A stretch of DNA of 64,000 nt from Halococcoides cellulosivorans. GTDB lineage: Archaea; Halobacteriota; Halobacteria; Halobacteriales; Haloarculaceae. Shown here in pieces: positions 1 to 64,000 of this stretch; position 1 is the first letter of the stretch; each line of letters opens with the position of its first letter. The stretch is taken from NCBI RefSeq assembly GCF_003058365.1, contig NZ_CP028858.1, forward strand, positions 1,240,001-1,304,000. The letters are read 5' to 3'. The notes under the pieces were generated by a model. That model did not search any database and was not told the origin of the DNA. It saw nothing but the letters and a program-made list of their open reading frames with translations. The position numbers were made by a program, and so were the translations under genes.

Positions 1-1523
1 AGCGGACCATCGCCGCGGAGATCCTCAAGGAGATTCGCGCTCGGTTGGGCTTCATGACCGAGGTCGGCCTGGAGTATCTCACGCTCGATCGTGAGGCCTC
101 GACGCTGTCGGGCGGGGAGAGCCAGCGGATCCGCCTGGCGACCCAGATCGGGTCCGGCCTCGTGGGCGTGCTCTACGTTCTCGACGAGCCCTCGATCGGG
201 CTTCACCGCCGGGACAACGAGCGCCTGTTGAACACGCTCGAAGAACTGCGCGACCTGGGGAACACCCTGCTCGTCGTCGAACACGACACTGCGACGATCC
301 GCCGGGCCGACCGTGTCGTCGACATGGGGCCCGGCCCGGGTCGGCGCGGCGGGCGCGTCGTCGCGAACGGATCGATCGAGGAGGTGATCGACACCGACGA
401 GTCGATCACGGGCGACTATCTCGCGGGGCGGCGGACGATCGACGTTCCCGACGAGCGTCGCGATCCCGATGGGACGCTCACGATCCGGGGCGCGCGCCAG
501 CACAACCTCGGGGACCTCGACGTCGAGATTCCGCTCGGGACGTTCACCGCGATCACGGGTGTCTCGGGGTCGGGCAAGTCGACGTTGATGCACGACATTC
601 TCTACAAGGGGCTCGTCCGGCGGATGAACGACACCGACGTGAACCCGGGTGACCACGACGCCATCGACGGCATCGAGAACATCGAGACCGTCCGGCTGAT
701 CGATCAGTCCCCGATCGGGCGGACGCCGCGATCGAACCCCGCGACCTACACCAACGTCTTCGATCACGTCCGCGAGTTGTTCGCGGAGACCGACCTCGCG
801 AACCGGCGGGGCTACGACAAGGGTCGATTTTCCTTCAACGTCTCGGGCGGGCGGTGTGAGGCCTGCGGCGGGCAGGGCACCGTCACTATCGACATGAACT
901 TTCTCTCGGACGTGGAGGTGCTCTGCGAAGAGTGTGACGGGCGGCGATACAACGATGCGACCCTCGACGTCACCTTTCGCGAGAAGACGATCGCGGACGT
1001 CCTCGACATGGAGGTCAGCGAGGCGCTCGACTTCTTCGACTCGCACCCGGGCATTCGACGGCGTCTCCAACTCCTGGAGGACGTGGGCCTGGGCTACATG
1101 CGCCTGGGTCAGCCGTCGACGACGCTCTCGGGCGGGGAGGCCCAGCGGATCAAACTGGCAGAGGAACTCGGCAAGCGCGACACGGGTGAGACGCTCTATC
1201 TGCTCGACGAACCGACGACCGGCCTCCACCCCGAGGACGAGCGCAGACTCGTCGACGTGCTCCACCGCCTGGTCGACGACGGCAATACGGTGGTCGTGAT
1301 CGAGCACGAACTCGATCTGGTGAAAAACGCGGATCGCGTGATCGACCTCGGCCCGGAGGGCGGTGTCGACGGCGGTGACCTCGTCGCGCACGGCACGCCC
1401 GAAGCGGTCGCGCGCACGGAGGCGTCTCACACCGGGCGGTACCTGCGCGAGTTGCTCCCTCGGGTCGACCTCGACGGGCCCGCGGCGGACGATCGCGCAG
1501 CACCGCCGGCCGCCGACGACTGA
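1..1523 (+). CDS. uvrA: UvrABC excinuclease subunit A, 3' part (5' end outside window)
   Basis: This is the C-terminal half of UvrA, the dimeric ATPase that finds bulky DNA lesions and loads UvrB in nucleotide excision repair. The reading frame is open from base 3, so the gene begins upstream. What remains shows the first ABC signature ([12 protein letters not shown]) and Walker B/D-loop (LDEPSIGLH), then the second ATPase domain: Walker A (GVSGSGKST), the zinc module with CEAC and CEEC pairs, the second signature ([12 protein letters not shown]) and LDEPTTGLH. The protein ends in an acidic, Ala-rich tail, as is common in haloarchaea. The first Walker A lies outside the window. Family assignment is certain. 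Confidence 0.97.
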
Positions 1524-1533
1524 TCGAGCGGCC

Positions 1534-1545
1534 CGAATATATTCG
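1534..1545. promoter_or_regulatory. 12-bp perfect palindrome CGAATATATTCG
   Basis: A perfect AT-centred palindrome sits 10 bp after the uvrA stop and about 38 bp before the next ATG. It could serve as a TATA element or operator for the following ORF. Nothing else in the window shows what binds it. Confidence 0.3.
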
Positions 1546-1582
1546 ACACAGGAGGGACTGGGGCAGTCCCGTCTGAGCACCC

Positions 1583-2065
1583 ATGTCGACAGCGTTGGAT
1601 GTAGACGGGACCGTCGATTCCGACGCGGTCGCCCGTCAGGTGTCCGCCCGTGCCGAATCGATCGAACGGACGCAGATCGATGTCGCGATGTCGAAACTCG
1701 ACGAACAGCATCGCGAAACGGCGGTCGCGTTCACGGATCCAGTCGTCGAAGACCTTCTCGACGGTCCGCTCGACGCTCCCCGGCTGAACAGACTCATCGG
1801 TACCGACTCTTTTTCCTCGATGTCCCTGTGCTCGGTGCCGAAAAGGGCCGGGCCCGATTCTCTCGCCGGCACGTCTGCCGAGTGGACGCCAGCACCCCAG
1901 ATTCTATATAGCGACATACACTTTATATACGCAATTTCGAACACAGTCGTGTGTCGTCATACCGTACAATCGAGCGCGACACTCGACAGAATCCGATTCT
2001 CGGACTGCCTTCTGAAGACTGATCGGGACTCCCGTTGGCCCATCGTCCGTACTACTCCCGAGTGA
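1583..2065 (+). CDS. Hypothetical protein with a HemA (glutamyl-tRNA reductase) C-terminal-domain-like N-terminus
   Basis: Residues about 20-70 (with the stretches ESIERTQIDVAMSKLDEQ and HRETAVAFTDPVVEDLL) look like the helical dimerisation domain at the C-terminus of glutamyl-tRNA reductase, where a helix ending in a 'SKL' type motif is followed by an R-E-x-x-x-x-x-D segment. The NADPH-binding and catalytic domains of HemA are absent. After about residue 75 the sequence no longer looks protein-like and crosses an AT-rich intergenic stretch, so the true coding part may be only about 1583-1810, or a frameshifted remnant. It lies alone between uvrA and a P-type ATPase. The similarity is judged by eye. 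It may be a decayed gene, a small regulatory homologue, or chance. Confidence 0.4.
   Translation: MSTALDVDGTVDSDAVARQVSARAESIERTQIDVAMSKLDEQHRETAVAFTDPVVEDLLDGPLDAPRLNRLIGTDSFSSMSLCSVPKRAGPDSLAGTSAEWTPAPQILYSDIHFIYAISNTVVCRHTVQSSATLDRIRFSDCLLKTDRDSRWPIVRTTPE
1907..1926 (+). repeat. Copy 1 of dispersed 20-bp motif
   Basis: Fits the consensus TATAGCKAYATNNNMTTKAT shared with copies at 4865, 6714 (minus) and 28215 (minus). This copy is followed by more A/T. It points toward the P-type ATPase, whose ATG is 190 bp downstream. It matches the copy near 28.2 kb at 23 of 26 positions when the six preceding bases are included. Function is unknown. Confidence 0.5.
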
Positions 2066-2116
2066 CGTCGACCCGACCACAGAGTTTTGGCGATCGCTTT
2101 CGATGCTCGACTGAAA

Positions 2117-4792
2117 ATGGAGAGAGCGTGGCACGCAGCAACCAGCGAGGAGACACTCGACGCTCTCTCGACGAGTCACGAGGGATTGAGCAGTGACGAA
2201 GCGGGGGATCGCCGCGACCGATACGGACCGAACACCATCGGAGAGGGCGACGTCATCAGTCCAGTCTGGATTTTCCTCCATCAGTTCTCGAGTCCCCTCA
2301 TCTACATCTTGATCGGGGCTTTCGGGGTCACGATCGCGATCGGCCATTACGCCGACGCGATCGTCATCGCACTCGTCCTCGTGATCAACGCCGTCATCGG
2401 GTTCGTCCAGGAATACCGCGCAGAAAACGCGATGGCAGCACTCGCGACACTCGTGTCTCCGAAAGCACGAGTCCGTAGAGCGGGGCGCGTGTCCAAAATC
2501 GACAGTGCGGAGCTGGTGCCCGGCGATGTCGTGTTGCTCGAATCCGGCGACATCGTCCCGGCAGACCTCAGATTACTGAACACGACCGAGTTACGACTCA
2601 ACACCGCGATCTTGACCGGAGAGTCCGCACCCGTCTCCCGTGCGACGGCCCCTGTCGACCCCGAGACGAGCGTCGTCGATCGGCAGAATATGGCGTACAT
2701 GGGGACCACCGTGTCCTCGGGCCGGGGCGTCGGTGTCGTGGTCGAGATTGGTGAGGACAGTCAGATCGGGACGATCGCCGGGCAGGTCAGAGCGACCGAG
2801 CGCGCACCGACGCCGCTCCAGACACGGATGCACCGATTCGGCAACCGGATCAGCGTCGCCGTCCTCGGCCTCGCGGTCGTCTTGATCGCCATCGGGCTCT
2901 GGCAGGCGATCCCACTCGCGGACGTCTTCTTGCTCGCGGTCGCCACCGCGGTCTCTGCGATACCCGAGGGGTTGCCGGTCGTCATGACGGTCGCACTCGC
3001 CGTTAGCGTTCGCCGGATGGCCGGGCGGAACGCGATCATCCGGCGGCTTCCCGCCGTCGAGACGCTGGGTTCGTGCAGCGTGATCGTCTCCGACAAGACC
3101 GGGACGATCACCGAGAACCGCATGGCGGTCCAACGGCTGTGGACCGCCGACGGCGTCGTCGACGTGGGTGCCGCCGAGGATCCGGACGGCGCTTTTCACC
3201 AGCGCGACGGACCCGTATCGATCGAGTCCGGATCACCGGTGTACGACACCTTACTCGCTGCGACGCTGGCGAACGAAGCGACGATCGACGAACGCGACGA
3301 CGGGTCGTTCGAACCGGTGGGTGACCCCACGGAAACCGCCCTTCTGGTGGTTGGCAGGAAAGCGGGTCTGGATCAGGACGAACTCCTGGAAGACGCCCCA
3401 CAGATCGGTCATCTCCCCTTCGAATCTGATCACCGATACACAGCGTCCGCACATCTCGTCGAAGGCGCCCCCGTCACATACGTCAAGGGGGCTCCCGAGC
3501 GCGTCGTCACGATGTGTGAGACCATCGAGACGGTCGACGGGCCCGAACCAATCGAAGAGCACGACGTCCTTGCGCACGCCGACGACCTCGCCGGCGACGG
3601 CCTCCGCGTCATCGGGATGGCTCGTGGCGACGGCGACCTGACGAGCGGCGAGCCAGAGGGGTTGACGTTTCTCGGGTTCGCGGGGATCATCGACCCGCCA
3701 CGCGAGGGCGTTCCCGAAGCGATCGACGCGTGCTATCGCGCTGGAATCGACGTCAAGATGGTCACCGGCGACCACGCAGCCACGGCGAAAGCCGTCTCCG
3801 AACAGGTCGGCATCGCGTCCGAACGTGTTCTCACTGGTGACGAAGTGGCCGCCCTCTCCGATGCGGAACTGACCGATCGTCTCAGGACGACGGCCGTCTT
3901 CGCTCGCATCGCTCCGGCACAGAAACACCGGATCGTCACGCTTCTACAGGCCGACGACGAGATCGTGGCCGTCACGGGCGATGGCGTCAACGACGCGCCG
4001 GCGCTGAAGGCCGCTCATATCGGGGCGGCGATGGGGATCACCGGCACGGACGTCGCGAAAGAAGCGAGTGAGATGATCCTCACCGACGACAACTTCGCGA
4101 CGATCTACGCCGCCGTCGAGGAAGGTCGCACCGTCTTCTCGAACATCCGGAAGGCGACGACGTTCCTCCTCGCGACCGGGGTCGCGCTCGTGCTCGCGAT
4201 CCTCGCCGCGTTCGGCCTCGCCGTCGGTGGTGTCATCCCGCGGGACGGGGCGGGCCTCTTTCCGCTATTGCTCGTCCCCGCACAGGCGCTGTGGTTGAAC
4301 GTCGTCAACAACGGCATCCAGGACGTCGCGCTGGGGTTCGAACCCGGCGAGCGCGAACAGTTCGAACGCCCACCGTACCGCCCCGACGCGGGGATACTGT
4401 CGCGCCAACTCCTCGAACGGACGATCGTCGTCGGCATCTGGCTCGCCGTCCTCGCACTCGCGGTCTTCTGGTACGAGTTCACGCTCGGGATGACGCTCGG
4501 CTACGCCCAGACGGCAGCGCTGACCACGATGGTCGTTTCGATGGCGCTGTTTCTCGGGACCTGTCGGTCCGAATCCCGATCTGTGTTCGAGAAGAGCCCG
4601 TTTTCGAATCCGCTCCTCGTCGGCGGGACGATCGCGGCACTCGCTGTCCACGGTATCGCTATTCACGCTGGCCCAACGCAACTCCTACTCGGGGTCGAAC
4701 CGATCGCTCTCGACACCTGGACCCGTATCCTCGTCATCACACCGACCGTCTTGGTCGTCGCAGAACTGCACAAACACTGGCGATCGGACTGA
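2117..4792 (+). CDS. P-type cation-transporting ATPase (P2/Ca-ATPase-like, HAD superfamily)
   Basis: An 891-residue ion pump of the cytoplasmic membrane. Visible motifs, in order, are the actuator loop TGES (about residue 167), the M4 motif IPEGLP (about 282), the phosphorylated Asp in DKTGT (Asp326), the nucleotide-binding region, and the hinge GDGVNDAP (about 621), followed by the C-terminal membrane helices. PEGLP in M4 places it with the P2 group (Ca2+, Na+/K+, H+/K+). In the M6 motif WLNVVNNG the position of the SERCA ligand Asp800 is Asn, and the M5 positions matching SERCA Asn768 and Glu771 appear to be Thr and Ala, so the transported ion cannot be assumed to be Ca2+. The ATG at 2117 is preferred to an upstream TTG because homologues begin shortly before the N-terminal cation-ATPase domain. 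It stands alone in an accessory stretch. Confidence 0.9.
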   Translation: MERAWHAATSEETLDALSTSHEGLSSDEAGDRRDRYGPNTIGEGDVISPVWIFLHQFSSPLIYILIGAFGVTIAIGHYADAIVIALVLVINAVIGFVQEYRAENAMAALATLVSPKARVRRAGRVSKIDSAELVPGDVVLLESGDIVPADLRLLNTTELRLNTAILTGESAPVSRATAPVDPETSVVDRQNMAYMGTTVSSGRGVGVVVEIGEDSQIGTIAGQVRATERAPTPLQTRMHRFGNRISVAVLGLAVVLIAIGLWQAIPLADVFLLAVATAVSAIPEGLPVVMTVALAVSVRRMAGRNAIIRRLPAVETLGSCSVIVSDKTGTITENRMAVQRLWTADGVVDVGAAEDPDGAFHQRDGPVSIESGSPVYDTLLAATLANEATIDERDDGSFEPVGDPTETALLVVGRKAGLDQDELLEDAPQIGHLPFESDHRYTASAHLVEGAPVTYVKGAPERVVTMCETIETVDGPEPIEEHDVLAHADDLAGDGLRVIGMARGDGDLTSGEPEGLTFLGFAGIIDPPREGVPEAIDACYRAGIDVKMVTGDHAATAKAVSEQVGIASERVLTGDEVAALSDAELTDRLRTTAVFARIAPAQKHRIVTLLQADDEIVAVTGDGVNDAPALKAAHIGAAMGITGTDVAKEASEMILTDDNFATIYAAVEEGRTVFSNIRKATTFLLATGVALVLAILAAFGLAVGGVIPRDGAGLFPLLLVPAQALWLNVVNNGIQDVALGFEPGEREQFERPPYRPDAGILSRQLLERTIVVGIWLAVLALAVFWYEFTLGMTLGYAQTAALTTMVVSMALFLGTCRSESRSVFEKSPFSNPLLVGGTIAALAVHGIAIHAGPTQLLLGVEPIALDTWTRILVITPTVLVVAELHKHWRSD

Positions 4793-5216
4793 GCGGCCCC
4801 GATATCGGTGTGGACAGCGCTTGTACCGTGGGTATCGACCCCACCGTCTGGCAACGCCGCTGTGTATAGCGATATATGATTGATCTATCGTGACTGGGCC
4901 CGCGATGAGGGTCGAACCGAGCGAGCCCATGTATCGAGTCGAGTCATCGGTCCGTGATGGCGAGAACGATGCTCACCATCGCGGGAATCGACGTGGTGAA
5001 TGGCCGATCGACCCGTTTTGACGCCATCCTGGAGGCCCGTCTTCGTCGTTCGAACCCCTGGGGTCACGTCCGGAAAACACCATCGCTCGGGAGAGGGCCA
5101 TCGACACGTTCGCGTGCCCGATGTGCCTGAGTGGCCGACGGTCGCAGTCCCCAATGGCCCCACTATACAGAATAAAAGCACTTATTTTGAGTATCGGGAC
5201 CAGTAAACTGCCTCTG
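4793..5216. other. Non-coding stretch after the P-type ATPase
   Basis: No credible gene is seen. The possible reading frames lack recognisable protein features and overlap on both strands. The only notable sequences are motif copy 2 and an AT-richer segment near 5160-5200 leading into the palindromes before the RHH/recombinase pair. Confidence 0.6.
4865..4884 (+). repeat. Copy 2 of dispersed 20-bp motif
   Basis: Shares TATAGCGATAT exactly with the inverted copy at 6714-6733. Together the two copies flank the RHH/recombinase pair as inverted repeats. It is in the same orientation as copy 1, so copies 1 and 2 flank the P-type ATPase as direct repeats. Confidence 0.5.
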
Positions 5217-5255
5217 AACGCAATCTATTTGCGTTTGTAGGCCCATATTATGGGC
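5217..5255. promoter_or_regulatory. Two adjacent palindromes upstream of the RHH/recombinase operon
   Basis: The first, 5217-5235, has 7-bp arms AACGCAA/TTGCGTT around a 5-base AT-rich centre. The second, 5241-5255, is GCCCATATTATGGGC, with perfect 7-bp arms and a 1-base centre. They lie 78-116 bp before the start of the RHH gene. Their size and symmetry suit an operator for the RHH dimer, or a core/arm site for the tyrosine recombinase. Either role is inference. Confidence 0.5.
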
Positions 5256-5332
5256 ACGATGGTACCACAAAAAAGGATACGAAATTGCGGTCGCCATCAC
5301 CACTCTCACCATCGCTCCGGAGGGATCTCTCG

Positions 5333-5686
5333 ATGAGTGACGCGGACAGCGTGGTGAAGACGTACATGCCCGAAGCGCAGAAAGACGAGTGGCGCGACCA
5401 CGCCGACGAACTGGACATGAGTCTCAGTGAGTTCGTCCGGACGATGGTCCAGGCCGGGCGGCGTGGCTTTCTCGACGACGTGGGGTCGACAGCCAAGAAC
5501 GATGGCCTCGACGAACGGGTTCTCGCGGCGCTCTCGGAGGAGCCACGGTCCTGGGACGAACTGCGAGACCACCTCGTTACCAGCGTCGAAGACGACCTCG
5601 AAGCGACGCTGACACGGCTTCAGGACGACAGTCGTGTGCGATACAGCGGCCGGGACGGAGGGTACACGATCGTCGATGACGCCTGA
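5333..5686 (+). CDS. Ribbon-helix-helix/winged-helix small protein (DUF5805-like) paired with a recombinase
   Basis: A 117-residue protein. Residues about 6-45 (VVKTYMPEAQKDEWRDHADE, then LDMSLSEFVRTMVQAGRRGF) read as a ribbon-helix-helix DNA-binding domain. The C-terminal 55 residues (LDERVLAALSEEPRSWDEL onward) look like a small winged helix. The ATG at 5333 is chosen because a strong Shine-Dalgarno-like GGAGGG (5319-5324) precedes it. The gene overlaps the recombinase start by 11 bp, implying one transcript and a joint role, probably as regulator or accessory factor of the recombinase. I recall such pairs being widespread in haloarchaea under the label DUF5805. That label was not checked by a search. 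Confidence 0.75.
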   Translation: MSDADSVVKTYMPEAQKDEWRDHADELDMSLSEFVRTMVQAGRRGFLDDVGSTAKNDGLDERVLAALSEEPRSWDELRDHLVTSVEDDLEATLTRLQDDSRVRYSGRDGGYTIVDDA

Positions 5687-6686
5687 GTTGGAGACCAAGG
5701 CGACACGATCGTACCTCGACGACCTCTCGGTGCAGGGCCGCAGCGATCGGACGATCGACGCGTATCGACGGGTGCTGGCGGACTACGAGGCGTTTCTGGA
5801 TCGCCGGCACTCGGCCCCCGACGAGGCGACCTATCGTGACTGTCTGCGCTGGGTCGACTCGATCCGGTCCGATCACGCCGAGAGCACGGTCGCCACCTAC
5901 GCCTCGTATCTCCACCGGTTTTACGCCTACATGACCTCGATCGGCGCATTCGACGACAACCCGATGTCGATGGTCGTCGAGGAGATGAGCGAATCGATCG
6001 ATAGCGATCCCACACGCCGCGATCTCTCGATCGAGGACATCCGGGCACTGGTCGCCCGGATCGACCATCCCCTGGAGGTCGCCGTCGTGATGACGTTGCT
6101 CAAGACGGGGATTCGCGCCGGAGAGCTGTGCAACCTCGATCAGCGCGACCTGGTCCTCGCGGACGACCCGCGCGATGTCACGGTCCGTGGCCAACTCGAA
6201 TCCCGCGAGGCGGCCCTGTACATCGATTCTCAGCCGTCTCGGGGAGCCACGACCAACGGCGAACGCCGCGACGAGTCCAACAAGCGCCAGCGAGACACGA
6301 TCATTCCCGTCGACGACGAACTAAGCGGTGTCCTCCGGCGCTGGCTGGCGATCCGGCCAGACCCGCGAACGGCGGCCCGCCCGCTCTTTACGCGGACTGG
6401 ATCGGGCTGGGGCACCCGCCTCCGTATCGAGACGGTCCACCGCATCGTGACCGATCACGCCGCTGCGATGGGGTGGTATCGCGACGGGGCGTCGGCGGGC
6501 GAGAACGTCACGCCACACTATTTCAGACACTTCTTCACGACGTATCTCCGGGATCGCACGGGTGATCGTGGGATCGTCCAGTATCTCCGGGGCGACGTCG
6601 CCCAGGACGTCCTCGACACTTACACGCACAACTGGGGCCAGCGGGTGCGTGAAGTGTATCTCGACGCGATCTATGCACTCGATTGA
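5676..6686 (+). CDS. Tyrosine-type site-specific recombinase/integrase (XerC/D-like)
   Basis: A 336-residue tyrosine recombinase. The N-terminal SAM-like core-binding domain (about residues 5-95, with SYLDDLSVQGRSDRTIDAYR) is followed by the catalytic domain. Visible catalytic residues are Arg147 (TGIRAGEL), His281 and Arg284 (HYFR) and the nucleophile Tyr316 (DTYTH). The usual GH box is replaced by RGD in LRGDVAQDV, as in related haloarchaeal enzymes. The chosen ATG overlaps the preceding RHH gene. No att site or phage genes adjoin it, so it may be a domesticated chromosomal recombinase or the core of a small element. Inverted copies of the 20-bp motif flank the pair. Confidence 0.9.
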   Translation: MTPELETKATRSYLDDLSVQGRSDRTIDAYRRVLADYEAFLDRRHSAPDEATYRDCLRWVDSIRSDHAESTVATYASYLHRFYAYMTSIGAFDDNPMSMVVEEMSESIDSDPTRRDLSIEDIRALVARIDHPLEVAVVMTLLKTGIRAGELCNLDQRDLVLADDPRDVTVRGQLESREAALYIDSQPSRGATTNGERRDESNKRQRDTIIPVDDELSGVLRRWLAIRPDPRTAARPLFTRTGSGWGTRLRIETVHRIVTDHAAAMGWYRDGASAGENVTPHYFRHFFTTYLRDRTGDRGIVQYLRGDVAQDVLDTYTHNWGQRVREVYLDAIYALD

Positions 6687-6713
6687 GGCGTTCTCCCGCC
6701 CGATACGGCAGTT

Positions 6714-6733
6714 ATAAATCGCATATCGCTATA
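6714..6733 (-). repeat. Copy 3 of dispersed 20-bp motif (inverted)
   Basis: On the minus strand it reads TATAGCGATAT followed by GCGATTTAT. It lies 28 bp after the recombinase stop and is inverted relative to copy 2. The two share GTATAGCGATAT plus further matching bases on each side. Confidence 0.5.
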
Positions 6734-6734
6734 C

Positions 6735-7052
6735 AAAAGCGACTATAGGCTGGCCGGGTGGGCCACTGATGCAGCCACACGCTGAGCCTACTGTGTGGGC
6801 GAGAGAATCCATCTCGACGAGGTCGGCGCCGTCTCCGAACAGATCTGCAAATCCGACGCGCGCCAGAAACGATACCAACTGAGCGACGGTGATCGGGAAC
6901 CCACGAATGCAGAGGCCTGGTCTCGGGAGGCCGAGAATCCACGAGTGATCGATCGACCGGGATTACCGCCGGCAACGACTTCACGTTCGTCAGCTACCCT
7001 GGCGAGGAGTTCGCTTCGAGGCCTCCTGGGTCCTCGGCCCGTCGGTTCGTAA
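6735..7052. other. Non-coding or decayed stretch before the TetR remnant
   Basis: No intact gene is seen. One plus-strand frame (about 6795-7052) has a somewhat protein-like stretch (including ENPRVIDRPGLPP) but no recognisable family. It may be part of the same decayed locus as the TetR remnant that follows. Confidence 0.4.
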
Positions 7053-7334
7053 CTTTGGACGATCCGAGGCGGAGTTCTCGGCTCCATATCAATCTCCCAG
7101 CCAGGCCTGTCGCAGTCTCTCGACCTCCACGTCGCTGATGGCCTGACTCGCACGGCGATCCGGCGTGGCATCGACACCGGAGCGTTTCGCGACGTGGACC
7201 CGGATCGCACAGCCCAGTTTCTGGTGACGATCGTGCTGAGCGGTCTGTTCCGCCGAGCGACGGCAGATACCGTCGATACCGAGGCCGTCAGGGCCGAAGT
7301 GGACGCGTACATCCAGTCGCGTCTCTTGGCGTAG
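7053..7334 (+). pseudogene. TetR/AcrR-family regulator, C-terminal remnant
   Basis: In one frame, ending at a TAG at 7332-7334, the sequence reads DGLTRTAIRRGIDTGAFRDV, then DPDRTAQFLVTIVLSGLFRR and a tail ending in DAYIQSRLLA. This is typical of the ligand-binding C-terminal domain of haloarchaeal TetR regulators (helices 8-9). No start codon or helix-turn-helix is found in the same frame. A neighbouring frame at about 7078-7115 reads FSAPYQSPSQACRSL, resembling the preceding helix, which suggests at least one frameshift. The N-terminal DNA-binding domain is lost. This is a relic and supports past gene decay in the uvrA-AAA interval. Confidence 0.65.
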
Positions 7335-7505
7335 AGCACGGTTCGACCCGATGGCCCGGTTGGGGTATGGTCACATATACCCTCTATCAGTTGAGAGCTT
7401 CGACGCGCTTAACCGCCCCGCGTGACTATTCTGGCGAGAATGAGCGGAGCCGTTGCGGTCATCGAATTCGTACTCACCGCCCACGCGTACAACGAGACCC
7501 CGAGT

Positions 7506-8762
7506 ATGGACCCGGACGACCTCCCCCCGGCCCACCGTGCGGTCTACTGGGACGGCGGCGAGATCGAACGTCCGCTGACCCCGAGCGTCGAGGGCGCTCG
7601 CGAGGCGACCGGCGTCGAACAGCCCTGGGAGACCGTCGCAGAGCTGATGTTTACCGACTACGACGACTTCAACGACGTGCTCTCCCTGACCGACGCCGAG
7701 ATGGCCGACGAGTGGCTTCTCGAACGCATCAGGGCCGACGACCTCCGAGCGAATCCGGTCCTCGCACGTCGGTACGAAGCGGAGTTCGACGCGATCGACT
7801 ACGAGGAGGTCCGCGATCAGGCGCGCCCGGCCCGGGCCGACCGCGTCTGGATCGATACGCTTCTCGAAGAGTACTTCGACGAGGAAGAAACCGAGGAGAT
7901 GCTCGATCTGGTGGACATCCGCGCGCCCGAAGAGGTCGATATCCGGATGGAGCATCTCGTCCTCACCGAAGACCAGGAAGACGAGATCAACAAGTTGGTC
8001 CAGGCGATCGAACATCGCGATTACCTCGCTCGCATCGGGTTGCGCGAGATCGGGAAACTCCTCTTCGTCGGCCCGCCGGGCACCGGGAAGACCTCGGTCG
8101 CCCGCGCGCTCGCCCACGAACTCGACCTCCCCTTCGTCGAAGTGAAGCTGTCGATGATCACCTCCCAGTATCTCGGTGAGACGGCCAAAAACGTCGAGAA
8201 GACCTTCGAGGTCGCCAAGCGCCTCTCGCCGTGTATCCTCTTCATGGACGAGTTCGACTTCGTCGCGAAGACCCGCTCCAGCGACGAACACGCCGCGATC
8301 AAACGAGCCGTGAACACCCTCCTCAAATCTATCGACGAGGTGAGCCTGATTCAAGATGAGGTCCTCCTGATCGGCGCGACCAACCATCCCGACCAGTTGG
8401 ACGCTGCGGCCTGGCGGCGCTTCGACGAGATCGTCAACTTCCCCAAGCCCGACCCCTCGATGCGCTCCGATATCCTCCGGATCGTCACGCGCGATATGGA
8501 GATCGACGACTTCGATCCGGACGCGCTGGCGAACGTCACCGAGGGACTGACCGGGAGCGACCTGCGACTCGTGCTCAGAGAGGCCGTCCTCGAAGCGCTC
8601 ACCGAGGATCGGACCACACTCACACAGGACGACCTCGAAGACGCCGTCGCGAACTTCGAAGAGCGTGACAACTTGAAGAACCTCGATATGATCGAGGGCG
8701 ATCACGACGCGCTCGTCGCCGGCGGGACGCCGGGCGAGCACGACCACGACCACGATCACTGA
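7506..8762 (+). CDS. AAA-family ATPase with N-terminal helical domain and His-rich tail
   Basis: A 418-residue single-AAA protein resembling proteasome-activating/Cdc48-type ATPases in its core but with a different N-terminus. About 150 acidic residues precede the AAA module, which has Walker A GPPGTGKTS (about residue 190), Walker B CILFMDEFDF, sensor 1 ATNHP and the arginine-finger segment WRRFDEIVNF. The C-terminus ends GEHDHDHDH, a possible metal-binding tail. In-frame GTG 7422 and ATG 7440 would add 22-28 residues. The ATG at 7506 is preferred because the extra residues do not look like a haloarchaeal N-terminus, but this is uncertain. It is transcribed alone. The substrate is unknown. 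Confidence 0.8.
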   Translation: MDPDDLPPAHRAVYWDGGEIERPLTPSVEGAREATGVEQPWETVAELMFTDYDDFNDVLSLTDAEMADEWLLERIRADDLRANPVLARRYEAEFDAIDYEEVRDQARPARADRVWIDTLLEEYFDEEETEEMLDLVDIRAPEEVDIRMEHLVLTEDQEDEINKLVQAIEHRDYLARIGLREIGKLLFVGPPGTGKTSVARALAHELDLPFVEVKLSMITSQYLGETAKNVEKTFEVAKRLSPCILFMDEFDFVAKTRSSDEHAAIKRAVNTLLKSIDEVSLIQDEVLLIGATNHPDQLDAAAWRRFDEIVNFPKPDPSMRSDILRIVTRDMEIDDFDPDALANVTEGLTGSDLRLVLREAVLEALTEDRTTLTQDDLEDAVANFEERDNLKNLDMIEGDHDALVAGGTPGEHDHDHDH

Positions 8763-8848
8763 TCGACGGCGATCTGTCCGGTCGCCAGCGTCCACCGACC
8801 CACCAGACCGGCGGACCATTTATGGGCCGTCGCTGGCAACACGGAGGT

Positions 8849-9376
8849 ATGGTCCAGTGTGAGATGTGCGGGGCGGCGACGGCGGATCCGAAGACGATCA
8901 AAGTCGAAGGGGCCGAACTCGAGGTGTGTGCGGACTGTGTCGACTTCGGCACCGAAGTCCGGACGAACACCGGGTCGAACACGTCGACGAAGTACTCGAC
9001 CAGTTCCTCGTCGTCCGAAAGCAACTCGACCACCACGACGACGAGTTCGAGCAGTAGCGGTGGCGGCGGCACAGGCCCGGACATCTTCGACGACCTCGAC
9101 GAACTCGCCCAAGATTACGACGAGCGCGTGCGCGAAGCGCGCGAAGCCGAGGACCTTAGTCAAGAGGACCTCGCCAGTCAACTCAACGAGAAAGCCAGTT
9201 TGATCCGGAAGATCGAACGTGGCGAGACACTGCCCAGCGACGACGTCCAGCAAGAGCTCGAAAGCGAGTTGAACATCGACCTCTCGGCGGGCGGATCGGG
9301 CGCCGACGAGGACTGGGAGAGCAGTTCCGCAGCGAGCGGAACGACACTCGGTGACGTCGTCGAGCGCAAGGAGTAG
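8849..9376 (+). CDS. MBF1-like multiprotein-bridging factor (zinc ribbon plus XRE HTH)
   Basis: A 175-residue protein with the archaeal MBF1 layout. An N-terminal zinc ribbon (CEMCGAA and CADCVDFG) is followed by a Ser/Thr-rich linker of about 35 residues and a helix-turn-helix of the Cro/XRE type (LSQEDLASQLNEKASLIRKI, then ERGETLPSDDVQQELESEL). In eukaryotes MBF1 links activators to TBP. Archaeal forms are associated with ribosomes and stress, so a role in transcription or translation control is likely but not shown here. The ATG at 8849 directly precedes the zinc ribbon. The gene lies upstream of tpiA on the same strand. Confidence 0.88.
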   Translation: MVQCEMCGAATADPKTIKVEGAELEVCADCVDFGTEVRTNTGSNTSTKYSTSSSSSESNSTTTTTSSSSSGGGGTGPDIFDDLDELAQDYDERVREAREAEDLSQEDLASQLNEKASLIRKIERGETLPSDDVQQELESELNIDLSAGGSGADEDWESSSAASGTTLGDVVERKE

Positions 9377-9445
9377 TCCGACACCGACAGGGCGTCGCGA
9401 CCGTCTCGAAACCTATTTTCCTGCGGACGGCGGGGATCCGACTGG

Positions 9446-10093
9446 ATGTTCGTTCTCGTCAACCTCAAGACGTACCCGTGTGACCCGATCGCGGTCGCGA
9501 CCGCCGCGGCCGACGTCGCCGACGATACCGGCGTCCGCGTGGGCATCGCCCCGCAGGCCGCCGACATCGCCCGCGTCGCTGAGACCGGTGTCGAGACCTG
9601 GGCCCAGCACGTCGATCCGATCGACTACGGGTCGAACACCGGCCACACGCTGGCCGAGACCGCTGCCGAGGCCGGTGCGACGGGCACGCTGATCAACCAC
9701 AGCGAGCACCGCCTGAAACTCGCTGACATCGATGGCTCGGTTCGGGCCGCCGAGCGCGCGGACCTCGAAACCTGCGTCTGTGCGAACAACCCCGATCAGA
9801 TCGGCGCCGCGACCGCCCTCGGCCCCGATTCGGTCGCCGTCGAACCGCCGGAACTGATCGGCGGCGACGTTTCGGTCGCGACGGCCGACCCCGACATCGT
9901 CACCGACGCCGTCGAGGCCGCTGGCGCAGTCGACGAGTCGGTCGACGTGTTCTGTGGCGCGGGCATCTCGACGGGCGACGACGTCGACGCCGCGGGCGAC
10001 CTGGGCGCGACGGGCGTCCTGCTCGCCAGTGGCGTCGCGAAAGCCGACGATCCCCGGGCCGTCCTCGAAGACCTCGTCGACCCGGTCGCCTGA
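9446..10093 (+). CDS. tpiA: Triosephosphate isomerase
   Basis: Interconverts dihydroxyacetone phosphate and glyceraldehyde 3-phosphate in glycolysis and gluconeogenesis. The 215-residue length matches the short archaeal TIM form. The N-terminal Lys is in NLKTY, the catalytic His in INHSEH, the catalytic Glu in VEPPELIG, and the C-terminal phosphate-binding loops are GAGIS and [11 protein letters not shown]. The gene is preceded by an MBF1-like gene and followed, tail to tail, by a cupin gene. Other glycolytic genes (gpmI, pgk, gap) occur in the window but not in the same operon. Confidence 0.96.
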
Positions 10094-10121
10094 AACGACT
10101 ACCTGCCGCCCTGACGGGCAG

Positions 10122-10451
10122 CTATCGCACCATCGTAATGAGCAGTTTCGTCCGCTCTGTCGCGTCGACGGCGTGGGGTACCTCCGCCGGCATCAACATA
10201 CTCTCGCCCGCTACGAGGTCGTGCTCGTCGCCGTCGAGTGTGATCGTCACCGTCCCGTCGAGCACCTGGACGAGCGCCTCGTGTGGGGCGGTGTGCTCGC
10301 TGAGCCGTTCGCCAACGTCGAACGCGAACACCGTCAGCGTCGCGGATTCGCGGTCGATCAACGTCCGGCTGACGACCGCGCCGTCCTGATAGTCGATCAG
10401 GTCGTCGAGCGCCAGTACCTCGCCAGCGATGTCGTCGACTGCGTCGGTCAC
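10122..10451 (-). CDS. Small cupin-domain protein
   Basis: A 109-residue single-domain cupin (RmlC-like beta-barrel). The conserved motif 1 reads LSEHTAPHEALVQVLDG, with two His and a Glu as likely metal ligands. Motif 2 (GESMLMPAEVPHAV) contains the fourth His. Such proteins bind a metal and may act as small dioxygenases, isomerases or sensor proteins. Nothing in the context specifies the substrate. It converges on tpiA and diverges from dinB. Confidence 0.82.
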   Translation of the reverse strand: MTDAVDDIAGEVLALDDLIDYQDGAVVSRTLIDRESATLTVFAFDVGERLSEHTAPHEALVQVLDGTVTITLDGDEHDLVAGESMLMPAEVPHAVDATERTKLLITMVR

Positions 10452-10545
10452 GAGCGGGCTTCGGCCCCCAGGTCCATGAGTCGTCGGGGGAACCTGTTCG
10501 GGTCGTCGGCAGTGCCGCTGCCGCGATCAGAGCGTTCAGGCGCCT

Positions 10546-10562
10546 AGAGGGCGTAGCCCTCT
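10546..10562 (+). promoter_or_regulatory. Hairpin next to the Pol IV start codon
   Basis: AGAGGGC-GTA-GCCCTCT, a perfect 7-bp stem with a 3-base loop, ends 2 bp before the GTG start of dinB. In RNA it would cover the start region and could limit translation. As DNA it could be an operator. The role is inferred from position only. Confidence 0.4.
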
Positions 10563-10564
10563 CT

Positions 10565-11845
10565 GTGCCGGACGGGCACCTCCCTGGCGTCGACACCGGG
10601 ACCGACCGGATCGTCGCCCACGTCGACATGGACTGTTTCTATGCGGCCTGTGAGCGACGCCGCGAGCCCGAACTGCGAGGCGAACCCGTCGTCGTCGGGA
10701 TGGGCTACGAGTCCGGATCGTCGGGTGGTGTCGTCGCGACCGCGAGCTACGAGGCCCGTGCGGTCGGCGTCGAGAGTGCTCAGCCCATCGAGACGGCCCT
10801 CGATCGTCTGCCGCGACGAGGAGGCGAGAGCGACACCATCGAGAGTGACGCGGACAGCGAGACCGACGCGAGCGATGCGAACATCGAGACCGGCGCGGAC
10901 GGCGACACCGACGCCCCAACCGGGATCTACCGGCCGGTCGATCTGAACTACTACGAGTCGGTCAGCGACGAGGTGATGGCGATCCTTCGGGAGCGCGCCG
11001 ACCGCGTCCGTGCCGTCTCGATCGACGAAGCGTACCTCGACGTGACCGATCGCACAGATTGGGACGACGTCGCGGGCTTCGTCGACGACCTTCGAGCGGC
11101 AGTCGACCGCGAGGTCGGTGTGACCGCGAGCGTCGGTGTCGCGCCGACGATGAGCGCCGCGAAAGTCGCGAGCGATCGCGACAAACCCGACGGCTGTACC
11201 GTCGTCCCGCCGGGGTCGGTCCGGGAGTTCTTCGCGGAGCTGGACGTCGAGGCGATCCACGAGGTCGGCCCGACGACCGCGCGCGAACTCCGCGAGATGG
11301 GCATCGAGACGGCGGGCGATCTGGCCGGCGCAGACGTCTCGACGCTCGAATCGAGATTCGGGGAGCGCGGACGCACGATCTGGCGCTATGCCCGCGGTGA
11401 GGACGACCGCCCGGTCGAACCGATGGGCGCCCCGAAGAGCTTCTCGCGGCAGTCGAGTTTCGCAGCGTCGACCGCCGATTCCGAGCGGCTCCACGACCGT
11501 CTGGACGACCTCGCCCGCGCGGTGGGCGATCGCGCCCGCCACCGTGACGCGCTCTACCGGACGATCGGGGTGCGTGTGGTCACGCCGCCGTTCGACGTGC
11601 ACACTCGCGAGCGCAGTCTGCCCGGCCCCGTCGCGGATCGCGATCTCCTGGTCGAGACGGTCCACGACCTCGCCCGCGAGTTCGAGGGGGATCGGGTCCG
11701 CAAGGTCGGCGTCCGCGTGTCGAATCTGTCCTTCAGCGAGCGCGAACAGACCGCACTCACGGGGTACGGGGGCGGCGGCGATCGACGCCGGCCACCGCAG
11801 CGCTCACTCGCGGACTTCCGAGACGGGTCGGACGATCACCTTTAG
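10565..11845 (+). CDS. dinB: DNA polymerase IV (Y-family translesion polymerase)
   Basis: A 426-residue Y-family polymerase that copies past DNA damage. The first catalytic Asp is in HVDMDCFYAACE and the acidic pair is in SIDEAYLDV. The thumb (HEVGPTTARELREMGI, a helix-hairpin-helix) and the little-finger domain follow. Between the palm motifs sits a long acidic insert (about residues 80-120, rich in Asp, Glu and Ser), a haloarchaeal trait. The start is taken as GTG 10565, since typical homologues have about 20 residues before the HVDMDCFY motif. A hairpin adjoins this start. Confidence 0.95.
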   Translation: MPDGHLPGVDTGTDRIVAHVDMDCFYAACERRREPELRGEPVVVGMGYESGSSGGVVATASYEARAVGVESAQPIETALDRLPRRGGESDTIESDADSETDASDANIETGADGDTDAPTGIYRPVDLNYYESVSDEVMAILRERADRVRAVSIDEAYLDVTDRTDWDDVAGFVDDLRAAVDREVGVTASVGVAPTMSAAKVASDRDKPDGCTVVPPGSVREFFAELDVEAIHEVGPTTARELREMGIETAGDLAGADVSTLESRFGERGRTIWRYARGEDDRPVEPMGAPKSFSRQSSFAASTADSERLHDRLDDLARAVGDRARHRDALYRTIGVRVVTPPFDVHTRERSLPGPVADRDLLVETVHDLAREFEGDRVRKVGVRVSNLSFSEREQTALTGYGGGGDRRRPPQRSLADFRDGSDDHL

Positions 11846-11869
11846 GGGCTCGGCCCCGCGAACGCGGGT

Positions 11870-12706
11870 ATGGACGTCGGCATCGTCGGCCAGACCGACA
11901 AGCCACGCGTCGCTGACCTGGTCGACCGACTGATTACGGTGATTCGAGACGCCGGAGCGGCCCCGATGGTCGAGTCGGTCACGGCGTCGATCGTCGGCCC
12001 CCACCGGGACGACGTCGCACGGATCGACCACGCCGATCTCGATACCTGCGATCTCGTCGTCAGTCTTGGTGGGGACGGCACCTTTCTGCACGCCGCTCAC
12101 GGCGCCGGAACGACGCCGATCGTGGGCGTCAATCTGGGGACGGTCGGGTTTTTGAACGCGATCACGCCCGAGGAGGCGACCGCGACCGTCGAAGCCATGA
12201 TCGTAGACTGGCGGGCCGACGCGCTGACCGTCCGCGAGCGCCCCCGCTTGCGCGCGGAGACGCCCGACGGATCGCTCCCGCCGGCCGTCAACGAAGTCAC
12301 CGTTCGTGGCCGGCGTCGCGGCCCCGGTGGCCGATTCGATGTCGCGATCGCGGTCGACGGCGACGCGTATCACACTGCTCGTGTCGACGGTGTCGTCGTC
12401 GCGACACCGACCGGGAGTACGGCGTACAACCTCTCGGAGGGCGGCCCGATCGTCCACCCCGATTGCCCGGGCACGATCGTCACGCTCCAGGCCGCCGAGC
12501 CAGGGATGCCCTCACTGGTGGTGCATCGCGACCAGACGGTCTCGATCACGGTCGAGGCGGCCCCGAATGTGGCCGCAGTCAGCGACGGCCGCCGATCCGA
12601 GTCGTTCGACCCGCCCGTGACGGTCGATCTCCGCCAGGACGGCCCCACGCTTCGTATCGCCGGCCCAGACGACTCGTTTTTCGACGGCCTCGACAAACTC
12701 CGGTGA
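11870..12706 (+). CDS. nadK: NAD kinase
   Basis: Phosphorylates NAD to NADP in the cytoplasm. The 278-residue protein has the diagnostic GGDGTFLHA motif, GVNLGTVGFL, the NE(V/I) substrate-contact segment (VNEVTVRG) and the TPTGSTAYNLSEGGPIVHP region. It lies 24 bp after dinB and 60 bp before hisA on the same strand, so co-transcription with either is possible. Confidence 0.95.
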   Translation: MDVGIVGQTDKPRVADLVDRLITVIRDAGAAPMVESVTASIVGPHRDDVARIDHADLDTCDLVVSLGGDGTFLHAAHGAGTTPIVGVNLGTVGFLNAITPEEATATVEAMIVDWRADALTVRERPRLRAETPDGSLPPAVNEVTVRGRRRGPGGRFDVAIAVDGDAYHTARVDGVVVATPTGSTAYNLSEGGPIVHPDCPGTIVTLQAAEPGMPSLVVHRDQTVSITVEAAPNVAAVSDGRRSESFDPPVTVDLRQDGPTLRIAGPDDSFFDGLDKLR

Positions 12707-12766
12707 ACGGAGTTCTCGATCCGTCGATCGATACGCTTTCCGGGGTGGGTCGCCAGCGATCGGTCG

Positions 12767-13495
12767 ATGACCGAGGAGTTCGAGGTCGTGCCGGCAGTCG
12801 ATATCGAAGACGGACGAGTGGTCCAACTGGTCGGTGGCGAGCGCGGGACCGAGACGGCCTATGGCGAACCCAGCGAGGCCGCCGAGCGATGGATCGAGGC
12901 CGGGGCGGAGCGACTCCATCTCGTCGATCTCGACGGCGCGTTCGACGGCGAGCGCGCGAACGCCGACGCGATCGACGCGATCGTCGACCGCGTCGACGTG
13001 CCCGTCCAGATGGGCGGCGGGATTCGACGGCGGTCGGACGCCGCCCAGTTGCTCGACTCGGGCGTGGATCGGGTCATTCTCGGGACGGCCGCGATCGAGA
13101 CGCCCGAACTGGTGAGCGATCTGGCCGCAGAGTATCCCGACGGTGTGATGGTGAGCCTGGACGCGAGCGCCGGCGAAGTCGTCGTCGAGGGCTGGACCGA
13201 GGGCACCGGGCTGAAACCGATCGAGGCCGCTCAGACGTTCGCAGCGAAGGGTGCAGCGGCCATTCTGTTCACCGACGTCGACACCGAGGGGCGGATGGAC
13301 GGCGTCCGCGCCGATCGGGTCGCGGAACTGGTCGAAAGCGTCGACGTGCCCGTCATCGCGAGCGGCGGCGTTGCCGATCTCGACGACGTTCGCGCGCTCG
13401 CAGCGGCCGGTGCGGCGGGCGTCGTCGTCGGGACGGCGCTGTACGAAGGCGCGTTCGAACTGAGCGAGGCTCAGGGCGCCGTTCAGCGCTCCTGA
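12767..13495 (+). CDS. hisA: HisA, phosphoribosylformimino-AICAR ribonucleotide isomerase
   Basis: Catalyses the Amadori rearrangement step of histidine biosynthesis. The 242-residue (beta/alpha)8 barrel has the first catalytic Asp in VPAVDIEDGRVVQL, the phosphate loop GGGIRR, the second catalytic Asp in FTDVDTEG, and the C-terminal phosphate motif ASGGVADLDD. It overlaps the end of the convergent TrmB gene by 13 bp. No other his gene is in the window. Confidence 0.95.
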   Translation: MTEEFEVVPAVDIEDGRVVQLVGGERGTETAYGEPSEAAERWIEAGAERLHLVDLDGAFDGERANADAIDAIVDRVDVPVQMGGGIRRRSDAAQLLDSGVDRVILGTAAIETPELVSDLAAEYPDGVMVSLDASAGEVVVEGWTEGTGLKPIEAAQTFAAKGAAAILFTDVDTEGRMDGVRADRVAELVESVDVPVIASGGVADLDDVRALAAAGAAGVVVGTALYEGAFELSEAQGAVQRS

Positions 13496-14553
13496 AGCGT
13501 GACTTCGACGGCGGCGTACGTCTCGAAGAAGGGTTCGAACCCGCCGGAGTGACTCCCGACGGCCCGACGCTCGCCGTCGATTTCGACGACCAGACTGTTC
13601 TCTGTCGGGAACGCCGTCGTCGGGTCTCCGACGAGGCTCTGGCGAACCTCGACGATCGGAATGTCGTCGTGGTGTTCGCGGTCACCGGACTCGACGTTCT
13701 GGACGACGAGGTCCGCCGCGAGGTCGTGGCCCTCCATCTGGTGGAGCGCCGCGTTCGTCACCGAACTCCGGAAGAACCCGTAGGTGTGAGGGAGTGGGTC
13801 GGGCGCGGAGATGAACTCGGTGTCGCCCATCGGCCAGACGTTGCTCATGATGTTGCCGAGAAAGCCCCCGGCGATCGTCGGCATCGTAAAGGAGAGTGCG
13901 CTCTCCTCGCCGTGACGCCCCGAGAGCACCGCATAGGGCCCGACGACGCCCCGCGTTTCGTCCGCGATGACCGTCACCGGCGGTTTCGCCGACCAGGTTC
14001 GAAGCACACGCGAGACCTCGCCCGGATCGTCGAGGTCGTCGAGCGTCGAGGAGACGCCCGGCGGGACGAGCATGAGATAGACGATCACGCCACGGTCGAC
14101 GGCATCGGAGAGCACGTCTTTCAGTTGGGCGAACTCCGTCGCGGGGACGACGACGAACACCTCGCCGTCGGCGGTCTCGATCGCTGACCGGGCGCGTCGG
14201 CGGACCGTCGATCGCGAGCGGACGATTTCGAATCCTGCAGGTTCGTCGCCGCCGCCGTAGGCGTCCTCGATCGCGCCTTCGAGGTCTTCGATCTGCGCGG
14301 TGAACTCGGCGCTGACCTCGTCGGGGGGTCGGGCCCGGACGGTCGTCGGACTCGTCGACTCGTCGATGGTGACGAGTTTGCGATCCGAGAGCGTCTGGAC
14401 CACGTCGTAGATGTAGCCCGTCGAGACGTCGGCGCTGTCGGCCAGGTCACCGGTCGTCTTCGTCCCCGATCGCAAGACGGCGAGGTAGGCGTCGATCTCC
14501 TTTTCTGAAAGGCCGAAGGTCGTGAGGTGCTGGCGGATGATTGCGGCGGTCAT
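13483..14553 (-). CDS. TrmB-family transcriptional regulator
   Basis: A 356-residue regulator. The N-terminal winged helix (GLSEKEIDAYLAVLRSGTKT, then TGDLADSADVSTGYIYDVVQ) is typical of TrmB. A coiled-coil segment, a phospholipase-D-like middle domain and a C-terminal ligand-binding (sugar-sensing) domain follow. TrmB proteins control sugar uptake and central carbon genes in archaea. This one is divergent from an MFS transporter across 51 bp, so that transporter is the likely target. It is not shown to be the global haloarchaeal TrmB. The tail overlaps hisA. Confidence 0.88.
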   Translation of the reverse strand: MTAAIIRQHLTTFGLSEKEIDAYLAVLRSGTKTTGDLADSADVSTGYIYDVVQTLSDRKLVTIDESTSPTTVRARPPDEVSAEFTAQIEDLEGAIEDAYGGGDEPAGFEIVRSRSTVRRRARSAIETADGEVFVVVPATEFAQLKDVLSDAVDRGVIVYLMLVPPGVSSTLDDLDDPGEVSRVLRTWSAKPPVTVIADETRGVVGPYAVLSGRHGEESALSFTMPTIAGGFLGNIMSNVWPMGDTEFISAPDPLPHTYGFFRSSVTNAALHQMEGHDLAADLVVQNVESGDREHHDDIPIVEVRQSLVGDPTTAFPTENSLVVEIDGERRAVGSHSGGFEPFFETYAAVEVTLQER

Positions 14554-14604
14554 GATTGATTATCTTTATTATTTCAGCAAAATATTTTTCCGTGCTGGGA
14601 ACGT
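14554..14604. promoter_or_regulatory. Short divergent promoter region between TrmB and MFS genes
   Basis: This 51-bp, strongly AT-rich spacer contains TTATTATTT and AAAATATTTTT runs, the only plausible TATA elements for both genes. Two divergent promoters must overlap here, so regulator binding would affect both directions. Confidence 0.5.
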
Positions 14605-15906
14605 GTGCCCGATATGCCCGATACTCGCGAGTCCACCGGTCGGGACGCGTCCGATCGACGGTGGACGGTCGCCATTCTGGCCTTCGTCGCGCTCTCCGGT
14701 CTCGGGATGCAGATGCGAGGGGCGCTCATCCCCGAACTGCAGAAAGCCGGCCAGTTCGGTATCGGTGAGGGCGTCGCCGGACTGATCGCTCCGGCGGGCA
14801 CGCTGGGATACGTCGTGACCGTGCTCGTCGTCGGAGCGATCGCGGGTCGACTGGCCGCGCGGCGTACCATTCTGGTCGGACTCGCCGTATCGGCGGTCGG
14901 CGTCCTCGGCATGGGGCTGGCCCCGGGATTCGGCGTGTTTCTGGGACTGCTCGTGGTTCGTGGGCTCGGAACCGGCGTCGTCCGCGGGCTGGATCGGCCG
15001 ATTCTGAGCCATTTATATCCAGAGGCACGCGGGCGCGTGTTTAATCTTTATGACCTGGCCTGGGCCATCGGGTCCGCACTCGGTCCGGTCGTGATGAGCG
15101 TTGCCATCGGCCTCCAGGGCGCAGCCATCGTCTATCGCGGTGCGTCGATCAGCGTCGGCCCGGTCGACGTACTCACCGCGGGCCAGTCACTGCTTTCGGG
15201 TGGCTGGCGACTCGCCTATCTTGGGATGTTCGTCGGATTCGTCGTCCTCATTCTCGGGATCACGAGACTCGACAGCCCCTCGATCGATCAGGAGCGCGCA
15301 CTGGACTGGGACGCCGTCCGCGAGTTGGCGCGCGTTCCGGCGGTCGTCGCGACCGTGCTCGCACTCGCCTTTCACACCGGGCTCGAAGGCGCGCTGTTCA
15401 TCTGGTTGCCCACGTTCGGCATCCAGGTCAGTGACCTCGGACAGGCCCAGGCGAACGTCCTGTTGAGCGTGTTTACGGTCGCGTACGTCCCGGGGCGGGC
15501 CTTCTATACGATCACGAGCGAGCGGTTCGGCTACGGCCGACTCGTGGTCGCTATCGAACTGCTCGTCCTCCCGGTGTTCGTCGGGACCTTCTTTTTCGCA
15601 GAGGGGTGGGCCGTCTTCGCCGGCGTCGCCCTGCTGGGTGCGCTCGTCTCGGGGGTCTTCCCGACGGTCGTCGCGTTCGGGACCGAGGCCGCCCCGGAGT
15701 ACAGCGCACCGATCAACGCCGTCTCGCTCGCGACCGGGTCGATCATGCTCGCGGTCGTCCCGGTCCTCATCGGCGTTCTCATCGGTCAGGTCGGCATCCG
15801 TGCCGCGTTACTCGTCCCGCTCGCGATGAGCCTCGCGGTCGCACCGGTCGTCCTCGCTGGGTTGGTCGCCCGCGACGGGAGTCTCCGGGCGGCGCTCGCG
15901 GCCTGA
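14605..15906 (+). CDS. MFS transporter divergent from TrmB regulator
   Basis: A 433-residue integral membrane protein with about 12 hydrophobic segments. An MFS-like basic loop between helices 2 and 3 (GRLAARRTILVG) and a second arginine-containing region (LYPEARGRVF) are visible. Substrate is unknown. The adjacent TrmB-type regulator suggests a sugar or related carbon compound. GTG 14605 is taken as the start, with ATG 14614 three codons later equally possible. Confidence 0.85.
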   Translation: MPDMPDTRESTGRDASDRRWTVAILAFVALSGLGMQMRGALIPELQKAGQFGIGEGVAGLIAPAGTLGYVVTVLVVGAIAGRLAARRTILVGLAVSAVGVLGMGLAPGFGVFLGLLVVRGLGTGVVRGLDRPILSHLYPEARGRVFNLYDLAWAIGSALGPVVMSVAIGLQGAAIVYRGASISVGPVDVLTAGQSLLSGGWRLAYLGMFVGFVVLILGITRLDSPSIDQERALDWDAVRELARVPAVVATVLALAFHTGLEGALFIWLPTFGIQVSDLGQAQANVLLSVFTVAYVPGRAFYTITSERFGYGRLVVAIELLVLPVFVGTFFFAEGWAVFAGVALLGALVSGVFPTVVAFGTEAAPEYSAPINAVSLATGSIMLAVVPVLIGVLIGQVGIRAALLVPLAMSLAVAPVVLAGLVARDGSLRAALAA

Positions 15907-15956
15907 TAGGCTGCCGGGATCCACACCGTCTAACCGTTCCAGGGCGAAACGTGAGT

Positions 15957-16976
15957 ATGCAGAACGCGGGCTGGCAGGCGGGACTGGGTCGCGTCGAGCG
16001 GGCGATACTCGAACAGTACCAGAGTGGCTGGCCGGTCGTCGAGCGACCCTTCGAGGCGATCGGTGCGGCCGTCGACGCCCCCGAACCGGCGGTGAGCGCG
16101 GCCGTCGAGGGCCTCCTCGATCGGTCACTCGTCCGCCGGGTCGGGCCCGTGTTCGACCCGCCGCGCATCGGTAGTTCGACGCTCGCGGCCGTCCGCGCTC
16201 CCCCCGACCGCGTCGACGCAGTCGCCCAGACCATCGACGCTCACGACCGGGTGACCCACGATTACGAGCGGGACTCCGAGTGGACGCTCTGGTTCGTCGT
16301 CACCGCGGGGTCACGGGACCGTCGCGACGCCGTCCTCGCAGACATCGAGCGCGAGACCGGCCTCGAACCGCTCGTCTTGCCCATGCAAACCGCGTATTAC
16401 GTGGATCTGGAGTTTCCCGTGCTGGGATCGGACCCGCTCGCGACCGGCGAGCGCACGACCGTCGACCCGACACCGATCGACGCTCACGCCGCCGACGATC
16501 TGACGCCGCTCGACGAACAGATCATCCTCGCGAGCCAGGACGGCTTGCCCCTGTCGACCACGCCGTATCGAGACCTCGCGGAGACGATCGACGCCGACCC
16601 CGACCGCGTCCGGGCCCGCCTCGACTGGATGCTCGATCGTGGCTACGTCAAGCGGATCGGAGCGGTCGTCGACCACCGAGCGACTGGCTTTACCGCCAAC
16701 TGTATGGTGGTCTGGGACGTTCCAGCGGCCGCCCTCGACGACGTGGGCACGACATTCGGCGCGGATCCCGCCGTGACGCTGTGTTACCACCGCCCACAGC
16801 GGCCCGCCCGTGACTGGCCCTATTCGCTGTTTACGATGATCCACGGCCGCGATCGGGCAGCGGTCGACGCAAAAATCGACGCGCTCGACGCGTCGGTCCC
16901 GTACGGTCACCAGCGCCTCTATACCACGGCCGTCCACAAACAGACCGGCGCGCGCTACGAGGGCCTGCTCGACTGA
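15957..16976 (+). CDS. Siroheme decarboxylase, fused AhbA/AhbB-type (two Lrp/AsnC-like halves)
   Basis: A 339-residue protein made of two related halves. Each half has an N-terminal winged-helix-like part (VERAILEQYQSGWPVVERPF and LDEQIILASQDGLPLSTTPY) followed by an AsnC-type alpha/beta domain. The segments RRVGPVFDPPRIG and KRIGAVVDHRATGFTANCMV are hallmarks of AhbA/AhbB and NirDLGH, which decarboxylate siroheme to didecarboxysiroheme in the alternative heme pathway or heme d1 synthesis. The two subunits are normally separate proteins of about 160 residues, so this is a fusion. Many such genes are misnamed Lrp regulators. It starts 50 bp after the MFS gene. Confidence 0.85.
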   Translation: MQNAGWQAGLGRVERAILEQYQSGWPVVERPFEAIGAAVDAPEPAVSAAVEGLLDRSLVRRVGPVFDPPRIGSSTLAAVRAPPDRVDAVAQTIDAHDRVTHDYERDSEWTLWFVVTAGSRDRRDAVLADIERETGLEPLVLPMQTAYYVDLEFPVLGSDPLATGERTTVDPTPIDAHAADDLTPLDEQIILASQDGLPLSTTPYRDLAETIDADPDRVRARLDWMLDRGYVKRIGAVVDHRATGFTANCMVVWDVPAAALDDVGTTFGADPAVTLCYHRPQRPARDWPYSLFTMIHGRDRAAVDAKIDALDASVPYGHQRLYTTAVHKQTGARYEGLLD

Positions 16977-16994
16977 CTCAGAGTCTGGAGCGCG

Positions 16995-17636
16995 TCACTC
17001 GCGGTCGGCTTTGAACTGGGGCGAGCCGTCCTCGTGGAGACGGCGTGAGACTCGCGCCACGTCGGCCTGGCGGTCAGCATGCAGCGCTTCCAGCCGATCA
17101 CGGAGGCCGTCGTGCTGGCGAGCGAGGATCTGGACCGCCGACAGCGCGGCGTTGTAGGATTTGCCCGCGTCGACGGCGACGATCGGCGCGCCCTGGGGCA
17201 TGCCGATCACCGAGGGGAGCGACTTCTCCTGGACGGGGACGCCGATCACCGGCAGCGGGTAGGCGATCGACGCCGTCATGTTCGGCAGGTCGGCGGACTT
17301 CCCGCCCGCGCCCGCGATGATCACGTCGATCCCCCGGTCGGCGGCGGTCTCGGCGTACGTATACATCAGTCCGGGCGTGCGATGCGCCGAGACGACGAAC
17401 GTCTCGAAGGTGAACCGGTCAGCGGGCGGATCCGAATAGCTAGTTTGCTCGGCAAAGCCCAGCGCCGTCAGCGCGTCGTAGGCGCCCTCGCGGCCGGTCT
17501 CGGAGCCAGCCATCACGTCGAGATCCGAATCCGAACCCATGATGATGCCGATGTCGGGCGTCACGGCGGGGTCGCGATCGCGGTCGGCCTCCGCACGCAG
17601 GTCAGCGTCCAGTGCGTCGAGCGGTTCGGGTGTCAT
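16995..17636 (-). CDS. purE: N5-carboxyaminoimidazole ribonucleotide mutase
   Basis: Converts N5-CAIR to CAIR in purine synthesis. The 213-residue protein has the class I motifs GIIMGSDSDLDVM, SAHRTPGLMYTYAE and AGAGGKSADLPNM, the last being the CO2/ribose-phosphate site. The ATG at 17636 is chosen over longer frames because upstream residues fall into the tandem repeats. purK lies further along with a small opposite-strand ORF between them, so the usual purEK operon is interrupted here. Confidence 0.95.
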   Translation of the reverse strand: MTPEPLDALDADLRAEADRDRDPAVTPDIGIIMGSDSDLDVMAGSETGREGAYDALTALGFAEQTSYSDPPADRFTFETFVVSAHRTPGLMYTYAETAADRGIDVIIAGAGGKSADLPNMTASIAYPLPVIGVPVQEKSLPSVIGMPQGAPIVAVDAGKSYNAALSAVQILARQHDGLRDRLEALHADRQADVARVSRRLHEDGSPQFKADRE

Positions 17637-17690
17637 GGGCGAGACTGACCGGGCGGCGATCAAAACCGTTCCCTTTCGGTCCGCGTACGC

Positions 17691-17761
17691 ACGGTCCTCC
17701 GGACCGCTCGTGTTCCACGGTCCTCCGGACCGCTCGTGTTCCACGGTCCTCCGGACCGCTC
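17691..17761. repeat. Tandem 26-bp palindromic repeat (2.7 copies) upstream of purE
   Basis: Two full copies (17691-17716 and 17717-17742) and a third cut short at 17761 are identical over their shared length. Each begins with ACGGTCCTCCGGACCG, whose CGGTCC/CGGACCG-type arms form a 6-bp stem with a TCC loop, then CTCGTGTTCC. They sit in the divergent interval between purE (start 17636) and the small ORF at 17788, so they may be operators or a spreading palindromic element. Confidence 0.8.
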
Positions 17762-17787
17762 AAGTCGCTGGACGCCAAAGCCCGACC

Positions 17788-18075
17788 GTGTCTGCGCTCG
17801 ATTCGGCTCGTGTCGTGCTTCGTGACCTACTCGGTCGTGGTGACGATCGACCACTCACCGAGCGCGTTCGGGATCTCGACACTGGCGATCGCGTGATCGC
17901 GATCGTCGGGTGTGAGGCCCTCAGCGGTGACGTTCGAGCGACGCGGCCCGACGCGGCCGTGATCGAGACGAGCGAGCGGCCACTCGTGTTTGCGGTCGAA
18001 GGCGACGACGTCCTTGCGATCGAGCGCGATCCCGAACGACTTCGCGGGCGGGTCGACACCCTCGACGTGCTCTAA
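17788..18075 (+). CDS. Hypothetical small protein between purE and purK
   Basis: A 95-residue acidic protein from a GTG start, ending 5 bp before the end of the convergent purK. The sequence (VLRDLLGRGDDRPLTERVRD, then GDRVIAIVGCEALSGDVRAT) has regular codon use and a plausible alpha/beta composition. It has no membrane segment, signal or cysteine pair, and I do not recognise a family. An earlier in-frame start would run through the tandem repeats, so the GTG is preferred. Its position splits purE from purK. Confidence 0.55.
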   Translation: MSALDSARVVLRDLLGRGDDRPLTERVRDLDTGDRVIAIVGCEALSGDVRATRPDAAVIETSERPLVFAVEGDDVLAIERDPERLRGRVDTLDVL

Positions 18076-18080
18076 CAGCC

Positions 18081-19232
18081 TTACTCGAACGAGAGCGAGT
18101 CGCGATGGTGGCGGATCCGATCGAGAGCGAGGTCCGGTTCCATACCAGCGTCGTCGACCGTCGTCAGGTGCCCCATCTTCCGCAGGGGTCGAACCTCCCC
18201 TTTTCCGTACCAGTGGAGCGCGACGCCCGGTGCGGCGAGCACGTCGTCGACGCCCAGTAGCGTCGCCGGGCGGGACTCGCCCGCACCGAGAACGTTCGCG
18301 CTGACGGTCGTGGCGCGCAGGTCGGTCGCGCCGAGCGGCCGGCCCGTCACCGCGCGGGCGTGCTGTTCGAACTGCGAGGTGATCGCGCCCTCGATCGTCC
18401 AGTGTCCGGAGTTGTGCGGGCGTGGGGCGACTTCGTTCAGCAGGATCTCACCCTCGGAGGTCTCGAAAGTCTCGACACCGAAGACGCCACGCCCGTCGAG
18501 TACGTCGAGGACGCGTTCGGCAACGTCGGCGGCCTGATCGCGTGTCTCCGCACAGGTCCGCGCGGGCGCGACCGTCTCGCGGAGGATCTCGTCCTCGTGG
18601 ATCGTCTCGGTGACGGGGAAGGTGTCGCGCTCCCCGTCGCCCTGGCAGGCCATCACGGCGAGTTCGCGTTCGAAGTCGACGAACTCCTCGATCATCGCCG
18701 GGCCGGCCACCGCGTCGAGCGCCTCGGCCACCTCGCTGTGGTCCTCGACGAGGACGTTGCCACGCCCGTCGTACCCGCCACGCCGGGCTTTCAACATTGC
18801 GGGCGTGCCGAGTTCGTCGAGTGCGTCGCGGGCCGATTGCTCGCCGTCGACGGCCCGGAATTCGGGGACCGGGATGCCTGCGTCAGCGAACGCCTGTTTT
18901 TGCTCGAATTTGTCTGCGATCGTCGCGAGCGTGCTCGGTTTGGGGTGAACCGGCGTCCCCGTCTCCGCCTCGATCGTCGCGAGGGCCCCCTCGTCAGCGA
19001 GTTCGATCTCGTAGGTCAGCACGTCGGCACGCTCGGCCACCTCGCGGATCGCGGCCTCGTCGTCGAAGTCGGCAACGATGTGATCGGTCGCGACGGGGGT
19101 CGCGGGCGCGCGCGGTGTAGGATCGAGAACGACGACGTCGATACCGAGCGGACTGGCCGCCTCGGAGAGCATCCGGCCGAGTTGGCCACCGCCGACGACA
19201 CCGAGCGTCGGCCCGGGAGTCGAGAGTGTCAT
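18081..19232 (-). CDS. purK: 5-(carboxyamino)imidazole ribonucleotide synthase
   Basis: ATP-grasp enzyme that carboxylates AIR to N5-CAIR, the substrate of PurE. The 383-residue protein begins with the PurK signature GVVGGGQLGRML, has the ATP-grasp lysine/glycine-rich loop KARRGGYDGRGN, metal ligands near GVFGVETFET and NEVAPRPHNSGHWT, and the PurK C-terminal domain. It is transcribed in the same direction as purE, 444 bp away, and probably uses its own or a relayed promoter. Confidence 0.96.
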   Translation of the reverse strand: MTLSTPGPTLGVVGGGQLGRMLSEAASPLGIDVVVLDPTPRAPATPVATDHIVADFDDEAAIREVAERADVLTYEIELADEGALATIEAETGTPVHPKPSTLATIADKFEQKQAFADAGIPVPEFRAVDGEQSARDALDELGTPAMLKARRGGYDGRGNVLVEDHSEVAEALDAVAGPAMIEEFVDFERELAVMACQGDGERDTFPVTETIHEDEILRETVAPARTCAETRDQAADVAERVLDVLDGRGVFGVETFETSEGEILLNEVAPRPHNSGHWTIEGAITSQFEQHARAVTGRPLGATDLRATTVSANVLGAGESRPATLLGVDDVLAAPGVALHWYGKGEVRPLRKMGHLTTVDDAGMEPDLALDRIRHHRDSLSFE

Positions 19233-19281
19233 GCGCGCGGTTGCGAGGGCGGCGATAAAAGCCGACCGAAACGGGGCCCGG

Positions 19282-21402
19282 TCAGACCCACGCCGGGTTC
19301 GGTGGTGCGTCCAGGCCCGCCGCGTCGAGCGTGGGCTCGTGGAAGAACATCACGAACGGATCGGCGCTCGGGTTGTCGGGTGACGACGCGCGTAGCCGAT
19401 AGGTCGCGCTGACGTACTCGTCGGTCGTCTGGCGGACGAACTGGTCGTCGGCACCGTCCATCGTGACGATCACCGGCACGTCGTTCTCGATGGCAGTCTG
19501 GAGCCCACCCGACTCCACGTGGCATTCGAGGGCCGGATCGGGGTAATAGAAGTACCACCCGAGCGGGAGCGTGTCCCACCAGCCACCGTCTCCGTCGCCG
19601 TTCCGGCCCATACACAGCGGTCGGGTGTACCGATAGGTGTCGAGATCACCGACGATACCAGAACCGTACAACACCACGTCGGTGCCGTCGTTTACCTGGA
19701 CCAACCGGTCCATGGTGTCCATTCCCTGGCGCATCTCCATGTCGGCGGGTTGGGCGTACTGAACGAGCGGGTCGTCGTCGGGTACGGGGTCGATGAAGGC
19801 CGCGTTCACCCCCGTCGTGGCCATGTAGCCCCCGGACGCGAGGACGAACACGACCGCCAGGCCGACGCTCAGCGCGTCGTGGTCGAGATGCGCCGACCAC
19901 CCCGCTCTGATGACGGTCCCGAGACCGATCGCGGCGGGGATCGAGAGTGGGACGAGGACGTGTGTCGCGATCCACGCCGCCTCGATGTCCATCCCGGCGG
20001 GGTAGCCGACGATCGATGCCGCGCCCGCATAGGTCAACATGGTCGGGACGACCCAGTGGTCACGCCCGGCGAACCGAAGCGCGACGAACCCGATCAGTGC
20101 CGCCGCGAGCGTCGGCCAGGTGTACTTGCCGAGGACCTGTAGGAAGAACCCCGCATGGTCTTTGTACTCATCCGTGAACGCTGGTTCGTCGTCGGCGCGG
20201 TCCTCACCTACCGCCGGGAGCCACTCCTGGTACTCGCTGATCACCCGGTCTGTGGTGTGCCCGATCATCTCCGTGAACTTCCACTCGACGACGCCATCGA
20301 GCGCCCCCTGTGGCCTGCCCGGCAGGACGTTCATCGGTTCGATCTCCCCCGGGTAGACGTTCGGGATGTCCGTCACGCCCTCCCAGAAGCCCACGGTGTC
20401 ACCGACCGGATACTCACCGGTATCTGAGGGTGGGTTCACGCCAGCCATACCGGCCCCGCGCGGCGCGAACATGAACAGCAGGACGAACAGCAAGACGACG
20501 ATGGCGAGCATGACGTCTCCGGCGTAGCGAGCGGCGTAGTACTCCCCGACCGGGACGGTCAGCTCCGGAATCGAAGCGTCTGCGACCTCGCCACGGGACC
20601 GACCGACGGCGACGGCCCGCTTTCGCATCCCGCCGAGAAGGTGAGCCCGTACGTCCCGGCCGCCGAGGACGGCATCGACCGGGCCAGCGGCCATCGAGGG
20701 GAGCGACTCGCTCAGGCGATCGGTCTCGACGCGGTGAAGCAGTTCCCGGACGACGAGATGTCCGAGAATCAGACCGAACCCGCCGACCCACGTCAGGGGA
20801 TAGAGAATGCCGTTCTCTTTCGAGGCCAGCCCGAATCCCGCGAAGATCGCAGCGACGTAAAAGTACTCCACTCGACCGGTATCAGCGAGTTTGACGAGTG
20901 CGCCGAGCGCGACGAACATGAACGTCGCGACGAGCAGATCGCTCCGCATGAACCGCGAATAATAGAGGAGAATCGGGCTGATCGTGAGGATGATCGCGGC
21001 GATGAGGACCTCGTGATCTCTGAGATGGTTGCGATAGAGCAGCGTCCCGACCGGGAGCAGGCCGCCGACGATCGCCACCGGCAACCGCATGGTGAAGTCG
21101 TTCGCGCCGAAGAGGTAGAACACCCAGCGGCCGACGTGCTGGACGAACGGGCCGTGGATGATGTGTCGATACTCGAAGTGCCCGGTGTCGAGGAAATGCA
21201 GCGTCCAGTGAGCGACCCGGCCCTCGTCGAAGTGGGCCGGACGCGCGCCGAGCAAGACGATTCTGGCGATCAGACCGACGATCGCGATCGCGACCACTCC
21301 CAGCACGATCGGATCGCGATCGGCCAGAATCGGCGGCAGACGGCCCTGGAGCGCTTGCCAGCGGTCTTCGATCCCCCGATCGAGAGCGTCACCCATACAC
21401 AT
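19282..21402 (-). CDS. Agl23-like polytopic membrane protein (TIGR03663 type, GT-C/GT39-like), copy 1
   Basis: A 706-residue protein with about 10-12 transmembrane helices, then a long C-terminal soluble domain. The first external loop carries HFDEGRVAHWT and HIIHGPFVQHVGRW, matching the acidic (D-E) catalytic-type loop of GT-C glycosyltransferases. SPILLYYSRFMRSDLL and ASKENGILYP are also family hallmarks. Haloarchaeal relatives are annotated flippase activity-associated protein Agl23, linked to N-glycan lipid carriers. The start is either ATG at 21402 or the ATG two codons later. A paralogue lies at 57003-58793. Activity is inferred from the family. Confidence 0.82.
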   Translation of the reverse strand: MCMGDALDRGIEDRWQALQGRLPPILADRDPIVLGVVAIAIVGLIARIVLLGARPAHFDEGRVAHWTLHFLDTGHFEYRHIIHGPFVQHVGRWVFYLFGANDFTMRLPVAIVGGLLPVGTLLYRNHLRDHEVLIAAIILTISPILLYYSRFMRSDLLVATFMFVALGALVKLADTGRVEYFYVAAIFAGFGLASKENGILYPLTWVGGFGLILGHLVVRELLHRVETDRLSESLPSMAAGPVDAVLGGRDVRAHLLGGMRKRAVAVGRSRGEVADASIPELTVPVGEYYAARYAGDVMLAIVVLLFVLLFMFAPRGAGMAGVNPPSDTGEYPVGDTVGFWEGVTDIPNVYPGEIEPMNVLPGRPQGALDGVVEWKFTEMIGHTTDRVISEYQEWLPAVGEDRADDEPAFTDEYKDHAGFFLQVLGKYTWPTLAAALIGFVALRFAGRDHWVVPTMLTYAGAASIVGYPAGMDIEAAWIATHVLVPLSIPAAIGLGTVIRAGWSAHLDHDALSVGLAVVFVLASGGYMATTGVNAAFIDPVPDDDPLVQYAQPADMEMRQGMDTMDRLVQVNDGTDVVLYGSGIVGDLDTYRYTRPLCMGRNGDGDGGWWDTLPLGWYFYYPDPALECHVESGGLQTAIENDVPVIVTMDGADDQFVRQTTDEYVSATYRLRASSPDNPSADPFVMFFHEPTLDAAGLDAPPNPAWV

Positions 21403-21495
21403 ACCAGACTGGTCCTGCCTAAGAACGGTTCCGGTTCAGGACGGCGTTCGAAGACGGGTCACAACGATTACGGGTGGCCCTGTGATAGTCTGCGT

Positions 21496-22488
21496 ATGGC
21501 CGATCACGCTCGACTCGTCGTCATCGGATCGGGGATCGCCGGACTGACCGCCGCGATCTACGCCGGCCGATCCAATCACGATCCACTCGTGCTCAGCGGC
21601 GACGAACCCGGTGGACAGCTCACGCTCACGACCGATGTCGAGAACTATCCGGGTTTTCCCGACGGCGTCGATGGGACCGAACTCGTCCAGCGCATGCGCG
21701 AGCAGGCCGAGCAGTTCGGCGCGACCGTCCGATCGGGCCGAGTCGCAGACATCGACGCTTCCAGCCGACCGTTCCGACTCGAACTCGTCCACGGCGACGT
21801 CATCACCGCCGACGCCGTGATCGCCGCGAGCGGGGCGAGCGCACGCACGCTCGATATTCCCGGGGAGGAGGAGTTGATGGGGTTCGGCGTCTCGACGTGT
21901 GCGACCTGCGATGGGGCCTTCTTCCGTGGCGAAGACATGGTCGTCGTCGGCGGCGGCGACGCCGCGATGGAGGAAGCCGCCTTCCTCACCAAGTTTGCCG
22001 ACACGGTCACGCTCGTCCACCGCCGCGAACAGTTCCGCGCCGAAGACTACTGGATCGATCGTATCGAGGACCACGTCGACGCGGGCGACGTCGAGATCAT
22101 GCGAAACACCGAACTGACGGCGATCGAGGGCTCAGAGGAGGCGGGCGTCGATCACGTCGAGATCGTCTCTCATCCCGAGGGCCACCCCAAGCGCCGCCAG
22201 GCCGACGGGGAAGTGGTCGACGAGGACACCCTCGACGTGGGGGCGGTCTTCGTCGCGATCGGACACGTCCCCAACACGAGCTATCTCGAATCGACCGACG
22301 TGCGCCTCGACGACGCGGGCTATATCCACGTCGCGGGCGGGCGTGGCGGTGGCCAGACGGCGACGGACGTCGAGGGTCTCTTCGCCGCCGGCGACGTCGT
22401 CGATCACCACTACCAGCAAGCGATCACCGCGGGCGGGATGGGCTGTGAGGCCGCGATCGACGCCGACGCGTTCCTCGAAGACGAGTGA
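21496..22488 (+). CDS. trxB: Thioredoxin reductase (FAD/NAD(P)H pyridine nucleotide-disulfide oxidoreductase)
   Basis: A 330-residue flavoenzyme reducing thioredoxin-like proteins. The FAD-binding GxGxxG (VIGSGIAGLTAAIYA), the redox CATC (about residues 136-139), the NAD(P)H-binding GGGDAAMEEA and the second FAD motif GLFAAGDVVD are present in the standard low-molecular-weight order. In the pyridine-nucleotide site the stretch LVHRREQFRAED has HRR, the pattern usual for NADPH preference. The ATG at 21496 directly precedes the FAD motif. Confidence 0.93.
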   Translation: MADHARLVVIGSGIAGLTAAIYAGRSNHDPLVLSGDEPGGQLTLTTDVENYPGFPDGVDGTELVQRMREQAEQFGATVRSGRVADIDASSRPFRLELVHGDVITADAVIAASGASARTLDIPGEEELMGFGVSTCATCDGAFFRGEDMVVVGGGDAAMEEAAFLTKFADTVTLVHRREQFRAEDYWIDRIEDHVDAGDVEIMRNTELTAIEGSEEAGVDHVEIVSHPEGHPKRRQADGEVVDEDTLDVGAVFVAIGHVPNTSYLESTDVRLDDAGYIHVAGGRGGGQTATDVEGLFAAGDVVDHHYQQAITAGGMGCEAAIDADAFLEDE

Positions 22489-22529
22489 TCGACCGGAAGG
22501 ACCTTCCGACGCGACGGCAACGGTCAGAC

Positions 22530-22820
22530 ATGGACGCAGAGTCCCTCGATACGACGACCGTAACGCTCGACGCCGACGGTGAATCGATCGAACTCGACGT
22601 TCCGACTGGCGTGTTCGACGTCCTCGCGGAGGACGAACCTGCCGTCGAGGTCATGGCCGACCTCGCGCTGTTCGAGTTGACCCGGAACGTCCACGCTGCG
22701 GCGAATCACAGCGAGATCGAGACCGACGTGCCGCTCGACGACGTGGAAGACGAAGTGCTCGACCTGTTCGAAGAGCGCTTCGAAGTCTCCTTTGCCGAAG
22801 CGACCGGTCACCAGCACTGA
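22530..22820 (+). CDS. Conserved-looking hypothetical acidic protein
   Basis: A 96-residue, strongly acidic protein starting 41 bp after trxB on the same strand. The N-terminal part predicts beta strands (TTTVTLDADGESIELDVPTG) and the C-terminal part helices (AVEVMADLALFELTRNVHAA and VEDEVLDLFEERFEVSFAEA). There are no cysteines or membrane segments. Family is not recognised. Possibly co-transcribed with trxB. Confidence 0.65.
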   Translation: MDAESLDTTTVTLDADGESIELDVPTGVFDVLAEDEPAVEVMADLALFELTRNVHAAANHSEIETDVPLDDVEDEVLDLFEERFEVSFAEATGHQH

Positions 22821-22865
22821 TCGCACGCTGAGATCCCGTGGTCTGAGCCGGGTGAAATCAGCTCC

Positions 22866-23144
22866 TCAGTCTGTTTTGATGTCCAATAGGTCGCTGTTCC
22901 GGATCCAATCGAGATACTCGGCCAGCCGATCGGCCGACTGGAGCGCGTCGATCGTGTCGTACGATGCGCGCAGTTCGTCGTTGGAAAAGACGGTGTGGAT
23001 CTGGTCGTGACACGGCCGACACAGTTCGACGGTCGGGCTCTCGGCGCGCTCCTCGGGGCGGAGATGATGCTCCTGGATCACGCGTGGGTCGTCGATGCGG
23101 TCGTCGGGAACCACGCGACCACAGAGTTCGCACGTGGTGGTCAT
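22866..23144 (-). CDS. Small HNH-type zinc-binding protein
   Basis: A 92-residue protein with the HNH-nuclease layout. A first CELC pair is followed by IQEHHLRPEE (the catalytic-type His region), a second pair CRPCHDQIH, and a helical C-terminus. HNH proteins of this size can be nicking or restriction-type nucleases, or non-catalytic zinc proteins. It ends beside trxB's neighbour, and its 5' end faces the tRNA-Tyr 3'-end array, so a link with that array is possible but unproven. The ATG at 23144 is preferred to a longer frame, which would add 17 unlikely residues. Confidence 0.75.
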   Translation of the reverse strand: MTTTCELCGRVVPDDRIDDPRVIQEHHLRPEERAESPTVELCRPCHDQIHTVFSNDELRASYDTIDALQSADRLAEYLDWIRNSDLLDIKTD

Positions 23145-23224
23145 CTCGGTTGGCAATACGTGAGACAGCCACCTATGGATGGTGCCGACGGACACGTTCG
23201 ACTCCGATACGTCGTGACAGGGCT

Positions 23225-23245
23225 TCTGCTCACTTCGTTTGCAGA
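23225..23245 (-). repeat. Conserved-loop hairpin 1
   Basis: Stem TCTGC/GCAGA (extendable by a G-T and a C-G pair) around the 11-base loop, read on the minus strand as AAACGAAGTGA. It marks the downstream edge of the tRNA-Tyr array. Confidence 0.55.
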
Positions 23246-23285
23246 GGCTTGCTCACGGCTCACGAGTTCGCCGTTCGCATAGAAT

Positions 23286-23310
23286 CGAGGCCTCACTCCG
23301 TTCGGCCTCG
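23286..23310 (-). repeat. Conserved-loop hairpin 2
   Basis: Perfect 7-bp stem CGAGGCC/GGCCTCG around loop GAACGGAGTGA (minus strand). The stem differs completely from hairpins 1 and 3 while the loop is nearly the same. Confidence 0.6.
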
Positions 23311-23313
23311 CAG

Positions 23314-23334
23314 TCCGCCCTCCCCGATTTGAAC
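23314..23334 (-). repeat. tRNA-Tyr 3'-end copy a (A-type unit)
   Basis: Exact 21-base match to the 3' end of the intact tRNA-Tyr (23796-23816). It lacks the rest of a tRNA. It behaves as an attachment-site-like core. Confidence 0.8.
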
Positions 23335-23416
23335 ACCGGAAGACGACTCCGCTCGCTCCGCTCGCGGATTGCGACTTCCGAGCACGAAATCGGCTCGGTC
23401 GGATTTGCGTCGCAAA

Positions 23417-23437
23417 TCCGCCCTCCCCGATTTGAAC
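23417..23437 (-). repeat. tRNA-Tyr 3'-end copy b (B-type unit)
   Basis: Exact 21-base match to the tRNA end. Its outer side forms a 9-bp palindrome with the linker (23401-23419, GGATTTGCG-T-CGCAAATCC). Confidence 0.8.
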
Positions 23438-23564
23438 ACCGTGAGACGTTCCGGGCGTGCGGCGCGACGCGCCGTTCCGGGACTGCGACTCACGAGCTCA
23501 AATCGTGTCGGCTGTCCCTCACGGTCAACACCGTTCGCTATCGCTCACGGATATTGTAGTTCAG

Positions 23565-23585
23565 TCCGCCCTCCCCGATTTGAAC
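23565..23585 (-). repeat. tRNA-Tyr 3'-end copy c (A-type unit)
   Basis: Exact 21-base match. The following unit sequence is nearly identical to that after copy a, differing at a few positions. Confidence 0.8.
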
Positions 23586-23667
23586 ACCGGAAGACGCTCC
23601 CGCTCGCTCCGCTCGCGGATTGCGACTTCCGAGCACGAAATCGGCTCGGTCGAATTTGCGTCGCAAA

Positions 23668-23688
23668 TCCGCCCTCCCCGATTTGAAC
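23668..23688 (-). repeat. tRNA-Tyr 3'-end copy d (B-type unit)
   Basis: Exact 21-base match. About 100 bases after it are nearly identical to the unit at copy b. The unit then diverges and runs into the hairpin beside the intact tRNA. Confidence 0.8.
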
Positions 23689-23769
23689 GCCGTGAGACGT
23701 CCCGGGCGTGCGGCGCGACGCGCCGTTCCGGGACTGCGACTCACGAGCTCAAATCGTGTCGGTTGGATA

Positions 23770-23794
23770 TTTCTGCTCACTTCGTTCGCAGAAA
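23770..23794 (-). repeat. Conserved-loop hairpin 3 directly downstream of tRNA-Tyr
   Basis: Stem TTTCTGC/GCAGAAA around loop GAACGAAGTGA (minus strand), extendable with one bulge into the tRNA 3' end. Could act in tRNA 3' processing or termination, or be a repeated element. Confidence 0.6.
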
Positions 23795-23795
23795 A

Positions 23796-23869
23796 TCCGC
23801 CCTCCCCGATTTGAACGGGGGACAAGTCGATCTACAGTCGACTGCTCTACCAGTCTGAGCTAAGGGCGG
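23796..23869 (-). tRNA. tRNA-Tyr (anticodon GUA)
   Basis: Complete 74-base cloverleaf with discriminator and no intron. The acceptor stem is CCGCCCT/AGGGCGG, the D arm is GCTC/GAGC, the anticodon stem GTCGA/TCGAC has loop CTGTAGA (anticodon GTA), the T arm is CCCCG/CGGGG with loop TTCAAAT, and the discriminator is A. CCA is not encoded. Its 3' end is the template for the four partial copies downstream. Confidence 0.97.
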
Positions 23870-24225
23870 GCACAGACGAACGCATGATAGCGTCGGGTTT
23901 AACGGTTTCCGTTCGTCGCCGTGACCGCCCCGGCGCCACCAGATCTCGACTGGGGACAGCACCGATGAGACAGGCGACGTATACACCGGCAACGACCGCG
24001 TTCAGTCGAGAGCACGTCGAATCGGGGTTCCAGAGTCTACTACAAAAATTGATTATGGTAGCCAAACTTTTATCCCTCACGCCGTTGTGGTACGAAGCGC
24101 GTAAGACGACCGTCTTACACGCACCCTGATCCGGCGGGAATCGACTCCTGCCGTGTCCGAGGGCGTGTAAAACGCGGATCGGCAACTGACCGGCCCGTCT
24201 TACCCCAACCCCCCCCCAAATAACC
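23870..24225. other. Intergenic region between tRNA-Tyr and cdrS
   Basis: About 356 bp without a credible gene. It becomes AT-richer near 24030-24075 (CTACAAAAATTGATTATGG), which may hold a promoter. The CGTCTTAC boxes described separately lie between there and the cdrS start. A run of nine C's occurs just before the start. Confidence 0.6.
24101..24203 (+). promoter_or_regulatory. Candidate operator boxes (CGTCTTAC) upstream of cdrS-ftsZ2
   Basis: A perfect inverted repeat GTAAGACG-AC-CGTCTTAC occupies 24101-24118, and a third CGTCTTAC lies at 24196-24203, 22 bp before the cdrS ATG. A looser inverted pair TTACACGC (24115-24122) and GCGTGTAA (24163-24170) overlaps it. An 8-bp arm with a short spacer suits a ribbon-helix-helix dimer of dimers, so CdrS or its relative CdrL is the obvious candidate ligand. 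This is inferred from symmetry and position. Confidence 0.55.
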
Positions 24226-24414
24226 ATGGAGCGTGTGACCCTGCGGATCCCCAAACAGCAGATCGAGGACGTTGAGCGAATGGTCGAGACCGGTGAGTAC
24301 CCCAACAGAAGTGAAGCCATCCGGGCTGCCGTTCGGGAGATGCTCGACGAGCGCGATACCGGCCCGACTCGACCCTCCGAAAAACGCAAGCGGCGCAACT
24401 ACGCCCAGGTGTAA
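24226..24414 (+). CDS. cdrS: CdrS, short ribbon-helix-helix cell-division regulator
   Basis: A 62-residue RHH protein. The N-terminal strand [20 protein letters not shown] is followed by the two helices ([18 protein letters not shown]) and a basic tail. It is separated from ftsZ2 by 2 bp, the arrangement known for the haloarchaeal cdrS-ftsZ2 operon, where CdrS controls ftsZ2 and division. Identification rests on the sequence type and this linkage. Confidence 0.9.
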
Positions 24415-24416
24415 CC

Positions 24417-25619
24417 ATGCAGGACATCGTCCAGGAGGCGCTCGAACACGAGGAACAGGAAGAGCGGTCGGTGGACACCGACGTCGACGGGTTCGGTGAC
24501 CCACGGATCGTCATCGTCGGGTGCGGTGGCGCCGGCAACAACACCGTCAACCGACTGTACAATCTCGGTGTCGACGGCGCGGACACCATCGCGCTGAACA
24601 CCGACAAGCAGCACCTCAAGATGATCAAGGCCGACACGAAGATCCTCGTCGGCAAGTCCCTGACCAACGGGCTCGGTGCCGGTGGCGACCCCTCGATGGG
24701 CGAGCGCGCCACCGAGATGGCCCAGGGCACGATCAAAGAAGTGCTGGGCGACGCCGACCTGGTCTTCGTCACCGCCGGCATGGGTGGCGGGACCGGCACC
24801 GGTGCGGCGCCCGTCGTCTCGAAGATCGCCAAAGAGCAGGGCGCGATCGTCGTGGGCATGGTCTCGACGCCGTTCAACGTCGAGCGCGCCCGCACGGTCA
24901 AAGCCGAGGAAGGCCTCGAAGAGTTGCGCACCGAGGCCGACTCGATCATCGTCCTCGACAACAACCGCCTGCTCGATTACGTCCCGAACCTCCCGATCGG
25001 GAAGGCGTTCTCGGTGATGGACCAGATCATCGCTGAGACCGTCAAGGGAATTAGCGAGACGATCACCCAGCCGTCGCTGATCAACCTGGACTACGCGGAC
25101 ATGACCTCCATCATGAACCAGGGCGGCGTCGCGGTGATGTTGGTCGGTGAGACCAAAGACAAGAACAAGACCGAAGAGGTCGTCAAAGACGCGATGAACC
25201 ACCCGCTGCTCGACGTGGACTACCGCGGTGCGTCGGGCGGCTTGGTCCACATCACGGGTGGGCCCGATCTCACCCTCAAGGAGGCCGAGGGCATCGCCCA
25301 GAACATCACCGATCGGCTCGAAGCGGACGCCGACGTGATCTGGGGCGCGCGTATCCAGGACAACTACAAGGGTAAAGTCCGCGTCATGGCGATCATGACC
25401 GGCGTCAAGAGCGCCCACGTCCTGGGCCCGACCGCTCAGAAGCAGGCCAACAAGTCCCGCGCAGCGATCGAGGACGAAGAGACCTTCGACGCCAGCCAGA
25501 ATGTCGGCGGGCAGTCGAGCGGCCAGTCCGCCCCGAGCGCAGAGTTCGGCCAGACCGACGGCGGTCGCGAGACCGTCAATCGCACGAACGGCCTCGATGT
25601 CATCCGGACCGACGACTGA
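24417..25619 (+). CDS. ftsZ2: Cell division protein FtsZ2
   Basis: A 400-residue tubulin-family GTPase forming the division ring. The start ([17 protein letters not shown]) and the upstream RHH gene mark it as the FtsZ2 rather than the FtsZ1 paralogue. The GTP-binding loop is [11 protein letters not shown], the N-terminal nucleotide region is [19 protein letters not shown], and the T7 synergy loop lies near NLDYADM. The C-terminal tail ends in [10 protein letters not shown], a short peptide of the type common in haloarchaeal FtsZ. It is co-transcribed with cdrS. Confidence 0.96.
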
Positions 25620-25758
25620 CGACCCACGCAGTACTGTCGCTCGAAGATCACTCTTTTCGTCTGGCGCACCGACGCCGCAGTGCACCCGCCAGTTGTGGTC
25701 ACGACGATACCTGCCCGGGACCTGCAGGCGTTTATCCCTCCGGGAGCTAAGGCGGCCA

Positions 25759-26682
25759 ATGAACGATAGCGTTCTGGAGACGATCGGATCGCCGCTCGTC
25801 CGGATCGGCGGGCCCACCGGTGCGACCGTCGCCGCGAAACTCGAAGGATTCAATCCCGGAGGATCCGCGAAAGACCGGCCGGCACGGGCGATGATCGAGG
25901 CCGCCGAGCGCGATGGCGTCCTCGAACCGGGCGATCGGATCGTCGAACCGACCAGCGGTAACACCGGCATCGGCATCGCACTCGTCGGCGCAGCCAACGG
26001 CTACGACGTGACACTCGTGATGCCCGCAGGGAAATCCGCCGAGCGCCGCCGCCTCATGCGGGCCTACGGCGCCGATCTCGAACTGATCGAGGGGTCGATC
26101 TCGGACGCCCGCGAGCGGGCCGCCGAACTGGCCGACGAGTCGGGTGTCGTCACGCTGGATCAGTTCGAAAACGCCGCGAACCCGGGCGCTCACGAGGCGA
26201 CCACCGCGCGTGAACTGCTCGATCAGGTCGACCGACCGATCGACGCGCTCGTCGTCGCCGTCGGGACGGGCGGGACGCTCTCTGGGCTCACACGAGGGCT
26301 CAGAGCAGGTGGTCAAAACCCGCTGATCGTCGCCGTCGAACCCGACGAGAACGCCTTGCTCTCCGGGGACGACCCCGGCGACGACGAGTTCCAGGGGATG
26401 GGCCCGGGCTTCGTCAGCCCGAATCTCGACGAAAGCGCGATCGATCGGATCGAACGCGTCGCCATCGGCCCTGCCGAAGACGAGTGTCGTCGACTCGCCA
26501 GCGAGGAAGGAATTCTCGTCGGCCAATCGTCAGGTGCAGCGAGTCTGGCAGCGAAACGCGTCGCGCGCGCGTTCGTGGGTGGCGAACTCGACACCGACGC
26601 CGACGACCCGCTGGTCGTGACGGTTTTCCCCGACAACGGCGAGCGATACCTCTCGACGGGGCTGTTCGATCGAGAGGAGTAA
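25759..26682 (+). CDS. cysK: Cysteine synthase (PLP-dependent)
   Basis: A 307-residue fold-type II PLP enzyme making cysteine from an activated serine and sulfide. The PLP lysine lies in PGGSAKDRPA, the substrate-binding loop is EPTSGNTGIG, the phosphate-binding loop is VGTGGTLSGL, and the C-terminal serine site is QSSGAAS. It could use O-acetylserine or O-phosphoserine, and sequence alone does not decide. It is transcribed alone, convergent with ndk. Confidence 0.92.
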   Translation: MNDSVLETIGSPLVRIGGPTGATVAAKLEGFNPGGSAKDRPARAMIEAAERDGVLEPGDRIVEPTSGNTGIGIALVGAANGYDVTLVMPAGKSAERRRLMRAYGADLELIEGSISDARERAAELADESGVVTLDQFENAANPGAHEATTARELLDQVDRPIDALVVAVGTGGTLSGLTRGLRAGGQNPLIVAVEPDENALLSGDDPGDDEFQGMGPGFVSPNLDESAIDRIERVAIGPAEDECRRLASEEGILVGQSSGAASLAAKRVARAFVGGELDTDADDPLVVTVFPDNGERYLSTGLFDREE

Positions 26683-26698
26683 GGTTAGACGCGTGCCG

Positions 26699-27178
26699 TC
26701 AGTGGCTGGCGTCTTCGTACACCCAGGGCTCGTCCGCGCGCTCGTAGCTGACGAGTTCCTCGTCGTCGAAGAAGAGGTCGATCTCGCGCTCGTTCGCGCC
26801 CGGATCCTCGTGATCGGAGCCGTGGATGATGTTCTGCGAGAGGTCCAGCCCGAAATCGCCCCGGATCGTCCCCGGTGCGGCCTCGGCGGGGTCGGTCGCG
26901 CCCATCATCTGGCGGACCTGGCGGGTCGCGTCCGCACCTTCCCAGACCATCGCGAGCACCGGGCCCGAGGTGATAAACTCGACCAGATCGTCGAAAAAGG
27001 GCTTGTCCTCGTGCTCGGCGTAGTGCTCGTGGGCCAGTTCCTCGCTAATCTGCATGAACTTCGCGCCCGCGAGTTTCAGCCCACGCGTTTCGAGCCGGGA
27101 GACGATTTCGCCGGTCAACCCACGCTGGACGGCGTCGGGCTTGGCCATCACGAAGGTGCGCTCGTCGTGGTGGCTCAC
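26699..27178 (-). CDS. ndk: Nucleoside diphosphate kinase
   Basis: Transfers gamma-phosphate between nucleotides through a phosphohistidine. The 159-residue protein has the N-terminal motif [15 protein letters not shown], the active-site His in NIIHGSD, and a C-terminal haloarchaeal extension (WVYEDASH). The GTG start overlaps the rpl24e stop by 4 bp, so it is translationally coupled at the end of the L7Ae operon. Confidence 0.95.
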
Positions 27179-27348
27179 CGTTCGTCCTCCGTCCATTCGA
27201 GGGACTTGGATTTTCGCCCGAGGTCGCTATTTTTCTCGCACTTCGAGGAGCAGTAGACGAGTCTCGTCCCGTCCGTGCGGACGAACATCGTCCCCGTTCC
27301 GGGTTCGATCTCGCTGCCGCAGTAGTCACACTCGCGCGTCCGCGGCAT
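27175..27348 (-). CDS. rpl24e: Ribosomal protein L24e
   Basis: A 57-residue zinc-ribbon ribosomal protein of the large subunit. The sequence begins [20 protein letters not shown] and has the second cysteine pair in [10 protein letters not shown], followed by a Trp-containing tail (SLEWTEDER). It starts 2 bp after rps28e and overlaps ndk by 4 bp. The order rpl7ae-rps28e-rpl24e-ndk is conserved in archaea. It is short and easily missed. Confidence 0.95.
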
Positions 27349-27350
27349 GG

Positions 27351-27578
27351 TCACTGCCCCCCGATGGCGTCGGCCTCGCGAGCCGTCTCGCGCAGCTGGA
27401 TCACGTCACCCTCTCGGACCGGGCCGAGCACGTTACGAGTGATGATCCGGCCCGTGTTCTCGCCCTCCTGGATCCGGCATTTGACCTGCATGGCCTCGCC
27501 GTGCATCCCGGTCCGGCCCACGACCTCGATGACTTCCGCGGGCGTGGAACCGCCGTCGGCGGACTCTTCGGCGCTCAT
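27351..27578 (-). CDS. rps28e: Ribosomal protein S28e
   Basis: A 75-residue small-subunit protein. The OB-type core contains [20 protein letters not shown] and [18 protein letters not shown], the family signature, with an acidic N-terminal extension. It is located between rpl7ae and rpl24e in the standard archaeal operon, with 6 bp to rpl7ae. Confidence 0.95.
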
Positions 27579-27584
27579 CGGTGA

Positions 27585-27950
27585 TCAGCCCCGGAGTTCG
27601 TCGACCTTGTCAGCGACGTCTTCGACGTCGCTTTCGGCGTCGCCCGAATCGGTGATCGCCGCCGCGGCACAGCCGACGTCGAGACCGATGGCCTGGCCGA
27701 TATCGTCCTGAGCGCCGACGAAGACGAACGACACGTCTTTCTCGTCGGCCAGGTCCGGCAGGTGCATGACGATCTCTTCGGGCTGGACGTCCTCGGCGAT
27801 GAGTGCCAACTCGGCGTTGCCGCGCTCGACGGCTTTGGTTGTCTCGTTGGTCCCTTTCTTGACTCGGCCTGTGTCCCGAGCGACTTCCAGGGCGGACAGT
27901 GCGTCCTCCTGAAGGTCGACCGGCACGTCGAAATCTGCGTATACTGGCAT
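27585..27950 (-). CDS. rpl7ae: Ribosomal protein L7Ae
   Basis: A 121-residue kink-turn-binding protein that serves in the ribosome, in box C/D and H/ACA guide RNPs and in RNase P. Motifs include the RNA-contact stretch [14 protein letters not shown], the hydrophobic [19 protein letters not shown] and the C-terminal CAAAAI. The ATG at 27950 is chosen because the first three codons of the longer frame are not part of the conserved N-terminus. It is the first gene of the operon, with a long upstream region that may contain a leader. Confidence 0.96.
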
Positions 27951-28315
27951 TGTGGTCACCTCCCGCGCGTGGGCTCACACTCCCCCGCCGTCGGGGTCAC
28001 CGCGACCCCGGGTGGCCGTCCACCGGGTCCGAAACTGGCTAGGAGCATCATCAACCCCGCGCAGGGTGTACTCGTGGGTGGTCGGCGGCCCTTCAAAGGG
28101 GTTTCGAACGCAGACCGCGATCCGCTCTGCGGCGCCCACAGGATCGATTCTCACCCGTTTTCTCACACGAATAGTGTCGTCGACGGCTGTGAACGAGCGT
28201 GGTTCGGCCTCACGATAAAGTAAATGTAGCTATATAGAATCGTCACGTCGCCGACGCACACCAGTTCGAATTCTGATTCGGTTCGCAGCGGACGAGTTCC
28301 AGGTTCTGAGCCCCC
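27951..28315. other. Intergenic/leader region upstream of rpl7ae
   Basis: 365 bp without a credible gene. On the minus strand it contains GTTGATGATGCT (a UGAUGA box-C-like string), but no matching CUGA box was found close by, so a C/D RNA is not claimed. Motif copy 4 with its flanking ATTCTATATAGC lies in it and could be the operon's TATA region. Confidence 0.5.
28215..28234 (-). repeat. Copy 4 of dispersed 20-bp motif
   Basis: Read on the minus strand as TATAGCTACATTTACTTTAT. With the preceding six bases it matches copy 1 at 23 of 26 positions. It points toward rpl7ae, about 265 bp upstream of its start. Confidence 0.5.
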
Positions 28316-29191
28316 TCACTCCGACGAATCGACGCTCTCCGCACGAAACTCCGACGCGTAGTCCTCGACGAACGTTCGCACGCTCCGTGGCTCACGACCG
28401 AGGATTCGTCGGCAGTCAGAACTCACGCGGGCAGCCAGGCCGACCCGCGCTACAGTGTAGATACCACACATGAGCGCGACGAACGTGAGCGGGTGTCCCC
28501 GTCGGTACATCCGCCACGCGAACGAGAACAGCGACGGCCGCGAATAGGAAATGGGCCGATCCAGAACGTCCGCGAAGATCATTGCGACGGCGTCGTAATC
28601 GAGCGCCTCGGGCCCGGTCAGGTCGTACGCCTGGTTCGCGTGGCCGGCCTCGGTCACCACGGTTGCAGCCACTTCACCGACGTCCCGTGCGTCCACGAAA
28701 CTGGTTGTCCCGGTGCCCGCTGGCACGAGGATCTCGTCGTTCTCGACGATGTCCCGTCGATGGACGCCGAGGAGATTCTGCATGAAAAACGAGGCTCGCA
28801 ACAGTGTGGCGTCGAGGTCTGCCGCCAGAACGTGCTTCTCGATGCGGTGGTGTGGGACGAGAACGTTCGTCTCGGCCCCGAGCGTCGAGAGATAGGCGAT
28901 CTGGGTCACGCCGACACGATCGGCGGCGTCGACGAATGAGATGACTGCTGCGGTGTCCACGGTCGGTGGCCGCATGAGGAAGACCTGATCGACGTCGGCC
29001 AGCGCCGCGCCCCAGGTCTCGGGCTTCGAGAAGTCGAACGCGACCGTCGCTCCGGCAGTCTCGATCTCGGCGGGCACCGACTCTGGATCGCGAACCCCGC
29101 TTCTGACCTCGACGTCACGGTCCGCGAGCGCGCTGACCACGTGGTGGCCGACCGTCCCCGTCGCGCCCGTCACGAGGATCCGCTCGGTCAC
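28316..29191 (-). CDS. NmrA-like atypical short-chain dehydrogenase/NAD(P)-binding protein
   Basis: A 291-residue Rossmann protein. The N-terminal dinucleotide motif is VTGATGTVGHHVV, followed by FLMRPPTVD and YLSTLGAE (catalytic Tyr-Lys pair not evident), as in NmrA/QOR2-type proteins that bind NAD(P) and act as quinone reductases or redox-sensing regulators. The start is GTG 29191, giving the usual short N-terminus. A longer frame would add unlikely residues. It is divergent from the UspA gene. Confidence 0.85.
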   Translation of the reverse strand: MTERILVTGATGTVGHHVVSALADRDVEVRSGVRDPESVPAEIETAGATVAFDFSKPETWGAALADVDQVFLMRPPTVDTAAVISFVDAADRVGVTQIAYLSTLGAETNVLVPHHRIEKHVLAADLDATLLRASFFMQNLLGVHRRDIVENDEILVPAGTGTTSFVDARDVGEVAATVVTEAGHANQAYDLTGPEALDYDAVAMIFADVLDRPISYSRPSLFSFAWRMYRRGHPLTFVALMCGIYTVARVGLAARVSSDCRRILGREPRSVRTFVEDYASEFRAESVDSSE

Positions 29192-29353
29192 GGGTCGGCC
29201 CCCCAGGATCTCCGCGGCCGAATGGCGGGTGCAGTGTCCATATTCGACAGAAGGGCGCCAGGGAAGTATACGATGGCGTCGGCGGTGATCGAACGAGTCG
29301 ACTCGGTCTCCTCTGCGGGCGACACTCAAGGGCCCGGAGTGCAAAGCAAGACC

Positions 29354-29782
29354 GTGACCACCCACGTGCTCGTCGCCCTCGACGGGTCGCCACTCGCCGG
29401 AGACGCACTCGATCACGCCCTCGAAACGTTCGACGGGCCGATCACGGTCCTGAACGTCGTGACACCGATGGACAATGCGATGAGCGAGGGGGCGATCCTC
29501 GACACGGAGTCCGACCGGATGGCCGAGGCCGAAGACCGTGCGAACGAACAGGTCGAGGCCGCCTGTGATCGGACCGATTCGGCTGACCGGGAGGTCGAGA
29601 CGATCGTCGAGACGGGCGATCCCGCCGATCGGATTCTCGACGCGGTCGACGCTCACGAGATCGATCACGTCGTGATGGGCTCTCACGGCCAGCCACGTGG
29701 CGAACTCGCACGGCGATTGCTCGGGACAGTCTCGACGGCGGTGCTGGGCGAGGCGAGCGTGCCGGTGACGGTCGTGCGCTGA
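29354..29782 (+). CDS. Universal stress protein (UspA family)
   Basis: A 142-residue single-domain Usp. The start (GTG 29354) gives the typical opening TTHVLVALDGSPLAGDAL. The ATP-binding motif GSHGQPRGELARRLLGTVS follows and is close to the G-2x-G-9x-G(S/T) pattern, so nucleotide binding is likely. An earlier ATG (29273) is possible but would add 27 atypical residues. The gene is followed by a PiT-family transporter on the same strand, and the protein may act as its regulatory partner. Confidence 0.88.
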   Translation: MTTHVLVALDGSPLAGDALDHALETFDGPITVLNVVTPMDNAMSEGAILDTESDRMAEAEDRANEQVEAACDRTDSADREVETIVETGDPADRILDAVDAHEIDHVVMGSHGQPRGELARRLLGTVSTAVLGEASVPVTVVR

Positions 29783-29862
29783 CCCGAGCTGACGAGCGAG
29801 CGGGCAACGAGGCCCGGACCAACAAGCTATTATCGTCCTGGCGGCGAACTGAGGGTGATTCG

Positions 29863-31044
29863 ATGGTCGTCGGCTCAGGTGTCGTGACGCTCGTGATCGC
29901 CGCGATCGCGAGCGCCTTCATGGCGTGGTCGATCGGGGCAGGATCGAGCGGATCGACACCATTCGCGCCCGCGGTCGGAGCGAACGCGATCACCACGCTC
30001 CGGGCGGGATTACTCGTCGGACTTATCGGGTTCGCGGGCGCGGTCCTCCAGGGCGCGAACGTCTCGGAGGCCGTCGGGCGGGAACTCATCGGTGGCGTCA
30101 CGCTCTCGCCGGTCGCCGCGACGATCGCGCTCGTGATCGCGGGCGGTCTCGTCGCGATCGGCGTCTTCACGGGCTACCCGATCGCGACGGCGTTCACCGT
30201 AACGGGTGCGGTCGTCGGGACGGGCCTGGCGATGGGTGGCGCGCCGGCCTGGGACAAGTACCTCCAGATCGGGGCGCTGTGGGTGCTGGTCCCGATCCTC
30301 GGCGGCACCGCGGCGTACGCCCTCGGGCGCGTGCTCAAGGATCGACTGGTTCCCGCTCGGGTGGCCGTCCCCCTCCTCGCGGCAGTCGTCTGGGCGATCG
30401 TCGTCAACATGCAGTTCGCACTACTCGGGCCGGCGGGCGAGGGCCGATCGACGGTCGGTGCGATCGCCGCGAACCTCGACGGCGGGACGGCAGCTGTCGG
30501 TGTATCGACACTTCTGTTCGCACTCGGCGCGGGCGTGCTCGTCTACTGGCGCATCCAGGGCGATCCCGCAGCCACGAATCGCGAGTTCTTGCTCGTCCTC
30601 GGCGCGCTGGTGGCGTTCTCGGCGGGCGGCACACAGGTCGGGTTGGCGATCGGACCACTCGTTCCCTTGCTCGACCCGTACGGCATCCCGCTCGTGGCTG
30701 TCCTCGTCGGTGGTGGCCTCGGCCTCCTGATCGGCTCCTGGACCGGCGCGCCGCGCATGATCAAAGCGCTTTCACAGGACTACTCGTCGCTCGATCCCGA
30801 CCTCTCGATCGCCGCGTTGATCCCCTCGTTTGCGATCGCGCAGGTCGCCGTCTTCTTCGGCATTCCCGTCTCCTTCAACGAGATCATCGTCTCCGCGATC
30901 GTCGGTGCCGGCTTCGCCAGCACGGGGAGTGCAGTCAGTCGCGAGAAGGCCGTCAACACCGTCGGGGCGTGGGTCGGGTCACTCGTGCTCTCTCTGGTGG
31001 TCAGTTTCGGTGCGTACTCCGCCGTCGCGGCCGTCCTGGTGTAG
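29863..31044 (+). CDS. PiT-family anion (phosphate or sulfate) permease
   Basis: A 393-residue membrane protein with about 10 transmembrane helices and two PiT halves. The N-terminal half has AWSIGAGSSGSTPFAPAVGA, aligned with the canonical GANDVANA region but without the Asp. The C-terminal half has IVGAGFASTGSAV. PiT proteins move phosphate with Na+ or H+, and some members (CysP) carry sulfate. The changed motif leaves the ion open. It starts 80 bp after a UspA gene. Confidence 0.82.
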   Translation: MVVGSGVVTLVIAAIASAFMAWSIGAGSSGSTPFAPAVGANAITTLRAGLLVGLIGFAGAVLQGANVSEAVGRELIGGVTLSPVAATIALVIAGGLVAIGVFTGYPIATAFTVTGAVVGTGLAMGGAPAWDKYLQIGALWVLVPILGGTAAYALGRVLKDRLVPARVAVPLLAAVVWAIVVNMQFALLGPAGEGRSTVGAIAANLDGGTAAVGVSTLLFALGAGVLVYWRIQGDPAATNREFLLVLGALVAFSAGGTQVGLAIGPLVPLLDPYGIPLVAVLVGGGLGLLIGSWTGAPRMIKALSQDYSSLDPDLSIAALIPSFAIAQVAVFFGIPVSFNEIIVSAIVGAGFASTGSAVSREKAVNTVGAWVGSLVLSLVVSFGAYSAVAAVLV

Positions 31045-31049
31045 CGGCG

Positions 31050-32114
31050 TTATACGATCCCGTCGATGTCGATCGGGTCTTCGATGTCGCCCATGACGGC
31101 TTCCAGCAGGTCGGTCACGGTTACCATCCCGACGACCCGTCCGTCCTCGATGACGAGCGCGAGTTCCTGGTGTTCGGCCTGAAACTGATCGACCGCGTCG
31201 CTCACGTCGACGTCCGGCGAAAGCGTCATCGGCGGGGCCGCGACCGTTTCGAAATCGAGCGTGCCGTCGAGGAGTTCGTCACGATGGCTCGCGAGGATCG
31301 GCACGTAGACGATCCCACGGAAGTCCGTCAACGTCTCACCGATCAACGGGTATCGGGTGTGTGGCTCCGCAGACAGGCGATCGATGTTCTCTGCGAACGT
31401 GACCTCGGTCGAGAGTGGAACGATGTCTTCGGCGGGAACCATGACCTCTCTGACGGGTTGTTCACCGATATCGAGGGCGTTCATCACCTCTTCGCGCCGG
31501 TCGTCGGAGACGCCACCGCGTTCGAGGATCGACCCGAGTTCGGTCCGCAGGTCCGCTCGTGATTCGATGACGTCGGTCTCGGCCTCCAGCCACGCACCGG
31601 TCATCTCGACGCCGAACAAGCGCAGCGTCGCCTTGGCGACCCCGTCGCCCAGCGTGATGATCGGTGCGATCACCCAGTGAAACCAATAGAGCGGGCCAGC
31701 GCCGTACCGACAGACGAAGCGCGAGCGCTCGACACCGAGGTACGTCGGGGTCTGCTCGCCGTGGGTCAGGTGGACGAGATTGATCAACAGGAAGGCCAAA
31801 ATCCCACCAGACCCGACGCTCGCGAGCGCCGAGTTCGCGAACAGCGGTTCGAACACCGCCGCCAGCGCGGGTTCGGCCACGATCCCGACTGCGATCGACG
31901 AGGCGGTGATCCCGACCTGGCAGGTCGTCAAGTAGAGTTCGAGGTCCTGGGTCATCGCCCACGCGCGTTCGAGACCCCGAGACCCGTCGAGAAACTCCGC
32001 TTCGGTGAACTGTCGGGCCCGTGTGAGCCCGAACTCGATCGCGACGAAAAACCCGTTCGTGAGGATCAACCCCACGCCAGCGAGGATCCGCAGTGTGATC
32101 TCGATCGAGTCCAT
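31050..32114 (-). CDS. CNNM/CorC-type membrane protein with CBS pair (hemolysin family)
   Basis: A 354-residue protein. The N-terminal DUF21/CNNM domain has four hydrophobic segments (LAGVGLILTNGFFVAIEFGL, then GITASSIAVGIVAEPAL and others). A cytoplasmic CBS-domain pair spans about residues 205-350 (REVMVPAEDIVPLS, then DGRVVGMVTVTDLLEAV). Relatives are implicated in Mg2+/Co2+ efflux and antitoxin roles. No separate C-terminal CorC_HlyC domain is visible. It converges on the PiT gene and is divergent from tmcA. Confidence 0.87.
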   Translation of the reverse strand: MDSIEITLRILAGVGLILTNGFFVAIEFGLTRARQFTEAEFLDGSRGLERAWAMTQDLELYLTTCQVGITASSIAVGIVAEPALAAVFEPLFANSALASVGSGGILAFLLINLVHLTHGEQTPTYLGVERSRFVCRYGAGPLYWFHWVIAPIITLGDGVAKATLRLFGVEMTGAWLEAETDVIESRADLRTELGSILERGGVSDDRREEVMNALDIGEQPVREVMVPAEDIVPLSTEVTFAENIDRLSAEPHTRYPLIGETLTDFRGIVYVPILASHRDELLDGTLDFETVAAPPMTLSPDVDVSDAVDQFQAEHQELALVIEDGRVVGMVTVTDLLEAVMGDIEDPIDIDGIV

Positions 32115-32200
32115 CGGGCGACGGTTCGAACGGCACCATGAAGAAATCGATGGTAGGTGTCGACCACAGCGGCCTTGTGCGCCCGCCGAGTGGTGGCGAT

Positions 32201-34417
32201 ATGCTCGCGGACCTGGCGGGACGACTGCGTGCCGAGGCCCGCCGGACAGATCATCGACGCCTGCTCGTCGTCGCTGGATCCCCAGAGCGAACCAAAAAGC
32301 GACTGCCCGACGCTCTCGATGGAGCGGACCTCGACCCCGCGCGGACGACCGTGATCGGTGATCGCGATCTCTGGACCTGTGAACGCCTGGCTCCGAACGC
32401 GTCGAGTGATCTGCTCGGGACGACCCGGGAGGCCGTCGTGATCGACGCGCACACCGCGATCCGCCCGAACGCACTCGGGCGTGGCGTCGGGGCGGTCGAG
32501 GGAGGGGGACTGGTCGTCCTCGTGACGCCGCCGTTCGAGGAGTGGCCCGAGCGTCGCGACGCCTTCGACGCGACGATGGCGGTTCCGCCCTATCAGACCG
32601 ACGACGTGACGGGCCACGTCCGTCGCCGCCTGATCGAGACGCTGCACGCCCATCGTGGCGTCGCGATCGTCGACGTGGACCGCGATCGGGTGATCGACGA
32701 CGGCAGTGTCGATCGCGATCCCACGGCGGTCGCGACCGACGACGGACCAGCGGTCCCCGACGACGCGATCTTCCCCGCGGCGGCCTACGAGGCCTGTCTG
32801 ACTGGCGATCAAAGCGACGCGCTCGCGGTGTTCGAGGCGCTCACCGACCCGCCACAGGCGATCGTCCTCGAAGCCGATCGCGGCCGTGGGAAATCGAGCG
32901 TCCTCGGACTGTCTGGAGCGGCGCTGGCGGCCGAGGGCCGTGACGTCCTTCTGACGGCGCCGACGGCGCGCAACGCCCACCCCGCGCTCGATCGGGCCCG
33001 TGCGCTGGCGGACCGACTCGGTGCGTCCGAGCCGACTGCCGAAGGCGACACGATCGCCGTCGGTGACGGTCAGGTCCGGTTCGAACCGATCGCTGACGCC
33101 ACCTTCGACGCGGACGTGATCCTCGTCGACGAGGCGGCAGCGGCCCCCGTGGATCGGCTGACCGAGACGCTCGACTGCGATGCCGTCGCGTACGCAACGA
33201 CACTCCACGGCTACGAAGGGACGGGCCGCGGGTTCGAGGTGCGCTTTCGCGAGCACCTCGACGACTCGCGGCACGCAGTCCGTGACGCGTCGATCGCACG
33301 CCCGATCAGGTGGGCCCCCGCCGATCCGATCGAAGTCTGGCTGTTTCACGCGCTCGCGCTCTCGGCCAGCCCCGCTCCAGACGCACTCGTCGCGGACGCG
33401 ACCCCCGAGACGGTCACCGACCGCCATCTCGACGCCGTGACACTCGCCGGCGACGACCGCCTGCTCGGTGAGGTCCTCGGCCTGCTCGCACTCGCACACT
33501 ACCGGACCGAACCCGACGACGTGGTTCGGATCCTCGACGCACCGAACACGTCCGTCCGCGCTTTGTTGGTCGACGGCCACGTCGCCAGCGTCGCCGTCCT
33601 CGCCGCGGAGGGCGGCCTGTCGGCGGACTGGCGCGAGCGCCTCTACGGGGGCGAACGCATTCGCGGGCACATGCTCCCGGACGTGTTGACCTCGCAGTGT
33701 CGCGACCCCGACGCCGGCCAGCCCACGGGCGAGCGCGTCATGCGCATCGCGACCCATCCCGCCGCCCGCCGCGAGGGCCTCGGAACGCGATTGCTCGACG
33801 CGATCCGGGCCGACACCGACGCCGACTGGGTGGGTGCGGGGTTCGGCGCGAATCGGGGCCTGCTCGCGTTCTGGGATCGCGCGGGCTTCGACGTGATCCA
33901 CTGCTCGCTCACGCGCAACGATCGCAGCGGCGAGCACTCCGCGATCGTGATCGACGGCTGTACGCCCGCCGGCGAGCGCCTCCAGGAGCGTCACGTCGCG
34001 TGGTTCGCCCGTCGGATCGGTGGCGTCCTCGGCGACCCACTCGATCACCTCGATCCGGATCTGGTCGCCGCCGTCCTCGCTGGCTGTCCCGCGACGGTCG
34101 ACCCCGATCTGAGCACTCCAGAGTGGCGCGTCCTCGCTGGCGCGGGATCGGGACAGGGCCTCTACGACGCCGCGCCACGGGCCTTCCGTCGTCTCGTCCT
34201 AACGGCGCTGATCGCGCGCTCGGAGCCGCTCGACGCTACCGACCGCCGACTGCTCGTCGGAAAGGCGCTGCAGGGCCGCTCGTGGGACGCGGTCACCGAC
34301 CTCGTCGACGTGCACGCGCGCTCGAACGCGATGCGATCGTTTGGCGACGCGATCGATCGGCTGCTGGCCGATCACGCGCCCGACTGGGTCGTCGAGGGCC
34401 GCGATCGACCGGAGTGA
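32201..34417 (+). CDS. tmcA: tRNA(Met) cytidine acetyltransferase TmcA
   Basis: Makes N4-acetylcytidine in tRNA (and in other RNAs in some archaea). The protein has an N-terminal DUF1726-like domain, a helicase-type ATPase with Walker A EADRGRGKSS (about residue 230) and Walker B VILVDEAAAAP, a GNAT acetyltransferase domain (VMRIATHPAARREGLGTRLL), and a C-terminal tRNA-binding helical region. The ATG at 32201 (738 residues) fits the family opening 'ADL..LR.EA...RRLLV'. ATG 32138 would add 21 residues. It is divergent from the CNNM gene. Confidence 0.93.
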   Translation: MLADLAGRLRAEARRTDHRRLLVVAGSPERTKKRLPDALDGADLDPARTTVIGDRDLWTCERLAPNASSDLLGTTREAVVIDAHTAIRPNALGRGVGAVEGGGLVVLVTPPFEEWPERRDAFDATMAVPPYQTDDVTGHVRRRLIETLHAHRGVAIVDVDRDRVIDDGSVDRDPTAVATDDGPAVPDDAIFPAAAYEACLTGDQSDALAVFEALTDPPQAIVLEADRGRGKSSVLGLSGAALAAEGRDVLLTAPTARNAHPALDRARALADRLGASEPTAEGDTIAVGDGQVRFEPIADATFDADVILVDEAAAAPVDRLTETLDCDAVAYATTLHGYEGTGRGFEVRFREHLDDSRHAVRDASIARPIRWAPADPIEVWLFHALALSASPAPDALVADATPETVTDRHLDAVTLAGDDRLLGEVLGLLALAHYRTEPDDVVRILDAPNTSVRALLVDGHVASVAVLAAEGGLSADWRERLYGGERIRGHMLPDVLTSQCRDPDAGQPTGERVMRIATHPAARREGLGTRLLDAIRADTDADWVGAGFGANRGLLAFWDRAGFDVIHCSLTRNDRSGEHSAIVIDGCTPAGERLQERHVAWFARRIGGVLGDPLDHLDPDLVAAVLAGCPATVDPDLSTPEWRVLAGAGSGQGLYDAAPRAFRRLVLTALIARSEPLDATDRRLLVGKALQGRSWDAVTDLVDVHARSNAMRSFGDAIDRLLADHAPDWVVEGRDRPE

Positions 34418-34530
34418 CGCTCGGCGGCGTCGGGATCGCGCTCCGACGCTCGGTGCCGTGTCGCGCCACGACGGTGCTCGATCGAGGGGGCTCCGACACA
34501 CTCAAGCGGGCGCGTCCGGACCGAACAGGC

Positions 34531-36933
34531 ATGGAGTATCACGAGGCGGTCTCCTCTCTTTTCGATCTCCACCGCTACGGCACCCGGCCCGGAACCGACG
34601 CCTGTCGGGATCTCCTGGCCGAACTGAGTGATCCACACGCCGATCTCACCGCCGTCCAGATCGCCGGATCGAACGGCAAGGGCTCGACGGCCCGCATGCT
34701 CGAATCCGTGCTGCGTGAGGCGGGACTCACCGTCGGCACGTTCACCTCACCACATCTCGAGGACGTGCGCGAGCGCGTCAGAATCGACGGCCGGCCGATC
34801 AGACGCGCCGAACTGACCGCGTTCGTCGAGCGAATCGATCCGATCGTCACCGATCGCGCCCAGTCGGGTGCGGCCCCGACCTTCTTCGAGGCCGTGACGG
34901 CGCTCGCGCTCTGGGCGTTCGATCGGCACGCGGTCGACGTGGCGATCCTCGAAGTCGGCATCGGCGGGCGCTACGACGCGACGAGCGTGGTCGACCCCGC
35001 CGCGAGCGCGATCACGACGGTCACGCTCGAACACACCGACACGCTGGGCGAGACGATCCCCGAAATCGCGCGCGACATGGCCGCCGTCGCGCCCACCGAT
35101 CGGCCGCTGGTGACGGCGACGAGCGGTGAGGCCCGGGCGGTGATCGACGACGAGACCGCGATCACGACCGTCGGCGGACCCGACGACGACGTGTGCGTGA
35201 CCGATCACGGCCGCGAGGGCCTCCGCTGGGGCGTCGGCCTTTCTGGCGGGGACTGGTCGGTCGAGACGACCCTCGACTTGCTCGGCCCCCACCAGACGCA
35301 GAACGCCGGCGTCGCCGCCGCACTCGCCCGCCAAATTGCCGCTCCGGACGAGCGGGCGATCACCGACGGCCTGGCGCGGGCGACCTGGCCCGGCCGGTTC
35401 GAGGTGCTCGATCGCGACCCGCTGGTCGTCCTCGACGGCGCACACAACCCGGGGGCGTGCGAGCGACTGCGCGAGACGCTCGCGGCCTTCGAGTTCGATC
35501 GACTCCACATCGTCGTCGGCGCGATGGCCGACAAAGACCATCGCGGCATGGCCGAGGCGCTCCCCGAGGCCGATCGCATCGTCGCGACCCGGCCCGCGAA
35601 CGATCGCGCCGAGACGCCCACGGTGCTCAGTGAGACGCTCGGTGACGCTCACCCCGGCGCGACGCGAGTGATCGAACCCGACGTCGAAGACGCGCTGGAG
35701 GTGGCGCTCGCTGGGGCCGAGCCGTCGGACGCCGTCGTGCTCGCAGGGTCGCTCTATGCGGTCGCCGAGGCGCGCTCGGGGTGGACCCGGACCGTCGTCG
35801 AGCCCCGAATCGACGATGACCCGTCGCTCGACGCGCTGTTCGACCGGGCCAGCGTCGCGGACAACGCGATCGACGCGCGACAGCGAACGCTGCACACCCG
35901 ATTGCCCGTCGCCCACGCCCGGGCGCTCGACCACGCGATCGAATCTGCGGGCGGATCGTGCTGGATCTCGGGGTACGCCGACCGGACGGGTCCGGTCGAC
36001 GTCGTCGTGATGGCGACCGAGGCGACCGTTCGGCGAGCACTGAATGCCGCCGACCTGCCGACCACGGTCGAGAACCGCCTGCGCGATCGGATCGGACGTG
36101 CGGGAGCAGGTGAGGTCGCTCCCGACTGGCCCTGGGCCGACGACCCGGCGATCATGGGCATTCTGAACGTCACGCCCGATAGCTTCCACGACGGCGGGGA
36201 GTACGACGAGGCCGCCGACGCGATCGACCGCGCCCGCGAGATGATCGCGAACGGCGCCGACATCGTCGACGTGGGCGGCGAGTCGACCCGTCCGGGGGCC
36301 GATCCGGTCGACGCCGCGGTCGAGCGCGACCGGGTCGTCCCGGTGATCGACGCGATTGCCGACGACGTCTGTGTCTCGGTCGACACCCGCAAGGCGAGCG
36401 TCGCGCGCGCGGCGCTTGCGGCTGGCGCGGACATCGTCAACGACGTCTCGGGCCTGGAGGATCCCGCGATGGTCCCGACGGTCGCCGACAGCGACGCGGG
36501 CGTCGTCGTGATGGACAGCGCCGACACGCCGGTCGATCCCACGCGATCGGTCGCCTACGACGACGTGGTTCGGGACGTGATCGACGCATTGCGCGATCCA
36601 GTCCTGCGCGCCGAACGCGCCGGCATCGATCGCGATCGGATCCTCGTCGACCCCGGCCTGGGGTTCGGAAAGACCGCCGCAGAGAGTTTCGCGCTGCTCG
36701 ATCGCATCGACGAGTTCCACGCGCTGGGCTGTCCGGTCATGGTCGGGCACTCCCAGAAGTCGATGTTCGAGGCGGTCGACCGGCCCGCCGGGGACTGCCC
36801 CGACGCGACCCAGGCGGGCACGACGCTCGCGGTGGCCCGCGGCGCGGACGTGATCCGCGTCCACGACGTCGAACGCGCGGTCATCGCCCGCGACGTCGTC
36901 GAGACGGCCCACGCGACCCGGTTCGATCACTGA
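34531..36933 (+). CDS. FolC-FolP fusion (dihydrofolate synthase plus dihydropteroate synthase)
   Basis: An 800-residue bifunctional folate enzyme. Residues about 1-395 are a FolC/FPGS Mur-ligase-type domain: P-loop AGSNGKGSTARML, substrate region TSPHLEDVRERV, EVGIGGRYDAT, and DGAHNPGACERL in the C-terminal part. Residues about 395-535 form a linker domain of unknown role. Residues about 540-800 are dihydropteroate synthase, beginning with GILNVTPDSFHDGG and containing GGESTRPGA, DPGLGFGK and GHSQKSM. Such fusions are known in haloarchaea. The ATG at 34531 precedes the conserved N-terminus. Confidence 0.94.
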   Translation: MEYHEAVSSLFDLHRYGTRPGTDACRDLLAELSDPHADLTAVQIAGSNGKGSTARMLESVLREAGLTVGTFTSPHLEDVRERVRIDGRPIRRAELTAFVERIDPIVTDRAQSGAAPTFFEAVTALALWAFDRHAVDVAILEVGIGGRYDATSVVDPAASAITTVTLEHTDTLGETIPEIARDMAAVAPTDRPLVTATSGEARAVIDDETAITTVGGPDDDVCVTDHGREGLRWGVGLSGGDWSVETTLDLLGPHQTQNAGVAAALARQIAAPDERAITDGLARATWPGRFEVLDRDPLVVLDGAHNPGACERLRETLAAFEFDRLHIVVGAMADKDHRGMAEALPEADRIVATRPANDRAETPTVLSETLGDAHPGATRVIEPDVEDALEVALAGAEPSDAVVLAGSLYAVAEARSGWTRTVVEPRIDDDPSLDALFDRASVADNAIDARQRTLHTRLPVAHARALDHAIESAGGSCWISGYADRTGPVDVVVMATEATVRRALNAADLPTTVENRLRDRIGRAGAGEVAPDWPWADDPAIMGILNVTPDSFHDGGEYDEAADAIDRAREMIANGADIVDVGGESTRPGADPVDAAVERDRVVPVIDAIADDVCVSVDTRKASVARAALAAGADIVNDVSGLEDPAMVPTVADSDAGVVVMDSADTPVDPTRSVAYDDVVRDVIDALRDPVLRAERAGIDRDRILVDPGLGFGKTAAESFALLDRIDEFHALGCPVMVGHSQKSMFEAVDRPAGDCPDATQAGTTLAVARGADVIRVHDVERAVIARDVVETAHATRFDH

Positions 36934-36974
36934 CCCGCCAGTAGTCATTACTGTCCGCCGCCCCTCCGTGGCGT

Positions 36975-37895
36975 ATGGCATCGGCCCCCTCACCATCCGT
37001 GCTCGTCGTCGACCCCGACGACGACCGGCGGGCAGCGACCGTCGCGGATCTCGAACACGTCGATCCGGACCTCGACTGCAACGAGGCCGGTGACGAGGCT
37101 GCCGCACTGGAAATCGTCGAGAATCGCAGCATCGACGCCGTGATCACCAGCGCAGATGTCGATGGCGTCACCGGGCTCGAACTGTCGGCGTCGATTCGCG
37201 ATCGTCAGCCTGATGTCTCGATCGTGCTCCACAGCGACGACATCAGCAATCTCGACACCGAGTCCTACAGCGACGTCATCGTCGAGTATCTCCCCCGTTC
37301 GATCCCCGATCGTGGGGCGGCCCTGCTCACACTCGTTCGTGATCTGGTCAGCGAACACCGGCAGGTCGCATACCCCGTTCCCGACGACGAACGACAGCGA
37401 CTGGCCTCGCTCCGGCGGTACGACGTGCCAGGCATGAAGATCCAGACGACCGCCGACCGCCTCTCCGAGTTGGCTCGTGGCCACCTCGACGCGACGATCG
37501 GGTTCGTCGGACTCGTCGACGCCCACTTCGAGGAGTTCATCGGCTGTGCCGGCGCGGACTGGGGGTCAGAGGACCGCGAGAAGACGATCTGTACCCACAC
37601 CGTCTTCCAGAACCGGGCCCTCGTCGTCCCCGACGTGCACGACGATCCGCGATTCGCGGGCATCGAGTGGTTCGAGAAGGAAGGCATTCGGTCGTACGCG
37701 GGCGTTCCCATCCGGTCCGAAGCGGGTGAACCGATCGGAAGCTTCTGTGTCGTCGACGACGCTGTTCGGGCGTTCACCGATCGCGAGGTCGAGATTCTTT
37801 CTGAATACACGACCGAACTCGAAGAACAACTCGAACTGCGCCACGCCGTTCTGAGTGGTGATTCGAGTGGCGTCCTCGGAGGCGCCGATGAGTGA
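36975..37895 (+). CDS. GAF-domain signalling protein with degenerate receiver domain
   Basis: A 306-residue protein. Residues about 8-125 resemble a response-regulator receiver (SVLVVDPDDDRRAA, acidic pair present), but the phosphoacceptor position is Ala or Ser in VITSADVDGVTGLEL, so it probably cannot be phosphorylated. Residues about 150-290 are a GAF domain (CTHTVFQNRALVVPDVHDDP, then RSYAGVPIRSEAGEPIGSFC). No kinase or output domain follows. It overlaps the next gene by 8 bp, indicating a joint sensor unit. The ligand is unknown. Confidence 0.85.
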   Translation: MASAPSPSVLVVDPDDDRRAATVADLEHVDPDLDCNEAGDEAAALEIVENRSIDAVITSADVDGVTGLELSASIRDRQPDVSIVLHSDDISNLDTESYSDVIVEYLPRSIPDRGAALLTLVRDLVSEHRQVAYPVPDDERQRLASLRRYDVPGMKIQTTADRLSELARGHLDATIGFVGLVDAHFEEFIGCAGADWGSEDREKTICTHTVFQNRALVVPDVHDDPRFAGIEWFEKEGIRSYAGVPIRSEAGEPIGSFCVVDDAVRAFTDREVEILSEYTTELEEQLELRHAVLSGDSSGVLGGADE

Positions 37896-38526
37896 CGCCT
37901 ACACCGTCGACGGACTCCCCTTCGACCCGATCCCCGCCGGGCGCGCGATCCTCGTCGTCGGATCGGGCATCGGCGGCGCACGAACGGTCCAGTCCCGACT
38001 GCTCGTCGGGCCACCCGACGAGGCAATCCTGATCGTCGCCGCCGATCGCGGCGTCGTGACGACCGTCGAGAGCCTCCGCGAGGTCGATCCGGACCTCGAC
38101 GGCGACCGCATCGTCGCGATCGGCTGTTCGGGCGAAGAGAGCGGGACCGACGGGGTCCGCACGCGATCGGTCTCGACGCCGACGGATCTGACCGGCATCG
38201 GCATCCAGTTCAGCGAAGGCCATCGCAATCTTGAACTGGCGGGCTACGACCGCGTGCGGTCGGGGATCGCCTCGCTCACGACGCTGGTCTCGACGGCGAC
38301 CGAACTCCGCCCGATCTACCGCTTTCTGCACTCGTTTACGGGCCACGTCAGATCGCGAGACGGGTTGCTCGTCTGTACGATCGACGACGCCACCGTGACT
38401 GACGACGTGTTCCACACCATCGAGAGTTCCTTCGACGCCCGGATCGACGTCGAGGCCGACGACGAGCGGCGGGTTCGACTCCGGGGACTGGCCGGTCAGA
38501 GCGACGAGTGGCTGCCGTTCGAATAG
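37888..38526 (+). CDS. DUF7504-like / HTR-like protein paired with GAF sensor
   Basis: A 212-residue protein starting inside the previous gene's end. The opening (LVVGSGIGGARTVQSRLLVG) resembles the RecA/KaiC-fold N-terminus, and the later segments IGIQFSEGHRNLE and SLTTLVSTATELRPIYRFLH match the haloarchaeal HTR-like family often next to signalling genes. The usual Walker A lysine is absent, so it may be a non-ATPase partner. The C-terminal part ends in LPFE, which may be a short domain. Family is recalled, not searched. Confidence 0.7.
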   Translation: MSDAYTVDGLPFDPIPAGRAILVVGSGIGGARTVQSRLLVGPPDEAILIVAADRGVVTTVESLREVDPDLDGDRIVAIGCSGEESGTDGVRTRSVSTPTDLTGIGIQFSEGHRNLELAGYDRVRSGIASLTTLVSTATELRPIYRFLHSFTGHVRSRDGLLVCTIDDATVTDDVFHTIESSFDARIDVEADDERRVRLRGLAGQSDEWLPFE

Positions 38527-38569
38527 GGGATCGACAGGGTTAACGAGTGCGACGACCGCTCATCGATCG

Positions 38570-38827
38570 ATGACGGCCTACACCGCGACCGTGACGGTCA
38601 GTCTGAAGACGGGCGTCCTCGACCCCGAGGCCGAGACCACCGCCCGATCGCTGGATCGACTCGGGTTCGACATCGAGGATCTCCGCTCGATGGACCGCTT
38701 CGAGATCGATCTCGACGCCGAATCGGCCGACGCCGCCGCCGAGCGCGTGACCGAGATGACCGAGCGCCTGCTGGCCAACCCGACGATCCACGATTACGAG
38801 GTCAGTGTGGCCGACCGAGACGCATGA
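38570..38827 (+). CDS. purS: PurS, FGAM synthase small subunit
   Basis: An 85-residue subunit of the three-part formylglycinamidine ribonucleotide synthase (PurSQL). The beta-alpha-beta sequence YTATVTVSLKTGVLDPEAET and the pattern LDRLGFDIEDLRSMDRFEID are typical. It overlaps purQ by 4 bp (ATGA). purL is not in the window. Confidence 0.95.
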   Translation: MTAYTATVTVSLKTGVLDPEAETTARSLDRLGFDIEDLRSMDRFEIDLDAESADAAAERVTEMTERLLANPTIHDYEVSVADRDA

Positions 38828-39504
38828 CGGTCGCCGTCGTCCAGTTCGGCGGGAGCAACTGCGATCGCGACACCGTCCGCGCGCTCGCGGATCTCGGCAT
38901 CGACGCCGAGCGCGTCTGGCACGAGGACGGTCTGCCGAGCGATCCCGACGGGATCGTCCTCCCCGGCGGGTTCTCCTACGGCGATTACCTCCGGGCGGGC
39001 GCGATGGCCGCCCACTCGCCGGTCATGGAGTCGGTGCGTGCGGCCGCCGCCGAGGGCGTCCCCGTGCTCGGCATCTGCAACGGCGCACAGATCGGCTGTG
39101 AGGGTGGGCTCACTCCGGGAGCGTTTACCACCAACGAGAGCGCGCGCTTCCAGTGCGAACACGTCCACTGCCGCGTCGAGAACGGCGACACGCCCTGGAC
39201 CCAGGCCTACGACGAGGGCGAGATCATCACGCTGCCGATCGCCCACGGTGAGGGGCGCTACGAGATCGGCGACGACCGCCTCGCGACCCTCGAATCCGAG
39301 GATCGTGTCCTGTTCCGGTACTGCACGCCCGACGGCGAAGTGACGCCCGAGGCCAACCCCAACGGCTCGAAACACAGCGTCGCGGGCGTGATCGGTGACG
39401 CGGGCGATCACGTCGCCGTGATGATGCCTCATCCCGAGCGCGCGACGCTCGAAGTGCTGGGTCAGACAGAAGGGCGCGGCGTCCTCCAGGCGTTTTCGCA
39501 CTGA
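38824..39504 (+). CDS. purQ: PurQ, FGAM synthase glutaminase subunit
   Basis: A 226-residue class I glutamine amidotransferase that supplies ammonia to PurL. The nucleophile Cys is in VLGICNGAQIG and the catalytic His/Glu pair in MMPHPERATLE. The gene is translationally coupled to purS. A second, diverged copy of its last 32 codons lies at 40642-40740, beyond a hydrolase gene. Confidence 0.95.
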   Translation: MTVAVVQFGGSNCDRDTVRALADLGIDAERVWHEDGLPSDPDGIVLPGGFSYGDYLRAGAMAAHSPVMESVRAAAAEGVPVLGICNGAQIGCEGGLTPGAFTTNESARFQCEHVHCRVENGDTPWTQAYDEGEIITLPIAHGEGRYEIGDDRLATLESEDRVLFRYCTPDGEVTPEANPNGSKHSVAGVIGDAGDHVAVMMPHPERATLEVLGQTEGRGVLQAFSH

Positions 39505-39555
39505 TCACTGTCGCGACGCCGGGACGCGGATACCCTGGCGGTCGTTGCGACGGGG

Positions 39556-40476
39556 TCAGAGGTGGTCAAGCAGCGCCGCCGTCACCGCCTCGCGCTCCTC
39601 GAAGTGGACCCAGTGGCTCGCCTCGGGGAACCGCTCGACACGGAGGTCCCCAATCCAGTCGTGGTGGTCCGCGACGAGCGCCGGGACAAGCGCCTCGTCG
39701 TCCTCGCCCCAGCACAGCAGCGTCGGAACATCGACGGGGTACTCCGGGACGCCGCGGGCACGGAACAGTTCCCGAGCGTACCACCGGCCGACGCCTCGAT
39801 ACCAGTTGACGACGCCGGTTGGGGTGCCAGGCCGAGCGAAGGCACGCCGTAAGCGCTCGACATCGTCGGTCGTGAGGGCATCGGGATCGACGGTTCCGTC
39901 GTAGATTGATTCGAAGATGGCGAAGTCGTCTCGAGCGAGGCCCCACTCCGGAATCTTGGGTATCTGAAAGTACCCCACGTACCACGAGCGCCGGAGTTGC
40001 GCGAGGGTCGTGAGGTGATGGCCGTAGACGGAGAGGTGGGGACTGTTCAGAACCGCCAGGCGCTCGACGGCGTCGGAATGGACGTGGCCGAGGTGCCAGG
40101 CGACGAGGCCACCGAAGTCGTGCCCGACGATCCGAGCGCTCTGGCCCCCGAAATGCTCTATCAAGTCCAGCACGTCGCCGGCGAGATGATCGGGCCCGTA
40201 GGATCCGGCACTGGCCGGCTTCGAAGACCGGTTCGCCCCGCGCATGTCCATGGCGACGACGTGGAAGCCCGCCTCGGCGAGGGCAGGTATCTGGTGGTGC
40301 CAGGTCCACCAGCACTCCGGGAAGCCGTGGAGGAGTACCACGATCGGGCCGTCGCTGGGCCCGGCCTCGACGTAGTGAATGTCGACGTCGTCGAATTCGG
40401 CGCTGCCGTGAGTCCAGGGCGCGTCCTCGAAGTCTGCATCGATCGGCTCCGCGTCCGTGAGTGACTCGGTAGCCAT
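39556..40476 (-). CDS. Alpha/beta hydrolase (epoxide hydrolase/haloalkane or fluoroacetate dehalogenase type)
   Basis: A 306-residue alpha/beta-hydrolase. The oxyanion motif is LLHGFPECWWTW, the nucleophile elbow GHDFGG has Asp, the acid lies in the CWGEDDEALVP region, and the catalytic His is in ASHWVHFEE. An Asp nucleophile with HGFP and a Trp-rich cap suggests an epoxide hydrolase or defluorinase. The substrate cannot be told. It lies between purQ and a partial purQ copy on the opposite strand, suggesting arrival by insertion or recombination. Confidence 0.88.
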   Translation of the reverse strand: MATESLTDAEPIDADFEDAPWTHGSAEFDDVDIHYVEAGPSDGPIVVLLHGFPECWWTWHHQIPALAEAGFHVVAMDMRGANRSSKPASAGSYGPDHLAGDVLDLIEHFGGQSARIVGHDFGGLVAWHLGHVHSDAVERLAVLNSPHLSVYGHHLTTLAQLRRSWYVGYFQIPKIPEWGLARDDFAIFESIYDGTVDPDALTTDDVERLRRAFARPGTPTGVVNWYRGVGRWYARELFRARGVPEYPVDVPTLLCWGEDDEALVPALVADHHDWIGDLRVERFPEASHWVHFEEREAVTAALLDHL

Positions 40477-40571
40477 TGCGTCCGCTTCACCGGGTCACAG
40501 TGTGATGGTTTCGATCCGGCCCGCCCCACGGAACGCAAGCGGTTTGCGCGGGCCACGCCGGGTCTCCGGCA

Positions 40572-40740
40572 ATGGCCACGTTCACCGCGACGGTGCGACT
40601 CGAGTGGGGCAAACTGCGACTGCCATTCCGTGGTCGCGCTGGATCACGTCGCGGTGATGATGCCCCACCCCGAGCGTGCGACACTCGAAGTGCTGGGTCA
40701 GACGGAGGGTCGCGGCGTTCTCACGCCGTTTTCGCACTGA
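40572..40740 (+). pseudogene. purQ 3'-end copy, with possible purS 5' remnant
   Basis: 40642-40740 encodes 32 residues and a stop matching the end of PurQ (DHVAVMMPHPERATLEVLGQ, then TEGRGVL), with 30 of 32 residues identical but many third-base changes, so it came from a diverged purQ rather than from recent copying of the neighbour. About 70 bp earlier (from 40572) an ATG followed by ATFTATVRL loosely resembles the PurS start. No full gene is present. It forms a direct repeat with the true purQ end across the hydrolase gene. Confidence 0.75.
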
Positions 40741-40789
40741 TCGACGCATCGATCCGCTCTCGGGGGTCGAGATCGCGGCGGTCGCCCCG

Positions 40790-41842
40790 TCAGGCGTCGA
40801 GCACCATGCCGTACGATCGCTCGCGATCGAGTACTTCCTTCCAGGTCTGTTCGCAGTCACAGTCCACTTCGTCGAACACCGCTGGCTCCTGGCGGCGGTC
40901 GAAGTCCTCGATCGCCCGCGCGACCAGGTCGTCACACTCTCCGCAGTTGTGGGGCCCGCGATCGCTGCCCTTCCCCACTGGGTCGGAGACGACGATGGCG
41001 TCGGTGTCGGCGGTCCGTTCGAGGACGCTGGCGACCGACCACAGCCACGGCGGGCGGTAGCCGTCGGCGTGGTACAGGTCCTCGACGAGGGTGTACTGCT
41101 GGACGTTCGTCGGATTGACCGAGACGGTGTGGGCGTGGTCGGCACACCGCCGCACGGACTCGACGGCGTCCGCCAGGGCCTCGCGCTCCGAGAGGAACGG
41201 TGGCTTGAGCAGGAGATACGCCTTGATGCCGACGTCCGCATCGGCGGCGACCTCGCTCGCGGCGGCGAACTCTTCGAAGGTGAACACCTTGTTGATACAC
41301 TCCTGGCGGATCCGATCAGAGGCCGTCTCCAGGCCCACGGCGATGTCGATCTGGGGGCCGATCGCCGCGAGCGGGTCGAGTCGGTCCGCGGTGATGAACT
41401 CCGGGAGCGACTCGACGAGCACGCGTTCGCGGTCGCCGAAGCGTTCGACGATCGCCTTTCGGGTCGCTCCAGACAGTTCGCGCTCGTCGAGAAAGGATCC
41501 GGAGGTGTACAGTTTGACCAGCGGGGCAGGTTCGTCGAGCGCGTCGGCCTCGTGGGCGGCGATCGCGTCGATCTGTGCGAGGATGTCCTCGCTGGCGACC
41601 TCGCCGTCGGGGACCGACTCGGCGACGTAGCCACACATCGTACAGCCGCCGGCACGGGCCCACCGACAGCCACCGGTGTTGAGGACGGCGGTGAGACTCG
41701 TCCGGACGCCGTCGGGGGTCAGATCCTCGTCGGTCCACACTCGAATCGGCTCGCGGGGGTCGTACTGCTCGTCGTTGCGCGCCCGGATCTCGCGCATGAC
41801 GCCGTTGAAGGCGTTCGTCGCGTCGGGGCGGCCCTGGCTCAT
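40790..41842 (-). CDS. Archaeosine biosynthesis radical SAM protein RaSEA
   Basis: A 350-residue radical SAM enzyme that, with ArcS, converts the lysine adduct on preQ0-tRNA to archaeosine. The cluster-binding cysteines are in GGCRWARAGGCTMCGY (CX7CX2C), unusual for the superfamily and typical of RaSEA. Further motifs include VKLYTSGSFLD and the C-terminal cysteines in NCGECDD and DCDCEQTW. ArcS is encoded about 1.1 kb upstream on the same strand. Confidence 0.9.
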   Translation of the reverse strand: MSQGRPDATNAFNGVMREIRARNDEQYDPREPIRVWTDEDLTPDGVRTSLTAVLNTGGCRWARAGGCTMCGYVAESVPDGEVASEDILAQIDAIAAHEADALDEPAPLVKLYTSGSFLDERELSGATRKAIVERFGDRERVLVESLPEFITADRLDPLAAIGPQIDIAVGLETASDRIRQECINKVFTFEEFAAASEVAADADVGIKAYLLLKPPFLSEREALADAVESVRRCADHAHTVSVNPTNVQQYTLVEDLYHADGYRPPWLWSVASVLERTADTDAIVVSDPVGKGSDRGPHNCGECDDLVARAIEDFDRRQEPAVFDEVDCDCEQTWKEVLDRERSYGMVLDA

Positions 41843-41906
41843 GGGGTCGATATCCCGGCCACGGCCTTAGGCGCTCCGACGCGGCACGGCTCTGCGACGC
41901 GCCCCG

Positions 41907-42323
41907 TTACTTCAGCGTCGTGCCGATCCGCGTCGCGCTCTCGGAGCTCTCGACGCGCTTCTCGCGCGTGAGCGGATCACGGAGTGTAAGATAGGCGAAG
42001 ACGACGAGATTCGGCAGGACCTGCCCCGCCGCGAACCACCGGTCGAATCCCGTGCCGACGGCGATCGTGTAGGCGTTCAACGCGACGAGGACGACCAGTA
42101 CGACCAGCGCCAGGATCCGAGCCCACCGCTGTTCGAAATACAGAGCCATGGCGACGCTGGCGAGTGCCGTCCCCACTGCCGTCGTTCCGACCGCACCGAC
42201 GATCGAGAGTGTCGTCGCGTCCCCGAACGCGACCACGACGTCGGTCATCCCGTCGACGAGCGTTGCAAGACCGAGGATCGCGAGATAGAGTGCAACCACG
42301 AGCCCGCGCATGCGAAGTGTCAT
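41907..42323 (-). CDS. Small four-helix membrane protein, paralogue A
   Basis: A 138-residue protein with about four hydrophobic segments, beginning MTLRMRGLVVALYLAILGLA. The third segment follows the motif ALYFEQRWAR. The C-terminal tail is hydrophilic. It shares layout and the ALY-E-RWAR motif with the next gene, so the two are probably tandem paralogues. Function is unknown. Confidence 0.65.
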   Translation of the reverse strand: MTLRMRGLVVALYLAILGLATLVDGMTDVVVAFGDATTLSIVGAVGTTAVGTALASVAMALYFEQRWARILALVVLVVLVALNAYTIAVGTGFDRWFAAGQVLPNLVVFAYLTLRDPLTREKRVESSESATRIGTTLK

Positions 42324-42486
42324 CGTTCGTGTCGGTGGACGCGAGAAAACAAGTTATAGGTATCGGAAGACAACTCGCCCGTGTCGTCGGACGGTCTCAG
42401 ACGGCGGGTCCGTGCCGTCTGGTGATCGCCAGCGCTCCCTGGACACTTGTGCGGGCACAGTGGCGCGGTCCGTCTGGGAGTTCCAG

Positions 42487-42915
42487 TCAGTGACCGTCGC
42501 TCGTGTCGACCGGCGATTCGAGTCGCGATCGACGGTGCGGGTCGGGCGTGGGCTCGTATCGAGCCAGGAACGCGCCCGAGAGCGCCGTGGGGGCGAGCGA
42601 GCAGAGCGCAGCGACCCACAGAATCGGATCGACGAGAACAGCAAGCGCCCCCGCACTCAGCGCGGCGAACGCCGCCGCTGCGACCACTCCGATCGGGCGC
42701 GCCCACCGGTGTTCGGAGTACAGCGCGATGGCGGCCGCGACCAACGCGACACCGATCGCGAGGACGAGGGCTGCCCCGATCAGACCGAGAGCGTCCGCGA
42801 GCGGTGTCGTCCGAGACACCACGGCTTCGAGTAACGCCGATCCCTGGTGGAGGACGACGATGCCGGCGCTCCCTAGATACGCGCCGACGAGCAGACCTCG
42901 CGTTCCGATCGCCAT
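42487..42915 (-). CDS. Small four-helix membrane protein, paralogue B
   Basis: A 142-residue protein with four hydrophobic segments, beginning MAIGTRGLLVGAYLGSAGIV and containing ALYSEHRWAR in the same place as paralogue A. The ATG at 42915 is chosen so that the protein starts as paralogue A does. The tail is hydrophilic. Located between paralogue A and ArcS. Function is unknown. Confidence 0.65.
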   Translation of the reverse strand: MAIGTRGLLVGAYLGSAGIVVLHQGSALLEAVVSRTTPLADALGLIGAALVLAIGVALVAAAIALYSEHRWARPIGVVAAAAFAALSAGALAVLVDPILWVAALCSLAPTALSGAFLARYEPTPDPHRRSRLESPVDTSDGH

Positions 42916-42978
42916 CGATGGGTCTCGGGCCCGCGACCCCAAAGGGACGTCGAAGCAGGAACTGGCCCCCGCAAGCCC

Positions 42979-44727
42979 CTACCGCGTCTCGACGTGACGG
43001 ACTTCACAGGCGATCCCGCGCGTACTCGCAGCCATCTCGGGGCCGCTCATCGTCGCGCGCCCGACGGCGAACGCCGAGGGGCCCTCGAAGACCACTTCGT
43101 CACCCACCCGAATGGCGGGATCGGCGTCGACGACGCCCGGCGCGAGGACGCTGCCGTGCGGAACGAAATCGTCGATCGTCGCCGTGAGCGTCGGCACGTC
43201 GGCGTCGAGCCACCGCCGCGCGCCCGCGAGCGAGAGCGCGAGCGTGCCGTATTCGGGGACGACCGCCGCGAGTTGGGTGCCGTCGCTGGCGTGCGCGCGG
43301 AGTTTGGGGTGGAAACTCTGCACGGAGAGATCCTCGAAGATCGCGTCGCCCGCGCCCGCACCGAACTGGTAGTCCGCGATCGAACGAACGATCGCGTGCT
43401 GGCGGGCGCGCTTGCGATACCGCTCCTGGCCCGCGAGTGCCTCGTCCAGGCGGTCGAGCGCGCTTTGATCGCGCGGGTGGGTCTCGTCGGCGGTCCAGAC
43501 GATGGGGAGATCCAGGTCCCGGGTCGCGCGCTCGACGATCGGCCGGTAATCGGCGGGCACGTGAGCGATCACGCGCTCGTACTCTTGTGCCCTGAGATAC
43601 CGTTCGAGCGCGTCGGCAACGACCGCCACCTCCGTGTCGGTCCAGGATCCCGTCACGACGGTGTCGTAGTGCTGGGCGGGATAGGTCAGTTCGAGTTCCT
43701 GGGGGACGACGCCGAGCGGCGAGGTGAGCGAGACCTTGTGCGCGCGGTAGTCGATCGCGCCGCGGAACTGGCCGTGACTCGGGGAATCGCCATAGGGTTT
43801 GGTCGCAGAACAGGGAACCAGGACGGCCGTCTCGGAGAGGCGCGCCGAGAAGCGTTCAGCGACGCGCTCGGCAAACCGGCGGATCTCGACCCGTCGGAGC
43901 GTCGCGTCGCCGGTCGCGGTCATCGATGCGTTCCGGACGAGTGGGGTGCGCTGTTCGAGGTAGTCAGTGTCGTCCAGCCGTTCGATCGCCTCCGCCAGCC
44001 AGCGCGCCTGTTTGGACTGGCCTTCGAGGTAGTCGCGCAGACGCCCCTCGTGGATCCGCTGGCGAACCGTCGCGATCGCGGCGTCGAGTGCGGCGACGTT
44101 GTGTGTGACACAGTCGTCACGATCGAACGTGTCGGGCGTTGCCGATCGGCAGGCCGAACAGGCACACGGGAGATCGGTGAGGTCCTGCAGGCGGCGCGAC
44201 CCCTCGACGGTGAGATACCGGCCCTGACGCCCCGCGACGACCGCGCGGTCGGCGTCGAAGAGGTCTGCGCCGGCATAGGCGAGTGTGGCGACGAGCCGTG
44301 GCGTCGCGAGCCCCGGAAGGTAGAGCGCGGTGTCCGAGGGGATCGCCTCGCGGACCGCGACGACGCGATCGACGATCGCGCGCGCATCCCTGTCGACGGC
44401 GGGCGCACCCGAGAGGACGTACGCGTCGGTGCCGCGATCCCGGGCGGTCTCGGGCGTGACGACTGCCGCCGTCGGCGCGTCGTAGTCGGCGGTCGGCTCG
44501 TCGAACGTCGTCTGGATGTCGGTGGGCGTGCCCGCCGGGAACGCCCGGTGGGGCAGGACGGTCAGCGCGTCGCTCGTTGGGTCGACCGATCGGTCGGTGA
44601 CCCACTCGCTGCCCGCGTCGACGAGCGCGTCGTCGACCCGACCGGGTGTCTGGAGTGGGTCGTCCAGGCGGACGGTGCCCAGGCGTGCGGGCCCGTCGCG
44701 CCGAGTGACTTCGAAAAACTGGGTCAT
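42979..44727 (-). CDS. arcS: Archaeosine synthase ArcS (TGT-like with PUA domain)
   Basis: A 582-residue enzyme of the archaeosine pathway that attaches lysine to preQ0-modified tRNA. The N-terminal part resembles the TGT barrel (YVLSGAPAVDRDAR; GATPRL-type loops; zinc-site cysteines CACSAC), and the middle has LVPCSATKPYGDSPSHGQFR, the ArcS signature. The C-terminal PUA domain (about residues 505-582) binds tRNA and includes FVPHGSVLAPGVVDADPAIR. The start at 44727 gives the conserved N-terminus (MTQFFEVTRRDGPARLG). It sits with RaSEA. Confidence 0.94.
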   Translation of the reverse strand: MTQFFEVTRRDGPARLGTVRLDDPLQTPGRVDDALVDAGSEWVTDRSVDPTSDALTVLPHRAFPAGTPTDIQTTFDEPTADYDAPTAAVVTPETARDRGTDAYVLSGAPAVDRDARAIVDRVVAVREAIPSDTALYLPGLATPRLVATLAYAGADLFDADRAVVAGRQGRYLTVEGSRRLQDLTDLPCACSACRSATPDTFDRDDCVTHNVAALDAAIATVRQRIHEGRLRDYLEGQSKQARWLAEAIERLDDTDYLEQRTPLVRNASMTATGDATLRRVEIRRFAERVAERFSARLSETAVLVPCSATKPYGDSPSHGQFRGAIDYRAHKVSLTSPLGVVPQELELTYPAQHYDTVVTGSWTDTEVAVVADALERYLRAQEYERVIAHVPADYRPIVERATRDLDLPIVWTADETHPRDQSALDRLDEALAGQERYRKRARQHAIVRSIADYQFGAGAGDAIFEDLSVQSFHPKLRAHASDGTQLAAVVPEYGTLALSLAGARRWLDADVPTLTATIDDFVPHGSVLAPGVVDADPAIRVGDEVVFEGPSAFAVGRATMSGPEMAASTRGIACEVRHVETR

Positions 44728-44823
44728 GCCGTCGTGTCGGGATGGGTCCTCAACACCCTTTCGGGGTGGATCGATCGACCGCGATCCAAACGCAATAGAC
44801 CCCCCGGGCCGAACGGGCGGGCA

Positions 44824-45612
44824 ATGACAGCGTGGTTTCGCGTCATGACCTACAACGTCCGGTACGACAACCCGGACGATGGCGCTCACGCCTGGCCGAA
44901 TCGCCGCCGATCGGTCGCCGGAACGCTCCGGTTTCACGATCCCGCACTGATCGGCCTGCAGGAACCACTCGATCACCAACTCGACGATCTGAAAGACGAT
45001 CTCTCGGGGTTCGCCTGGGTCGGCCGGCCCCGCGTCGACGGCGATCGAGACGGTGAGTACACGCCGATCGGCTACCGGACCGATCGGTTCACACTCAAAG
45101 ACCACGACACGTTCTGGCTCTCCGAGACGCCCGAGGAAGCGGGCAGTCTCGGCTGGGATGCGCGTCACCCACGGATCGTCACCTGGGCACGCCTCGAAGA
45201 GGCCCGGACGGGGACGACGTTTCTCCACGCGAACACCCACTTCTCACACGACGGGCGAAAGGCCCGCATGGAGAGCGCACGCCTCGCCCTCGATCGGCTG
45301 GACGACCTGGCCGACGGCGCACCGGTCGTCCTGACGGGCGATTTCAACGCTGCGGTCGACGATCCCACCTACGACGCGCTGCTCGATGGGCCGCTCGACA
45401 ACGCCATCGACCGGTCTCGCCATCCCCACCACGGGCCGAAGACGAGCGTCTCTGATTTCGAGCGACTCGTTCCGAGCCGAAAGATCGACCACGTCTTCGT
45501 CACCGAGGACGTCGACGTACGCCAGCACGGCGTCTGTGCCGATCTGCGCTCGGAGACCGCCTATCCCTCCGATCACTTGCCGGTCGTCGCGGACTGTCGG
45601 GTCCCCGAGTAG
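44824..45612 (+). CDS. Endonuclease/exonuclease/phosphatase-family hydrolase
   Basis: A 262-residue EEP-fold phosphodiesterase. The start MTAWFRVMTYNVRYDNPDDG has the N-terminal Asn motif. LIGLQEPLDHQ has the metal-binding Glu, GDFNAAVDDPTY the catalytic Asp/Asn, and SDHLPVVADC the catalytic His. Such proteins cut nucleic acids, phospholipids or inositol phosphates, and the target is unknown. Its 3' end overlaps the convergent MFS gene by 40 bp. Confidence 0.9.
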   Translation: MTAWFRVMTYNVRYDNPDDGAHAWPNRRRSVAGTLRFHDPALIGLQEPLDHQLDDLKDDLSGFAWVGRPRVDGDRDGEYTPIGYRTDRFTLKDHDTFWLSETPEEAGSLGWDARHPRIVTWARLEEARTGTTFLHANTHFSHDGRKARMESARLALDRLDDLADGAPVVLTGDFNAAVDDPTYDALLDGPLDNAIDRSRHPHHGPKTSVSDFERLVPSRKIDHVFVTEDVDVRQHGVCADLRSETAYPSDHLPVVADCRVPE

Positions 45613-46871
45613 TTGGCCGGTTCGGAGACGGTCCACAGTGCGACCCCAGCGAGTCCGATCGTCACGGCCCCGACCGCGAGCACGAGATACAGCGTTCGAA
45701 TCGTCGTGAACTGATAGACCGGGCCAGCGACGAGTTCTCCGATCAGCCGACCGAGTCCGATCCCGAACGCCGAGAGGACGGTCTGTGCAGTGGCGTCGAT
45801 GCCCTCGGGTGAGAGGCGGTGGGCGAGTTGGACCGTCGCGTAGATCATCGAGGCCGCGCCGAACCCGACGAACACCTGCGCGAACAGCGCGGTCGGGACC
45901 GCACTCGTCAGCCCGAGCGTCGCGAAACCGACGACGAACGCCACCGCCCCGAGCACGACGGCGCGTCGGTCGTCGACGCCCTGGCGTGCCAGCGCGACGA
46001 GCAGACTCGCCTCCGCGACGGTCTTGACCAGCCACGCGACACCGGTGAGCGCCTCCCACTCAGCGATCGTCCCGAGATACACGGAGAGGTAGACGTCGCC
46101 GACGATGGCGACCGCGCCGTAGAGCGCTGCCGTCCCGAGCAAGACCGCGTACGGCGGGTGCGTCACCATCGCGATGGCCTCACGACCGATGTCGACCGAG
46201 AGGTCCGCCTCGGGCGCGGGGACGCCCCGGACGACCACGACCGTCAGCGCCATCCCGACCGCGTAGACGACGAACACCGATTGCAGCCCAAATCCAGGAA
46301 CGACGACCGGGCCGAGAGTGAGCCCAGAGATTGCGATCGGGCCGAGCACGAGGCCCGTCACGACGAGGCCGCTCGCGAGCGCGCCGATCCCGTAGGCGAT
46401 CGACCCGAACGCCCGGACCGTCCCGAAGGGGAGTCCACGCGAGATCACCATCGCGTTCGCCACGGGGACGATCGGTGCGCGAAACACCGAGACGATCAGC
46501 GTCGCGCCGGCGATCACCAGGAAGGTCACGGGCAGCGATTCGGCAAGTGGGCTGAGGAGTGTCGCGGACAGCGACTCGGCGGCCGGATAGACGAGTGCGG
46601 CCAGCCCCGAGACGACCGCGCCGGCGACGAGGACGGCCTTCGTGCGCCCGGTGCGATCAGCGATCACGCCCCAGACTGGCTTGGCGAGCAGGCCGCCAGC
46701 GACGAGTAACCCGCCCAGCACGCCCATCTGCGTGCCCGTGAGGCCGATCGATTCGAAGAAATCGTTTCGATACGTGAGAAAGACGTTCGCCGCGGCGAAG
46801 TAGACGAAATAGACGAGTTGATACCGACCCTGCGGACCGACCCCGGCCCAACGGCTCGCGAGCGACGACAT
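45573..46871 (-). CDS. MFS transporter (MFS_1-like)
   Basis: A 432-residue membrane protein with about 12 hydrophobic segments. The motif-A loop between helices 2 and 3 reads WGVIADRTGRTKAVLVAG, and a glycine-rich region follows (GTVRAFGSIAYGIGALASG). It resembles the nucleoside/sugar-proton-symporter-like MFS_1 group. The substrate is unknown. The C-terminal 13 codons overlap the EEP gene on the other strand. Confidence 0.88.
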   Translation of the reverse strand: MSSLASRWAGVGPQGRYQLVYFVYFAAANVFLTYRNDFFESIGLTGTQMGVLGGLLVAGGLLAKPVWGVIADRTGRTKAVLVAGAVVSGLAALVYPAAESLSATLLSPLAESLPVTFLVIAGATLIVSVFRAPIVPVANAMVISRGLPFGTVRAFGSIAYGIGALASGLVVTGLVLGPIAISGLTLGPVVVPGFGLQSVFVVYAVGMALTVVVVRGVPAPEADLSVDIGREAIAMVTHPPYAVLLGTAALYGAVAIVGDVYLSVYLGTIAEWEALTGVAWLVKTVAEASLLVALARQGVDDRRAVVLGAVAFVVGFATLGLTSAVPTALFAQVFVGFGAASMIYATVQLAHRLSPEGIDATAQTVLSAFGIGLGRLIGELVAGPVYQFTTIRTLYLVLAVGAVTIGLAGVALWTVSEPANYSGTRQSATTGK

Positions 46872-46934
46872 ACGGCCGGTTGATCATCGCCCGGGGAAAC
46901 TGTTGCGCACCGCTCCCGAATCAACAGATCAAGA

Positions 46935-46941
46935 CCTATAT
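46935..46941 (+). promoter_or_regulatory. Possible TATA element of gpmI
   Basis: CCTATAT lies about 25-31 bp before the gpmI ATG, the spacing expected for a leaderless haloarchaeal transcript. Confidence 0.4.
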
Positions 46942-46965
46942 CAGCGGACGGGCCAACCCTCAAAC

Positions 46966-48483
46966 ATGGACGTCGGACTCATCATCCTCGACGGTTGGGG
47001 CATGAACACGGACTCGAACGTGCGCGACGCCGTCCGCTCGGCTGACCTGGAGAACTTCCCGCTGTACTGGAAGATTGGCGCGCAAAATCAGCTCGATCCC
47101 TCGGGTCGGCGGGTCGGCCTCCCGGACGGCCAGATGGGCAACAGCGAGGTCGGCCACCTCAACATCGGTGCCGGCCGGGTCGTCAAACAGGACACCACCC
47201 GGATCACCGACGACATCGAGGCCGGCACGTTCGTCGAGAACGAGCAGTTGGTCGCCGCGATGGACTACGCCGACGCGAACGACGGTCGCGTCCACTTCAT
47301 GGGCCTGCTGAGCGACGGCGGTGTCCACTCCCGACAGACCCACCTGCACGCGCTGATCGAGATGGCGGCCGACCGTGACGTCGACGCCGTCACCCACGCC
47401 TTCATGGACGGGCGCGACACCTCACCGACCGCGGGCGCAGGCTATCTGGAGGACCTCCAGGCCGTGATCGATGCGGCCGGCACCGGTGAGGTCGCGACGA
47501 TCACCGGACGATATCACGCGATGGACCGCGATCAGAACTGGGAGCGCACGGTGAAAGCCTACGATGCGATCGTCGAGCGCGAGGCCGAGTTCACGGCCGC
47601 CGATCCCGTCGTTGCGGCCGAGGACTCCTACGACCGCGACACCACCGACGAGTTCATCGAGCCGACGCTGATCGAGGATCGCCCGGCACTCTCGGACGGC
47701 GACGCGGTGATCTTCTTCAACTTCCGGTCGGATCGCGCGCGCCAGTTGACGCGCATGCTCAACGCGATCGACCCGGACTGGGAGTACGAGTTGGATCAGC
47801 CCGAGATCCACTACGTGACGATGACCGAGTACGACGAGACGTTCGACCTGCCGGTCGCGTACGCCCCGAACCAGCCCGCGAACACACTGGGCGAGGTGCT
47901 TGCCGACACGGGCCACACCCAGCTTCGCATCGCAGAGACCGAGAAGTACGCTCACGTCACCTACTTCCTCAACGGCGGGCGCGAGGTCGAGTTCGACGGC
48001 GAGATTCGCGAGATCGTCCAGAGCCCCGACGTGCCGACCTACGACCTCCAGCCCGAGATGAACGCCGAGAAACTCACCGATCGCGCGATCGACATCGTCG
48101 AATCCGACGACCCCGACGCGATGGTGCTCAACTACGCCAACCCCGACATGGTCGGCCACACCGGCGACTTCGAGGCCGCCAAGGAGGCCGTCGAGGCCGT
48201 CGACGAACAACTGGGTCGCCTGGTCGACACGCTCAAAGACGCCGGGAGTGACATCCTCATCACCGCCGATCACGGCAACGCCGACGACATGGGCACTGAG
48301 GAGGATCCCCACACCGCCCACACCACCAACCCCGTCCCGATCGTCTATCTCTCGGAGACCGGCGACGACGGCGGGCGCGACGTGCGCACGGGTGGGTCGC
48401 TGTGTGACCTCGCGCCGACGATGCTCGATCTGATGGACGTCGAGCAGCCCGAAGAGATGACCGGCGAGACGCTGCTGGAGTAG
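46966..48483 (+). CDS. gpmI: 2,3-bisphosphoglycerate-independent phosphoglycerate mutase
   Basis: Interconverts 3- and 2-phosphoglycerate with Mn2+. The 505-residue protein has the nucleophile Ser in GQMGNSEVGHLNIGAGR, the metal ligands in LIILDGWG and ITADHGNADDMG, and the long binding insert, so it is the bacterial-type iPGM rather than the short archaeal ApgM. The ATG at 46966 puts LIILDGWG at the N-terminus. Confidence 0.96.
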   Translation: MDVGLIILDGWGMNTDSNVRDAVRSADLENFPLYWKIGAQNQLDPSGRRVGLPDGQMGNSEVGHLNIGAGRVVKQDTTRITDDIEAGTFVENEQLVAAMDYADANDGRVHFMGLLSDGGVHSRQTHLHALIEMAADRDVDAVTHAFMDGRDTSPTAGAGYLEDLQAVIDAAGTGEVATITGRYHAMDRDQNWERTVKAYDAIVEREAEFTAADPVVAAEDSYDRDTTDEFIEPTLIEDRPALSDGDAVIFFNFRSDRARQLTRMLNAIDPDWEYELDQPEIHYVTMTEYDETFDLPVAYAPNQPANTLGEVLADTGHTQLRIAETEKYAHVTYFLNGGREVEFDGEIREIVQSPDVPTYDLQPEMNAEKLTDRAIDIVESDDPDAMVLNYANPDMVGHTGDFEAAKEAVEAVDEQLGRLVDTLKDAGSDILITADHGNADDMGTEEDPHTAHTTNPVPIVYLSETGDDGGRDVRTGGSLCDLAPTMLDLMDVEQPEEMTGETLLE

Positions 48484-48488
48484 TCTCG

Positions 48489-49340
48489 CTACGGCGGACA
48501 GGTCTTCTCGATCAGCGCGACGAAGCGATCGATCGCATCCGAATCGTATTTCTCGACCGCGTCGACGGTCGGCCTGGCGTTGGTCTCGCCGACGACCGGC
48601 CCGTCGGGCCCGACGAGGAGGTCGACCCCGAGGAAGTCGACGTCGAGCGTCGCGGCCACGCGTTCCGCGAGGGCTCGAAGGCGCTCGTCAAGGTCGACGC
48701 CCTCCGCTCGGGCCCCACGGTGGACGTTGTGTCGCCAGCGCCGATCGTCGGGGTGCCGACGCTCGACACCCCCGACACAGGTGCCGTCGATCACCATCGC
48801 GCGGACGTCGCGGGCCTGGGGAACGAACGCCTGGAGCAGGTAGCTCTTGTCGCCGGTCGCCGCGTAGTCCTGGACGAGATCGATGTAGTCGACGATGCCC
48901 GCGAGCGTGTCGGGGTCGGGCGCACGGGTCACGCCAACGCCACGCGTCGTCGAGGTCGGCTTCACGACGACGGGATACCCGATTGCGTCGGCCGCCGCAA
49001 GCACGGCTGCGCGATCGGCGGGATTCGAGACCAGTCGTGTCGTCGGCGTCGGCAGGCCGGCCCGCTCCAGGCGGGCGTGGACGGCGGCCTTGTTCCGCGA
49101 GGTCAGCACGTCGCTCCGATCGTTGATCCAGGGTCGGTCGGCCGCCGCCGCGAGTGCCGCGCCTTCGACCACCCGTGAAGGAAAGACGAGTCCGATATCG
49201 AAGGCTGGCCAGTCCGGATCGGCCAGATCGATCACGCGGCCCGAGACCGGCAGGCCGACCACGGTGATCCCGTGATCGTCGAGGACACGGTCGAGACGCT
49301 CGAAGGTCTCGCTCTGTGTCGCCATCCCGAGCGTCGTCAT
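48489..49340 (-). CDS. RimK-family ATP-grasp ligase
   Basis: A 283-residue ATP-grasp enzyme. The N-terminal pre-ATP domain is short. The phosphate-loop region is VVVKPTSTTRGVGVTRA, the ATP clamp is LLQAFVPQARDVRAMVIDG, and the metal-binding Asp/Asn lie in LGVDLLVGPDGPVVGETNA. RimK/LysX-type enzymes ligate amino acids to peptides or carrier proteins. The substrate is unknown. It converges on gpmI and diverges from sufU. ATG 49325, five codons in, is an alternative start. Confidence 0.85.
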   Translation of the reverse strand: MTTLGMATQSETFERLDRVLDDHGITVVGLPVSGRVIDLADPDWPAFDIGLVFPSRVVEGAALAAAADRPWINDRSDVLTSRNKAAVHARLERAGLPTPTTRLVSNPADRAAVLAAADAIGYPVVVKPTSTTRGVGVTRAPDPDTLAGIVDYIDLVQDYAATGDKSYLLQAFVPQARDVRAMVIDGTCVGGVERRHPDDRRWRHNVHRGARAEGVDLDERLRALAERVAATLDVDFLGVDLLVGPDGPVVGETNARPTVDAVEKYDSDAIDRFVALIEKTCPP

Positions 49341-49439
49341 ACCCGTTGGGTGATCCGAGCGGCATTAAATTCCAGGATTGGGGCGACGGACCGTCGGCAC
49401 GGAACCCTTTTCGGCCGTGCTGGCCTACGACCGGCAACG

Positions 49440-49862
49440 ATGGGACTCGGCGGCTCGGATATGTACCGACAGCAGATCCTCGATCACTACAAGAACCCGC
49501 GGAACTACGGCGAACTCGACGACCCGACCTTCACCCACGAAGGCGAGAACCCGATGTGTGGCGACAATATCACGATCGACGTCGCCCTCGACGAGAGTGA
49601 GTCGACCATCGAGCGCGTCGCCTTCCACGGGGACGGTTGTGCGATCTCACAGGCGTCGGCGTCGATGCTCACCGACCGCCTGGAGGGGATGGCGATCGAG
49701 GAGTTAGAGGCGATGGACCGCGACGACGTCATCGACATGCTCGGCGTCGACATCTCGCCGATGCGGGTGAAGTGCGCGGTGCTGGCCGAGAAGGTCGCTC
49801 AGGACGGCTACGAAATCTACGCCGGCGAGAAAGACCTCGATCAGACGACGACCGAAGAGTAA
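49440..49862 (+). CDS. sufU: SufU/IscU-type iron-sulfur cluster protein
   Basis: A 140-residue scaffold or sulfur-transfer protein. The three Cys positions are visible in NPMCGDNIT, GDGCAIS and RVKCAVLAEKV, with the opening YRQQILDHYKNPRNYGELD typical of SufU. It acts in Fe-S cluster assembly with SufBCD. The Suf genes are not next to it here. The ATG at 49440 fits the conserved start. The AT-rich island begins right after its stop. Confidence 0.93.
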   Translation: MGLGGSDMYRQQILDHYKNPRNYGELDDPTFTHEGENPMCGDNITIDVALDESESTIERVAFHGDGCAISQASASMLTDRLEGMAIEELEAMDRDDVIDMLGVDISPMRVKCAVLAEKVAQDGYEIYAGEKDLDQTTTEE

Positions 49863-50048
49863 TGGGGTGAGCAGGGATACCGACCGGAATTTTTCTGTAG
49901 ATTCAGTATTCCCGGTATGACCCAATACAGAATAGTATCCAAAAGTCATCTGACAACGATTGAAACCCTTTTGCCAAAGAATACGCCAGAATGGGTCTCC
50001 TCTAGCAGACGAGCCCCATACAGAGATTAATTCCAATAACCACTCAAA
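49863..50048. other. AT-rich spacer after sufU (start of low-GC island)
   Basis: Base composition drops sharply after the sufU stop. No gene is seen. It includes CTAG at 50002, a tetranucleotide rare in the rest of the window, which with the next gene marks foreign DNA. Confidence 0.6.
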
Positions 50049-51404
50049 TCAGAAAAAGTAAGATCTTTGGATTTTCACAGTTTCTTCCAAAGATAAATCT
50101 CCCGTTAGATAATCGTCTTTTGAATCTAGCACATCACTAGGGTTGAGAACATCATTTGGCTTGTTTTTTGATCTATAGTAATTGAGTAAAGAACCATCAA
50201 CGGGAAGAGAGTCTTCCATCGAAACTGACTTGTCAACAACATCAGGACACTCCCATGATGTTTTTTCCCACGGATTCGAACCACATGGGTTGTCCGGAAG
50301 CTGAATTGGTTTTTCATCCGGGAATACCTCGTTCCGCACCGTCGCATTCAATCGGCGTCCAGGCAAATACAACCCATAATCACGATACGTCGGAGGGAAT
50401 ATTCCAGAGTCTGTCGACGGTTCACCATCCCATTCTGAATATGGTGATTTACTCGGTGGCATCCATCCATGTCGGAAAACCACTCTGTGGAACTGTCCAT
50501 CAGCAGGTACTTTAACCTCAACTTCATCGACTTGTATCTGAAAGTTTGGCAGAATACTATCAGAGAAAACGAATTTGTCCGAGCAGGGATGATACTCTTG
50601 TTTCCAGGACGAATCCTTGTCTATTTCAGTCAGTCCACAATCATCACCATCGCTGCTAAGACCGCTCACCAGTGCCTGTGCTAAAGCGGCAGCCCCTGCG
50701 GCATAGGGGTAATTAAAACTTGCAGCTGTAATTATTGTAGACAAAGCAGCGGACCCAATACTATATCCTTTATTTTCGATTTCGTTAGATAATTCCTGAG
50801 TTAATTCCTCGACCTGATCTTCGGGTAGTTTTCCATCAGTCGGTTCGATAGAACTGTCAAATATATCGCTCCAATTCGCTCCCCCATCATATCTATCATC
50901 AGCAAATCCACCCCAACTAGCTTCTTGTTTTGTATTTTCGAATTCGTTGCGCCATAAGCTTATATTCACTCCAGATTCAGCTTTGAAACGGTGTAGTAAC
51001 CCACTTACACCGGATATTTTCGCATCTCCAACTATTGTTCTCGGCTTGTCAAATCTGTTATTACTAGCAGGCCAAAACTCATTCACTGCCGTTACCAGGA
51101 CAAACTTGTGCGAAATTTTAGCGTCGTTCTCATTGTGGTTGAACCCCTTGTACCCCAAGTTTGTATTCGACTGAAGCCACACGTCTTGATTGGTGAGGTC
51201 ACTGTCCGACTCATCAGGGTTTCCACCGAACCGTCGATAAACCGTTTTATGTGACCGTGGAACCTCCCAGATGATGTCTGATTCAGATTGATCAGTCGCT
51301 GCTTCGACCGACGTTGATGCTGCCGTAATCGAACCCATCACCCCAGCGCCGACAGTAATATTTCTGATGAAATCCCGCCGACTCAGGTTGGTTGGATCAA
51401 CCAT
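50049..51404 (-). CDS. Tat-exported orphan protein in AT-rich island
   Basis: A 451-residue protein not assigned to any family. The N-terminus (NLSRRDFIRNITVGAGVMGS) is a twin-arginine signal, cleavable near ASTSVEAA. The mature part is polar and Asn/Asp/Ser-rich, with a hydrophobic stretch in the middle (IGSAALSTIITAASF, then AAGAAALAQALVSGLSS) that could form one or two membrane helices, like a pore-forming segment, followed by CG-, PC- and EC-containing regions. A TATA-like TTATTAAA lies about 21-28 bp before the ATG, consistent with a leaderless transcript. Composition and codon use differ strongly from neighbours, indicating recent transfer. Confidence 0.75.
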   Translation of the reverse strand: MVDPTNLSRRDFIRNITVGAGVMGSITAASTSVEAATDQSESDIIWEVPRSHKTVYRRFGGNPDESDSDLTNQDVWLQSNTNLGYKGFNHNENDAKISHKFVLVTAVNEFWPASNNRFDKPRTIVGDAKISGVSGLLHRFKAESGVNISLWRNEFENTKQEASWGGFADDRYDGGANWSDIFDSSIEPTDGKLPEDQVEELTQELSNEIENKGYSIGSAALSTIITAASFNYPYAAGAAALAQALVSGLSSDGDDCGLTEIDKDSSWKQEYHPCSDKFVFSDSILPNFQIQVDEVEVKVPADGQFHRVVFRHGWMPPSKSPYSEWDGEPSTDSGIFPPTYRDYGLYLPGRRLNATVRNEVFPDEKPIQLPDNPCGSNPWEKTSWECPDVVDKSVSMEDSLPVDGSLLNYYRSKNKPNDVLNPSDVLDSKDDYLTGDLSLEETVKIQRSYFF

Positions 51405-51501
51405 AATTGTGAATTTACTCCAGCTTTAATAAGGTTTTCCTTGCGCGAATTATCCCTCCAAGCGAACAGTCGAAAGCTATCGTTTCTACTTATGTTATAC
51501 C

Positions 51502-52113
51502 TTACTCGAACGTGCCGACGACGCTACTGTACTCTTCAGCGACGGCGTCCCAGTCGACCACGTCGAAGAAGGCGTCGACGAAGTCACCACGTGCGGGGCC
51601 GTAGTCGTGATAGTAGGAGTGCTCCCAGACGTCGAGCGCCAGGATGGGGTGGGCCCCCCAGAGTGCGCCCTGGTCGTGTTTGTCGACGACGACGTTGCGG
51701 AGTTGGCCAGCCTTCGAGTCGTACACCAGCAGCGCCCAGCCACCGGCAGCGGACGCGGCGGCCTCGAACTCGCCTTTCCAGCCCTCGTAGGAGCCGAAGT
51801 CTTCTTCGATGCGCTCGCGGAGCGACCCCGACGGCTCGCCGCCACCGTTCGGGGACATGTTCGTCCAGAACAGTTCGTGAAGATACGCACCACAGCCGTT
51901 GTGCGTGACCGAGCGCAGCGCGGCGCCGCTCGACGCGAAGTCGCCGTTCGCGCGGTTCTCGGCCAGCGTCTGCTCGGCCGCATCGAGGCCGTTCACGTAG
52001 CCCTGGTGGTGGGTGTCGTGATGCCAGGTCAGCACTTGCTCGCTAATCGACGGTGCGAGCGCGTCGTAGGCGTACGGAAGGTCGGGGAGTTCGGGGTGGG
52101 ATCGTTCGGACAT
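51502..52113 (-). CDS. sod: Superoxide dismutase, Mn/Fe type
   Basis: A 203-residue enzyme converting superoxide to hydrogen peroxide and oxygen. The four metal ligands fit LTWHHDTHHQGYVN (the first His), LHELFWTNM (the second), and ALDVWEHSYYHDYG (Asp and the fourth His). Haloarchaeal SODs are usually Mn-dependent, but the metal is not decided by sequence here. The ATG at 52113 gives the conserved start MSERSHPELPDLPYAYDAL. Confidence 0.95.
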   Translation of the reverse strand: MSERSHPELPDLPYAYDALAPSISEQVLTWHHDTHHQGYVNGLDAAEQTLAENRANGDFASSGAALRSVTHNGCGAYLHELFWTNMSPNGGGEPSGSLRERIEEDFGSYEGWKGEFEAAASAAGGWALLVYDSKAGQLRNVVVDKHDQGALWGAHPILALDVWEHSYYHDYGPARGDFVDAFFDVVDWDAVAEEYSSVVGTFE

Positions 52114-52278
52114 TGCAGGTCGGACCTGTAGCGGGGGCGAGAAAAAGATTGAGATGGGAAACGTTACCAGGGGCCGGACCGGCACCGGTCGGACACGATG
52201 ACGGATCTGGTCGAGACGGCAGTGCCGGCCTGGATTCCAGCAGTAGGTGCATAGCGCCCGCCCACGGCCTCGATCGAG

Positions 52279-54810
52279 TCATCGGCGTCGCCAGACGACG
52301 ATACCGACGAGGACGACGAATACGAGGCCCACGATCGCGACGGTCGCCGACCGGTGCATCCACGGATACCGGGCGACGTGCCACCAGGGATACGAGAACG
52401 CCGCACGCGACGCGGACGACGCCGAGTCCGACCGGTCGGCGCTCGCGTGGACGCCCACGATCGACCCGTCCCACGAGCTGATCGCGACAGTCCCGTTCGC
52501 GACGGCCGGTCGCGAGTAGATCGGTGCCCGGACCGTCCGCGTCCACACCATCGATCCGTTCTCGATGGCGATCAGCGAGCGATTCGCCCGCGATCCCGGA
52601 TCGATCGCGCCCTCGGAGAGGCCTGCCCCGTTGTTCGTGCCGACGTACACCCGATTACCTGCCGCAGTCGCCGGGCTGAGTCCACCACCGTCGATCGGAG
52701 TGCGCCAGCGGCGATCACCGGTCGCGGCGTCGAGGGCGACGATCGCCGGGTCCGTCGAGACGTAGAGCGCGCTCCCGTCGTGGGTAAGCGCCGTCGGCCG
52801 GCCGTCGAGATCCGAGACCGCTCGACTCCAGCGCTCGTCGCCGGTCTCGGCGTCGTAGGCACCGAGTGTGTCGTCGTCGAAGACGTACACGGCCTCGCTA
52901 CTGGTCGCCACGGGCGCATCCCACTCGTTCAGCTGTCGCCGCCACCGTTGCTGACCGGTCCCGGGGTCGAGCGCGGTCAGGTTCCCACGATCGGCGTGAA
53001 TATCGTCGGACCGCACGATCAGCGAGTTACCGGCGACTCGCGGACGCGTATCGGGATGGGGCCCGCCAGGTTTGTGCCATCGAATCGATCCGGTCTCGAC
53101 GTCGAGTGCGTACAGGCCCGACTGATCGACGTAGGCCACCCCGAACGCGACCGTCGGCGGGGCCACGCCGGTCGCCCACCCCTCCGTGAGTTCACGCTCC
53201 CACCGTCGGTCGCCAGTCTGCGCATCGACCGCGATGGTGTGCGCCCCATTGAGCATGATGGCGACGACTCCCGACCCGACACCTGGCTCGATCGACATCG
53301 AGGGTGTCGATCGGTTCCACCGCTCGGCGCCGGTCTCGGCGTCGACGGCCACGACCGACGCGGTACTCCGCGCGTAGAACCGCTCGCCGTCGGTGACGGG
53401 GGCCGTCCCGGACGGCGATCCGAGGAACTGCTGCCACCGCTCGGTCCCGGGGGCGCCCCTCGCAGCGATGCGGCGTCGCCGGGTGTCGGTCCGGCCGCGA
53501 CCGTCCGTGATCGCGAGGCGAACCGTCTGGCTGCCGACCGCTGGCGGGTCGACCGTGATGGTCGACTCGTCGGTCGCGCGCTGCTCGCCGTCGACCCACC
53601 ACGTCGTGCGTTCGATCGTACTCCCCGGCGTGAGCGACTCGGTCGCCGAAACGCGAATCTCCTCGCCCGATCGATCGACGGTCATGCGGGCGTCCGGCCA
53701 TCGGGGGCCGGAGTCGTTCGACCGGACCGTCGAGTCGGCCGGCGAGACGCTCAAAGAGTGCCACTGGATCGATAGATTCGACCCGTTCAATTCGATCGGG
53801 GTATCGCTATCGGGGTCGAAGTCGGTCCGTTTCGCGTGGATCCTCCCGGTCTCACGATCGAGAGCGAGCAGTTGGTCGGCTTCCTGCGTGTAGAACCCGG
53901 TGAACACGAACAGTTCTCGCGGACCGAGTGCCAATGGATCGTATCCGACGTCCGTCGCGTTCGTTCGCCATCGAGTCCGGCCGGTGGCCCGATCGAGCGC
54001 GACGACCGAATCGCTCTCGGAGGCATAGTCGGCCGGAATCGTGGCGTAAATCGTCTCGTTGGCGAGGATCATGTTGAACCCCCCAATTCGGTCACGGTGC
54101 CACTCGACGACGCCCGTGTCGATGTCGACCGCTTGAATCGAGTCGCTCTGGAGGAACAGTCGCCCGTTCGAGACGGCCGTCTCGTGGATGCCCTCCCGTC
54201 TGAACGCCGACTGCCACTCGATCGATCCATCGACCGCGTCGAGAGCGGTCACGCGATCTTGTGTGAGATCGCGTTCGGGCACCCGCAAACACCCGAGTGT
54301 GGAGACGAGAACCGTTCCGTTTCCGACGTGTGTCGTCTGGACGCAGGCACCCCGCAGGTCCGTCGTCCACTGAATCCGACCGGTCTGAGCGTCGATCGCG
54401 TAACTGGTGAGGTTCCGCCCGTCGGGCCCCGGGGTCTGTGCCGTCACGTACAGCGACCCGTACGCTTCCTCGATCGCCGTCGGGTCCTGACCGTCGAGGG
54501 CGACCCGCCACCGTTCGCGGCCGCCCTCGCGGTCGAGCGCGCGGACCGTTCCGTTGTCGTCGACCACGTAGATCGCCGCGTCAGTTCGAACCCCGACCGA
54601 TTCGTTCGGTCCGATCGACGGACCCGCCCCGCCGTCGAGTTCGCCGCCAGCGGTACCGTCGTGGGCACTGTCAGCACTAGCGGTTCCCACAGTACCACCG
54701 ATCACGAGCAGTGCCACCGTGACGAGAACTACGAGGACTGCGATCCGTACGATCGACGAAGACGACCGCTGAACGGGCCTATCGAAATCGAACGATAACG
54801 CAGCATTCAT
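52279..54810 (-). CDS. Membrane-anchored PQQ-like beta-propeller protein
   Basis: An 843-residue surface protein. The N-terminus has one hydrophobic segment (IAVLVVLVTVALLVIGGTV) acting as signal or anchor. Two groups of PQQ/WD-like repeats with the pattern 'ALDxxTGxxRW' (ALDRATGRTRWR, AVDAETGAERWNR, AYDAETGDERWSR and ALDAATGDRRWR) are separated by an Ig/PKD-like domain (TWWVDGEQRATDESTITVDP). The C-terminus ends in a helix (VAIVGLVFVVLVGIVV) plus WRRR, an outer-face anchor with a positive inside end. Propellers of this type bind ligands or partners. The function is unknown. Confidence 0.85.
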   Translation of the reverse strand: MNAALSFDFDRPVQRSSSSIVRIAVLVVLVTVALLVIGGTVGTASADSAHDGTAGGELDGGAGPSIGPNESVGVRTDAAIYVVDDNGTVRALDREGGRERWRVALDGQDPTAIEEAYGSLYVTAQTPGPDGRNLTSYAIDAQTGRIQWTTDLRGACVQTTHVGNGTVLVSTLGCLRVPERDLTQDRVTALDAVDGSIEWQSAFRREGIHETAVSNGRLFLQSDSIQAVDIDTGVVEWHRDRIGGFNMILANETIYATIPADYASESDSVVALDRATGRTRWRTNATDVGYDPLALGPRELFVFTGFYTQEADQLLALDRETGRIHAKRTDFDPDSDTPIELNGSNLSIQWHSLSVSPADSTVRSNDSGPRWPDARMTVDRSGEEIRVSATESLTPGSTIERTTWWVDGEQRATDESTITVDPPAVGSQTVRLAITDGRGRTDTRRRRIAARGAPGTERWQQFLGSPSGTAPVTDGERFYARSTASVVAVDAETGAERWNRSTPSMSIEPGVGSGVVAIMLNGAHTIAVDAQTGDRRWERELTEGWATGVAPPTVAFGVAYVDQSGLYALDVETGSIRWHKPGGPHPDTRPRVAGNSLIVRSDDIHADRGNLTALDPGTGQQRWRRQLNEWDAPVATSSEAVYVFDDDTLGAYDAETGDERWSRAVSDLDGRPTALTHDGSALYVSTDPAIVALDAATGDRRWRTPIDGGGLSPATAAGNRVYVGTNNGAGLSEGAIDPGSRANRSLIAIENGSMVWTRTVRAPIYSRPAVANGTVAISSWDGSIVGVHASADRSDSASSASRAAFSYPWWHVARYPWMHRSATVAIVGLVFVVLVGIVVWRRR

Positions 54811-54879
54811 ACGTCGATGGGGTCGTTCGTCTCGACTATCGACGAACTGATGAATAGTCCTTTCGTTTCGCCAGGGAGA

Positions 54880-56271
54880 TCACTCGTCACCACGCGCCCG
54901 TTCGAACGTCGCGAGCGCACGCTCGCGGGCATCAGCGTGATCGACGATCGGGTCGGGATACGCGGTGTCGATCCGATCGCGCGTCGACTGATCCAGGTCG
55001 GGCCATTCGTGGATCGTCTCGGTCGAGACCTCACGGAGTTCGGGGACGTACTCGCGGACGTACTCGCCGTCTGGATCGTGGCGTTCACACTGCGTCGTCG
55101 GGTTGAAGATCCGGAAGTACGGCTGGGCGTCCGTTCCCGTCGAGGCCGCCCACTGCCAGCCACCGTTGTCGTTGGCGGTATCGTGGTCGATCAGGCGCTC
55201 GCGGAACCACTGGTAGCCCTCGTACCAGTCGATGAGGAGGTCTTTGGTGAGAAACGCGGCGACGATCATGCGCACGCGATTGTGCATCCACCCCTCGGCG
55301 AGGAGTTGGCGCATCCCTGCGTCGACGATCGGATAGCCCGTTTCGCCGTGTTTCCAGGCTTCCAGGCCGTCGGAGTCCTCACGCCACATGATGGGGCGGG
55401 CGTATTCTTTGAAGTTCTCGGTGACGACTGACGGCTCGAAATACAGGACGTGCCGATAGAACTCCCGCCAGGCGAGTTGATCCTGAAACTCGAAGACACT
55501 CTCCTCGGCGTCCCCGTCGGGCGCGGCCGCGCGGGCCTCCTCGGTTTCCCGGTAGACCTCCCGGGGGCCGATCAGGCCGAAGGCGAGATACGGCGAGAGC
55601 CGTGAGGATCCGTCCCCGGCCGGATAGTCACGCGCGTCGGCGTATTCGTAGATCGGCCCATCACAGAACGTCGCGAGGCGGTCGCGAGCGGCGCGCTCGG
55701 TCGCGGCCGGGACCTCGGCGTCGGGGGGCTCCAGATCTAGCGCGTCACGAGTGGGCATCTCCCCGTCGGCATCGACGAACCGGTCCGCATCTGGGGCCGC
55801 ATGAGGGTCTTCGACCGGCCGATCGTGCCACTTCTTCGAGAAGTAGGTGAACACCTGATAGGGGTCGCCGTCGTTTGTCGTGATCGTCCCGGGGGCCTGC
55901 AGGAGGTCGTCTTCGACCGCCTCGCGGTCGATCCCACGCTCGTCCAGCGCGCGGCGAACGGCCGCGTCACGCTCGCGGGCGAGGCCGGAGTGGCCCCTGG
56001 CCCACGTCACCAGGTCGGCGTCGTGGGTCGAGGCGAGACGGGGGACGAGCGTCCGCGGATCGCCCCGTTCGACCAGGAGTGTGCCGCCGTGTTCACGATA
56101 GGTCTTGCGCAGCGAGGCGACGGCGTCGTACAGGAAGCGTAGCCGGGCGGCACCGGCGTAGTCCATCAATTCTGGATCGAAGACGAACAGCCCCAGGAAC
56201 GGTCCGTCGTCGGCCGCGAGCGCGGCGTTGTCGTCGACTCGGAGGTCGTCGCGATGCCAGTGGATGCGCAT
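54880..56271 (-). CDS. phr: Deoxyribodipyrimidine photolyase, class I
   Basis: A 463-residue light-driven repair enzyme that splits cyclobutane pyrimidine dimers using FAD. The N-terminal antenna domain begins MRIHWHRDDLRVDDNAAL. The FAD-binding region contains SRLSPYLAFG, QLAWREFYRH, GYPIVDAGMRQLLAEGWMHN and LIDHDTANDNGGWQWAASTG, the last including the family's conserved Asn-rich loop. With uvrA it gives two routes for UV lesion repair. Confidence 0.95.
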   Translation of the reverse strand: MRIHWHRDDLRVDDNAALAADDGPFLGLFVFDPELMDYAGAARLRFLYDAVASLRKTYREHGGTLLVERGDPRTLVPRLASTHDADLVTWARGHSGLARERDAAVRRALDERGIDREAVEDDLLQAPGTITTNDGDPYQVFTYFSKKWHDRPVEDPHAAPDADRFVDADGEMPTRDALDLEPPDAEVPAATERAARDRLATFCDGPIYEYADARDYPAGDGSSRLSPYLAFGLIGPREVYRETEEARAAAPDGDAEESVFEFQDQLAWREFYRHVLYFEPSVVTENFKEYARPIMWREDSDGLEAWKHGETGYPIVDAGMRQLLAEGWMHNRVRMIVAAFLTKDLLIDWYEGYQWFRERLIDHDTANDNGGWQWAASTGTDAQPYFRIFNPTTQCERHDPDGEYVREYVPELREVSTETIHEWPDLDQSTRDRIDTAYPDPIVDHADARERALATFERARGDE

Positions 56272-56348
56272 AGCCAGGTCGGCGGGCCGGCCGACAATAA
56301 TCGCTTGGGCTGGTCAGGGATCGTCGACTCCGGCCCCACCAACCTGCC

Positions 56349-56627
56349 CTAGATGCGCTGTTCGGCGTCCTCAGCGAGTTCTTTCATGCGTTTGCCCACC
56401 CGACCCGCCTCGGAGAATTCGTCGTCACTCATCGCGTTCGCCAGCGCGTTCCCGAGGACGAACACGGCGTGTTTGTGCTCGCTTTTCGATTTGTGAACGT
56501 CGTCGGGCGTCACGTCGATGTCGCGGTACGGGTCGAACAGACTCGACGGAATGTCGTCCTGTCGATCGAAATACCCCATAATAGTGACCATATTGCCGTG
56601 GAGTTCGAGAAGCTCGTCTTTGTGCAT
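56349..56627 (-). CDS. UPF0058-family protein
   Basis: A 92-residue helical protein starting MHKDELLELHGNMVTIMGYF, the conserved N-terminus of archaeal UPF0058. The rest is charged (VHKSKSEHKHAVFVLGNALA). The biochemical role is unknown. It is a single gene with an AT-rich TATA-like stretch (CATTAAACG) upstream. Confidence 0.88.
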   Translation of the reverse strand: MHKDELLELHGNMVTIMGYFDRQDDIPSSLFDPYRDIDVTPDDVHKSKSEHKHAVFVLGNALANAMSDDEFSEAGRVGKRMKELAEDAEQRI

Positions 56628-56720
56628 CGTTGAATTCGATACGGCCGAGAAGACATTAAACGTTGTTCGAGAAGGGTTCGCAGACCGGAACGACCGACCG
56701 GTGAGGAACGCGCGAACCAG

Positions 56721-56936
56721 TTAGAAGACGTACTCGTCGTCGTGCCCCATCATCCCGTCCTCTTCGAGGCCCGGTTCCTCCTCGTCGTCCATCGGCCCGC
56801 TGGTCTTGTACGCTTTGAGCCCCGTCGAGAGGAGGTCCTCGATAGCCTCCTCACGATTGACGAACTCCCCTTGTTCCACCAGTTGGGCGATCTGCATTTC
56901 GAGATGTTCGGGGATGGTGATTTCGACTTTCGGCAT
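56721..56936 (-). CDS. Ribbon-helix-helix (CopG-type) small regulator
   Basis: A 71-residue protein with the strand MPKVEITIPEHLEMQIAQLV and helices (NREEAIEDLLSTGLKAYKTS) of a ribbon-helix-helix fold, then an acidic Asp/Glu-rich C-terminus. A start at 56936 is chosen because upstream codons are not protein-like. It is a common small haloarchaeal CopG-type protein. The target genes are unknown, and it is not next to a toxin gene. Confidence 0.8.
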   Translation of the reverse strand: MPKVEITIPEHLEMQIAQLVEQGEFVNREEAIEDLLSTGLKAYKTSGPMDDEEEPGLEEDGMMGHDDEYVF

Positions 56937-57002
56937 CGGATAGTTCCCCGTTCGACTCTTGGTCCTTAAGGCTAACGGGGATGGTACCACGAGCGATACC
57001 AG

Positions 57003-58793
57003 CTACGCCGGTCGACGAATCGAGTCGTGGACGAAAACGACGACCGACCGGTCACCCGCCTCGTCGAGGTCGTGGTGAGTGCCCCGGTAGTCCTCACCGA
57101 GTCGACCACGGAGATCGTTTTGCAGACTGGTCGTCGTGATCACGATCGGTGGCGGTGTGTCCCCGACGGCCGAGACGCTCCGGACACTCGCGAGGTCGGC
57201 GTTGGACTGTTCGGTGTACCAGGGCAACGGCATCCGGGCGTGCCACGCGCCCGTCGCCGGCGGCAGGTCGACCCGCGATTCGTCCATCTGGAGGCTACTC
57301 CCGACGAAGAGGACGTCCGGGCCCGCACGGTCCGCACTCGCCACGCGATCGATGGCGTCCGTGACGGTCCGGAGTTCGCCCGGCGGTTGGGCGTAGTAGA
57401 CGATTTCGTGGCCCGTCTCGCCGTGGGCGCTGTCGTGGGGGGCGACGTAGCTGGTCTGGACGACGATCGCACCCATCCAGACCGCCGCCCCGACGAGCAC
57501 GAAGGCGAGACCGACGGTCGCGACCGATCGCGTCACCGACTGGTCGTCGGCGGTCGCGCGTCGCTCATCGAGTGCCCGAATCGCCCGGCCGGTCGCCGCG
57601 ATACCGACCGCCGCGGGCACCGCCAGCGGGACGATCGCATGCACCGTCGACCACGGCACGGGCAGGTTGTTCGCGAGGGGATAGCCGAGTGTGGCCGCGC
57701 CCGCACAGAACGCATAGAAGGTCACGATCGGACGCGAGGGCTCTCGATACCGATCGATCAGCGCGCCGATGGCCCCGAACACGGTGACGACCGTCGCGCC
57801 GGTCAGCATCGTCTTGAACGTATCGACGAGATAGGGGAGATACGCGTGCTCCTGGATCCCGCCGAGCACCCAGTAGTCGATGGCGTCGAGAAACGCCTGG
57901 CCGGTCGCCGCCCACAGCACCGCCGGGAGCGTCAGAAACTCACCGGTGAGTGCGGCCCAGAGTCCGATCTCCTGGCCGGGGCCCGCCCGGGGCGCGTAAA
58001 AAAAGACGATCATCGCGACGGCGAGTACGGCAGCGACGACGCCGTGATGAAACCAGAAATCGAGGTCGGCAAGTCGACCCTCTCCAGCGTCGTCCGAGGT
58101 GTGGGCCGTGCCCGCTGCGGCCGGCCAGAGCGTCGACCGGACCGTCCGAGAGACCCACCACGATCGTCCCGCTTCGAGCATCCGCGTGTCCGCGACGAAC
58201 ACCAGACCGCCGACGATCGTGATGATCCAGAGGAGGAAACTCTCCTTGGTCGAGGCCGCGACACCCAGACTCAGACCTGCGCCGTAGAGGTACCGGGGAT
58301 CGCGGGTGTCCATCGTCCGGACGACCAGGCCGACCGCGACGAAGATCAGCGCCGCGAGTGGGAGGTCCTTGCGCATGAACCGCGAGTAATAGAACAAGAC
58401 GGGGTTTGCCGCGAGCAGCGCCGCCAGCGCGACGAGTTCGCCGTCACTCAGATGCTCACGGTACAGCCACGCCGCCACCGGCAACAGGCCGCCCATCAGC
58501 GCGGGCACGAGCCTGGCCGTCGCGTCCGAGACGCCGAACAGGTCGAAGACGAGCGGGTTCACGCGGACGTAAAACGGGCCGTGAAGGATGGGACGATAGC
58601 TCCAGGATCCGTTCTCCATGAATCGGAGCACCCAGTAGCCGAACCAGGCTTCGTCGTAGTAGAACACCCGAAAGCCCAGTGCGATCAGCCGAACGGTGAC
58701 CGCGAGCAGTGCGATCAGAACGATCACCGAGAGCACCGGTCGGTCGCGAATGCGATCCGGGAGCCAGTCCCACCCAGGTGGCGTGTCCATCAC
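57003..58793 (-). CDS. Agl23-like polytopic membrane protein (TIGR03663 type, GT-C/GT39-like), copy 2
   Basis: A 596-residue paralogue of the gene at 19282-21402. It shows the same markers: YYDEAWFGYWVLRFMENG (D-E motif), YRPILHGPFYVRVNPLVFD, PVLFYYSRFMRKDLPLAAL and ASTKESFLLW, with about 10-12 hydrophobic segments and a shorter C-terminal soluble part. The start is either ATG at 58793 or the next codon. It probably serves the same glycan or lipid carrier system in a different role. It is not adjacent to agl glycosyltransferases here. Confidence 0.82.
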   Translation of the reverse strand: MMDTPPGWDWLPDRIRDRPVLSVIVLIALLAVTVRLIALGFRVFYYDEAWFGYWVLRFMENGSWSYRPILHGPFYVRVNPLVFDLFGVSDATARLVPALMGGLLPVAAWLYREHLSDGELVALAALLAANPVLFYYSRFMRKDLPLAALIFVAVGLVVRTMDTRDPRYLYGAGLSLGVAASTKESFLLWIITIVGGLVFVADTRMLEAGRSWWVSRTVRSTLWPAAAGTAHTSDDAGEGRLADLDFWFHHGVVAAVLAVAMIVFFYAPRAGPGQEIGLWAALTGEFLTLPAVLWAATGQAFLDAIDYWVLGGIQEHAYLPYLVDTFKTMLTGATVVTVFGAIGALIDRYREPSRPIVTFYAFCAGAATLGYPLANNLPVPWSTVHAIVPLAVPAAVGIAATGRAIRALDERRATADDQSVTRSVATVGLAFVLVGAAVWMGAIVVQTSYVAPHDSAHGETGHEIVYYAQPPGELRTVTDAIDRVASADRAGPDVLFVGSSLQMDESRVDLPPATGAWHARMPLPWYTEQSNADLASVRSVSAVGDTPPPIVITTTSLQNDLRGRLGEDYRGTHHDLDEAGDRSVVVFVHDSIRRPA

Positions 58794-58848
58794 TCACAAC
58801 GTGGCCAATATCGGTCAAATGTCTTCTGTTATACTGTCGGTCCCGAGG

Positions 58849-59805
58849 TCACTCCGCGACGGGGAGATCGAGCGGTGCGCCGTCGACGGTGACGGTTGGA
58901 TCGCGAACGACGCCGTCGAGGTGGATCGAGGCCTCCGTGGTCCCGCCGATCGAGGCGTCGTCACCGATCGCGAAATGGACCGTTCCGGCCGCCTTCTCGT
59001 CGAGCAGGACCGATCCGACGAGATCGGCCACGGCGGTGTTCGTGCCGATGCCGAACTCCGCGAGGTTGTACGCGCCGTCGCCCGACGTTTCGGCCGCGGC
59101 GTCGAGTTCCGCGCGGAGTGCGTCGTCGTCGACGTACGTGACCGTCCCGGCAGTGACGTCGATCGAGAGCGTCCCGTCGATCGCACCGTGGGGCATCATC
59201 GTCCCGTCGACGACGATCCGGCCCTCGACGTGGAGCGGGCTGACGAACACCTCGCCCGCCGGCAGGTTCGAGAAGTCGCCCGGGCCGTGGACGATCCCGG
59301 TATCGCGATGCCACGCGCGATCGCCCGGTCGAACGGTCACGTCGGTCCCGCGCGGCGTCGTAATCTGGATCTGTTCGGCGCCGCTGACGGCGTCGTACAC
59401 GCGATCGCTGGTCGATGCGATCGCCTCGTAGTCGGCGTCGAGGCCGGTCTCGAAGACGGGTTCGGTGATGCCCGGGAGTGTCGCGATGCGTGCGCCCGCC
59501 TCACAGGCGGCTTCACGAGCGCGCGTGTGACTGATGCTTTTCGTCGTCGGCGCGAGCACGACGTCGGCGTCGGCCATCGCCGCGCCCACGGGGGCCGGTG
59601 GCTCCTCGCCGTGCTGGTCGCCCGGCGTGTAGGTGAGCATCGAGGCCGCATCGGTTCGCTCGGCGGCGGCCGCTCGGAGCGCCGCGCCGATCGCCTGGCG
59701 CTCATCGTCGGTGACGATCAGACAGGATTCGTCGCTCGCGAGGCCCATACACTGATCGATCGCCGTTCTCGCCGGCCCGCGGAGTCGCTCGTCGACGGTG
59801 TCCAT
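58849..59805 (-). CDS. Aminopeptidase-type metalloprotein (COG2309/AmpS-like)
   Basis: A 318-residue protein resembling the C-terminal half of thermophilic leucyl aminopeptidases of the M29 group. Regions such as GARIATLPGITEPVFETGLD, GTDVTVRPGDRAWHRDTG, NLPAGEVFVSPL and NLAEFGIGTN match the metal-binding and substrate regions of COG2309. Not all metal ligands could be confirmed by eye. The gene ends near an Agl23-like gene and starts close to a phosphodiesterase gene on the same strand. Confidence 0.75.
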   Translation of the reverse strand: MDTVDERLRGPARTAIDQCMGLASDESCLIVTDDERQAIGAALRAAAAERTDAASMLTYTPGDQHGEEPPAPVGAAMADADVVLAPTTKSISHTRAREAACEAGARIATLPGITEPVFETGLDADYEAIASTSDRVYDAVSGAEQIQITTPRGTDVTVRPGDRAWHRDTGIVHGPGDFSNLPAGEVFVSPLHVEGRIVVDGTMMPHGAIDGTLSIDVTAGTVTYVDDDALRAELDAAAETSGDGAYNLAEFGIGTNTAVADLVGSVLLDEKAAGTVHFAIGDDASIGGTTEASIHLDGVVRDPTVTVDGAPLDLPVAE

Positions 59806-59842
59806 GGCCGCGCTCGGGGGGCGGGCCCATTCAGTCCATCGG

Positions 59843-60346
59843 TCAGGACACCGACAGCGTCTCGACCGCGTCGGGACCGACCGGTGCGGTCGTATCGAGG
59901 ATGGCGACCGCCGGATCCGCGGGGGCCTGTGGGAACGGGAGGCCGCCGGGATTGATTTCGACCGTGCCCGACAGGTCGTCGAGCGTGCGCTCGTGGGTGT
60001 GGCCCCGGCAGACGTAGTCGTATGCACCGCTGGCGAGCAGCGCTTCGACGATCGGTTCGCTCGTGCCGTGGTAGACCGCGAACTCGCGGTCGTCGAGGGT
60101 CAGGTGGGCGAACTCACCGTGATACGTTCCGAACGCGTCGATCGTCTGCGCGAGCGCCCACTCGCCGTCGTTATTGCCCCGAACGGCGTGGAACGCGAAC
60201 GATCGATCGAACGGCGTCGCCGCGAACGGCGCGACGATATCTCCACAGTGGATCACGGTGTCGACACCGCGCGATTCGAACGTCTCGACCGCCTGATCGA
60301 CCGCCGAAAGATCGTCGTGGGTGTCGGAAACGATGCCGACGAGCAT
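59843..60346 (-). CDS. Metallophosphoesterase (YfcE/MJ0936-type phosphodiesterase)
   Basis: A 167-residue calcineurin-like phosphoesterase. The motif set is complete: GIVSDTHDD (DxH), VIHCGDIV (GD), AVRGNNDG (GNxD), and RGHTHERTL with a preceding FAVYHGTSEP (GHxH-type). These Mn/Ni-dependent enzymes cut small phosphodiesters or phosphate monoesters. The physiological substrate is unknown. Confidence 0.9.
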   Translation of the reverse strand: MLVGIVSDTHDDLSAVDQAVETFESRGVDTVIHCGDIVAPFAATPFDRSFAFHAVRGNNDGEWALAQTIDAFGTYHGEFAHLTLDDREFAVYHGTSEPIVEALLASGAYDYVCRGHTHERTLDDLSGTVEINPGGLPFPQAPADPAVAILDTTAPVGPDAVETLSVS

Positions 60347-60464
60347 GGAGTGGACTGCGACCGGCGACGGAAAAGGGATGGCGATTGCGTCGACTCGGTC
60401 ACGACGTCGACTGGGTCACGCAACCACTCGATCGGCGTGTCGACCCGATCGGGCCGTCACTCGA

Positions 60465-61697
60465 TCAGGCCGTCTGGGTCGCCTGCTCGATCAGCACTTC
60501 GGCGGCTTCGAGTTCCTGGCCCGTGAGCGCGTTGAGGTACGCGCCACCGGCGATCGAGATGTGGTCGTAGTCGTCTTCGCTCAGGCCGTACATCTTCAGC
60601 GTCCGAGCGGTGTCGCCGCCACCGATCACTGAGAAACAATCGGTGCGACCGATCGCCTCGATCAGTTCGACCGTCCCGTCCGCGAAGCGCTCGTCCTCGA
60701 AGACGCCGACGGCGCCTTTCACGAAGACGGCGTCCGAGTCCTCGATGATCGGCACGTACGAATCGATCGTGTCGTGGCCGATGTCGAGGTACGGATCGGT
60801 CTTCTCCGTGATGTCGTCCAGTGCGATCTCCGCGCGCTCGCCCGAATCGTCTTCGAAGGCGAAGTCAGTCGGGAGTTCCAGCTGGTCACGGCTGGTCTCC
60901 AGGATGTTCGCCAGCGTGTCCTCGGTCTCGGCGTACTGGTCGTCGAGCAGGTCCATGTCGCCGACGTCCATGCCGACGGGCTTGCCGTCCGCGCGGTGGA
61001 ACAGTTCGCCGGGAAGGCCACCGACGAGGAACGTGTCGATGGCGTCACCGAGGTTGTTGATGACGCTGATGACGTCCTCACTCTTGTTGCCGCCGAGCAC
61101 CATCGTGACCTGTCCGTCGGTCTCGCGGGCGCGTTCGGCGACGCCGGTGTTGTACTCGTACTCGCTTTCCATCACGCGACCGGCGTAGGCGGGCAGGACG
61201 AGCGGGAAGCCGACCGTCGAGGCGTGCGCGCGATGGGCCGCCGAGTAGGCGTCGTTGACGTACGCGTCGAAGTAGGGCGCAAGCGTCTCGACGAACTCGC
61301 TGTCGGCGTGTTCTTCGGGCGGTTTCTCGGGGAGTTCGTCGTCGTTCATCCGGGTGTTCTCCAGCAGGAGAATCTCGCCCGCCGAGAGCCCCTCGATCGC
61401 CTCGATTGCGTCGTCGCCGTACGTGTCGGCAACGAACTGGATGGGTTTGCCGACGTACTCCGAGAGGATATCGGCGTGCTGGTCGAGCGAGACGAACGTG
61501 TCCCGACCGGGGCGGCCCTGGTGGGCCATCAGCACGACCCGATGCTCCGAATCGGCGAGTTCGCGGACCGTCTCGGCGTACCGGTCGAAGCGGTGGTTGT
61601 CCTGGACTTCGCCGTCTTCGACGGGCGAGTTCAGGTCGATGCGCACCAGGACGCGCTGTCCGGGTTCCAGATCGTCGAGTGTGTTGAATTCAGCCAT
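60465..61697 (-). CDS. pgk: Phosphoglycerate kinase
   Basis: A 410-residue glycolytic kinase, two-domain. The N-terminal substrate site is RIDLNSPVEDGEVQDNHRFD, with HQGRPGRD and LLENTRMN. The nucleotide site includes VLGGNKSEDVISVI and the C-terminal phosphate loop VIGGGDTARTLKMYG. The gene lies 46 bp after gap on the same strand. The two consecutive steps (1,3-bisphosphoglycerate) are thus co-localised. Confidence 0.96.
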   Translation of the reverse strand: MAEFNTLDDLEPGQRVLVRIDLNSPVEDGEVQDNHRFDRYAETVRELADSEHRVVLMAHQGRPGRDTFVSLDQHADILSEYVGKPIQFVADTYGDDAIEAIEGLSAGEILLLENTRMNDDELPEKPPEEHADSEFVETLAPYFDAYVNDAYSAAHRAHASTVGFPLVLPAYAGRVMESEYEYNTGVAERARETDGQVTMVLGGNKSEDVISVINNLGDAIDTFLVGGLPGELFHRADGKPVGMDVGDMDLLDDQYAETEDTLANILETSRDQLELPTDFAFEDDSGERAEIALDDITEKTDPYLDIGHDTIDSYVPIIEDSDAVFVKGAVGVFEDERFADGTVELIEAIGRTDCFSVIGGGDTARTLKMYGLSEDDYDHISIAGGAYLNALTGQELEAAEVLIEQATQTA

Positions 61698-61743
61698 GGG
61701 TTGAACGGAACCGAATCGCGAGTGATCGAAAAGCGGTGCGTCT

Positions 61744-62754
61744 CTACGCGACGTGTTCGGCGACGCGGAGCATCTGGCCCGTGTAGCCCATCTCGTTGTC
61801 GTACCAGGCGAAGATCTTCGCGAGTTTGCCACCCTGAACGGTCGAGGTCTTGTTCAGGTCGACACACGAACCGTACTGCCAGCCCAGCACGTCACGCGAG
61901 ACGATCGGGTCCGAGGTGACGCCCATCGACCCTTCGAGTTCGCCGTTGGCGTACTCCTCGAAGGCAGCGTTGATCTCCTCGACGCCCGGATCGCCGGGCA
62001 GGTCGACGACGATTTCGGTGATCGATCCGCTCGGGACCGGGACGCGAATCGCCATCGCCTCGAACTTGCCCTGCAGTTCGGGGAGGATCTGCGGGGTCGC
62101 GGTCGAGGCGCCGGTCGTCGTCGGCACGATGTTCTCGGCGGCGGCCCGGCCACGTCGGGTCTTGGATTTGGGGCCGTCGACGATGGACTGGCTGCCCGTG
62201 TAGGCGTGGATCGTCGTCATCTCGGCAGCGTCGACGCCGAACTCCTCGAGGAGGACGTACATCGGCGGCGAGACGCTGTTCGTGGTACAGGAGGCGGCGG
62301 AGACGACGTCCTCTCCGTCGTACTCGTCGTCGTTGACGCCGTAGACGAACTGCGGGACGGGGTCGTCGCCTTTCGGCGGGGCCGAGATGAGTGTCTTGTC
62401 GGCACCGGCGTCGAGGTGGGCTTCGGCCTCGTGTTTCTTGCGGAAGATCCCGGTCGACTCGACGGCCACGTCCACGTCGAGGCTGTCCCAGGGCAGGTCA
62501 GTGGGGTCCTGAATGTTGTACAGGGAGATGTCGTTGTCGCCGACGGTGAGCGTGTCACCGTTCAGGTCGACGTCGTATCCGAGGTTGCCGAGCACCGAGT
62601 CGTATTTCGTGAGGTACTCGGCCTGCTCGAAGTCCATGATGTCGTTGATCCCGACGACTTCGACGTTGTCGTTCTCGAGAGATGCGCGGAGGGTACAGCG
62701 GCCGATACGGCCGTACCCGTTGATGCCGATCCGGACGGGGTCAGATGCACTCAT
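61744..62754 (-). CDS. gap: Glyceraldehyde-3-phosphate dehydrogenase (phosphorylating, bacterial type)
   Basis: A 336-residue GAPDH. The NAD-binding fold starts IGINGYGRIGRCTLRA, the catalytic Cys is in SAASCTTNS, the catalytic His in TTIHAYTGSQ, and the C-terminal substrate loops (PVPSGSITEIVVDL, FAWYDNEMGY) are intact. The sequence is of the type I class, not the archaeal-specific type II enzyme. It stands upstream of pgk in one probable transcript. Confidence 0.96.
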   Translation of the reverse strand: MSASDPVRIGINGYGRIGRCTLRASLENDNVEVVGINDIMDFEQAEYLTKYDSVLGNLGYDVDLNGDTLTVGDNDISLYNIQDPTDLPWDSLDVDVAVESTGIFRKKHEAEAHLDAGADKTLISAPPKGDDPVPQFVYGVNDDEYDGEDVVSAASCTTNSVSPPMYVLLEEFGVDAAEMTTIHAYTGSQSIVDGPKSKTRRGRAAAENIVPTTTGASTATPQILPELQGKFEAMAIRVPVPSGSITEIVVDLPGDPGVEEINAAFEEYANGELEGSMGVTSDPIVSRDVLGWQYGSCVDLNKTSTVQGGKLAKIFAWYDNEMGYTGQMLRVAEHVA

Positions 62755-62939
62755 TTTTGAAGGCTCCACTTTGAAATTGCTACACATACGAGTAAATGTT
62801 TTTCGATTCCGCCCGGCGGTGACGAGACGGGTCGTGAACCGATTGGTGGCCCGTGGAGACTGGCCCCGTGATCGCAACTGTCTCGAACTCGGAGTGACGC
62901 CGACAGAAGGCTTTTGATTCCGACCAGTCAACACCGGGT

Positions 62940-63371
62940 ATGCGACGAGACGATCGCGACGACCCCTTCGACGACTTCTTCGAGGACATCGAGCGGATGA
63001 TGAACAACATCATGGGCGGCGATTTCGACATGCACGTCGAACACTACGCGGGCCCGGGCGCGCCAAACGGGGTCCCCAACGAGGCCCCCGGGGAGACGGC
63101 CACCGACGCCCACGTCGACATCTACGAGGAAGACGCCATGCTCCGCCTGGTGGCCGACCTCCCGGGCGTCGAGAAAAGTGACATCGATCTCAAGTGTGAC
63201 GGCGAAGTCGTCACGATCGAGGCCAGCGGCGAGCGCCACAACTACGACGAGCGCGTCCGACTGCCCTGTGCGGTCGACGAGACCTCGGCGTCTGCGACCT
63301 ACAACAACGGTATCCTCGAAGTCGAGTTCGACCGCGCGGACGACCCCGGCGCGAGCATCGATCTCTCCTGA
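62940..63371 (+). CDS. Hsp20/alpha-crystallin small heat-shock protein
   Basis: A 143-residue chaperone. The N-terminal region (RRDDRDDPFDDFFEDIERMM) is flexible, followed by the alpha-crystallin domain (HVDIYEEDAMLRLVADLPGV, then VEKSDIDLKCDGEVVTIEAS, with NNGILEVEFDR). The C-terminus lacks an obvious I-x-I motif, which is common in haloarchaeal small HSPs. It starts 185 bp upstream-divergent from gap. Confidence 0.9.
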   Translation: MRRDDRDDPFDDFFEDIERMMNNIMGGDFDMHVEHYAGPGAPNGVPNEAPGETATDAHVDIYEEDAMLRLVADLPGVEKSDIDLKCDGEVVTIEASGERHNYDERVRLPCAVDETSASATYNNGILEVEFDRADDPGASIDLS

Positions 63372-63414
63372 CTCGACCGGACGCTTTTACTCACTCGGCC
63401 GCCGACGCGTCTGT

Positions 63415-64000
63415 ATGTCACCGACAAACCGTCTCGCGGTCACCTGTCCGGCCTGTTCGCCGGATCGGGAGACCGTCCACGAAGTGCTCTCCGAGGGCGG
63501 ACAGTTCACCGTCCGGTGTAGCGAGTGTGATCACGTCCACAAGACCGACCCACCGAGCGAGGAGACTGCCTCCAAATCGGTCGTCGTCTCCCAGGACGGC
63601 GAGTCCTGGACCGCCTCCACGGAGGTGCCCGTCGACGAGACGATCGCCGTCGGTGAGGAGTTCGTCCTCGAAACCGACGCAGCGATCGTCACCGCGCGGA
63701 TCACCAGTCTCGAAGTCGAGGACGGCCGGGTGTCGAGTGCGCCCGCCGACGAGGTCGAGACCATCTGGACGCGCGCAGTCGGGAACGTCACCGTCGACGC
63801 GACGGTCCACCCCGCCAGCGGCACTCACGACGAGACCGCGAGCGCGACCCTCCAGGTGCCGGGCGACGAGGAGTTCGCGGTGGGCGAGACGATCACCGTC
63901 GACGACCGAGAGGCGACCCTCCAGCGCTTCCAGTTGCGCGAGGACGCCCGCGGCTACGATCGCCGGCGCTACGAGCGTGACGGCGACAGCGCGCCCGCCA
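63415..64000 (+). CDS. HVO_0476-type zinc-finger protein, 5' part (3' end outside window)
   Basis: The frame is open from ATG 63415 to the end of the window (195 codons). The N-terminus has the Cys pairs VTCPACSPDRE and RCSECDHVHK of a zinc ribbon. A beta-rich acidic domain follows (TVRC, then SEETASKSVVVSQDGESWTA, and EVPVDETIAVGEEFVLE), ending in a segment with FQLREDARGYDRRRYERDG. This matches my memory of the haloarchaeal HVO_0476 family, which was not checked by search. The function is unknown. Confidence 0.75.
   Translation, partial: MSPTNRLAVTCPACSPDRETVHEVLSEGGQFTVRCSECDHVHKTDPPSEETASKSVVVSQDGESWTASTEVPVDETIAVGEEFVLETDAAIVTARITSLEVEDGRVSSAPADEVETIWTRAVGNVTVDATVHPASGTHDETASATLQVPGDEEFAVGETITVDDREATLQRFQLREDARGYDRRRYERDGDSAPA

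Follow-up and report, generated by a model that had tools for sequence, protein, structure and literature searches.

Hairpin units with copied tRNA 3' ends behind tRNA genes of haloarchaea

The repeat array behind tRNA-Tyr in the window (the whole 64,000-nt stretch of Halococcoides cellulosivorans DNA analyzed here, NZ_CP028858.1, positions 1,240,001 to 1,304,000) belongs to a haloarchaeal family of tRNA-linked hairpin units, in which it represents tRNA-Tyr. All four units of the window harbor an arm complementary to the T-loop, a core hairpin and an exact copy of positions G53 to A73 of the upstream tRNA, which is encoded on the same strand. The original prediction dealt with one locus, but the units are actually present behind tRNA genes of at least 33 anticodons. 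No description of them was found in the open-access literature on tRNA 3'-end repeats, trailers, tRNA fragments and tyrT/RtT, and an earlier description elsewhere is possible.

The array downstream of tRNA-Tyr

Because the tRNA-Tyr gene is on the minus strand, the array corresponds to its downstream region (Table 1). It is made of four hairpin units of about 90 to 100 nt each, and the 21 nt that they copy run from the T-loop to the discriminator base. The exact repetition of the last 21 nt of the tRNA at 23314, 23417, 23565 and 23668, which had been predicted, is confirmed, with about 3e-10 occurrences of an exact 21-mer expected by chance within 1.5 kb. The predicted A-B-A-B alternation with a duplication of about 250 bp holds as well: a 204-nt stretch is duplicated (23311-23514 and 23562-23765) with a spacing of 251 nt and an identity of 97%. 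Each unit forms one long hairpin, whose 3' arm is the T-loop sequence of the tRNA and whose 5' arm is CGATTTGAGC or CGATTTCGTGC, and the inner stems of A and B differ on both sides, as had been claimed (GGAAG/CTTCC versus GTGAG/CTCAC). The units have no covariance match to the tRNA model RF00005 and by this criterion are neither tRNA genes nor tRNA pseudogenes.

The inter-unit spacers of the window are 14 to 49 nt long and leave no room for genes. Several spacers (23767-23795, 23516-23564, 23286-23313 and their equivalents) are hairpins in their own right, with GNA loops and tandem G.A pairs, and similar hairpins are also present behind tRNAs without any copy. Just past the array lies a small ORF (22866-23195, minus strand) with a CxxC...CxxC arrangement and an HNH-like look (CELCGRVV..HHLRP..CRPCHDQIH), for which no Pfam match was found at 0.001. 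Divergent from tRNA-Tyr, a ribbon-helix-helix gene (PF01402; 24227-24415, plus strand) directly precedes an FtsZ-like gene (24417-25619, plus strand). No integrase was identified by Pfam in either of the array neighbors, the small ORF and the ribbon-helix-helix gene.

Table 1. Features of the tRNA-Tyr locus, in the order of transcription of the tRNA (window positions)
Feature	Position	Strand	Sequence features	Support
tRNA-Tyr (GTA)	23796-23869	minus	copied segment is the last 21 nt, GTTCAAATCGGGGAGGGCGGA	ARAGORN; Rfam RF00005
Spacer hairpin	23767-23795	minus	TTTTCTGCGAACGAAGTGAGCAGAAA, tandem G.A pairs, GAA loop	sequence
Unit B, tRNA-proximal	23668-23766	minus	5' arm CGATTTGAGC; stem GTGAG/CTCAC; loop motif AGUCGCAG..CGUCU; exact tRNA 3' end at 23668-23688	covariance model R1, 96.7 bits; fold z -5.1 as RNA
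Spacer hairpin	23654-23667	minus	TTTGCGACGCAAAT	sequence, fold
Unit A, first copy	23565-23653	minus	stem GGAAG/CTTCC; exact tRNA 3' end at 23565-23585	R1, 91.2 bits
Spacer	23516-23564	minus	hairpin type recurring in other genera	
Unit B, second copy	23417-23515	minus	exact tRNA 3' end at 23417-23437	R1, 97.7 bits
Spacer hairpin, second copy	23403-23416	minus		
Unit A, second copy	23314-23402	minus	exact tRNA 3' end at 23314-23334	R1, 91.5 bits
Distal hairpins without tRNA copy	23220-23313	minus	GCGAGGCC..GGCCTCG; CTGCAAACGAAGTGAGCAG	

Distribution among haloarchaea and among tRNA genes

A DNA search gave matches in 260 of 295 haloarchaeal genomes, with the best loci nearly all directly behind tRNA-Tyr. 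The search for relatives with a covariance model that had been proposed for this locus was positive: the model R1 has matches in 365 of the 394 genomes of the order, including 332 of 347 good genomes, and in 83 of 95 genera. In a phylum-wide draw, R1 matched 40 genomes, all of them haloarchaeal, from about 43 haloarchaeal genomes drawn, and gave no match among the roughly 200 other genomes of the draw. A sequence pattern combining core and T-loop, run against a collection of 84,980 species, was found only in Halobacteria among the 80 loci listed. The B cores behind tRNA-Tyr are alike across haloarchaeal families (alignment scores 0.85-0.89).

The units are not specific to tRNA-Tyr. We surveyed the regions around all 55 tRNA hits of the window genome (2.72 Mb, one contig), 13 of which belong to a tRNA cluster. 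Among the 42 non-cluster tRNA genes, 19 have at least one downstream copy of their own last 21 nt on the same strand, without mismatch in 16 cases, and upstream or antisense copies are rare. In this genome, R1 also matches behind genes for tRNA-Arg, Ala, Ile, Ser, Cys, Gly, Phe, Glu, Lys and Asp, and the arms and copied ends of these units belong to the respective tRNA. The same is the case in four other haloarchaeal genomes (G087, G121, G080 and G043), where Gly, Arg, Glu, Lys, Val, Asp, Phe, Asn and Leu genes are followed by up to four copies. In the fetched loci, 197 units correspond to 33 anticodons, this set being enriched for units by the way of sampling. Finally, when pattern matches were picked without reference to tRNAs, 95 of 122 lay 36 to 355 nt downstream of a tRNA on the same strand.

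Some tRNA loci have an unusual organization. The region G000:C1:2635124-2637763 (L230) contains 13 tRNA genes in 2.6 kb on one strand, many of them atypical and low-scoring; this cluster differs from the scattered host tRNAs and is possibly virus-like or mobile. In another genome, two tandem tRNA-Tyr genes 88 nt apart precede the units (L024, G241:C20), an uncertain case with N in the assembly, and the sister genome has a single tRNA-Tyr gene (L030).

Anatomy and folding of the units

The units share a common plan: an arm complementary to the T-loop of the preceding tRNA, a core hairpin, and a copy of G53 to A73 that is usually exact. They lie on the sense strand of the tRNA, tens to a few hundred bases downstream. 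The limits of the copied block are given by the per-position identity between copy and tRNA, which is 0.37 at position 51, 0.84 at 52, 1.0 at 53-56, 0.86-1.0 at 57-72 and 0.88 at 73, and falls to about 0.5 just beyond; 67 of 93 copies are identical at 20 of 20 positions over 54-73. RNase Z cuts pre-tRNAs at base 73, where the block ends. To the left of G53, no conservation was found in 35 aligned units. The 5' arm is complementary to tRNA positions 53-63 only, with baseline values beyond. Moreover, the copies follow their own tRNA: where tRNAs of the same anticodon differ between genomes, the copy has the base of its own tRNA in 349 cases and that of the other genome in 4, and 43 of 45 minor alleles of a tRNA are found in its copy.

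The core loop frequently contains the motif AGUC(G/A)CAG...(C/U)GUCU. A class I core is present in 146 of the 197 units; a class II core, CAGGGA...GACCGUGG, occurs in Arg, Gln, Met and Val units, and the remaining units have a GAGGUUCUG...CAGGUUCUC core or plain hairpins. The nearest core belongs to the same anticodon in 72 of 197 units, for 22.7 expected. Strong matches also exist between anticodons, for example Arg_tct and Gln_ttg of G000 (0.86) and an Ile unit and a Leu unit of another genome (0.84). In three loci (L007, L011 and L107), units are embedded in a tRNA fragment at the T-loop. A two-hairpin insert (CCTCGTGAGCG..CGAACGAGG followed by GCTCGGAAG.CG..CGTCTTCCGGC) was observed within tRNA fragments in these loci and in L002, either at the T-loop, as in Tyr and Phe fragments, or ahead of the T-stem, as in a Leu fragment of the window genome.

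That the stems are under selection for folding had been suggested from the differences between A and B, and is supported by covariation across genomes and by strand-specific tandem G.A pairs. In the alignment of 35 units from the loci found by DNA search, 93.9% of the cells of the named structure are paired. Changes on both sides of a pair were counted in 65 cells, against 18.9 in shuffled alignments (0 of 500 reach 65) and at most 9 in slid controls, where the counted structure was drawn partly from the same 35 sequences and the shuffles are therefore not strict probabilities. Toward the 5' side of the inner stem AGUC.CAG, and toward its 3' side GUCU, are nearly or fully invariant, and a G-C to A-U covariation is found within the core motif. 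As single sequences, only the B copy next to the tRNA folds well below its shuffles (z -5.1, as RNA), with z around -1.4 for the A units, so that the case rests on comparison and not on one sequence.

Hairpins in which Watson-Crick pairs close tandem G.A mismatches number 164 on the tRNA-sense strand of the units and 3 on the antisense strand; in the window, their cluster is on the minus strand, within the array. In the arm, Watson-Crick pairs are replaced by G.U in 68 of 540 opportunities and by A.C in 19 of 659 (Fisher p 9e-11). The strand bias of the G.A hairpins and the G.U excess of the arm both point to folding of the single-stranded tRNA-sense strand, which suits RNA and may suit single-stranded DNA as well. 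The core stem has no G.U excess (about 6 G.U for 7 A.C), which counts against RNA.

Candidate functions, origins and known analogues

Our first choice, held with somewhat less than even confidence and drawn from sequence and analogy, is that the units may be co-transcribed trailer RNAs with tRNA-like 3' ends. The units would form the trailer of the tRNA transcript, folding would take place in the sense strand, and RNase Z would cut after A73 of the tRNA and of every copy, giving hairpin RNAs of about 100 nt whose 3' end resembles that of a tRNA. The conserved internal loop would serve as a protein-binding site, and the acceptor strand would be kept exact because processing or tRNA-binding enzymes read it; alternatively, the copy would compete with the tRNA's own 3' end for the 5' acceptor strand. 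The product might either regulate its own tRNA in cis or have a role as an independent small RNA. The original prediction had proposed small RNAs with tRNA-like 3' ends, and the sharp boundary at the discriminator base appears to fit this idea. Trailer RNAs are favored by this boundary at the RNase Z site, by the folding of the sense strand, by the conservation of the Tyr core across families and by analogy with E. coli (see below), and also by the covariation, the conservation throughout haloarchaea, the position of tRNA-independent pattern matches behind tRNAs of the same strand, the sharing of minor tRNA alleles, the restriction of arm complementarity to positions 53-63 and the G.U excess of the arm. 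If the units are RNAs, many haloarchaeal tRNAs would have a dedicated and co-evolving trailer RNA, a new layer of tRNA biology.

Runs of T, which are no commoner after the last copy (43/156) than after the tRNA (51/156), count against trailer RNAs; a terminator after the last copy, suggested by G000, is thus not general. The presence of alike cores behind different tRNAs also counts against them and is expected of a mobile element. A switch between acceptor strands was rejected as well: folding favors the copy in 148 of 160 transcripts, but in 153 of 160 when the inserts are shuffled, so that the apparent support is a property of the energy model. Among substitutions in copies at positions 66-72, 11 retain and 16 disrupt pairing with the 5' strand, which is no clear sign of preserved pairing, and a mimic of the TyrRS minihelix (C1-G72, A73) was discarded, the outermost pairs not being conserved.

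The nearest known analogue of the haloarchaeal units, as judged from their sequences, is E. coli tyrT/RtT. In E. coli K-12, tyrV has three downstream copies of its last 19 nt, at 159, 337 and 515 nt (178-nt spacing), with the annotated small RNA RttR and RF00391 matches in each repeat. In the E. coli repeat (NC_000913.3:1286700-1287240, L244), GGGGAAGGAT is exactly complementary to ATCCTTCCCC, a part of the copied tRNA end. Both systems thus have a complementary arm, a structured middle and an exact tRNA end, in tandem downstream of the tRNA, whereas the haloarchaeal units are shorter, lack CCA, have a different core and occur with more than 30 anticodons instead of one operon. RF00391 has no match to the units at the gathering score and none in the whole window genome at E<=1, with a positive E. 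coli control, and none in seven unit loci at E<=2; membership in the RtT family was rejected on this ground. By their plan, the units would be of the RtT kind, outside the RF00391 family. As RNAs, they would provide a second and far larger instance of the old E. coli tyrT/RtT puzzle for comparative study. Archaeal split tRNAs, tRNA introns and t-elements also have tRNA parts separated by structured RNA, but here a complete tRNA gene is present upstream.

Mini mobile elements are a serious rival to trailer RNAs, although we consider them rather unlikely. Non-autonomous circles or hairpins of about 80-130 bp would insert at the T-arm of the tRNA and bring a replacement 3' end (T-loop to A73), leaving the tRNA intact and turning the original end into the copy; the hairpin would act as a recombination site folded from a single strand, like those of integrons. 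In favor of this rival, the copied block has exactly what it takes to restore a tRNA, cores behind different tRNAs can be similar (the two scores given above), some units lie inside a tRNA fragment at its T-loop, and strand-specific folding fits single-stranded DNA equally. However, a recombinase with an attP of this type was not found, the hairpin is missing from SNJ2-type elements, the units carry no cargo, and the Tyr core looks old and conserved while the copy is still exact. Furthermore, the lack of conservation left of G53 means that no core-type recombinase site is visible. If mobile, the units would be a class of elements of about 100 bp, carried by tRNA genes, that fold on one strand and re-make their arms from the target.

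Arrays of integron cassettes resemble the units in being arranged in tandem beside a fixed site, with variable attC hairpins of which one strand folds, but there are no gene cassettes here. The integron R box (RYYYAAC..GTTRRRY) is absent from the aligned units: a purine is needed after GTT, whereas 35 of 35 have GTTC in the 3' arm, and GTTCAAAT has an extra C relative to GTTRRRY. The PATEs, SMRs and MITEs of Haloquadratum (PMC3119063) are, like the units, short non-coding palindromic repeats of haloarchaea. They are dispersed, however, and tRNA 3' ends are not among their features in the parts of that article covered here. No terminal repeats or target duplications of the PATE, SMR or MITE kind were seen in the units.

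As a wider proposal, put forward only as a cautious possibility, the units may form an undescribed genome-wide class in archaea, of structured RNAs or single-stranded DNA recombination sites behind many tRNA genes, matched to each tRNA by the arm and by an exact duplicate of its 3' end. The pre-tRNA would then have two interchangeable 3' ends, and the unit could control its maturation or supply tRNA-specific small RNAs. Whether RNAs or mobile elements, the units complicate the annotation of tRNA fragments and attachment sites.

A passive origin is improbable. Slippage and gene conversion could create and homogenize direct and inverted tRNA fragments devoid of function, and the local duplication of arrays (97% identity for the 251-bp duplication in the window) and the tracking of the own tRNA by the copies agree with it. 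Such a process would not be expected to yield a single core motif, stems that covary, a family confined to one order or folding of the sense strand only, and a 21-nt tract is short for homologous conversion. A target-site duplication of the Cas1/casposon kind would account for exact copies and leaves both the T-loop-complementary arm and the conserved core unexplained.

The original prediction also noted that integrases use this part of tRNA genes, and such elements are indeed found: in G266, G106 and G162, an element of 11-20 kb lies between tRNA-Tyr and its units. These elements end in a tyrosine-recombinase gene, with Phage_int_SAM_1 above the cut-off and Phage_integrase just below. Their attR begins at CGGGGAGGGCGG and the distal junction is only CGGGGAGGGCGGA. 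Identity in attR starts within the T-stem strand, at CGGGGAGGG, and covers 13-14 nt, whereas the units start at G53 and cover 21 nt. Related integrases precede units with Tyr, Arg and Ala ends in other genomes; a unit follows a short attR in 8 of 30 loci fetched with an integrase as query, and integrase relatives are present in 235 of the 295 haloarchaeal genomes searched. The attachment site of IntSNJ2 consists of 14 nt at the acceptor end according to a review (PMC8371274), in agreement with the elements found here. SNJ2-type elements thus use the same tRNA ends (att being the last ~14 nt of tRNA genes), but differ from the units in being large, in encoding an integrase, in having a hairpin-free attP and in their shorter copied block.

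It is very doubtful that the array is a scar of repeated integration with loss of cargo, as had been suggested, whether by SNJ2-type or other tyrosine-integrase elements, and in its simple form this origin is unsupported. Three points speak for it: the integrases are frequent, they insert precisely at the 3' ends of tRNAs (Tyr, Ala and Arg among them), and each unit also reproduces the short attB perfectly. It is largely refuted by the attP arms, which have no A- or B-type hairpin, unit-like hairpins being absent from both ends of the tRNA-Tyr elements of the three genomes; the start of attR in the T-stem strand and the insertion of elements between the tRNA and pre-existing units also speak against it. 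The units were thus rejected as attP relics, and the insertion of elements upstream of them, together with the hairpin-free attP, indicates that they are older than the elements. Decay of copies that an inserted element has cut off from their tRNA was also considered, and no difference was seen in a small sample. A use of att sites similar to that of SNJ2 was observed at the recombinase loci L004, L018, L020, L033-L035 and L265-L294.
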